Of a stretch of 34,007 bases of DNA, positions 1-34,007 are shown in pieces; the stretch's first letter is position 1, and the number at the start of each line of letters is the position of its first letter. The notes under the pieces were generated by a model. That model had not been told where the DNA came from, searched no databases, and saw only the letters and a program-made list of their open reading frames with translations. Position numbers and translations under genes: made by a program. The stretch comes from Hyphomicrobiales bacterium (GTDB lineage: Bacteria; Pseudomonadota; Alphaproteobacteria; Rhizobiales; Xanthobacteraceae): the NCBI GenBank assembly GCA_017304555.1, contig JAFKKS010000264.1:1-34007 (forward strand), read 5' to 3'.

Positions 1-92
1 GCAGGAACCTCCATATCGGCGCAGGTCGGCGTTCCACCTGGCCGCACCATCGGCTCAGGGACATTGAGGCTCAGCCGGACAGGTGAGGACAT
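1..92 (-). CDS. bkdA1: Branched-chain 2-oxoacid dehydrogenase E1 alpha subunit, N-terminal fragment
   Basis: Only the first 30 codons lie in the window; the gene continues past the left edge. The start is ATG at 92-90, preceded about 5 bases upstream by a G-rich ribosome site. The visible peptide contains LSLNVPEPMVRPGGTP, which matches from memory the conserved N-terminus of bacterial branched-chain 2-oxoacid dehydrogenase E1 alpha (pattern LxVPEPxxRPG). That enzyme is the thiamine-diphosphate subunit that decarboxylates the oxoacids of valine, leucine and isoleucine. It is transcribed in the same direction as the amidase run but lies 210 bases beyond its end, so co-transcription is uncertain. 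No catalytic region is visible. The call rests on one short motif and could be wrong. Confidence 0.6.
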   Translation of the reverse strand, partial: MSSPVRLSLNVPEPMVRPGGTPTCADMEVP

Positions 93-302
93 CGGCACCC
101 CCGCGAACGACCCGGCCGCGCAAGATGCGCTCCGTCAGCCCATGCTAATTTATGATCATCGCGACGGTTTTGTAACTGTCCCGCGCGTTCGTCACAGGTT
201 GCGACATCAATGGTCTTTTCGAGCGCAACGCGAAGATTTGCGAAGCGCGGAAAAGCGATCCTTCGGCAATAAAATTTCGCTGAGGCGCGAGGGCGCCGCT
301 GG

Positions 303-1601
303 TCAGCCGACCAAGTCGCGAGCGATTCTACCCACGAACGCGTCACGCCCCGGCCGGCCGGCGAGAAGACACCCCAACGGAAGGCCGTTTGCAGACTTCC
401 CCGCCGGCATCGTCACGATCGGCCCGCCAAGTGCGGTCCAGGGCGCGATGTAGCGCGGGTCGCCGGTCCATCCGATGCCTTCCGGCGCCGGGCCCGGCGC
501 CGCCGGCCAAAGGAATAGCGTGTCTTTGTCGAACGCTTGAAAGAATTTCCGCCGCAGCAGGTCGGCTTCCGCGCGTTCGCTCCGATACTGCGCGTCGGAA
601 ATCGCCTGCCCCTCTCGGATTGCTTCGGAAAATTTTTGTCCGACGATGCCAGGAGGAAGTTTGAGCAATCGCCCATAGGTGCGCGACAACTCGTAATGCA
701 TGATGGATCGGAGAAGATCGAGAACACGCGTCATCAAAATCGGCGCCGGCCGGGACTCAATGACGCATCTGCTGGCAAACGACGCGTGCAGATTCTTGTA
801 TGCGCGCATCGCCTCGTCCGACGCGTCGTCAAGCAGAGGATCCTCGATCAGGACGACTTTCGTCTTTGACAACGCCGGCTGCAAGTCATCGCGTATATAG
901 GCCGGCTGTACGGCCTCGTAAAACGACACCGCGTCATCGACCGACCAGCCGAAGAACCCGACGGTGTCGGTATAGGGCGCCAAGGGATTCACGCCGAAGG
1001 TGCTGAGCGAGCGTGTGCTCGGCTTGAATGCGGCAATGCCGCAATAGGCGGCCGGCCGGTTCACAGAGCCGAACGTCTGCGTCCCAAGCGCAAGCGGCAC
1101 CATGCCTGCGGCGACGGCCGCGCCGCTGCCGCTACTCGATCCGCCGGGCGTGTGATTCAAATTGTGCGGATTGCGCGTCGGCGGCGCATCGTAGAAAGCG
1201 AACTCCGTGGTGTGCAGTTTGCCGAGAACGATCCCACCCGCCGCTTTGACCGCCGCGACGACCTCGGCATCTGCGCCGGGTCTGGGCGCGCCGGTTCGAC
1301 TGCGGCTGCCACAAAGCGTCGGCAGCCCTGCGACATCAATGACGTCCTTCACACCGAAAGGAATGCCGTGCAGCGGTCCGCGCAGCACGCCCTTCTGCGC
1401 CTCACGCTCACATTCCTGTGCTTCGCGCAAAGCGCGCTCGCCATCGACTTCGATCCACGCGTGGACCTCGCCATCGATCGCGGCGATCCGATCAAGATAT
1501 CTTTGCACGAGATCGACTGGCGACAGCGCCCTGTCGGCGATACGCGCCGCCAGATCTTTGAGTTGGCCAGGATTCTGAACGAAACGATTGTTTGCCGACA
1601 T
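303..1601 (-). CDS. Amidase (amidase-signature family)
   Basis: A 432-residue amidase-signature enzyme that should hydrolyse a C-N amide bond by a Ser-cisSer-Lys mechanism in the cytoplasm. Lys85 lies in GVKD, the cis-Ser is about Ser155 in the GGSSSGSG loop, and the nucleophile is about Ser179 in GTQTFGSV. The 24-residue spacing between the serines is the family norm. Length fits GatA-like or AtzF-like amidases, but no gatB or gatC lies nearby, so a catabolic amidase is likelier than tRNA amidotransferase. ATG at 1601 is preferred over an upstream in-frame TTG at 1628 because a GAGG site precedes it by about 8 bases. It is last in a minus-strand run with the M20 hydrolase, alpha/beta hydrolase, SDR and aminotransferase. 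Substrate unknown. Confidence 0.85.
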   Translation of the reverse strand: MSANNRFVQNPGQLKDLAARIADRALSPVDLVQRYLDRIAAIDGEVHAWIEVDGERALREAQECEREAQKGVLRGPLHGIPFGVKDVIDVAGLPTLCGSRSRTGAPRPGADAEVVAAVKAAGGIVLGKLHTTEFAFYDAPPTRNPHNLNHTPGGSSSGSGAAVAAGMVPLALGTQTFGSVNRPAAYCGIAAFKPSTRSLSTFGVNPLAPYTDTVGFFGWSVDDAVSFYEAVQPAYIRDDLQPALSKTKVVLIEDPLLDDASDEAMRAYKNLHASFASRCVIESRPAPILMTRVLDLLRSIMHYELSRTYGRLLKLPPGIVGQKFSEAIREGQAISDAQYRSERAEADLLRRKFFQAFDKDTLFLWPAAPGPAPEGIGWTGDPRYIAPWTALGGPIVTMPAGKSANGLPLGCLLAGRPGRDAFVGRIARDLVG

Positions 1602-1711
1602 CCGAAAGCCTCGATTGCCTGACGGCAAAGATGCCGACGTTCGTCCGTCGGTGCAACTCGCGTTGGAGCCATGCCCTCAACATCGGACGGCGGCACCTTA
1701 CGGCAATCGTG

Positions 1712-2959
1712 CTAACCGGGCTTGTTCGCAAGCGCCCAGATCACATCCACCAGCACCTTCGCTCCCGCCGTGATGTGCTGCGGCTCCGCCCATTCCGCCG
1801 GATTGTGCGAGATGCCGCCGCGGCAGGGAATGAAAATCATTCCGGCCGGGCAAACGTAATGCAATTGCCGTGAGTCATGGCCCGCTGCAGAATAGACGTC
1901 CATCGCCGGAATGGCGTTGGCGCGCGCCGCGTCCGTTATCAGCGCGCGGATGTCTGCGGAAAACGTCAACGACGGCGAGTGCTGAATCTGCTTGAGCTCG
2001 ACCGTACACGGGCCGCGCTCCGCTTCGACGATACGCCGGATGGCGCCGTCCATGCGATCGACGATGGCGTTGTCGGGATGACGCAGATCGATCGAGAAGA
2101 ACGCCTCGGACGGAACGACTGACGGCGCGTTCGGCGTCACCTGCAGCATCCCGACCGTGAGTCTGGTGTCGACCGGCTCCATCGCCTCCCGGTCAATGGC
2201 GGCGATCATCCGCACGGCGGCCATCAGTGCATCGCGACGCTCGGCACGCAGCGCCGTCCCGGCATGCGCGGTCTCGCCTTGAACCTTCACGCGATAGCGC
2301 CGCGTCCCCTGAATGCCGGTGACAACCCCGATGGGAATGCCGCCGGCCTCGAGCACCGGCCCCTGCTCGATATGCGGCTCGACATAGGCTGCAATCTCAC
2401 GCCCGAATGCGCGCAGTGGAATGTCACGATCGCGCGACAGGACGTCGTCGATCGCGTCGCCGAGCAGAATGCCGTCGGCATCGCGAAAGGCGCGGACTTG
2501 ATCGAGCGTCTTCGTGCCGGTGAAAACATCGGACCCGGTCATCCCCGGCGCGAAGCGCGAGCCCTCTTCGTTCGTCCACGCGACGACTTCGATGGCGCGG
2601 AGCGGGCGCTCGCCGGCGGCGACAATGGCATGGACTGCCTCGAGCGCAGCCAGAACGCCGAACACGCCGTCGAACTTTCCGCCCGTCGGCTGCGAGTCGA
2701 TGTGCGAGCCCGCCAATACCGGCGGCAAATTTGGATCACGCCCCTCGAGGCGCAGAAAGAGATTGGCGGCTCCGTCCGTAAAGGGAACGAGACCGATCTC
2801 CCGCCCCCAAGCGACGACCTGCGCACGCGCCTCGCTCTCGATCGGCGACAATGTCGGCCGGTCGACACCACCATCGGCGCGCCCCCCAAACGCGGCGAGC
2901 GCCATATGCCGCGCCCAAAGGCGATCGCCATCGATGAGCTCGGCCAGGCGCTTCGTCAT
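1712..2959 (-). CDS. M20-family Zn-dependent amidohydrolase (N-carbamoyl-amino acid hydrolase / ureidopropionase / allantoate amidohydrolase type)
   Basis: A 415-residue dinuclear-metal hydrolase of the hydantoinase/carbamoylase branch of M20. Expected ligands are all present: His86 in AGSHIDSQ, Asp97 in GGKFDG, Glu131-Glu132 in TNEEGSRF, His196 in EPHIEQGP and His385 in GISHNPAEW; AGHDS at 359-363 is also typical. Family members cleave N-carbamoyl or ureido groups from beta-ureido acids, N-carbamoyl amino acids or allantoate, releasing ammonia and CO2. The gene starts 8 bases after the alpha/beta hydrolase stop, so translation is probably coupled. The amidase follows after 110 bases. No hydantoinase/dihydropyrimidinase gene is visible, so the ureido substrate would have to be imported or made elsewhere. 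The family call is firm; the substrate is open. Confidence 0.88.
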   Translation of the reverse strand: MTKRLAELIDGDRLWARHMALAAFGGRADGGVDRPTLSPIESEARAQVVAWGREIGLVPFTDGAANLFLRLEGRDPNLPPVLAGSHIDSQPTGGKFDGVFGVLAALEAVHAIVAAGERPLRAIEVVAWTNEEGSRFAPGMTGSDVFTGTKTLDQVRAFRDADGILLGDAIDDVLSRDRDIPLRAFGREIAAYVEPHIEQGPVLEAGGIPIGVVTGIQGTRRYRVKVQGETAHAGTALRAERRDALMAAVRMIAAIDREAMEPVDTRLTVGMLQVTPNAPSVVPSEAFFSIDLRHPDNAIVDRMDGAIRRIVEAERGPCTVELKQIQHSPSLTFSADIRALITDAARANAIPAMDVYSAAGHDSRQLHYVCPAGMIFIPCRGGISHNPAEWAEPQHITAGAKVLVDVIWALANKPG

Positions 2960-2967
2960 CGTTCCGC

Positions 2968-3849
2968 TCAGTCCGTGCGCATGATCTGCGACGGGTTAGC
3001 GCGCGGATCGCGCGGCTTCCATCGCCCTGCCTCGACCTGGCTGATGAAGTCGGCGACGAGGCGGTTGAACAACTCGGGCTCTTCGAGGTTGAGCGTGTGG
3101 CCGGACTTCGGGAAGACGGCGATGCCCGCACGCGGGATCGTCCGCTTGAGAAAGAGGCCAGGCTGAATGCAGTGATCGTCCTCGTCGCCGGTCATGATCA
3201 GCACTGGCGTGTCGAGTTTGCGGAACTCGGCCTCGAGATCGTAAAGCGAGGGCCGGCGCATCTGTACGCCGCGCATCGTATTCGCGGCGCCAAGCGGGTC
3301 ATGCTGCGCAAGCCGCTCGGCAAAGAGCTGCCACCCGCGCGGATCCTTTTCCTGGAACTGCACGCGTGACGCGCCTTCGGCATAGGTCGGCGCGAAATCC
3401 TTTGCGCCGCGCTCCTGGAAATTCTTTGCGACTTGCTCGGAAATGCCCTTGAAATAATCTTCGTGCGCCTTCTCCGCGCCGTAGCCCGCGCCCGCCGCGA
3501 CGGTTGAAAGCACCCGTTTTGGATGACGCAATGCCACGTGCAAAGCAGCGAAGCCGCCCATCGACAGCCCGACGACATGCGCCTTGTCGATGCCGGCCGC
3601 ATCGAGCACATCGACGATATCGTCGGCCGCGCGCGCCTGCGAGTAGCTGTCGACCTCGGAGGGAATGTCCGATGGCGGATAGCCGCGCGCCGCGAAAGTA
3701 ATGACGCGGTGCCGCCGCGCGAAGAAATTGAGCTGCGGCTCCCAGCTCCAGTGGCTGCCGCCGAACTCATGCACGAAAATGATCGGCGTGCCCTCACCTG
3801 CGGCTTCGTAGAACAGGCGGATGCCGTCGGTGGTCTTGGCGAAACTCAT
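2968..3849 (-). CDS. Alpha/beta hydrolase
   Basis: A 293-residue single-domain alpha/beta hydrolase. The oxyanion segment HEFGG is at about 27-31, the nucleophile elbow GLSMGG places Ser96 as catalytic Ser, the acid is probably Asp222 or Asp224 in TGDEDD, and His251 lies in KSGHTLNLEEP. No signal peptide is seen, so it should be cytoplasmic. A strong GGAGG site overlaps the SDR stop codon, and the two genes are 10 bases apart. Relatives include esterases, lactonases and C-C or amide hydrolases such as the vitamin B6 ring-cleavage product hydrolase. In this cluster a hydrolytic step on an imported nitrogen compound is plausible, but the bond cleaved cannot be read from sequence. Confidence 0.85.
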   Translation of the reverse strand: MSFAKTTDGIRLFYEAAGEGTPIIFVHEFGGSHWSWEPQLNFFARRHRVITFAARGYPPSDIPSEVDSYSQARAADDIVDVLDAAGIDKAHVVGLSMGGFAALHVALRHPKRVLSTVAAGAGYGAEKAHEDYFKGISEQVAKNFQERGAKDFAPTYAEGASRVQFQEKDPRGWQLFAERLAQHDPLGAANTMRGVQMRRPSLYDLEAEFRKLDTPVLIMTGDEDDHCIQPGLFLKRTIPRAGIAVFPKSGHTLNLEEPELFNRLVADFISQVEAGRWKPRDPRANPSQIMRTD

Positions 3850-3859
3850 GCGCCCCTCC

Positions 3860-4642
3860 TCAGATCACGGAACGGCGAGAGGTGATGCCGCCATCGACGG
3901 TGAAAATGGCGCCCGAGGTGTAGCCGGAGCGGTACGAGGCAAGGAACAGGATCAGGTCGGTCACCTCATAGAGATGCGCCGGCCGCTTCAGCGGATAACG
4001 TTCCTGCAACTCCTTGTAACGCCCTTCGTCGCCAAGCCAGTCCTTCGCGCGCTTCTTGAGCATATTGTAGATGCGGTCGGTGTCGACCGGTCCAGGGTTG
4101 ACGCCAACGACGCGGATATTGTCGTCGAGCGAACTGCCGCCCATGGCGCGCGTGAAGGCCATCAGGCTCGCATTCCCCGCCGTGCCGGCGACGTAGTTCG
4201 GGTCGAAGACTTCCCCGCCATTGCCGATATTGTTGATGATGACGCCGCCGCCGTTCGCTTTCATGCGCGGATAGATGGCGCGCGTGAGGTTGATGTAGCC
4301 GAAGACCTTGAGTTCCCAACCCGCGCGCCACTTCGCCTCGTCGATATCCCAAAGCGAGCCGCTCGGGATGACGCCGGCATTGTTGACCAGCACATCGACA
4401 TCGCCGACCGCCTCGATCAGCGGCTCGACGACACCGGGTTCCGTCAAGTCGACGGCGTGAATGGTGACCTTGATCCCGTTCGGCGCTTCGATCTCGGACT
4501 TGATCGCAGCGAGCTTGTCCTTGGACCGCGCGACGAGATGCAGATCGCACCCCTCCTCCGCAAATCCACGCGCCAGGCCTTCGCCGATGCCCTGCGATGC
4601 CCCGGTGATGAGCACCGTCTTGCCTTTCAGCCCCAAATCCAT
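3860..4642 (-). CDS. Short-chain dehydrogenase/reductase family protein with atypical active site
   Basis: A 260-residue Rossmann-fold SDR. The cofactor motif TGASQGIG is at 13-20 and NNAG at 87-90. The catalytic tetrad is unusual. The Asn position holds Lys112 (in ELKVFG), the Ser position falls in INNIGNGG and holds Asn, Tyr150 is kept, and Tyr+4 is Thr154 instead of Lys. I recall other SDRs with a similar FGYINLTRAIYP and AGNASLMAFTRA pattern, so this looks like a subfamily rather than decay. ATG at 4642 is chosen over longer starts because AGGAGA lies about 7 bases upstream and a longer form would run into the aminotransferase gene. It sits 31 bases after the aminotransferase and 10 before the hydrolase. 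Oxidoreductase activity is uncertain. Confidence 0.85.
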   Translation of the reverse strand: MDLGLKGKTVLITGASQGIGEGLARGFAEEGCDLHLVARSKDKLAAIKSEIEAPNGIKVTIHAVDLTEPGVVEPLIEAVGDVDVLVNNAGVIPSGSLWDIDEAKWRAGWELKVFGYINLTRAIYPRMKANGGGVIINNIGNGGEVFDPNYVAGTAGNASLMAFTRAMGGSSLDDNIRVVGVNPGPVDTDRIYNMLKKRAKDWLGDEGRYKELQERYPLKRPAHLYEVTDLILFLASYRSGYTSGAIFTVDGGITSRRSVI

Positions 4643-4673
4643 TCGGACGTCTCCTGCTCTGACCGGTGTTTGT

Positions 4674-5807
4674 TCAGAAGAGCTTGACCGGTTCGTTCTG
4701 GCCTCGTGCGCGTTCCACCGTCGCGGGGAGGAGTTCCACAAATTCCTCCGCCCATGCAGTGGGAACGCTGGTGCTCACCTTGATGAAGCGGTCCCCGAAT
4801 GTCGGCGTGTGGTAGGCGCCCTGGCGGATCATGATCCCGCGCTCCTGGAACGCCGCGACCAACACGTCCGGCCGCACACCTGCCTTGCCGCACTCGATGA
4901 TGATGAAGTTGCCGTTGGACGGATAGACCGGCATTTCCAATCCGGGGATCTTCTCAACGGCGGCGTGAATGAGCTTCTGGTTGGCGCGCTGCTGCGCCAG
5001 CACGCCGGGGAACCATTCGGCTTTGATCGCGAGGCCCGCCGCGGCGGCGCGTTGCGACAGGATGCTGGAGCCGAGATTGTTCGGCGGCGCGCCGGCGAGG
5101 CGGTCGATCAGATCGGGGTGAGCGACGACGGCGCCGATGCGCAGGCCTGCAAGTCCCAGCCACTTCGAGAAACTGTAGATCGTCAGCGTCCGCTCGGGGG
5201 CGTGCTTCGCCGCCAACTCGTGCGCATAGGCGAAGTGCCGATACGTGCAGTCGTGAATCAGATACGCACCTGCCTCCCGCACCACGGCGGAGATCGCCTT
5301 GATCTCCTCCGGAGTACAAGCGGTGCCAAGCGGGTTGTTGGGATCGACCAGATAAACGATCTTGGTCTTCGGCGTGATCGCCGCCGCAAGCCGCTCCGGC
5401 GCAAGGCGATAGCCGTGCTCCTCGCCATAGATCGGAATCTGCTTGACGGTCGCACCGACCGAGCGTGCAAACGCCATCGGCCAATTCCACGTCGGGTCCG
5501 TAGTGATGAACTCATCGCCGGCGCTCAGAAGCGAGTGGCACACATGGTAGAGCGATGACACGGCGCCGTCGGAAACGAGCGCGGCCTGATCTGGCAGACC
5601 GAGATCACGCACGATGCCTTGCCTAACCTCCTCAAGCCCCGCCGGCGGCGCGTAGATGTGGAACTCCTCGTCCCGAATACAGCGCTGCATCGCCTCGATG
5701 ACGGCAGGGTGTGGAGTGGCGTGATTGGTGTTCTGCCCCATCCATCGCAAGTTCGGCGTATGCACCAAGCGATCGAAGTGCGCGTTGCGGATTTCAAACG
5801 GTTTCAT
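4674..5807 (-). CDS. PLP-dependent aminotransferase, class I/II fold
   Basis: A 377-residue fold-type I PLP enzyme. The cofactor residues are Asn158 in DPNNPLG, Asp186 and Tyr189 in HDCTYRHF, Lys215 in SFSKWLGLAGLRIG (Schiff base) and Arg223. The residue that normally binds the substrate alpha-carboxylate (Arg in the motif RxSx) is Lys343 in RFIKVSTS, which hints at a non-standard amino donor or acceptor. ATG at 5807 has GGAG about 6 bases upstream; longer in-frame starts lead into AT-rich upstream DNA and give a non-family N-terminus. It is the first gene of the minus-strand catabolic run and diverges from the ABC importer across 242 bases. It could transaminate a product of the amidase/carbamoylase steps (inference). 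Confidence 0.87.
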   Translation of the reverse strand: MKPFEIRNAHFDRLVHTPNLRWMGQNTNHATPHPAVIEAMQRCIRDEEFHIYAPPAGLEEVRQGIVRDLGLPDQAALVSDGAVSSLYHVCHSLLSAGDEFITTDPTWNWPMAFARSVGATVKQIPIYGEEHGYRLAPERLAAAITPKTKIVYLVDPNNPLGTACTPEEIKAISAVVREAGAYLIHDCTYRHFAYAHELAAKHAPERTLTIYSFSKWLGLAGLRIGAVVAHPDLIDRLAGAPPNNLGSSILSQRAAAAGLAIKAEWFPGVLAQQRANQKLIHAAVEKIPGLEMPVYPSNGNFIIIECGKAGVRPDVLVAAFQERGIMIRQGAYHTPTFGDRFIKVSTSVPTAWAEEFVELLPATVERARGQNEPVKLF

Positions 5808-6049
5808 GCCAGCTCCATACGCCAAATTGCATGCCAGTCTTATCGTGTTGGTACAAAAAACACAAAGATTCACATTTTTCGCATCCATTGATCGCACATG
5901 AATGCCAAAACAATCTACAATCGGCCTCTTTTACATGCAGAATTGATTTTTTGGCATAACGCCCCCTTGCGCATCGGTAGAAACCGGATGAAGCTAAAAA
6001 ACGCACGAACGCGTGCCCACGGCCTACAGCCACATAGGGGAGAGAGGCG
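5808..6049 (+). promoter_or_regulatory. Divergent intergenic region of the catabolic cluster
   Basis: These 242 bases separate the divergent aminotransferase and ABC binding-protein genes and are visibly more AT-rich than the coding DNA around them. They should hold promoters for both arms and the operator for the GntR/FCD regulator at 8861-9583. A spaced 9-base inverted repeat lies inside, and GTGTT/AACAC arms flank a 9-base spacer near 5846. A good purine-rich ribosome site precedes the ATG at 6050. No convincing -35/-10 pair could be assigned. Confidence 0.5.
5902..5957. repeat. Spaced inverted repeat ATGCCAAAA / TTTTGGCAT, candidate operator pair
   Basis: ATGCCAAAA at 5902-5910 is the exact reverse complement of TTTTGGCAT at 5949-5957, with 38 bases between. 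The spacing is long for a terminator hairpin but suits two operator half-sites bound by a dimer pair or looped. It lies in the shared promoter region of the two divergent arms, so the GntR/FCD protein is the natural candidate ligand. This is inference; a 9-base match within a 240-base AT-rich region has some chance of being accidental. Confidence 0.4.
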
Positions 6050-7138
6050 ATGTTGATTTCACGTCGGGGAATGATGAAGGGTCTTGGTGCAGCCGGACTC
6101 GGCGCCGCAGGCATGCGATTGGCGGCCCCCGCTGTCGCCCAGGGCTCCAGCAAAGTCTCCTTCACGACATCGTGGATCCCGGAAGGGCCGAACCTTTTCG
6201 CCTACGTGGCACGCGACAAGGGCTTCTGGAAGAAGGCAGGCCTCGACGTCAGCGTTGCCCGCGGCTCCGGCTCGGGCGCTGCCGCGCAGGCGGTGAGCGC
6301 CGGCACTTTCGATTTCGGAATGGCGGCGACGCCGACGGTGATCGTGCAGGCTGCGAAGAAACTTCCCATCACCTGCATCGGTCAAATCAACTATGACGCA
6401 CTGATGGGCATCGGCCTGCTCGCCGGGTCGCCGATCAAGACGCCGAAAGAACTCGAGGGCAAGAAGCTCGGCGCCAGCGTCACCTCGGGAGAATATCCAT
6501 TCCTTCCGCTCTATGCGGACAAAGCGGGATTCGATCTGGCCAAGGTCCAGATCGTTCAACTCGACGGCAAGGTGCGTGAACGCTCGCTGATGGAGAAGCA
6601 AGTCGACGCGGCCTCCGCGTTCGCGACCAGCACCATTCCTTCGCTAGCTCCGCTCGGTACCGATGTGCGCTTCATGCTGTTCCGCGACGTCGGCATCGAA
6701 TTCTACGGACAGTCGCTGACAACGCAGCCGCAAAAGCTCAAGGACACCGCGCTTTGCACGGCTTTCGTCCAGGGCGCCATGGAGGCCATTCGCTTCACGA
6801 TGACGAACTTCGACGAGTCGATCGACATCTTCCTCAAGGCCAATAGCGAAGTGGCAATGTCGTCGACCGGCAAGGAATACTCCCGCATCGGGCTTGGCCT
6901 TACCAACCTCACCAACCTGGTGCCGGAAGTGAAGGAGCACGGTTTGGGCTACGCCGACCCGAAGAAAGTCGCGACCATGGCCGACCTCGTCGTCAAGTAT
7001 GCCGCGGGCGAAGGCGCAACGCGTCCGGACGTGAATGCGCTGTTCACCAACGCCTTCGCAGGCAAGCTCAAGCTGAGCGAGAGCGAACTCGCCGCGGCGG
7101 AAAAGAATGCAGCCGCGTTCCGGAAATATGTCAGCTGA
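6050..7138 (+). CDS. ABC transporter substrate-binding protein, NMT1/SsuA/TauA type, Tat-exported
   Basis: A 362-residue periplasmic binding protein of the NMT1/THI5-like (SsuA/TauA) class. The N-terminus has a twin-arginine motif (Arg5-Arg6 in SRRGMMKGLG), a hydrophobic Gly/Ala-rich segment, and probable cleavage after APAVAQG near residue 32. The mature part has the family features: lobe I with FAYVARDKGFWKKAGLDV, then the AAQAVSAGTFDFGMA region. Family members bind sulfonates, pyrimidine precursors, aromatic acids or nitriles, so the ligand cannot be stated. A GGGGAGAG-rich ribosome site precedes ATG at 6050. The ATPase gene overlaps its end and the permease follows, forming a complete importer that diverges from the catabolic genes and probably delivers their substrate. 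Confidence 0.88.
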   Translation: MLISRRGMMKGLGAAGLGAAGMRLAAPAVAQGSSKVSFTTSWIPEGPNLFAYVARDKGFWKKAGLDVSVARGSGSGAAAQAVSAGTFDFGMAATPTVIVQAAKKLPITCIGQINYDALMGIGLLAGSPIKTPKELEGKKLGASVTSGEYPFLPLYADKAGFDLAKVQIVQLDGKVRERSLMEKQVDAASAFATSTIPSLAPLGTDVRFMLFRDVGIEFYGQSLTTQPQKLKDTALCTAFVQGAMEAIRFTMTNFDESIDIFLKANSEVAMSSTGKEYSRIGLGLTNLTNLVPEVKEHGLGYADPKKVATMADLVVKYAAGEGATRPDVNALFTNAFAGKLKLSESELAAAEKNAAAFRKYVS

Positions 7139-8024
7139 TCGTCTCAGCGCGGCGGCGGACGCCGTAATGCCCCAACCGACCAACGCGACGGCGGCGGCTG
7201 GTGAGTCGCCGCTCGTCTCCGTCAGCAAGGTCCAAAAGACCTACCTGACGCGGCAGGCGCCGGTTCACGCGGTCGCCTCCGCGTCGCTCGATGTCGCACG
7301 CGGCGAATTCGTCTCGCTCCTCGGGCCCAGCGGCTGCGGCAAGAGCACGCTGCTGATGATGATCGCCGGGCTCGAAGCGCCGACCGGCGGCCTCATCACC
7401 CTCGCCGGCTCCGAGGTGAAGAAGCCGCGACGCGACATCGGCATCATCTTCCAGGATGCGACGCTGCTGCCGTGGAAAAGCGCGCTCGACAATGTGCTGT
7501 TTCCCATCCGCATCTTGAAACTGCCGATGGAATCTTACCGTCAACGCGCCCGCGATCTGCTGGCGATGGTCGGCCTCACGGATTTCGAAAATAAGAAGCC
7601 CTCCGAGCTTTCCGGCGGCATGCGCCAGCGGGTGGCGATCTGCCGTGCGCTTATTCACGACCCGGAAATCCTGCTGATGGACGAGCCGTTCAGCGCGCTC
7701 GACGCCATCACGCGCGACCAGATGAATGTCGCGCTCTCCGAAATTCTCGAAACCTATAAGAAGACCGTGATCTTCGTGACGCATTCGATCCGCGAAGCGG
7801 CGTTCTTGTCGGACCGCGTGGTCGTCATGGGGGGACGCCCTTCAACGATCGTTCTCGATATGAAGATGCCCTTTCCGCGGCCGCGCCGGTTCGAGATCGA
7901 GGAAACGGCGGAATTCACGTCCGTCTGCCGCAAATTGCGTCTCACGATCGAAGAAGCTCACGGTCATCCGCCCGCAGCATCAAACGCTTCCTCCGCTTCA
8001 CGCGGGGGCGGTGTGATCGAATAG
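7128..8024 (+). CDS. ABC transporter ATP-binding protein, SsuB/TauB type
   Basis: A 298-residue nucleotide-binding subunit. Walker A is GPSGCGKST at about 66-74, the signature is [15 protein letters not shown], Walker B is LLMDEPFSALD, and the H-loop is VTHSI. The Q-loop FQDATLLPWKSALDN matches the nitrate/sulfonate/taurine importer branch. The start at 7128 overlaps the end of the binding-protein gene by 11 bases, giving tight translational coupling. ATG at 7167, also with a purine-rich site, is an alternative that would remove 13 residues. It energises import with the permease at 8034. An Ala/Ser-rich tail of about 15 residues ends the protein. Confidence 0.9.
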   Translation: MSADRLSAAADAVMPQPTNATAAAGESPLVSVSKVQKTYLTRQAPVHAVASASLDVARGEFVSLLGPSGCGKSTLLMMIAGLEAPTGGLITLAGSEVKKPRRDIGIIFQDATLLPWKSALDNVLFPIRILKLPMESYRQRARDLLAMVGLTDFENKKPSELSGGMRQRVAICRALIHDPEILLMDEPFSALDAITRDQMNVALSEILETYKKTVIFVTHSIREAAFLSDRVVVMGGRPSTIVLDMKMPFPRPRRFEIEETAEFTSVCRKLRLTIEEAHGHPPAASNASSASRGGGVIE

Positions 8025-8033
8025 AGGCACGCT

Positions 8034-8864
8034 ATGGCAACTACAGGCGTCGGCACGGAGACGGGCGCGGTCATCGCCGGCTCCGCCGCGGCAGACAGAG
8101 GCGGCTTGTCCAACCTACGCAGCATTTCGCTGCCCTTGGGTCTCGCTTTCCTCGTGCTTGCCGGCTGGCAGCTCGCGGTGACGATCGGCCATATCGCGCC
8201 GGTGATCCTCCCGTCGCCGATCTCGATCGTGCGCTACATCATCGACCGCTACGACATCCTGCTGATGCACGCGATCCCGACGACGCTCGAGTCGGCGGTC
8301 GGCTTCATCCTCGCGACTTTGCTCGGCGTCGCGCTCGCCATCATCATCACCTACTCCAAGGTCGCCCGCGAGGCGCTCTATCCCAATCTGGTCTTCTTCC
8401 AGCTGATACCGAAGATCGCGCTGGCGCCGCTGTTCATCATCTGGCTCGGCATCGGCTCACAGTCCCGCATCGCCTTTTCCGTCTTCATCGCCTTCTTCCC
8501 GGTGGTGATCGCGACGACGGCCGGCTTCATGAGCGTCGATCGCAGTATGCTCCGGCTGTGCCGCGCACTCACGGCCTCCGAGTGGCAGATCTTCACAAGC
8601 GTCCGCTTCCCGTCCGCTCTCCCCTATATCTTCAGCGGCATGAAGATCGCGATCACGCTCGCGATCATCGGCGTCATCATCGGCGAATTCATCACGGCGC
8701 AGGCCGGCCTTGGCTATCTGATCATCTTCGCCACGGCACGCGCCGACACCGAAGTGTCGATGGCCGCCATCGTCGTATTGTGCGTTTGCGGCTTGCTGCT
8801 GTATGGAATCGTGGCGCTTGGCGAATGGATAGCCAACAAATTCTACGCGGCGGACACCGAATGA
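8034..8864 (+). CDS. ABC transporter permease, SsuC/TauC type
   Basis: A 276-residue integral membrane protein with about six hydrophobic segments. The first spans about residues 33-53, and the family coupling region reads EWQIFTSVRFPSALPYIFSGMKIA, the EAA-like loop that docks onto the ATPase. It follows the ATPase gene after 9 bases with GAGG upstream of its ATG. The stop codon overlaps the regulator start in an ATGA arrangement, so transporter and regulator are one transcriptional unit. Together with the genes at 6050 and 7128 it completes a three-part importer. Substrate unknown; the divergent amidohydrolases suggest a nitrogenous organic compound. Confidence 0.9.
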   Translation: MATTGVGTETGAVIAGSAAADRGGLSNLRSISLPLGLAFLVLAGWQLAVTIGHIAPVILPSPISIVRYIIDRYDILLMHAIPTTLESAVGFILATLLGVALAIIITYSKVAREALYPNLVFFQLIPKIALAPLFIIWLGIGSQSRIAFSVFIAFFPVVIATTAGFMSVDRSMLRLCRALTASEWQIFTSVRFPSALPYIFSGMKIAITLAIIGVIIGEFITAQAGLGYLIIFATARADTEVSMAAIVVLCVCGLLLYGIVALGEWIANKFYAADTE

Positions 8865-9583
8865 AATCATCATTGCGCTCCGTCGCCGAAATTCCCGCCG
8901 AGAGCACGGAGTCGCTCTCGGCCAATGTCGTTCATCGGCTCGAAGTCGAAATCCTCAAAGGCCAGCGCCGCCCCGGCGATCGCCTCGACGAGCGCCAGCT
9001 TGCCGAGCAGTTCGGCGTCTCGCGAACGCCTGTACGTGAGGCGCTGCAGCGGCTCGCCGCCAGCGGCCTTGTGGTGTCGCGAGGCCGCCAAGGCCTGCAA
9101 GTCGCGCAGCTTTCGCTTGCCGACCTTCTCGACGCCTTCAGCGTCGCGGCAGAGTTAGAAGCACTAGCATCTGCGCAGGCAGCGCGGCGCATCCGCAGCG
9201 AGCAGCGCACGCGCCTCGAGGCTGCGCATGAAGTTTGCGCGGCCGCAGCCAAGGCGCGCGACGTCGACGCCTTCTACGAAGCCAATCTCGAATTCCACGA
9301 AACGATTTCCGTCGCGAGCCACAACCGCATCCTGCACGATGAGTTGCGGCGATTGACGGTGAAGATCTCGCCGTATCGGCGGACGATCACTTATCAGCCC
9401 GGGCGCATGGATTCATCGATCCCCGAACATGGTCAGGTCATGGACGCCATCTTTCGCGGCGACGGCGCCGCAGCGAGCCAAGTGATGCGCGCCCACGTGA
9501 CATTGTTGGGCGAAGGCCTTTCCGACCTGCTGCATTTCTTGCGGATGTCGGGCGACGAGAACATCATCGCCGAACTCACTTGA
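8861..9583 (+). CDS. GntR-family transcriptional regulator, FCD (FadR-like) subfamily
   Basis: A 240-residue regulator with an N-terminal winged helix-turn-helix at about 25-85 (DERQLAEQFGVSRTPVREALQRL is the recognition part) and a C-terminal all-helical FCD ligand domain at about 95-220. The FCD domain usually holds a metal and an organic acid; ENLEFHETI and HVTLLGE carry likely metal-binding residues. ATG at 8861 overlaps the permease stop by four bases, so it is the last gene of the importer operon and probably regulates that operon and the divergent catabolic genes at 303-5807. FCD regulators are mostly repressors released by a pathway metabolite. The gene converges with the CoA-transferase at 9598 across only 14 bases. 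Confidence 0.9.
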   Translation: MKSSLRSVAEIPAESTESLSANVVHRLEVEILKGQRRPGDRLDERQLAEQFGVSRTPVREALQRLAASGLVVSRGRQGLQVAQLSLADLLDAFSVAAELEALASAQAARRIRSEQRTRLEAAHEVCAAAAKARDVDAFYEANLEFHETISVASHNRILHDELRRLTVKISPYRRTITYQPGRMDSSIPEHGQVMDAIFRGDGAAASQVMRAHVTLLGEGLSDLLHFLRMSGDENIIAELT

Positions 9584-9597
9584 TCGCTGCCTCGCGC

Positions 9598-10839
9598 TCA
9601 GGCGCTTGGGTCCTTGACGATCACCTTGTCGTCGTAGAGCGCGCGAATATCGTCGCCGCTGAGCGACAACAAGGTCTGCAAGATCTCATCGTTGTGTTCG
9701 CCCAGGCGGTCGGCGTTAAGCTTCTCCGACGGGGTCCAGCCGGAGAACTTCGCCGCGAGGCCGGGAATGTCGAATTCGCCGATATCCCGATCCACCACAC
9801 GACGTACCGTGCCGCGCTCACGCAGATGCGGATGCGTCATGGCCTCCTGCAAGGAGAGCACCGGTGCGCAGGGAACACGCTCCGCTTCCAGCGCTTCGAT
9901 TGCCGCATCCCGGCTCGGAAAGCTGCCAAGCCACGTCTCGATGACGTCGCGCAGAGCCGCATTGTTGTCGCGCCGCGCACGCGGATCGCGGAAGCGCGGG
10001 TCGTCCGCCAGTTCCGGTTGCCCCATGGCCTTGACCATCTGCGGCCACTGATGCGGCATGACCATGATGGCGATGAACGTGTCGCCCTTACATCGGAAGA
10101 CCCCTGTAGGCCCACCATCGGGATGCAGCGAGCCGCTGCGAGGCGGCGCAAACTGCGCGCCGCGTAGCGAAGTCTTCGGGATATTCACTTCGTGCATGTT
10201 GAAGTAGGTATCGACGAGCGAGCACTCGATATATTGCCCCTCGCCGGTGCGCTCACGGTGCAATAGCGCGGCGTTGATCGCCATCGCCGCCGTCACGCCC
10301 GTCGCATTATCGCCGATGGCGATTGGCAACTGCGCCGGCCCGCGATCGCGCTCTCCGACCGCCGCGGTTATCCCAGCGAAAGCCGCGCCCATATAGTCGA
10401 AGCCCGGCTTGTGGCTGAGCGGGCCATCCTGCCCCGCAAGGGAGATGGAACACATGATCAGCTTCGGATTGAGCTTGCGAAGATCATCGTAGCCAAGGCC
10501 GGCGCGCGCCATCACGCCCGGCGCGAAGTTCTCGACGACAACATCCGTATGCGGAATGAGCGCACGCACAAGCTCGCGCCCTCGTGCATGCTTGATATCG
10601 ACGGCGAGGCTCTTTTTCGAATGGTTATGCTGGAAGAAATACGTGCTCTGCGACTTCGCCCGCGAAGGGTCACGCGCCTTGTCGCCCGACATGCGCCCAC
10701 GATCGCCGAAAGGCGCGAGTTCGATCTTGATCACCTCCGCACCGAGCTCGGCGAGAAGGCGCGTGCACGTTGGTCCCGCGACAAACTGCGTGATGTCGAG
10801 CACGCGGTATCCCGTCAGCATGGGTCGGCCAGAATGCAT
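9598..10839 (-). CDS. CoA-transferase, family III (CaiB/BaiF/Frc)
   Basis: A 413-residue family III CoA-transferase, which moves CoA between carboxylic acids through an aspartyl-CoA anhydride. The N-terminal YRVLDITQFVAGP and AELGAEVIKIE segments and the NFAPGVMARAGLGYDDL stretch are family hallmarks. The catalytic Asp is probably Asp148 in PGFDYMGAAFAG. It is last in a three-gene minus-strand group, starting 35 bases after the DsbA/HCCA-like gene, with a G-rich ribosome site 5-6 bases before ATG at 10839. A second family III transferase lies upstream. The acid activated is unknown. The nearby LysR gene at 12981 is the likely regulator. Confidence 0.9.
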   Translation of the reverse strand: MHSGRPMLTGYRVLDITQFVAGPTCTRLLAELGAEVIKIELAPFGDRGRMSGDKARDPSRAKSQSTYFFQHNHSKKSLAVDIKHARGRELVRALIPHTDVVVENFAPGVMARAGLGYDDLRKLNPKLIMCSISLAGQDGPLSHKPGFDYMGAAFAGITAAVGERDRGPAQLPIAIGDNATGVTAAMAINAALLHRERTGEGQYIECSLVDTYFNMHEVNIPKTSLRGAQFAPPRSGSLHPDGGPTGVFRCKGDTFIAIMVMPHQWPQMVKAMGQPELADDPRFRDPRARRDNNAALRDVIETWLGSFPSRDAAIEALEAERVPCAPVLSLQEAMTHPHLRERGTVRRVVDRDIGEFDIPGLAAKFSGWTPSEKLNADRLGEHNDEILQTLLSLSGDDIRALYDDKVIVKDPSA

Positions 10840-10874
10840 GTCGTTCCCCCGCTATCGGCTGCCGAAGAGCGCGC

Positions 10875-11504
10875 TCACGATGCCGCCCGCGCGAGCGCGT
10901 TCTCACGCTTGAGACCAGCCTCGGTCAGACGCGCCTCCAGCATAGGCATCCGGTCGTAGCCCCAGAACGGCTCGCCGCGGAAATAGAATATCGGGACGCC
11001 GAAAACCTGGTCGGTCACGGCCTCTTCCTGCACGCGCTCGTAGTCCGCCTGGCCTTCGCCCGCCAGGTAGTCGCGGTAAGCCTGCTCGGTCAGGCCGATG
11101 CGTGGCATCAAGGGCGCGATCGCATCGGCCTCGTCCGCCGCCAATTCGCGCTTGAAGAACAGGTCGAACACGAGGTTGCCGTATTCGCGAATCTTTCCGT
11201 GCTTCTCGGCAAGCAAACCGCCGATCAAAGCCGGTGTCGTGTCAAAGATCTTCAGCGGACCACGGATCATCAGGCCGCCGCGCATATTGGCCCAGCGTCG
11301 CGCGTCCATGTACGAGTACTTGATCTTGTATTCGGAGTACTGGCTGCGCTGCCCCTTGCCCTTGAGGCGAAGCTGAAACGGCTTCCATTGCAGCCGAACA
11401 TTGTACTTCTCCTCCAACGCGAAAGCCGGATCGAACGCGAGAAACGCGTAGGGGCTCTTGAAGTCGGTGTACATCTTCACTTCAGCGCGGTCTTCGTTCG
11501 GCAT
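10875..11504 (-). CDS. DsbA-family / 2-hydroxychromene-2-carboxylate isomerase-like protein
   Basis: A 209-residue thioredoxin-fold protein of the DsbA/kappa-GST/HCCA-isomerase group. The N-terminal motif DFKSPYAFLA places Ser17 where HCCA isomerase and kappa GST use an active-site Ser with glutathione; there is no CxxC, so it is not a disulfide oxidoreductase. A GVPIFYFRGEPFWGYDRM segment near the C-terminus carries the cis-Pro loop. ATG at 11504 is chosen because GGAGGA ends 6 bases before it; an ATG at 11510 is in frame but abuts that site. It sits between two CoA-transferase genes, suggesting a glutathione-dependent isomerisation in a CoA-linked aromatic or unsaturated acid pathway (inference). 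Confidence 0.82.
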   Translation of the reverse strand: MPNEDRAEVKMYTDFKSPYAFLAFDPAFALEEKYNVRLQWKPFQLRLKGKGQRSQYSEYKIKYSYMDARRWANMRGGLMIRGPLKIFDTTPALIGGLLAEKHGKIREYGNLVFDLFFKRELAADEADAIAPLMPRIGLTEQAYRDYLAGEGQADYERVQEEAVTDQVFGVPIFYFRGEPFWGYDRMPMLEARLTEAGLKRENALARAAS

Positions 11505-11567
11505 CACCATTCCTCCGCTCGTTATCACCGTTCATTCACGCGTTCGCCTACGTCCGCCCATCGCGCA

Positions 11568-12818
11568 TCAGATCACGCCTTTCGCCGTGAGGTTCGCGAT
11601 CTCGGCATCGGACAGACCAAGCATCGCGCCATAGACCTCGTTGTTGTGCGCGCGCGGGATCGGGGCCGGCGTTTCATAATGCGTGCGCGCGTCGCTGAAT
11701 TTCAGCGGGAACGCCGCCGCAACCGGTCCCTTCAGATCGGGAAAGGCCGGATGCTGCAGCCGCAGCAGCATGTTCCGCGCCTGCATGTGCGGCCACGCAA
11801 GAATGTCGTGGATGTCGCGGATGGGGCTGCAAGGAACGCTTCGCGCGTTCAACCGATCGATGATCTCTTGCGTCGTCAGTCCCTGCGTCCAAGCCCGAAC
11901 GACCTCATCGACCTTGGCGTTGTTGCCGATCCGCCAGCTCGTATTCATGAAGTCTTCGGACTCGAACAGGTCCTGCCGCCCCATTTCCTCGAGTAGCTGC
12001 ACGAGATCCGGCCGTAACCCGATGCCGATGGCGACGACTCCATCCTTCGCCGGATAGGTGTTGAACGGCGACACGCGCGTCATCCGGTTGCCCTGGCGAT
12101 ACGGCAGACCGAGGCCCTCGAAACAATCCAACGGCTCGTCGAGAATAAGCGCGAGCAGGCAATCCGCCATGGACACGTCGATCCACTGCCCTCGCCCCGT
12201 CCGCTCCCGCTGATACAGCGCGCTCAGAACCCCCGACATCGCGAACGTGCCCGCAACGCTGTCAGATATCGGCGAACCGGCCTTGCTCGCGGCCCCCTGC
12301 GGCTCGCCGGTGATGCTCATCAGCCCGGTCGCCGCCTGCACCATCAGGTCGAACGCCTTCAGGCTGCGGTCCGGCCCGGTGCTACCGTATCCAGTGATCG
12401 AACAGTAGATAAGCCGCGGATTGATGCGGCTGAGGCTCGGATAGTCGATGCCGAGGCGTTCGGTGACGCCGACGCGGAAGTTCTCGACGACGACATCCGC
12501 CGTCTTCACGAGTTCGAAAAACAGTTCCTTGCCGCGCTCCGCCTTCAGGTTCAGCGTGATCGCCTTCTTGCCGCGCGAGCGCTTCAGGTAGGCGATCCCG
12601 AGATCATCCTCCGTCCGCCGGCCGAGCGAAACGCCGTCTGGACCGAAGAAGGGCGGCGCGTCCGCCGTAGGGTCGCCTGTGACCGGATCGTCGATACGGA
12701 TAACTTCGGCGCCGAGCGCCGCCAGAAACAAAGTCGCCGTCGGGCCGGAAAGAAACCGCGTCAGATCAAGAACCCTGACGCCCGCGAGAACCTTCTCGCC
12801 ACGCGATATATCGTCCAT
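11568..12818 (-). CDS. CoA-transferase, family III (CaiB/BaiF/Frc)
   Basis: A 416-residue family III CoA-transferase, clearly different in sequence from the one at 9598. Hallmarks are VRVLDLTRFLSGPTATLFLAALGAEVIRID, VENFRVGVTERLGIDY and the catalytic Asp at about 157 in KAFDLMVQAATGLMSITG. The start is placed at ATG 12818; a longer in-frame form to 12872 would add 18 residues with no family match. It is the first gene of the three-gene group and diverges from the LysR regulator. Family members use formyl-CoA, succinyl-CoA, carnitine or bile-acid CoA esters; which applies here cannot be read. Confidence 0.9.
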   Translation of the reverse strand: MDDISRGEKVLAGVRVLDLTRFLSGPTATLFLAALGAEVIRIDDPVTGDPTADAPPFFGPDGVSLGRRTEDDLGIAYLKRSRGKKAITLNLKAERGKELFFELVKTADVVVENFRVGVTERLGIDYPSLSRINPRLIYCSITGYGSTGPDRSLKAFDLMVQAATGLMSITGEPQGAASKAGSPISDSVAGTFAMSGVLSALYQRERTGRGQWIDVSMADCLLALILDEPLDCFEGLGLPYRQGNRMTRVSPFNTYPAKDGVVAIGIGLRPDLVQLLEEMGRQDLFESEDFMNTSWRIGNNAKVDEVVRAWTQGLTTQEIIDRLNARSVPCSPIRDIHDILAWPHMQARNMLLRLQHPAFPDLKGPVAAAFPLKFSDARTHYETPAPIPRAHNNEVYGAMLGLSDAEIANLTAKGVI

Positions 12819-12980
12819 TTCGCCTGCCACCTCACATCGAATTCGATGTCGAAACGCTGCGTGAGGACGCAAGCATTTGCAAGTCGCTATCCCGCCTGAA
12901 TTCTTGTTGTCATAGCGGCAATGTCAATATGATATGGATTACGAAATGTGATGCAGATTCCGCATAACGCCGGGTGAGCA
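12819..12980 (+). promoter_or_regulatory. Divergent CoA-transferase / LysR intergenic region
   Basis: This 162-base AT-richer gap lies between divergently transcribed CoA-transferase and LysR genes, the classic place for a LysR operator. A short palindrome ATATGATAT sits at 12927-12935 and a run of AT-rich sequence extends to about 12950. I could not fix a unique T-N11-A box. It probably holds both promoters (inference from layout). Confidence 0.4.
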
Positions 12981-13913
12981 ATGAGCAGCCTTGCAGACGT
13001 TCCAAATCTTTCCGCGAAACATTTGCGCGCCATGGCCGTCCTTGCGCGGTTTGGCAGCTTTATTGCGGCCGCGTCTTATCTGCGGATATCGCAACCGGGC
13101 CTCAGCCGCATCATTCAACAGGCCGAAGCGTTGCTCGGATTGAAGCTGTTCGAACGCCGCACGCGCGGCGTTTCCCTCACCGAGGCAGGTCGCGAGTTCA
13201 TTCCAGCCGCCGAACGCTTGCTGGAGGAGCTTTCACAACAGTCCCGGCGGGCGCGGGCGCTCGATGGCGAGATGCACGGGCAGCTCATCATCTCCTGCCT
13301 GATGTCGATCTCTCATCGCCTGTTGCCGGAGGCGCTTGTCGCATTTCGCAAGCAGCATCCCAAGATGTACGTGCAGATCAAGGAGGGGCTTGCGAGCGCC
13401 GTGCATGAGGATGTGCGCAGTGGTATCGCCGACTTCGGCATCGGCAATGCCACGGGGCTTGGCGAGAGCATCGTCGCCGATTCGATCACGCAGGAGCCGT
13501 GTTACGTCGTTCTGCCGCGCCGGCATCGGCTTCACCGCTCAGCCTTCATCAGCCTGGGCGACATCGCCGAAGAGCCGATGATCTCGATGCCTCCGGATTC
13601 CGGGCTTCGGCGAACTATCGACGTCTACGCCAACGAACGCGACACTGTGCTCAACCACAGCATTATCATCAATCAGTTCGGCTCGCTGTTCGACTTCGTG
13701 GCGCGCGGGCTTGGAATATCGATCGTTCCCGTCACGGCCCTGCCGCCATCGAGCGAGTACCCGATCGTCGCGCGGCCGCTTCGCCCCGGCATCAAGCGTC
13801 GGACCGGCGTTCTTCGCCTGGCAGAGCGCCCGCTGACGCGCGCATCCGAAGCCTTCCTCGATATCTTCCGTCCGAAATTCCTCGCGGCGATGCATTATCG
13901 CTCCCGCGGATGA
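12981..13913 (+). CDS. LysR-family transcriptional regulator
   Basis: A 310-residue LysR-type activator. The helix-turn-helix occupies about residues 15-70, with FGSFIAAASYLRISQPGLSRII as the HTH core and LFERRTRGVSLTEAG after it. The rest is a two-lobed periplasmic-binding-like effector domain of normal length. It is divergent to the CoA-transferase group at 9598-12818, so its effector is probably an acid or CoA intermediate of that pathway. The stop lies only 3 bases from the end of the convergent dppF-like gene. Confidence 0.92.
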   Translation: MSSLADVPNLSAKHLRAMAVLARFGSFIAAASYLRISQPGLSRIIQQAEALLGLKLFERRTRGVSLTEAGREFIPAAERLLEELSQQSRRARALDGEMHGQLIISCLMSISHRLLPEALVAFRKQHPKMYVQIKEGLASAVHEDVRSGIADFGIGNATGLGESIVADSITQEPCYVVLPRRHRLHRSAFISLGDIAEEPMISMPPDSGLRRTIDVYANERDTVLNHSIIINQFGSLFDFVARGLGISIVPVTALPPSSEYPIVARPLRPGIKRRTGVLRLAERPLTRASEAFLDIFRPKFLAAMHYRSRG

Positions 13914-13916
13914 GGC

Positions 13917-14887
<971 letters not shown>

Positions 14888-14891
<4 letters not shown>

Positions 14892-15907
14892 GCCGCCACC
14901 ATGGTTTCGCGCATCACCTCTTCGGCGCGGTGGCACGCCGCAATGTGATGATTGCCGAGCCCGCGCAGTTCCGGCGCTTCGGTGCGGCAACGGTCGATGG
15001 CATAGCGGCAGCGCGGGGCAAAGGCGCAGCCGACAATCGGCTCACGCAACGACGGGACAATGCCCGGAATTTCCGTGAGGCGGCGCTTTCGCCCGGCGCC
15101 GTGGAAACGCGGAATTGAAGCCATCAAGCCACGCGTATAGGGGTGCGCCGGCCGGTCGAACAGCTCGAGGATCGGCGCCTCCTCGATCTTTTGCCCCGCA
15201 TACATCACCATCACGCGCTGGCACGTCTCCGCGACGACACCGAGATCGTGCGTGATCAAAATGACGGCCGCGCCGGTCCGCGACTTGAGTTCGAGGATGA
15301 GGTCGAGGATCTGCGCCTGAATGGTCACGTCGAGGGCTGTCGTCGGCTCGTCCGCGATCAGAAGTTTGGGATTGCAAGCAAGCGCCGTCGCGATCATCAC
15401 CCGCTGCCGCATGCCGCCGGAGAACTGATGCGGATAGTCGTCAAGCCGCCGCACGGCGTCGGGAATGTGGACAAGCCGCAGCATCTCCGCTGCGCGCTCC
15501 CGCGCCGCCGTTGTGCTCGCCCCGGAATGGATGCGTACGGCTTCCGCGATCTGGTGGCCGACCGTGAGCACGGGATTGAGGCTCGTCATCGGCTCCTGGA
15601 ACACCATCGCCATGGCGTTGCCGCGGATGCGCCGCATCGCGGCCTCGTCGAGCGGAGCCAGGTCGCGGCCCTCGAACGACACCGTGCCGCCGACAATGCG
15701 CGCCAGCCGATCCGGGAGGAGTCGCATCACAGAAAGCGCCGTCACGCTCTTACCGCAACCGGACTCGCCGACGATACCAAGCGTCTCGCCGGGCGAGACC
15801 TTGAAAGACACGCCGTCGACGGCACGCGTCACGCCGTCGGCGGTGAAAAAGTGCGTGCGCAAATCCCGCACCGCGAGCAAAGGAGCTATGGCGGGTGCGC
15901 CGGTCAT
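14888..15907 (-). CDS. dppD: Oligopeptide/dipeptide ABC transporter ATP-binding protein (DppD/OppD type)
   Basis: A 339-residue ABC ATPase: Walker A GESGCGKS at about 47-54, signature [15 protein letters not shown], Walker [14 protein letters not shown]-loop LITHDLG, and the C-terminal Opp/Dpp domain with [16 protein letters not shown]. Two starts are possible: GTG at 15910 and ATG at 15907. The ATG is preferred, shares a base with the dppC-like stop (TGATG) and has GAGGCGG upstream. It pairs with the dppF-like ATPase. Confidence 0.9.
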
Positions 15908-16797
15908 CACATCCGCCTCGCGAGCCGCGGGTCCAGCCGGTCACGCAAGCCGTCGCCGAGAAGATTGACTGCAAGCACGACGAGTGCGAGCGCGACGCCG
16001 GGCGCAAAAATGGTCCACGGCGCGCGGCTGAGAAACAGCCGGCTCTGCGCAATCATGTTGCCCCAGGTCGGCACCTCCGGCGGCGTGCCGGCGCCGAGAA
16101 ACGACAGCGACGCCTCGATCAGGATCGCGGACGCGCAGATATAAGTCGCCTGCACGATCAGCGGCGCCACAGTGCTGGGCAAAATGTGGCGCAGGAGGAT
16201 TTTCCAAACCGGCGTTCCGCTCGAAACCGCCGCTTCGACATAGGGCGCTTCGCGCACGCTGAGTACGACCGAACGAACGAGCCGCACCACGCGCGGCACT
16301 TCGGGAATCGTGATCGCAAAAATCACGACCGTAACGCTGGCGCGCGTCAGCGCCACCAGCGCGATCGCGAGCAGAATGCCGGGGATCGCCATCAACCCGT
16401 CCATCAGCCGCATAACGACCGCATCGGCGCGACGGAAATAGCCGGAGACAAGACCGATCACGAGGCCGAACAGGATCGACATCACGGACACGGCGACACC
16501 AACATAGAGCGAGACGCGAGCGCCGAAAATCGTGCGCGCGAATACATCGCGACCGAGGTGGTCGGTGCCGAGCCAATTGGTGCTGGATGGCGGCCGCAAT
16601 CGTTGCGCCGGGCGCATACTGACGGGGTCGCCCGCGAACAGCGGTGCGGCAAGCGCAAGAATGGCGACGAGAAGGAGGATCAAGGCGCCGATCGTCATCG
16701 TCGGGTTGCGTTTGACAAAGCGTAGCAGCGCGGCGCCATGGCCCTGCCGGTCACGCGCCAGCGCGGCACTCTCTTGCGTGAAATCGGCGGCACTCAA
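15907..16797 (-). CDS. dppC: Oligopeptide/dipeptide ABC transporter permease (DppC type), TTG start
   Basis: A 296-residue permease with an N-terminal membrane segment at about 36-54 (MTIGALILLLVAILALAAPLFA), the OppC-type periplasmic region with WLGTDHLGRDVFARTIFGAR, and a transport domain ending in NLLGDGLRDRLDPR. The start appears to be TTG at 16797, overlapping the TGA of dppB as TTGA; the next ATG would remove the first membrane segment. The non-ATG start combined with a four-base overlap suggests translation depends on ribosomes finishing dppB. Confidence 0.9.
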   Translation of the reverse strand: MSAADFTQESAALARDRQGHGAALLRFVKRNPTMTIGALILLLVAILALAAPLFAGDPVSMRPAQRLRPPSSTNWLGTDHLGRDVFARTIFGARVSLYVGVAVSVMSILFGLVIGLVSGYFRRADAVVMRLMDGLMAIPGILLAIALVALTRASVTVVIFAITIPEVPRVVRLVRSVVLSVREAPYVEAAVSSGTPVWKILLRHILPSTVAPLIVQATYICASAILIEASLSFLGAGTPPEVPTWGNMIAQSRLFLSRAPWTIFAPGVALALVVLAVNLLGDGLRDRLDPRLARRM

Positions 16798-17735
16798 TAG
16801 CGGATCCTCGGATCGAGCAGCGTGTAGGTGAGATCGACCAGGAGGTTTACCAGCACATAGACGCCGGAGAAGATGAGGATCACGCCCTGAATGACGGGGT
16901 AATCCCGCTTCTGGATGGCGTCGACCACGAGGCGTCCGACACCGGGGATATTGAACACCGTCTCGGTGATCACGACGCCGCCGATGAGGAGCGCCACGCC
17001 GATGCCGATCACGGTGACGATCGGAACGCCGGCGTTCTTCAGCGCATGCTTGAGCAGCATCGGCGCGGTGGCGACGCCCTTGGCGCGCGCGGTGCGGATG
17101 TAGTCTTCGGCAAGGACCTCAAGCATCGAAGCGCGCGTGATGCGCGCGATCAGCGCGACATAGGCAAGTCCAAGCGCGATCGACGGCAACACCAGCCGCT
17201 CGATCCAGGGCCCGACGCCCTGCTCGATCGGAACGTAGCCTTGCACCGGCAGCCAGCGCAGCGTGATCGAAAAGACGTAGATCAGGAGGTATCCGACGAC
17301 GAACACCGGCACGGAAAAACCGGCGACGGAGACGGCCATCAAGCAACGATCGATCCAGGTTCCTGCCTTCCACGCCGCCAGCACGCCGAAGCTGACCGCA
17401 AGCGCGACCGCCACACCGATGGTGGTGAGCGCAAGCGACACCGTCGGCTGCACACGCTGGCTGATGAGGCGCAGCACCGGCTCGTTGGAGAATATCGAGA
17501 TGCCGAAGTCACCTTGAACGATGCGCCCGCTCCAGCGCAGAAACTGCACGATCAGCGGCTCGTTGAGCCCAAGGCGTTCGCGGATAGCCGCGATCTGCGC
17601 GCTCGTCGCATTGTCACCGGCAATGATCGCCGCCGGATCGCCCGGCGAAAGATGCAGCAGCAGGAAGACGAACACCGCGACGATGCCCATCACGAGCACC
17701 GTCGAGGCCAGCCGGCGCATCACGTAAGCGAGCAT
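16794..17735 (-). CDS. dppB: Oligopeptide/dipeptide ABC transporter permease (DppB type)
   Basis: A 313-residue permease. The first membrane helix begins at once (MRRLASTVLVMGIVAVFVFL), followed by the family-typical HLSPGDPAAII and RERLGLNEPLIVQFLRW segments and five further hydrophobic stretches. The end, LVDLTYTLLDPRIRY, is canonical. ATG at 17735 has a perfect GGAGGT site 4-5 bases upstream. The gene follows the broken binding-protein gene after 72 bases and overlaps dppC. Confidence 0.92.
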   Translation of the reverse strand: MLAYVMRRLASTVLVMGIVAVFVFLLLHLSPGDPAAIIAGDNATSAQIAAIRERLGLNEPLIVQFLRWSGRIVQGDFGISIFSNEPVLRLISQRVQPTVSLALTTIGVAVALAVSFGVLAAWKAGTWIDRCLMAVSVAGFSVPVFVVGYLLIYVFSITLRWLPVQGYVPIEQGVGPWIERLVLPSIALGLAYVALIARITRASMLEVLAEDYIRTARAKGVATAPMLLKHALKNAGVPIVTVIGIGVALLIGGVVITETVFNIPGVGRLVVDAIQKRDYPVIQGVILIFSGVYVLVNLLVDLTYTLLDPRIRY

Positions 17736-17773
17736 CGCACCTCCGCGCAGGGTCGAAAGCGATCTATGCCATC

Positions 17774-17800
17774 ACGCGCGTAAGGCACGTCACCGCGCGT
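17774..17800. other. Possible hairpin between dppA-like pseudogene and dppB
   Basis: ACGCGCG at 17774-17780 pairs with CGCGCGT at 17794-17800 around a 13-base loop. It lies just after the binding-protein stop and before the permease gene, where such operons often carry an attenuating or RNA-stabilising hairpin that keeps binding protein in excess. No T-tract follows. The stem is short, so this is weak. Confidence 0.3.
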
Positions 17801-17807
17801 TGTCTCC

Positions 17808-19359
17808 TCACGTCTTCTCGATATTCCAGAACGGGACGATCTCAGGAATTTTCAAGACGCCGCGAAGATTCTTCCGGTACGCGACCGGCGAGAGGAATTG
17901 GCCAAGCCAGACATGCGGCACGAAATCCCAGTCGTGCTTTTGCATCTCGCGCGCGACCGCCTTCTGCTCGTCAAGCGAGCCAGCCGCGGCCCATTTGTCG
18001 CGCAATTTCTCATGCACCGGATCATCCGGCCAGCCAAACCAGCCTTTCTCTCCATTGGTCTGGTGGCCGACATAGGCAATCGGATTGCCGACCGACGCCG
18101 CGCCCGACCAGGTGATGAAGATGTTCCAGCCGCCCTGGTCCGGTGGCGACTTGACGGCGCGGCGGGTGACGACGCCGCCCCAGTCGGACGACGCGAGGTC
18201 GACGTTGATCCCGGCATCGCGCAGACGCTGTGCCAGAAGCTGCGCCGAGTTGTTCATGAAATCGATGTTGGTGGCGTGCAGCAGTACGACGGGGCGGCCG
18301 TCATAGCCGGATTTCTTGAAGAGTTCCTTCGCCTTGGCGAGGTTCGGCGCCTCCTTGAACCACTGCGTATTCTCGTCGTTCTCCATCGGCGTGCCGCAGG
18401 CGAATTGCGACGGGCACTTCCTGTAATATTTAGCGTTGCCGAACGACGCCTTCATGAACTCTTCCTGATCGATCAGGTAGAGCATGGCCTTGCGCGCATC
18501 GACATTGTTGAACGGCGGATACAGATGGTTGAGCCGCGCGATGCCGGAGTTGCCCAGATTGTTGAGCCGGCGGAATCTCGAAGAAATCGATCTCGGCCGC
18601 CTGCAATGCCTGCAGCGCCGTCTGCGAATCCGGCATGTTCTCATAGATCACGCGGTCGACCTTGGCGACCTTGCCGCCGGCCATGCCGCTCGCCGGTTCC
18701 GAGCGCGGTACATAGTTCGGGTTGCGGTCGTAGACGTAGCGCGTGCCCTGCTGCGATTCGTTTCGGTTGTAGATGAACGGGCCCGATCCGATGTATTCGG
18801 TGATCTGCTGGTTCGGATCGGTCTCAGCCTCCTTCTTGCGCATGATGTAGAGCATCGGCGTCGCCGTCTTCGCCATCAGGTCGGCGATGAGGCCATAGGG
18901 CTCCTTCAGCGCGATCACGAAGGTCTTGTCGTCTTTCTTCGAGATGTCCTTCACGCGCTGCATCATGTGCTGCCCGCCGCCGTCGCGCGCCGCCCATCGC
19001 CGGATCGACGCAACGACATCGTCCGCGGTCACAGCCGCGCCATCCGAGAACTTCAGCCCGTCACGCAGTTCGAATGTGTGCGTGAGCTTGTCATCGGATA
19101 CGCCGAACTTGCCGACCATCTGCGGTTGCGTCTTCAGATTGGCATCGAGCGCAAACAGCGTGTCGTAGATCATCGCGCCGTGATAGGCGGTGATGTTCGC
19201 GGTGGTCCAAACCGGATCGAGTGATCGCAGGTCCCCCTGCATCACGGCGCGGATGGTTCGCGCGGCGCTTGGCTGCGCCCGCGCGAGGCGCGGCAATCCG
19301 CTGAGAGCGGTACCTGCGGCAATGGTCGTTTGAAGGAAAGCACGTCGCGTCGTAGCCAT
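17808..19359 (-). pseudogene. dppA: Dipeptide/oligopeptide ABC transporter substrate-binding protein, frameshifted (DppA-like, SBP family 5)
   Basis: The first gene of the dpp-like operon, broken. The N-terminal part (ATG at 19359, GGAG upstream) has a twin-arginine signal, TRRAFLQTTIAAG, then family-5 sequence such as GDLRSLDPVWTTANI and TFELRDGLKFSDGAAVTADDVV, up to AAEIDFFEIPP near 18575. The protein resumes in another frame near 18566 with LNNLGNSGIARLNHLYPPFNNV and continues to TGA at 17808. Relatives have roughly 16-18 residues between these points (comparison from memory), so a deletion of about 50 bases with a net frame change is likely. The span of 1552 bases is 3n+1. As written, translation yields about half a protein. 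An assembly error is the main alternative. Confidence 0.8.
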
Positions 19360-19570
19360 GGCTTCGAACTCCGTGAGCGGATGGCCGGGCAACACGCGAC
19401 GGCGCGCATACGCGGCCTTCGTCCTATTTACTCATGAAAGCGGGCGCGCCTTCAAGCCACCAAGGGGCCATGCGCATCCACGCGTGGCCGTCATGCTTGC
19501 GCGGGATGTACCGCAAGTCGATGAAATCGTTCACTATCGGACGATTGCGCATCCTTCCCCGGGACTATCC

Positions 19571-20824
19571 TTGAAACGCTCCCTGCCTCGGCCATCGCTT
19601 TGGGTTGTCGCGTTGGCGACGACTCTCGGCATGCAGATCAACGCATCGATGCTGGACCAAACCCTCGCGATTGTCGCGCCGCTGCTGACGCGAGGGCTCG
19701 GGATTGCACCGGAGCGGATCGGAAATCTTTCGTCATTGAGTTCGCTTGGGACGGTGCTGTTTCTACTGTTCGGCGGTCCCATCCTGGCACGGCTCGGCCC
19801 CGTCCGGATGCTGCAGCTCGGCGCGCTCATCGCCGTTTCAGGACTGATGCTGGCAGCATCGGGCATATGGCCGTTGATTCTTTGCGCCGCCGTGATGATG
19901 GGAATCGGCTACGGACCCTCCCCGCCGGCGGGCAGCCGCATCCTGGCGGCTACCGCGCCACCGCAACATCGAACGTTGATCTTCTCGGTGAAGCAGGCCG
20001 GCGCACCGGTCGGGGGCGCTTTAGCTGGCTTGATTCTGGCGCCGATCGCCGCGGCCTGGGGCTGGAGGGTCGCGGTTTGCGTCGCGGCAATCGTCGGCAT
20101 CGCGGCGGCTGTGATCATCAATCCCGTTCGCCGGCAGCTCGACGAGGAAAAACGTAGAGAACAGTCGATCGGCTTTGCGACGCTCTTCTCCCTGCAAGCC
20201 GTCGTCGAACCGTTCGCGGCGCTCGGCGCCAACCGCGCGCTGCTCGCCGTTTCATCGCTCGCGTTCTCGTTCGCCATTGTGCAAGGGTCGCTGTTTTCGT
20301 TTTCCGTGACGTACCTCGTAACCGACCGCGGATTGACTCTGGGCAATGCCGCCTTTGCTTACGCCTGCCTGCAAGGCTCCGGCGCTATCGCGCGCATCTT
20401 TCTCGGTTGGCTCGCGGATCGGACCGGCCGCCCCGCGCGCAACCTCGCCATCCAGGCGATGGTCGCCGCGGGGCTCGTCGTCGCTTACGGTTCCTTGCCG
20501 ACACTCCCGCCGCTATGGCTGGCGGCCCTAATTGCCGGCACGGCCGGATTCTCCGCAGCAAGCTGGAACGGTATCTTCATGGCCGAGATCGCCCGGCTCT
20601 CTCCGCCGGATCGCGTGGCGGAAGCGACCGCGAGCAGCACCCTCTGCGCGTTCCTTGGCTATGTAACGGGCCCTTCCCTCTTCTCGCTGTTGGTGACCCT
20701 GAGCGGCCGATATCAATTGGCGTTCTGCGTCGTGGCCGCGCAGCTCCTCTGCATGGCACTTCTGCAATTCACCCCGATGGCCCGAGCGCCCGCGCCACGC
20801 ATGCAGGAGCCTTCTGCAGGCTGA
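19571..20824 (+). CDS. Major facilitator superfamily transporter
   Basis: A membrane protein of about 417 residues with roughly twelve hydrophobic segments. The first runs through LWVVALATTLGMQINASM, a cytoplasmic charged loop (NPVRRQLDEEKRREQ) separates the two halves, and FLGWLADRTGRPARN is the loop 8-9 variant of the MFS GxxxDRxGRR motif. The start is uncertain. TTG at 19571 with GGGA upstream gives a normal length; the in-frame ATG at 19493 has no ribosome site, and a longer frame overlaps the dppA-like start. The class V aminotransferase follows after 82 bases on the same strand. Substrate unknown. Confidence 0.82.
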   Translation: MKRSLPRPSLWVVALATTLGMQINASMLDQTLAIVAPLLTRGLGIAPERIGNLSSLSSLGTVLFLLFGGPILARLGPVRMLQLGALIAVSGLMLAASGIWPLILCAAVMMGIGYGPSPPAGSRILAATAPPQHRTLIFSVKQAGAPVGGALAGLILAPIAAAWGWRVAVCVAAIVGIAAAVIINPVRRQLDEEKRREQSIGFATLFSLQAVVEPFAALGANRALLAVSSLAFSFAIVQGSLFSFSVTYLVTDRGLTLGNAAFAYACLQGSGAIARIFLGWLADRTGRPARNLAIQAMVAAGLVVAYGSLPTLPPLWLAALIAGTAGFSAASWNGIFMAEIARLSPPDRVAEATASSTLCAFLGYVTGPSLFSLLVTLSGRYQLAFCVVAAQLLCMALLQFTPMARAPAPRMQEPSAG

Positions 20825-20906
20825 AAATTTCTCACTCCCGGGTCGCGTTCGAGCACCGCCATCCGCTATGCTCCCCGCGCTCGATCGATCGGACAGGAAG
20901 AACAAG

Positions 20907-22058
20907 ATGTTGGCATCCCAGCGCACGCTTTTCGATATTCCCCGCGACGTTTGTTACCTGAACGCGGCGTCGTGGAGCCCCCTGCCGCTCGCGGTGCAAG
21001 AAGCGGGGCATACGGCGATCGGTAACAAAGGGCAGCCGTGGAAGCTGCCGGACGATTTTGCCGTCACGCAGAACGAACGTGCGCGCAAGGCGGCCGCGGC
21101 CCTGCTGAACGCAGACCCTTTCGATGTCGCGCTGATTCCGTCGGTCGGCTACGGGGTCGCGACAGCCGCGAAGATTCTGTCCGTCCCTCGTGGCAGCCGG
21201 ATCATCGTTCTCGAGAATGATCATACATCGCCGGTCTTGGAATGGATCGGGCGGGCGGACGCGCAAGGCTTTACCGTCGATACCATCAAGCGGGGCGATG
21301 ACGGCGACTGGACCTCGGCAGTCCTGGAAGCCATCGATCGCAAAGGCGCCGCGCCGATCGCCCTCGCTTCGATCTCGTCGGTGCATTGGTCGGACGGCGG
21401 CGCGCTCGACATCACGCGCATCGGCGCGGCCCTGAAGCGGCACGGCGCCGCTTTGCTGGTTGATGCCACGCACGACGTCGGCATCCGTCGCATCGACGTC
21501 ACGACACTCGACCCGGATTTCCTGATCTTCCCGACCTACAAATGGGTGCTCGGCCCCTACGGGCGCGCCTTCATCTATGTTGCGAAACGCCATCAGAACG
21601 GCGTTCCGCTCGAGCAGACGGCGGGCGGCCGCAAGCACGTTGTCGCCGAGGACACGATCTATTTCCGTGACGTCTCCTATCGCGAGGACGCACGGCGTTA
21701 CGACATGGGGGAACGTGACTTCCTTATCTCCATGCAAATGGCGGCGACCGGCATGGAAATGATGGCGCGCTGGGGCAACGACGCGATCGTCGGCCGGCTC
21801 TCGATGCTAACCGGGCGGCTGGCCGATGGCCTTCGCAATCTAAAGGTCACATTGCTCCCTCAAGAATTTCGCGCACCTCACGTCTTGAGCATTGGCTTTC
21901 CGAACGGCATGCCGGACGGACTGCCGCAAAAGCTCGCCGCACAACGCGTTTACGCGGCGGCGCGCCTCGGCCGAATGCGCCTGAGCCCGCATGTCTATAA
22001 TGACGAGGAAGACGTCGACCGTTTCGTCGAGGCGTTTCGCGGCGCGATTGACGCTTGA
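20907..22058 (+). CDS. Class V aminotransferase-fold PLP enzyme
   Basis: A 383-residue fold-type I PLP protein of the class V group (NifS, isopenicillin N epimerase and kynureninase relatives). Asp186 in LLVDATHDVG should pair with the PLP ring nitrogen and Lys212 in FPTYKWVLGPYGRAF is the Schiff-base lysine. ISSVHWSDGGALDI matches the SxVxWxxG pattern of the group. ATG at 20907 is preferred to an upstream ATG at 20868 because AGGAAG lies about 7 bases before it. It may act with the MFS exporter or importer upstream. Whether it is a desulfurase, lyase or epimerase cannot be told. Confidence 0.86.
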   Translation: MLASQRTLFDIPRDVCYLNAASWSPLPLAVQEAGHTAIGNKGQPWKLPDDFAVTQNERARKAAAALLNADPFDVALIPSVGYGVATAAKILSVPRGSRIIVLENDHTSPVLEWIGRADAQGFTVDTIKRGDDGDWTSAVLEAIDRKGAAPIALASISSVHWSDGGALDITRIGAALKRHGAALLVDATHDVGIRRIDVTTLDPDFLIFPTYKWVLGPYGRAFIYVAKRHQNGVPLEQTAGGRKHVVAEDTIYFRDVSYREDARRYDMGERDFLISMQMAATGMEMMARWGNDAIVGRLSMLTGRLADGLRNLKVTLLPQEFRAPHVLSIGFPNGMPDGLPQKLAAQRVYAAARLGRMRLSPHVYNDEEDVDRFVEAFRGAIDA

Positions 22059-22083
22059 TTCCGCTCGTGAACGAAGAACGCCG

Positions 22084-23814
22084 CTAGCCGCCGATACGGC
22101 TCGGCGCGCGATTTGCGAAACCGACAGCGAAGCGATTGGCCGCGACGACCACGATGGTCGTCAGCAGCACCATGCTGAGGCTGAGAACGGCGATCGCGCC
22201 GACGTCGCCGCTTTCCTTCAGATCAAAGATGAGCACCGAGAGCACCTTGGTCTCCGAGGTAAAGAGCACCACGGCGGCGGAAAGCTCGCGGATCACGCCG
22301 ACGAAGATGAAGCACCACGTAGCGATGGCGGCGGAGCGCAAGAGCGGAAAGACGATGTCGCGAACGGTGCGCAGCCGGGTCGCGCCCAGCATGCGCGCGG
22401 CCTCCTCAAGTTCGGGATGCATTGCGTGAAAAGCCGAGTTGATCTGCTGATAGGCCGCCGGCAGTTCGATGGTGACGAAAGCGATCAGCAGGATCCATAG
22501 CGTCCCGTACAGCGTGAGCGGCGGGCGCGTATAGGCGAGGAACAAGCCGACGCCGAGGACGATCCCCGGGATCGCGAGCGGCGCGGTGGCGAGAAAGCTC
22601 AGCCAGCGATATCCGGGAATCGCTTTACGCGCGACGGTATAGGCGATCAATAAAGCGAGCAGCGCCCCGAGCGTCGCTGCCGCGACAGCGAGTGTGAACG
22701 TGTTCTGCAGCGCCGGCATCGTCGCGCTCAACTCGCCGAAGGTGAATCGAAAGTTCTGCAGCGTGAATGTTTCCGGGCCGACCAGGCGCGAAGACATCTT
22801 CGAGAACGCGGTATTGAACAGAGCGAAATAAGGAAGGAACAGCGGCATCGCCAGCACAAACATGGCCAGCGCCGCCGCCGGGTAGCGCCACACACCGAGC
22901 CGGATGAGGCGCGGCGCACCGTATTTTCCGCCGAGAACCGCGTACCCGCGCCGCCCAAGCACGGCCGCTTGCGTACGCAGCAGCACAATCGTCAAGACCA
23001 GCAGCGGCACCGCTGCAGCCGCTGCCAATTGCGGCTTGGGCGGAAACTGAAAGAGACTCCAGATTTTCGTCGTCAGCGTATGGAAGCCGGCCGGAATGGC
23101 GAGAATGGCGGGTGACCCGAACAGGTTCAACGCCTGCAGGAATGCGACAAGAACGCCCGCCAGCAACGTCGGCAGCGCCAACGGAATGGTGATGCGCCGC
23201 GCCGTCGCCCACGTTCCCGCCCCGAGCATCGACGAAGCGTCCTCGAGTTCGCCCGGCATGCGGTCGAGCGCGTTTGCCACGAGGATGAAGACGTAAGGAA
23301 ACGTGTAACAGGCGATCACAAAGATCAGCCCACCGAGACTGTAGATATTGATCAGCGCTTCATCCGCCCCCGTGAGCGCGCGCCAGAACTGGTTCAACAA
23401 TCCCGAATTCGGCGCCGCCAACATTTCCCAGGCGATGGCGCCGACGAACGGCGGCGTCACCAGCGACGCCATCACCAGCGTGCGCACGGTCCGCGCCAAC
23501 GGCATGTCCGTGCGCGCCACAAGCCAGCCGAGAGGCGATGCCACCAGCCCACAGATCAGGCTGACAGAAACCGAGATAGTCAGCGTCGTCTTTAGCGGCT
23601 CGACGAAGGCAGCATCGGTGAACAGAGTCACGAAATTGGCGAGCGTCGCGTGGCCATCACGATCACTGAGCGCATAGACGACCAGCCACCCCATCGGCAG
23701 CACGATCATGGCCGCGAGGAGGAGCGCAACGCCGATGAGCGCCGGCCGGGTGATGTCGAACCGCGGCGTATGGCTCCGTACGGAAGCGGACGGCTCGGTG
23801 CGCCCGAGGCTCAT
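22084..23814 (-). CDS. Iron(III)/phosphonate-type ABC transporter permease, fused two-domain (FbpB-like)
   Basis: A 576-residue permease with two fused transport domains and about twelve membrane segments. The first domain has GELEDASSMLGAGTWATARRITIPLALPTLLAG and the second HPELEEAARMLGATRLRTVRDIVFPLLRSA; both are EAA loops that contact the ATPase. Single-chain double permeases are typical of the iron(III)/2-aminoethylphosphonate/thiamine group. It is the last gene of the operon, 41 bases after the damaged binding-protein gene, and converges with the class V enzyme. The permease looks intact. Confidence 0.9.
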   Translation of the reverse strand: MSLGRTEPSASVRSHTPRFDITRPALIGVALLLAAMIVLPMGWLVVYALSDRDGHATLANFVTLFTDAAFVEPLKTTLTISVSVSLICGLVASPLGWLVARTDMPLARTVRTLVMASLVTPPFVGAIAWEMLAAPNSGLLNQFWRALTGADEALINIYSLGGLIFVIACYTFPYVFILVANALDRMPGELEDASSMLGAGTWATARRITIPLALPTLLAGVLVAFLQALNLFGSPAILAIPAGFHTLTTKIWSLFQFPPKPQLAAAAAVPLLVLTIVLLRTQAAVLGRRGYAVLGGKYGAPRLIRLGVWRYPAAALAMFVLAMPLFLPYFALFNTAFSKMSSRLVGPETFTLQNFRFTFGELSATMPALQNTFTLAVAAATLGALLALLIAYTVARKAIPGYRWLSFLATAPLAIPGIVLGVGLFLAYTRPPLTLYGTLWILLIAFVTIELPAAYQQINSAFHAMHPELEEAARMLGATRLRTVRDIVFPLLRSAAIATWCFIFVGVIRELSAAVVLFTSETKVLSVLIFDLKESGDVGAIAVLSLSMVLLTTIVVVAANRFAVGFANRAPSRIGG

Positions 23815-23855
23815 TCGTTAAGATTCCGCGTGGGCCGGACGGCGGTCAAAGCCCT

Positions 23856-24813
23856 CTATACCTTGAAGTACTTCACGTACTGCGCCTTGATCTCATCAGC
23901 CTTGTCGGCGACGACATTGGCTTCCTCGCGGAGTGTCTTGATGTCCGAGAACTTGCGCACGCCGGCCTTTTCCTTCACGGCCGGATGCGCCGAGCGCAGC
24001 CCTCCGGCATCGACGTTGAGCTGCTGCGCTTCCGCCGTCATCGACCAGGCAAAAAAGAGTCGAGCCGCGTTCGGATTGGGCGCGTTCGCCATGATCCCCG
24101 AAGGGCCGGTGACCAGCGGCGTCCCCTCGGTCGCGTAAACGGGCTCCACCGGCTCGCCGCGCGCTTTCAGCGAGAGAACGAGATATTCGCCGCCGTCCGC
24201 CATGACGGCGCGTTCGCCCTGCGCGATCTTCTTCGGCGGCTCCGTCGCGGACTGGACCTGCATCACCTTCTGCTTGGCGAGCTTCTCGAACCAGGACCAC
24301 CCGAGATCGCGGCTGAGTTGCTGCGTTGCCGTCATGATGGTGCCGCTATAACCGGGATGCGCCTTGACGATCTTTCCGACCCACTTCGGGTCCAGAAGAT
24401 CGGCGAAGGACTTCGGCGCCTCGTCCGCCTTCACGAGATTCGTATTGTAAGCGATCGGCGACAGCGTAATCCGCCATGACGCGAACATGCCGTCCGGGTC
24501 CTTATGCGTCGCGGGAAAATCGCGCGCGACATCCTCCGGCACATAAGCCGCGAGCATCTTCTCGCGCTTCCAGATGATGAGGTGAGCGGCGTCAGAGCTA
24601 TTGACGACATCGCAGTTGTAAATACGGCTCGCATATTCTTGCCCGATGCGCTGGAAATTGCGCTCGGCGCCGGAGCGCTCGACACGCAATGTCACACCGG
24701 GATACTTCGCCTCGAACGCCTTGCCGACCTTCTCCGCCAACGGCAGGTCGACGGAGGTGTACCACGTGACCTTGCCCAGCCAAGACGTCACGGCGTGTCC
24801 ATTTTTTTGTCAT
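23856..24813 (-). pseudogene. FbpA-type ABC transporter substrate-binding protein, signal peptide lost by frameshift
   Basis: The expected start is ATG at 24813: it overlaps the ATPase stop as ATGA and has AGGAGGA upstream. From it one reads MTKKWTRRDVLAG, a clear twin-arginine signal start, which then leaves frame. The mature protein begins in another frame near 24780 with LGKVTWYTSVDLPLAEKVG and runs intact to 23856. The hydrophobic part of the signal is missing, about 15-20 codons, and the span of 958 bases is 3n+1. A run of seven A at 24802-24808 is another possible slip site: removing one A joins the frames but gives no export signal. The mature part lacks the paired tyrosines of true FbpA, so iron is not assured as ligand. 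Confidence 0.78.
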
Positions 24814-25883
24814 GCTTCATTTCCTCCTGAAAGCGCCTGGCAGCGGTCCGCGGGCAGGCGCAACCAAACATGCTGGCCCGGATCGATCTCGCGATCGGCC
24901 GGCGCTGTCAGCCGCAATTCGCTCTTGTCCTCGAGCGTCAATGTGTAGTCCCGCGCGGAGCCGAGAAAAACGCAACGCGCCACCACGGCGCGCAGGACGT
25001 TTTCAGACTGCTCAGGCTGCGCGGCAAGAAGAGCGATCTCGTGCTGCCGGATCGAAATCGGCACCGTCTCGCCCGTGCGAAGCGCCCGCCCATCCGTAAC
25101 GAGAACGCTGTCGCCGACGGCGACGCGCCGAGCATCGAGCGCCTTGCCGGTCAGGATGTTGCTGCCGCCGATGAAGCGCGCGACGAAGGCGGAACGCGGA
25201 CGTTTATAGATTTCCTGCGGCGTCCCGACCTGCTCGATGCGCCCACCATTCATGACCGCGATAAGATCGGCCGTCGTCATCGCCTCGGCCTGGTCGTGCG
25301 TCACGTAGACGGTCGTGTAGCGGTAGCGATCGTGAAGGCGGCGGATTTCGAAGCGCATCTCCTCGCGCAGATTGGCGTCGAGGTTGGAAAGCGGCTCATC
25401 CAGCAAGAGCGTTTCAGGCTCCACGACCATGGCGCGCGCGAGCGACACGCGCTGCTGCTGACCGCCGGAAAGCTCCGCCGGATAACGATCCGCCAACGCT
25501 TCGAGGCGCGCCGTCGACAGAATCGTCTTCAGCTTCTCGGCGATCGTCTCGCGATTCATCTTCCGTATCTTGAGGCCATATGCGACGTTCTCGGCCACCG
25601 TCATGTGAGGCCAGAGCGCGTAACTCTGGAAGATCATCGACATATTGCGGCCTTCCGGGGCGACGGTGCGCGTTGTCGACGACAAGACTTTGCCGCCGAC
25701 GACAATCTCGCCGGCCGTCGGCTCGATGAATCCGGCGATCAGACGAAGCGTCGTCGTTTTTCCGCAGCCCGATGGCCCCAGCAGGCATACGAGTTGCCCA
25801 TGCTGGATATGCAAATTCACATCGGCAAGCGCGACGGCGTCACCGTACCGCTTCCCGAGGCCTTTCAGTTCGACTGAGGCCAC
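24810..25883 (-). CDS. ABC transporter ATP-binding protein, FbpC/PotA type, GTG start
   Basis: A 357-residue ATPase: Walker A GPSGCGKTT at about 36-44, Q-loop FQSYALWPHMTVAENVAYGL, signature LSGGQQQRVSLARAM, Walker B LLLDEPLSNLD, and H-loop VTHDQAEA. A C-terminal regulatory TOBE-like domain follows from about residue 240. The start is GTG at 25883 with GGGAGG about 4-5 bases upstream; the ATG one base away is out of frame. It is the first gene of the operon and overlaps the binding-protein start. The family includes importers for iron(III), spermidine/putrescine and phosphonates. Confidence 0.9.
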   Translation of the reverse strand: MASVELKGLGKRYGDAVALADVNLHIQHGQLVCLLGPSGCGKTTTLRLIAGFIEPTAGEIVVGGKVLSSTTRTVAPEGRNMSMIFQSYALWPHMTVAENVAYGLKIRKMNRETIAEKLKTILSTARLEALADRYPAELSGGQQQRVSLARAMVVEPETLLLDEPLSNLDANLREEMRFEIRRLHDRYRYTTVYVTHDQAEAMTTADLIAVMNGGRIEQVGTPQEIYKRPRSAFVARFIGGSNILTGKALDARRVAVGDSVLVTDGRALRTGETVPISIRQHEIALLAAQPEQSENVLRAVVARCVFLGSARDYTLTLEDKSELRLTAPADREIDPGQHVWLRLPADRCQALSGGNEA

Positions 25884-25957
25884 ATTTCCTCCCTTTCCGA
25901 TACCTTATTCAAATCGCTCCGCGCACGCTATAGTCAACGCCTCATCGGAGAAGCGCC

Positions 25958-26746
25958 ATGCAAGAACAGAAGATCTATGGCCGACGCGAAGGCGCGGTCG
26001 GTCACGTCGTTTTCAACAATCCTGCAAAGCTGAATGCCGTTTCGCTCGACATGTGGGACGGCTTCGTCCGGCTCATGAAGGACTACGCGGAAGATTCGGC
26101 AATTCGTTGCGTCGTGGTCAGCGGCGCAGGCGGCAAAGCGTTCGTTTCCGGTGCGGACATTTCGAAGTTCGAAAGCGAGCGCGCGAACGCCGACGCGCAG
26201 GTCCGCTACGATGCGATCTCGAAAGAGGGCTATGAAAGCCTCTACAATCTTGCCAAGCCGACCATCGCCATGATCACCGGCTATTGCATCGGCGGCGGCA
26301 TGAATCTCGCGGCATGCTGCGACATGCGCTTTTGCAATGAGGGCGCCCGCTTCGGCATTCCGGCGGCAAAGCTCGGCCTGGGTTACGGGTTCCTGAGGAT
26401 CGAGCGGCTGTCCCGCATCGTCGGCCTGCCGCGCGCGATGGAGATCCTCTTCAGCGCCAAGCAGTACTCCGCGAAGCAGGCCTACGACATGAGCTTCGTA
26501 AACGAGGTCGCGCCCGACGGAGAACTCGACGCCGTGGTCGGCAAGATGACCGACGCCATCTCACAGAACGCGCCGCTGACGATCGCTCTGGCAAAAGCGG
26601 CCGGGCGCGAAATCGCGAAGCCGGAATCGCAGCAGGATCACGCCAAGCTCGAGGCAATGACGAAGGCCTGCTTCGACAGCAACGACTACAAGGAAGGGCG
26701 TCGCGCGTTCATGGAGAAGCGCAAGCCGGTCTTCACGGGCCGATAA
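25958..26746 (+). CDS. Enoyl-CoA hydratase/isomerase family protein (crotonase)
   Basis: A 262-residue crotonase-fold enzyme. The oxyanion-hole segments are AFVSGADI at 61-68 and GYCIGGGMNLA at 108-118. Of the two catalytic glutamates of classic enoyl-CoA hydratase, the first position (QPE in rat) is Ala136 in FGIPAAKLG, while Glu162 in AMEILFS is kept. It is therefore probably an isomerase, hydrolase or decarboxylase rather than a standard hydratase, or a hydratase of a variant type. GGAGAAG lies about 5 bases before ATG at 25958. It diverges from the ABC ATPase across 74 bases and shares no operon with other genes here. Confidence 0.88.
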   Translation: MQEQKIYGRREGAVGHVVFNNPAKLNAVSLDMWDGFVRLMKDYAEDSAIRCVVVSGAGGKAFVSGADISKFESERANADAQVRYDAISKEGYESLYNLAKPTIAMITGYCIGGGMNLAACCDMRFCNEGARFGIPAAKLGLGYGFLRIERLSRIVGLPRAMEILFSAKQYSAKQAYDMSFVNEVAPDGELDAVVGKMTDAISQNAPLTIALAKAAGREIAKPESQQDHAKLEAMTKACFDSNDYKEGRRAFMEKRKPVFTGR

Positions 26747-26769
26747 CTGGACGCAAGCCGTTATCGGCC
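26738..26769. terminator. Bidirectional hairpin between convergent crotonase and soxG
   Basis: GGCCGATAAC at 26738-26747 pairs perfectly with GTTATCGGCC at 26760-26769 around a 12-base loop. The crotonase stop codon (TAA, 26744-26746) lies inside the first arm. The position between convergent genes suggests a shared transcription end. There is no T-tract on either side, so it would act weakly, with Rho, or as an RNA 3' end stabiliser. Confidence 0.55.
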
Positions 26770-26773
26770 GCTG

Positions 26774-27364
26774 TCACTCCGCTTCGACGCGCAGGCCGAA
26801 CTCCTCGGCGCTTTCCGACAGCCAACTCCAAAAGCTGCCGCACAGGCTTCGGAACATGGCGATGTCGAAACTTGAATCGGCATCGCTTCTCCACAGCATG
26901 ATGCCGATATGCGAGCAGACCGTGACTGCAACGTCATCGGCAGCGAAGGCACGAGGGTGAAGATCGATCGGCACGCCCTTCGCCAAAAGCGCGCGCACCT
27001 TCGCCCCCGAGACGCGCAAGACGCCGTAACCATCGGACTGGTCGGCGACGGCCGCATGCTCGCCAAGCGACTGTTCAAGGTCCGAGGCCAGCGGCCGTTC
27101 GCCCGCGCGGAGGGCGAACCAGGCTCGCGGTCCCGTGCCGAGTAATGTTATCTCATGGACGACGATACGCTTCGGCCCGCTCGGAAGCGCAATCCCGTAC
27201 GCGGTCTTGATCGCCTCCGCGAATCCGGAGGAGCGCGCGATAACCGTCGCGATCTGCAGGTCTTTACGCTCGGTGACGACGATACCGGCGTCTTTCGGCC
27301 CGCCTGGCACGAGAAGGCCGTCAAACGCGCTGCGCGCCTTCAATTGGAGAGCTGCATCAGCCAC
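26774..27364 (-). CDS. soxG: Sarcosine oxidase gamma subunit
   Basis: A 196-residue SoxG-type protein. Recognised features are the FDGLLVPGG-like N-terminal region, the DGYGVLRVSGAKVRALLAKGVPIDLHPRAF stretch (a GCV_T-like segment typical of the gamma subunit) and the C-terminal RSLCGSFWSWLSESAEEFG. The gene overlaps the end of soxA by 8 bases and is the last of soxBDAG. The subunit stabilises the heterotetramer and sits near the folate domain of SoxA. Length is normal for the family. Confidence 0.9.
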   Translation of the reverse strand: MADAALQLKARSAFDGLLVPGGPKDAGIVVTERKDLQIATVIARSSGFAEAIKTAYGIALPSGPKRIVVHEITLLGTGPRAWFALRAGERPLASDLEQSLGEHAAVADQSDGYGVLRVSGAKVRALLAKGVPIDLHPRAFAADDVAVTVCSHIGIMLWRSDADSSFDIAMFRSLCGSFWSWLSESAEEFGLRVEAE

Positions 27365-30353
27365 GGAGACGCACTCCTTCCGGGTCGACGAACACTGGCG
27401 AACAAATCACCACGTCCTGATCATTGTTGCGCATCGCGTCGAACGCGTGCACGCGTTCGCCGTGGCGCGCCGGCCCGTTCACCACGAGCGCAAGGCCGAT
27501 CCAGCCCTCGCATGTCGGCGAGTAGGCGACCGATGTGACGTAGCCTTGATCGTTGGCGGCGACGGCGGCGGCGCCGCCTGGGAGGATATGCGCGCCAGCG
27601 GTCAGACGCCGCCCCTTCTCGACCGGGCGAATGCCAACGAGCGTCGGACGGTCCGGCGCCATAAGCGCCGGACGGCCGGCCATCACCCGGCCGATGTAAT
27701 CCCTTTTCGTCGACATCATGCGGCCGAGCCCAAGGTCGCGCGCGACCGTTTGCCCATTCAATTCGTTACCCGCGACGTGCCCCTTCTCGATCCGCATCAC
27801 GCTCTGCGCTTCGGTTCCATAGGGGCAACCGCCAAGCGCACCGCACAGCGCCATGAGAGCTTCGAGAACGGCGGCGCCATAGCGCGCCGGCACCGCGAGT
27901 TCGTAGGCGAGCTCGCCCGAGAACGAGATGCGAAACAGCCGCGTCGGTATGCCTCGCAGGGGAATCTCACGGCACCCCATATACGGCAATGCGTCATTCG
28001 ACAGGTCGACGTCTGGCCCATAAAGCTGCATCAGCAGCTCGCGTGCTTTCGGTCCGGCCACCGCATATTGCGACCACTGCTCGGTGACCGAAACCATGCT
28101 GACATCGAGTTCGGGCCACAGCGCCTGATGGCAGAATTCCAGATGCTGCATGATCTTTGCGGCATTCGCGGTGGTCGTCGACATCACATAGTGATCTTCG
28201 GCGAAGCGCGACGTGGTCCCATCGTCCATGACGAAGCCGTCCTCGCGCAGCATCACGCCATAGCGCGCCTTGCCGACGGGGAGCGTCGAGAACGTGTTGA
28301 CGTAGACACGATCGAGAAATGCCGCAGCGTCTCGCCCTTGGATGTCGATGCGGCCCAGCGTCGAGACGTCGCAGACGCCGACGACCGAGCGAACCGTCCG
28401 CACTTCCCTCACAACGGTCGTGAGCCAGTCCTTCTCCCCGGATCGCGGAAAATATTGCGGTCGAAGCCACGGGCCGGCCTCGACCATGACGGCGCCATTT
28501 TCGAGCGCCCAGGCGTGCCCCGCCGTATGCCGCGTCGGCCTGAAATGCCGGTCGCGATGATGTCCTGCAAAGGCGCCGATCGCCACCGGCTGGTGTGGCG
28601 GGCGCGACAGGATCGTGCCGACATCGCTCATCGCCTGCCCTGTCAGGGCCGCCATCATCGCGTGGCCGTTGAGATTCGATGTCTTGCCCTGGTCGGTCGC
28701 CATGCCGAGCGTCGTGTAACGCTTCAAATGCTCGATGGAGCGAAAGCCCTCAGCATGGGCGAGCGTGATATCATCGGCCGTCACGTCGTTCTGCAGATCG
28801 ACAAATGCTTTGTGGCGGCTCTCGGCAACGTGCCATAGCGGCGCGACGGCGGTCGGCTCATCCTCCGCGCGTGGTTGCGGCGCAGGCGCGGCCGAGAAAC
28901 CGCAAGCGGCAGCAGCAGCCGCGCCCGCTTCGCTTCCCTTGCGCAGGCTTTCCGCCAGCCCGAGGTCACCGTTCGCCGCGCCGGCCACCGTCATGCCGTC
29001 CGGCAAATCGCCTGGGACGAACGTCGACAGCGCGTCCGACCAGCGCGGCTTCCCGCCGCGATGCGTGGTGAGCGCAACTTGCGGATTCCAGCCGCCCGAT
29101 ACGGCAACGAGGTCGGCTGTGAGTATCTGGCGTTTTCCGGCAACTGAAACGATGGCGGAGGTCACGCCCCTCGCACCACCCGTGACGTTGACAATGTATC
29201 CTCCGAGCAGAACGCGCACGCCGCCGGCGGCGGCCGCCTTGGTGAGGTTCTCGTCGACGCTCGCACGCGGATCGACAACTGCCTCAACCTGCGCGCCTGC
29301 GGCGACAAGGTCGGCAGCAGTCCGCCAGCCGTCATCATTGGTTGTGAAGACGACCGCCTTGCGTCCAGGCAAGACACCGAAACGATTCAAATAGGTGCGT
29401 ACCGCCGACGCCAGCATGACGCCGGGCCGATCGTTACCGCCGAATACAATGGGACGCTCGGTTGCCCCCATCGCGTTGACGCAACGCTTCGCGGCGATGT
29501 GCCAGAACCGCTGGCGTGGAACGCCGGCCGCAGGAGCCGTCACGTGGTCCGCAACGCGTTCGAGCGCGCCATAGACTTCACTGTCGTAGGCGCCGAAAAC
29601 CTGTGTGCGCGACATCACGCAGACATTTGGCAGGCTCCTGAGTTCTCCGCCCGCCGCAGCCGCGAACAGATGCGCGGGAGCGTCATCGATCGTCTGGCGC
29701 TCGCTTAGAAGACGGCCGCCCAACTGCGCATCGTCCTCGCAAAGAATGACGCGTGCACCACTGCGCCCGGCCGCGAGAGCGGCCGCAAGCCCAGCGGGGC
29801 CGGAACCGACGACCAGGACGTCGCAGAATGCGTAAGCTTTTTCGTAGTGGTCGGGATCCGGGCTTTCGCTTGCCCGCCCGAGGCCGGCGGCGCGGCGAAT
29901 GAGCGGCTCGTAGACCTTCTCCCAGAAAGACGCCGGCCACATGAAGGTCTTGTAGTAGAAGCCGCCGACGAACAGCGGCGATGCGATCTGATTGATCGCA
30001 AGGATGTCGAAGGCGAGCGACGGCCAGCGGTTCTGGCTCGCGGCTTCCAGGCCGTCATAAAGCTCGATCGTGGTCGCTCTCGTATTCGGCTCGCGTCGCG
30101 CGCCACCCCGCAACTCGATCAGCGCGTTCGGCTCCTCGGGGCCTGCGCTGAAGATGCCGCGCGGCCGGTGATACTTGAACGAACGGCCGATGAGTTTGAC
30201 GCCGGCGGCGATCAAGGCCGACGCGAGCGTGTCACCCGCATAGCCGCTGTAAGACTTGCCGTCGAAGGTGAACGCCAGCGGCCGGTTGCGATCGACGCGG
30301 CCTTCGATCGCGCCTCCAGCCGGGAGACGATTGGGTTGCGCCATGTCGCTCAT
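27357..30353 (-). CDS. soxA: Sarcosine oxidase alpha subunit
   Basis: A 998-residue subunit of heterotetrameric sarcosine oxidase, which demethylates sarcosine to glycine and passes the one-carbon unit to tetrahydrofolate. An N-terminal 2Fe2S-ferredoxin-like domain without cysteines (about 20-90) is followed by a Rossmann domain with DVLVVGSGPAGLAAALAAG (about 178-196) for the NAD cofactor. The C-terminal third is a folate-binding aminomethyltransferase (GCV_T) domain with VGVCDVSTLGRIDIQGRDAAAFLDRVY. ATG at 30353 overlaps the soxD stop as ATGA; a longer reading to 30467 would run through soxD. Length and domain order are normal. Confidence 0.95.
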   Translation of the reverse strand: MSDMAQPNRLPAGGAIEGRVDRNRPLAFTFDGKSYSGYAGDTLASALIAAGVKLIGRSFKYHRPRGIFSAGPEEPNALIELRGGARREPNTRATTIELYDGLEAASQNRWPSLAFDILAINQIASPLFVGGFYYKTFMWPASFWEKVYEPLIRRAAGLGRASESPDPDHYEKAYAFCDVLVVGSGPAGLAAALAAGRSGARVILCEDDAQLGGRLLSERQTIDDAPAHLFAAAAGGELRSLPNVCVMSRTQVFGAYDSEVYGALERVADHVTAPAAGVPRQRFWHIAAKRCVNAMGATERPIVFGGNDRPGVMLASAVRTYLNRFGVLPGRKAVVFTTNDDGWRTAADLVAAGAQVEAVVDPRASVDENLTKAAAAGGVRVLLGGYIVNVTGGARGVTSAIVSVAGKRQILTADLVAVSGGWNPQVALTTHRGGKPRWSDALSTFVPGDLPDGMTVAGAANGDLGLAESLRKGSEAGAAAAAACGFSAAPAPQPRAEDEPTAVAPLWHVAESRHKAFVDLQNDVTADDITLAHAEGFRSIEHLKRYTTLGMATDQGKTSNLNGHAMMAALTGQAMSDVGTILSRPPHQPVAIGAFAGHHRDRHFRPTRHTAGHAWALENGAVMVEAGPWLRPQYFPRSGEKDWLTTVVREVRTVRSVVGVCDVSTLGRIDIQGRDAAAFLDRVYVNTFSTLPVGKARYGVMLREDGFVMDDGTTSRFAEDHYVMSTTTANAAKIMQHLEFCHQALWPELDVSMVSVTEQWSQYAVAGPKARELLMQLYGPDVDLSNDALPYMGCREIPLRGIPTRLFRISFSGELAYELAVPARYGAAVLEALMALCGALGGCPYGTEAQSVMRIEKGHVAGNELNGQTVARDLGLGRMMSTKRDYIGRVMAGRPALMAPDRPTLVGIRPVEKGRRLTAGAHILPGGAAAVAANDQGYVTSVAYSPTCEGWIGLALVVNGPARHGERVHAFDAMRNNDQDVVICSPVFVDPEGVRLRG

Positions 30354-30634
30354 GACGTTGCCGTCCACGACTTCGACGTGCGCGTCAGTTTGGCGCCCTC
30401 GATCACATGCGTGCGCGTGTTGCGCGTGACCGTCAGCCAGGAGCGGCAGCCGCCCCCGTGATACCAAAGCTCATCGTGCAGCCCTGCGGGATTGTCGCGG
30501 AGGTGAACGTATTCGTGGAACCTTGCAGCGGCGTCCGGTGACGCCGGATCCGGCCGCTGCGCGAGAGACGCATCGCCGAGATAGGTGAACTCCGTGAGGT
30601 CACGGACGCCGCAGAAAGGGCATGGAATGCGCAT
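30350..30634 (-). CDS. soxD: Sarcosine oxidase delta subunit
   Basis: A 94-residue zinc-binding subunit. The ligands match the family: Cys5 and Cys8 in CPFC, His59, and Cys63 in HGGGC. The LGDASLAQRPDP and FHEYVHLRDNPAGLHDELWYH stretches are typical. It lies 9 bases after soxB and overlaps soxA by four. It binds SoxB in the heterotetramer and is needed for assembly. Confidence 0.95.
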   Translation of the reverse strand: MRIPCPFCGVRDLTEFTYLGDASLAQRPDPASPDAAARFHEYVHLRDNPAGLHDELWYHGGGCRSWLTVTRNTRTHVIEGAKLTRTSKSWTATS

Positions 30635-30643
30635 GACGTCGTC

Positions 30644-31894
30644 TCAATGCAAATTCGGTTGGGCGCCCGCGCCCTTCTCGTCGATGACGGCGCCCGAGGC
30701 GAAACGATCCAGTCGGTACGCCGCGGCGTTCGGATGGGATTGCCCCGTCGCGATGAGGTGAGCAAAGCACCAGCCCGAGGCGGGGGTCGCCTTGAAGCCG
30801 CCATAGCACCAGCCGCAATTGAGAAAGAGGTTTTCGACCGGCGTGCGGTCGATGATCGGCGAGCCATCCATCGACATGTCCATGAGGCCGCCCCACGAAC
30901 GCAGCAGCCGCACGCGCCCGATCATCGGCATCAGCGCCATGCCGCTCTCGCAAACATCTTCGACGACGGGCAGATTGCCGCGCCGCGCATACGAGTTGTA
31001 GCCGTCGATGTCGCCGCCAAAGACCAGCCCGCCCTTGTCGGACTGGCTGACGTAGAAGTGGCCGGCGCCGAAGGTGATGACGCCCGGCACCAGCGGCTTC
31101 AGCCCTTCGGACACGAAAGCTTGCAGCACATGGCTCTCGATCGGCAGCCGAAGCCCCGCCATCGCGCCGAGTTGCGAGGTTGCCCCGGCGACCGCGAGAC
31201 CAACCTTCTTTGCCTTGATATCGCCGCGCGTCGTTTTCAATCCAACAACACGACCGTCTTCGATTGCGAGACCGACGACCTCGCAATTCTCGATGATATC
31301 GACGCCCCGATCACTCGCACCGCGCGCAAAGCCCCAAGCGACGGCGTCGTGACGCGCGGTGCCGCCGCGCCGCTGCAGCAAGCCGCCCTGGATCGGAAAA
31401 CGCGCGTCGTCGAAATTCAGAAACGGCGCCATCGCCTTCACGGCGTTACGGTCCAGCAACTCCGCATCCGCACCGTGCAGCCGCATGGCGTTGCCGCGCC
31501 GCGCATAGGCGTCGCGCTGCGCGTCGGAGTGATAGAGGTTGAGTACGCCGCGCTGGCTGACCATGGCGTTGTAGTTGAAATCCTGCTCCAGTCCTTCCCA
31601 CAGCTTCAACGACTGCTCGTAGAAGGCCTCGTTACCGGGGAGGAGATAGTTGGAGCGGATGATCGTCGTATTGCGCCCGACATTGCCGCCGCCGAGCCAC
31701 CCTTTTTCGATTAGCGCGACATTTGAAATGCCGTGGTTCTTGGCGAGGTAGTAGGCCGTCGCGAGCCCATGCCCGCCGGCCCCCACCACGACCACGTCGT
31801 AAGCGTCACGTGGGGTCGCCTTACGCCACTGCTCGGTCCAATTGCGGTGAGCGGTCAGTGCGTTCTTGGCCAGGGAGAAGACGGCGGAGGAAAT
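30644..31894 (-). CDS. soxB: Sarcosine oxidase beta subunit, start codon abnormal
   Basis: FAD/FMN subunit of sarcosine oxidase that oxidises the methylamine. The FAD motif VVVGAGGHGLATAYYLAK and the FMN-linking His (about His182 in GGTARHDAVAWGFA) are present, as is the C-terminal WCYGGFKATPASGWCFAHLIA. The family N-terminus FSLAKNALTAHRNW is normally preceded by five or six residues and an ATG. Here no ATG or GTG is available. The codon in the right place is ATT at 31894, giving 416 residues, the expected length. A TTG at 31969 is in frame but adds 25 unrelated residues and overlaps the divergent regulator start. A CTG at 31873 is another option. The start may be rare, mutated or mis-sequenced. 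Confidence 0.88.
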   Translation of the reverse strand: MSSAVFSLAKNALTAHRNWTEQWRKATPRDAYDVVVVGAGGHGLATAYYLAKNHGISNVALIEKGWLGGGNVGRNTTIIRSNYLLPGNEAFYEQSLKLWEGLEQDFNYNAMVSQRGVLNLYHSDAQRDAYARRGNAMRLHGADAELLDRNAVKAMAPFLNFDDARFPIQGGLLQRRGGTARHDAVAWGFARGASDRGVDIIENCEVVGLAIEDGRVVGLKTTRGDIKAKKVGLAVAGATSQLGAMAGLRLPIESHVLQAFVSEGLKPLVPGVITFGAGHFYVSQSDKGGLVFGGDIDGYNSYARRGNLPVVEDVCESGMALMPMIGRVRLLRSWGGLMDMSMDGSPIIDRTPVENLFLNCGWCYGGFKATPASGWCFAHLIATGQSHPNAAAYRLDRFASGAVIDEKGAGAQPNLH

Positions 31895-31937
31895 TGGCCC
31901 GCTCGGCCGGCAAAATGTGCTATCGCTGACCGCGTTT

Positions 31938-31949
31938 CTTACCTGTAAG
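31938..31949. promoter_or_regulatory. Palindrome CTTACCTGTAAG in the soxB/regulator gap
   Basis: CTTAC and GTAAG arms flank two bases, ending 10 bases before the regulator ATG at 31960. It lies in the 65-base gap between divergent soxB and the AraC-type gene, so it could be an operator or part of a promoter. It is short, and I cannot match it to a known GbdR site. Confidence 0.3.
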
Positions 31950-31959
31950 CGACGTTTCC

Positions 31960-32970
31960 ATGTCCACAAAGGACAACACAGTTCCAGCCAGACCGAAAAC
32001 GATCGGATTTCTCCTGGTGGAGAACTTCTCGCTGTTGTCGTTCGCTGTCGCTGTCGAACCGCTGCGGGCGGCGAACGTCCTGAGCGGCCGCAACCTCTAC
32101 GCCTGGCGCTTCATCGCCCCGAACGAGATTGCGGCGACCGCTTCCATCGGCGTGAAGCTCCACCTCGATGGCGATCTCGCAAGCGACGAGCGGCTGGACA
32201 TGCTTTTCGTTTGTGCCGGCGGCAATCCGGCGCGCCATCGCGATCCGGCGACGTTTCGCTGGCTGCGCCGCCTTGCACGGCGCGGCACGCCCCTCGGCGG
32301 CCTCTCCGGCGGCTCCTATGTCCTTGCGCGCGCCGGCCTCCTCGACAATCGCCGCTGCACGATTCACTGGGAGCACATGGCGGCGTTCCGCGAGGAGTTC
32401 CCACACATCGATGTGCGCGCCACCCTGTTCGAGATCGATCGCGACCGCTATTCGTGCGCCGGCGGTATCGCCTCGCTCGACATGATGCATGCGATCATCG
32501 AAGGGGATTGCGGGGCGGCATTGGCCAACGCCGTCACCGAATGGTTCGTCCAGACATCCGTGCGTCCCGGCAGCGGCGCGCAACGGATGGAACCGCGCGA
32601 GCGGCTCCATATTCTCAACGAGCCGCTGATCAAAGCCATCAAGTTCATGGAGCGGCGCTTTGACGAGCCAATCGACGTCAACGCTCTCGCCAACGTGGCG
32701 GGTGTGTCGGCGCGCCATCTACAACGCCTCTTTGCGCAACATCTCGGAACCACCGTAGAGAAATATCTCTTCTCGCTACGCCTCGATAGAGGGCGCGAGC
32801 TCCTGCGCCAATCGAACCTTCCCGTTCTCGATGTCGCGCTCGCGTCCGGGTTCTCGACAGCCGGTCACTTTTCCCGTTCATACAAGGCAAAGTTCGGGTT
32901 GGCGCCGCGCGACGAGCGCCGCGCGGCCCGCATCGTCTCCCTCAGCCGCAAGCCTGTACGACCCCGCTGA
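31960..32970 (+). CDS. AraC-family regulator with GATase1-like domain (GbdR/GlxA type)
   Basis: A 336-residue regulator. Residues about 12-190 form a DJ-1/GATase1-like sensor domain, with GLSGGSYVLARAGLLDNRRCTIHWEH at 114-139; the usual nucleophile region has Gly-Gly-Ser here. Residues about 235-325 are the paired AraC helix-turn-helix motifs (VNALANVAGVSARHLQRLF and VLDVALASGFSTAGHFSRSYKAKFGLAPR). This architecture is that of GbdR, CdhR and relatives, which activate glycine betaine, dimethylglycine, sarcosine or carnitine genes. It diverges from soxBDAG, so regulation of sarcosine use is the natural reading. Confidence 0.9.
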   Translation: MSTKDNTVPARPKTIGFLLVENFSLLSFAVAVEPLRAANVLSGRNLYAWRFIAPNEIAATASIGVKLHLDGDLASDERLDMLFVCAGGNPARHRDPATFRWLRRLARRGTPLGGLSGGSYVLARAGLLDNRRCTIHWEHMAAFREEFPHIDVRATLFEIDRDRYSCAGGIASLDMMHAIIEGDCGAALANAVTEWFVQTSVRPGSGAQRMEPRERLHILNEPLIKAIKFMERRFDEPIDVNALANVAGVSARHLQRLFAQHLGTTVEKYLFSLRLDRGRELLRQSNLPVLDVALASGFSTAGHFSRSYKAKFGLAPRDERRAARIVSLSRKPVRPR

Positions 32971-33017
32971 GGGTCACGTCTCAAACGCGCGTGTTGCGGC
33001 CCGAGCCGCTGCCGGGT

Positions 33018-33575
33018 TCACAGCCGAGCGGACAAGCCGGCCGGCACACTGGGCGACTGCGCCGGCCGCATATCGGCCCACCATCTCTCCACCGCCGCTG
33101 CCTCCGCCGGCAGCGAAACAAAGAACGGCGAGGCAAACTGCGCCCACGCTTCGTAGAACGTCGGCGAAACCGCGGTGAGAATGGGCACCTTGGCTTCCAT
33201 CGCGGCGGCGAAAGCAGGCGCGAGGCCCGCGCGCGCCGCTTCGAGCTAGCCGAATTTGCTCAGGATCACGAGATCGCATCCCGCTGCGATATCGCGCTGG
33301 ATCGCGTCGCTAGCGGAGACGGCGCCGGCCCCATCGAGGTGACAAGCTTCCGAACCAGGCCCGAGGTCCTGAAAGATCGGATGCAGGCTTCCGTCACAAA
33401 TGCTTCGCAACCGGCCGGCGCTGCAGGCGCGATCGGCCAGCCCGTGCCCCTCCTCGATAACACCGGCAATGCGCGTGGACGACTTCCGGCGATCGACGAA
33501 TTCGCGAAACAGGTCTTGAACAACAGCGCTGGGCGCGCCCTGCACGACCGCGATGATCTTGGCGGCTTCACTCAT
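33018..33575 (-). pseudogene. DUF2478-type protein interrupted by an in-frame amber codon
   Basis: From ATG at 33575 (GGGAGAG upstream) one reads 109 residues ending DIAAGCDLVILSKFG, then TAG at 33248-33246. The same frame stays open to 33018 with LEAARAGLAPAFAAAMEAKVPILTAVSPTF and more. In relatives I recall, SKFG is followed by Lys then LEA, so one base change from AAG to TAG explains the stop. The whole length, 185 codons including the amber, fits the family. DUF2478 proteins have no settled function; the preserved C-terminal frame argues that the stop is recent, an error, or read through. It diverges from nnrS across a gap holding an FNR/NnrR-type palindrome. Confidence 0.75.
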
Positions 33576-33650
33576 TGTGCTCTCCCGAAGGCGGCAATCC
33601 TGCGCCTTGGATCAACGCATGACAATCCGGCAGACCGGCGGGTACTTTTT

Positions 33651-33664
33651 TTGCGCTAGCGCAA
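33651..33664. promoter_or_regulatory. FNR/NnrR-type binding site (perfect palindrome TTGCGCTAGCGCAA)
   Basis: A perfect 14-base palindrome of the TTGnnnnnnnnCAA form bound by the CRP/FNR superfamily, with the TTGCG-N4-CGCAA version close to sites of nitric-oxide-responsive NnrR/DNR regulators. Its centre is about 45 bases from the nnrS ATG and about 82 from the DUF2478 start, so it could serve either gene. With a centre at -41.5, the nnrS transcript would begin almost at the ATG, and the DUF2478 transcript would have a leader of about 40 bases. NnrS is a known member of NO regulons, which supports the call. Confidence 0.7.
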
Positions 33665-33702
33665 GATCGAACGGCCAAACGCAATGTATCGTGTCCGAGA
33701 CC

Positions 33703-34007
33703 ATGAAGACGCCCTCACCTACCTATCCGCCGATCCTGCTGCACGCGTTTCGCATCTGCTTCTTGCTCGCGGCGATCTGGGCAGCAGCGGCCGTCCCTCT
33801 CTGGCTCCTCTCCTATTCCGGGATCATCAGCCTTTCGAGCGCCTATGGCGATGTGAACTGGCACGCACATGAACTGATCTTCGGCTATGCGGCGCTCGTC
33901 GTTTGCGGCTTCCTGTTTACGGCGATACCGAACTGGACCGGCCGCCTTCCAGTCTCCGGTTGGCCCTTGGCCACCCTCGTATTCCTTTGGCTGGTTGGGC
34001 GCATCGC
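33703..34007 (+). CDS. nnrS: NnrS family protein, N-terminal part
   Basis: The first 101 codons of a membrane protein that continues beyond the right edge with no stop. It shows an N-terminal membrane segment (CFLLAAIWAAAAVPLWLLS at about 19-37), the hallmark WHAHELIFGYAALVVCGFL with His residues that may bind haem, and the family motif TAIPNWTGRLPVSGWP. NnrS is a haem- and copper-containing inner-membrane protein linked to nitrosative stress and denitrification. ATG at 33703 with a weak GAG site is preferred over an in-frame GTG at 33691. A 62-residue frame at 33684-33872 is a shadow of this gene. Confidence 0.88.
   Translation, partial: MKTPSPTYPPILLHAFRICFLLAAIWAAAAVPLWLLSYSGIISLSSAYGDVNWHAHELIFGYAALVVCGFLFTAIPNWTGRLPVSGWPLATLVFLWLVGRI

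Follow-up and report, generated by a model that had tools for sequence, protein, structure and literature searches.

A perfect NnrR-type palindrome between nnrS and an interrupted DUF2478 gene, with counterparts in related genomes

The intergenic region between nnrS and a DUF2478 gene of a Hyphomicrobiales bacterium (family Xanthobacteraceae) contains a complete 14-base palindrome, TTGCGCTAGCGCAA, at positions 33651-33664. This palindrome is very probably a real nitric oxide (NO) response switch that is functional for nnrS, with binding predicted. It lies in a stretch of 34,007 nucleotides, called the window here, which is the whole of contig C105 of the draft genome. We consider it likely that the palindrome is the site of an NO-responsive, NnrR-type activator that would serve nnrS and, in relatives, DUF2478 too, and that the DUF2478 arm has decayed in this genome. 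Both the NnrR motif and nnrS as an NnrR target have already been described in the available part of a published regulon analysis (PMC1274295). Because control of nnrS by NnrR is established, the site alone is ordinary; the new part is the DUF2478 side, namely its linkage to nnrS and the NnrR boxes in relatives.

Read directly, the palindrome was symmetric at 14 of 14 positions without a mismatch, and it contained the core TTGCG-N4-CGCAA of the alphaproteobacterial NnrR site. The initial annotation had described it as a perfect palindrome of the right family form, placed between divergent nnrS and a DUF2478-type gene, and both statements held: nnrS (PF05940) reads along the plus strand, DUF2478 (PF10649) along the minus strand, the stretch between them is 127 bp long, and nnrS, a known NnrR target, begins 39 bases behind the box. 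No strand was assigned to the palindrome itself (33651..33664). When up to 3 mismatches were allowed, it was the sole match in the whole window; this count is uninformative because shuffled windows gave a mean of 3.5 matches, and the informative features are the perfection and placement of the palindrome. In the genome (4.56 Mb, 542 contigs), TTGCGN4CGCAA occurred at 19 sites versus 11 for the reversed pattern. At 19 sites per 4.56 Mb, about 0.0005 strict sites are expected in the 127-bp stretch. The alphaproteobacterial NnrR regulon (Rodionov et al. 2005, PMC1274295) has the same core motif, TTGcgnnnncgCAA, within an 18-base consensus, ctTTGcgnnnncgCAAag. The flanks of the window's 14-mer differ (tt...ga versus ct...ag, agreement at 1 of 4 positions); in the available text the flanking consensus letters are printed in lower case, i.e. 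as less conserved. That regulon likewise includes nnrS, and its further targets hemN and nir genes recur in the present genome; DUF2478 is absent from the members named in the part of the paper available.

The nnrS gene starts with an ATG at 33703, and its 5' part (33703..34007, plus strand) runs off the contig end, scoring 109 bits for the part present (cut-off 28). Contig C46 opens with a fitting NnrS remainder covering profile positions 99-371, and no exact overlap was found between the window end (34007) and the start of that contig (G000:C46:1). On the opposite strand, DUF2478 is interrupted. Its open part comprises 109 codons up to a TAG (33246..33575, minus strand; PF10649, 69.3 bits), and beyond the TAG the frame continues without a frameshift until the next stop (33018..33245, minus strand). 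Read through the TAG, the domain reached 134 bits in all, with 1 inner TAG and a match in frame to 33081; the open part and the read-through both exceeded the cut-off of 22.3. The in-frame TAG (33246..33248, minus strand) takes the place of a codon that is AAG in three relatives with the same divergent pair (L153, L154 and L187) and that codes for the lysine in KFGK, a motif conserved in an alignment of ten DUF2478 sequences. No intact open frame across the DUF2478 domain is present in the window, an interruption that the initial annotation had missed. In this single draft genome, the TAG may be a true nonsense codon or may stem from faulty assembly. Among the matches listed for 100 genomes of the family, the window's DUF2478 was the only one with an inner stop. 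The orthologue searches returned more DUF2478 matches with inner stops (TAG, TAA and TGA; G410, G467, G228, G611, G601, G511 and others), and some of these, in G410, G467, G228, G611 and others, may fall at match ends. Identity of the window's DUF2478 to L153, L154 and L187 was 68, 61 and 66 % ahead of the stop and 53, 60 and 52 % past it; pairs among the three intact genes had 59-75 % before and 58-72 % behind the same position. A slight surplus of change past the stop is possible on this comparison.

A class II activator has its box centre at -41.5, which fixes the position of the -10 element. In the window, the hexamer TATCGT (33687..33692, plus strand) lies 22 bases behind the box, at class II spacing, and agrees with TATAAT at 4 of 6 positions, providing a -10-like element for nnrS. 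The DUF2478 side has a weaker counterpart, GATTGT (33622..33627, minus strand), with 3 of 6. We then took the best hexamer against TATAAT at offsets of 20 to 23 from the box, with shuffles as background. At least 4 matches at class II spacing were found on 4/5 nnrS sides and on 5/7 DUF2478 sides, 3 of the 7 being close relatives, whereas the shuffle background was 8.5 %. DUF2478-side hexamers with 4 matches occurred in L091, L154 and L187. The predicted nnrS start would lie about 4 bases ahead of the ATG, giving an almost leaderless message, which is odd.

The intact-orthologue searches, from which loci were fetched, spanned the order (397 genomes) and the family (391 genomes). Of the 3 loci from a search with one protein, L155 (Mycolicibacterium, E 3e-6 over 53 residues) was left out. 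The divergent DUF2478/nnrS pair was found in 3 more genomes, namely Rhizobiales bacterium 62-47 (L091/L153, G039), Xanthobacteraceae bacterium HKST-UBA78 (L154/L186) and G547 (L187). Each intergenic region contained one TTG-N8-CAA: TTGCTCCCGCGCAA, TTGTTCCTGCGCAA and TTGTGCTTGCGCAA, respectively. Thus, the box is kept in 4/4 divergent pairs, window included. By dinucleotide shuffling, the chance of such a box per region, window first, was 4.6, 6.5, 0.9 and 3.8 %; the product of about 1e-6 is too strong because the four intergenic regions are related.

Relatives with other gene arrangements were also informative. In L185, the closest orthologue of the window's DUF2478 (80 % identical), a similar regulator gene stands directly before DUF2478, an alternative oxidase is divergent to the regulator, and TTGCGCTGGCGCAA lies near both starts; no nnrS was found in the labelled 10.5-kb stretch around it. 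In G071, nnrS (L208) and DUF2478 (L095) are on different contigs, each with its own box: TTGCGCGAGCGCAA about 53 bases ahead of the nnrS open frame, and TTGCGCGGCCGCAA at L095. In L095, L202 and L204, a perfect NnrR box precedes DUF2478, and no nnrS adjoins the gene (in L202 and L204, none is labelled nearby); the latter two are close relatives of L095 that repeat its case. No NnrR box was found upstream of the orthologues L188 to L194, several of which adjoin nitrate reductase or molybdate transport genes.

Open frames were listed around the 18 strict sites outside the window (17 stretches). With the window's site included, 6/19 strict sites were at nitrogen-oxide, heme or alternative-respiration genes. 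On contig C468, a strict box lies in the interval that separates an alternative oxidase (PF01786) from a CRP/FNR regulator. C531 carries two strict boxes, with a hemN-family gene on one side and another CRP/FNR regulator on the other; past this regulator comes a gene for copper nitrite reductase (TIGR02376, 539 bits). On C410 (L012), the box TTGCGCCCGCGCAA (site 3032-3045) is about 107 bases before 5-aminolevulinate synthase (hemA; TIGR01821, 587 bits), with TAGGTT at class II spacing from it. The initial annotation had suggested scanning the genome for the same site upstream of nor, nir and nos genes. On C474, such a site was found where a gene fusing cytochrome c to copper nitrite reductase starts (nirK fusion; TIGR02376, 368 bits); it is only about 24 bases ahead of the likely start and badly placed for activation. 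No NosZ match exceeded the cut-off in this draft genome, and of 6 COX1-family matches, the 3 that were scanned gave 1 CcoN and 2 weak matches, none named NorB. The remaining 13/19 strict sites had no evident link to such genes, and the 11 reversed-pattern sites make the chance level of strict sites visible.

The CRP/FNR proteins encoded on C468 and C531 have strict boxes at their genes and adjoin alternative oxidase, hemN and nirK. Both lack the FNR-type cysteines, and the regulators of this genome, L091, L185 and L187 are alike, without FNR cysteines and with the common helix TTLHTVSRTLS. No NCBIfam model exceeded its cut-off for these regulators. According to the available part of the regulon study, the FNR cysteines are missing from DNR, NnrR and HcpR proteins, and CRP residues 180 and 181 correlate with motif bases (PMC1274295). 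Since the absence of FNR cysteines agrees with what is published for NnrR, the C468 and C531 proteins are candidates for an NnrR-type regulator. As a separate observation, an alternative oxidase gene (PF01786) adjoins an NnrR-like regulator or nnrS in L013 (G000:C468), L091, L185, L208 and L154, and in most of these loci the promoter common to regulator and oxidase carries TTGCG...CGCAA, which suggests an NO-insensitive alternative oxidase in the same regulon.

We next counted how often DUF2478 and nnrS are neighbours in 100 genomes of the family, using 87 DUF2478 and 83 nnrS positions with every genome set to 5 Mb; G012:C44, G047:C88, G001:C52:15347 (under cut-off) and G048:C107:1678 (second piece) were left out. 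Eight of the 87 DUF2478 genes lay within 5 kb of nnrS, versus 0.2 expected, and 10 of the same 87 lay within 15 kb, versus 0.6 expected. The nnrS-linked genes fall in several clades and need 4 changes on an 84-row tree. Their gene orders vary (divergent, nnrS before DUF2478, DUF2478 before nnrS), and because the linkage repeats in differing orders, it argues for a shared function of the two genes. Neighbours of nnrS-linked DUF2478 also include narJI with a MoCF protein, narK-like and CRP/FNR genes, or hemN. Other DUF2478 genes adjoin modA (TIGR01256, 249 bits), modB- and modC-like genes or MobA (TIGR02665), and beside some of them lies a small HTH protein (Pfam HTH_1), which we take to be ModE. 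One tally of gene neighbours covered 51 loci, of which L037 and L058 gave no DUF2478 row; it is no sample because the loci were chosen partly for a nearby nnrS.

Upstream boxes were then counted in 126 regions, which were left after removal of duplicate upstreams, of stretches shorter than 200 bp and of domains scoring below 50; the set excludes L048 (the window's own copy) and L186 (a copy of L154 from the same genome). A FixK/FNR-like box was present upstream of 24/126 DUF2478 genes, compared with 2.1 in shuffles (largest 7 in 200 rounds) and 34/499 other frames of the same loci (Fisher p 1e-4). For the NnrR-like box, the count was 8/126, compared with 0.5 in shuffles (largest 3) and 5/499 other frames (p 0.001), and the control pattern GTT-N8-AAC was found at 3/126. 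These p values are too strong because close relatives repeat boxes; by eye, there are about ten independent cases. One clade (L053, L070, L079, L086, L088, L090) has a near-identical FixK/FNR-like box, TTGATTTG[ACT]CGCAA, which lies about 150 bases ahead of the point where the domain begins, and in L079 electron-transfer-flavoprotein-like genes (FixB/FixC-like, by eye) lie beside DUF2478. In L049, L074 and L084, DUF2478 is opposite a large pyruvate:ferredoxin oxidoreductase-like gene (by eye) with molybdate-transport-like genes near, and in L074 and L084 a box of the form TTGAYGCGCRTCAA lies between DUF2478 and that large gene.

How far the palindrome acts on DUF2478 is the point at which explanations part. 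The initial annotation had supposed that the site drives both genes. Conservation of the box in 4/4 pairs and the boxes carried elsewhere by DUF2478 genes that have no adjoining nnrS speak for this, whereas the interrupted DUF2478 and its weak -10 speak against it for the window, and for these two reasons driving both may no longer matter here. One could go further and regard the palindrome as an activator site for nnrS only, with DUF2478 as a bystander whose promoter, if any, is unrelated. The better -10 on the window's nnrS side, the interrupted DUF2478 and the nnrS of L208, which alone carries its own box, agree with this, but the perfect boxes before DUF2478 without adjoining nnrS (L095, L202, L204), the 4-match DUF2478-side hexamers in L091, L154 and L187 and the repeated linkage of the two genes do not, and we regard it as unlikely. 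The further proposal that the family would be tied to the NO/low-oxygen response gained from the NnrR boxes and the nnrS linkage in relatives and lost from the orthologues L188 to L194, which are without a box. Because the majority of DUF2478 genes have other surroundings (molybdate, nitrate reductase and others), a link to NO is to be expected for some subgroups, not for the whole family.

The identity of the regulator can also be read differently, with an oxygen-responsive FNR or FixK binding the site in place of NnrR and low oxygen as the signal. FixK2 boxes are much alike, FixK/FNR-like boxes occur in other DUF2478 clades, and in vitro work on Bradyrhizobium diazoefficiens, in the available part of PMC6710368, reports activation of its divergent nnrR/nnrS promoter by FixK2. 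That promoter resembles the window's in having one CRP/FNR-type box between divergent genes, one of them nnrS; it differs in pairing nnrS with nnrR rather than with DUF2478, and FixK2 is the activator that was tested there (PMC6710368). Against an oxygen sensor stand the strict TTGCG/CGCAA form, found also at the regulators' own genes, the lack of FNR cysteines in those regulators, and the presence of the regulator within the gene cluster itself in relatives; this explanation is improbable, slightly more so than the preceding one. That the palindrome is a functionless chance string is hardly credible: the genome does hold 11 reversed-pattern sites, but the box recurs at the same place in 4/4 divergent pairs and the strict form is scarcely expected in so short a stretch. 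Under the preferred reading, an NO-responsive, NnrR-type CRP/FNR activator dimer would bind the palindrome at about -41.5 of the nnrS promoter, as in class II activation. In the arrangement kept by relatives, the dimer would also stand at the DUF2478 promoter, one site serving both genes. The window's DUF2478 arm would have decayed (nonsense codon or assembly error, poor -10), and the site would now mainly switch nnrS.

In the literature searched, as far as its text was available, the name DUF2478 appears only in a table of domains (PMC9674854), and its Pfam and InterPro numbers appear nowhere. We modelled the G039 orthologue from two sequences (mean pLDDT 73). Foldseek gave no match against the PDB at E <= 0.001. 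Alignment of Foldseek candidates to this model (pLDDT 73) by VIA-align gave Aquifex THEP1 (1ye8; Z 13.5, rmsd 3.2, 153 residues) and a human THEP1 relative (2i3b; Z 12.7, rmsd 3.9, 165 residues), and the next unrelated structures had Z of 8.1 and less. The corresponding profile, NTPase_1 (PF03266), matched 16/29 DUF2478 proteins at E up to 10, the best at 2.7e-5, and the modelled protein only at 0.054. Profile searches against PDB sequences gave a VP4 chain as their best match (E 0.0033 and 0.047), which was taken as chance. When 61 genomes of the order were searched for THEP1 (PF03266), only weak matches came back, most of them to the first 30 to 40 profile positions. The P-loop motif is GxxxxGK[ST]. 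To go by the model, DUF2478 would resemble THEP1 NTPases in predicted fold, besides a weak sequence match, but by eye this loop was seen in none of the ten aligned DUF2478 sequences. A distant relationship of DUF2478 to THEP1, with the usual loop missing, is probable. Nucleotide hydrolysis would then be unlikely, and a binding or carrier role would be possible.

We tentatively suggest that DUF2478 may be a P-loop-less THEP1-type protein with a role in handling molybdenum, or the molybdenum cofactor, for the anaerobic respiration of nitrogen oxides, and that several lineages may have come independently under CRP/FNR control (NnrR or FixK/FNR); we hold this with clearly less confidence than the reading of the palindrome. 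If true, the supply of DUF2478 would follow NO and low oxygen together with nnrS. The uncharacterised DUF2478 gains a testable setting from its recurrence next to nnrS, nar, narK and molybdate genes, from the CRP/FNR-type boxes in front of it and from its THEP1-like predicted fold.

Three further genes of the window encode a sarcosine-oxidase-like alpha subunit (27357-30467), an oxidoreductase of the DAO family (30644-31969) and a regulator of the AraC/DJ-1 type (31960-32970), the last of them divergent. The region 27357-32970 is probably a cluster for sarcosine or glycine-betaine breakdown.
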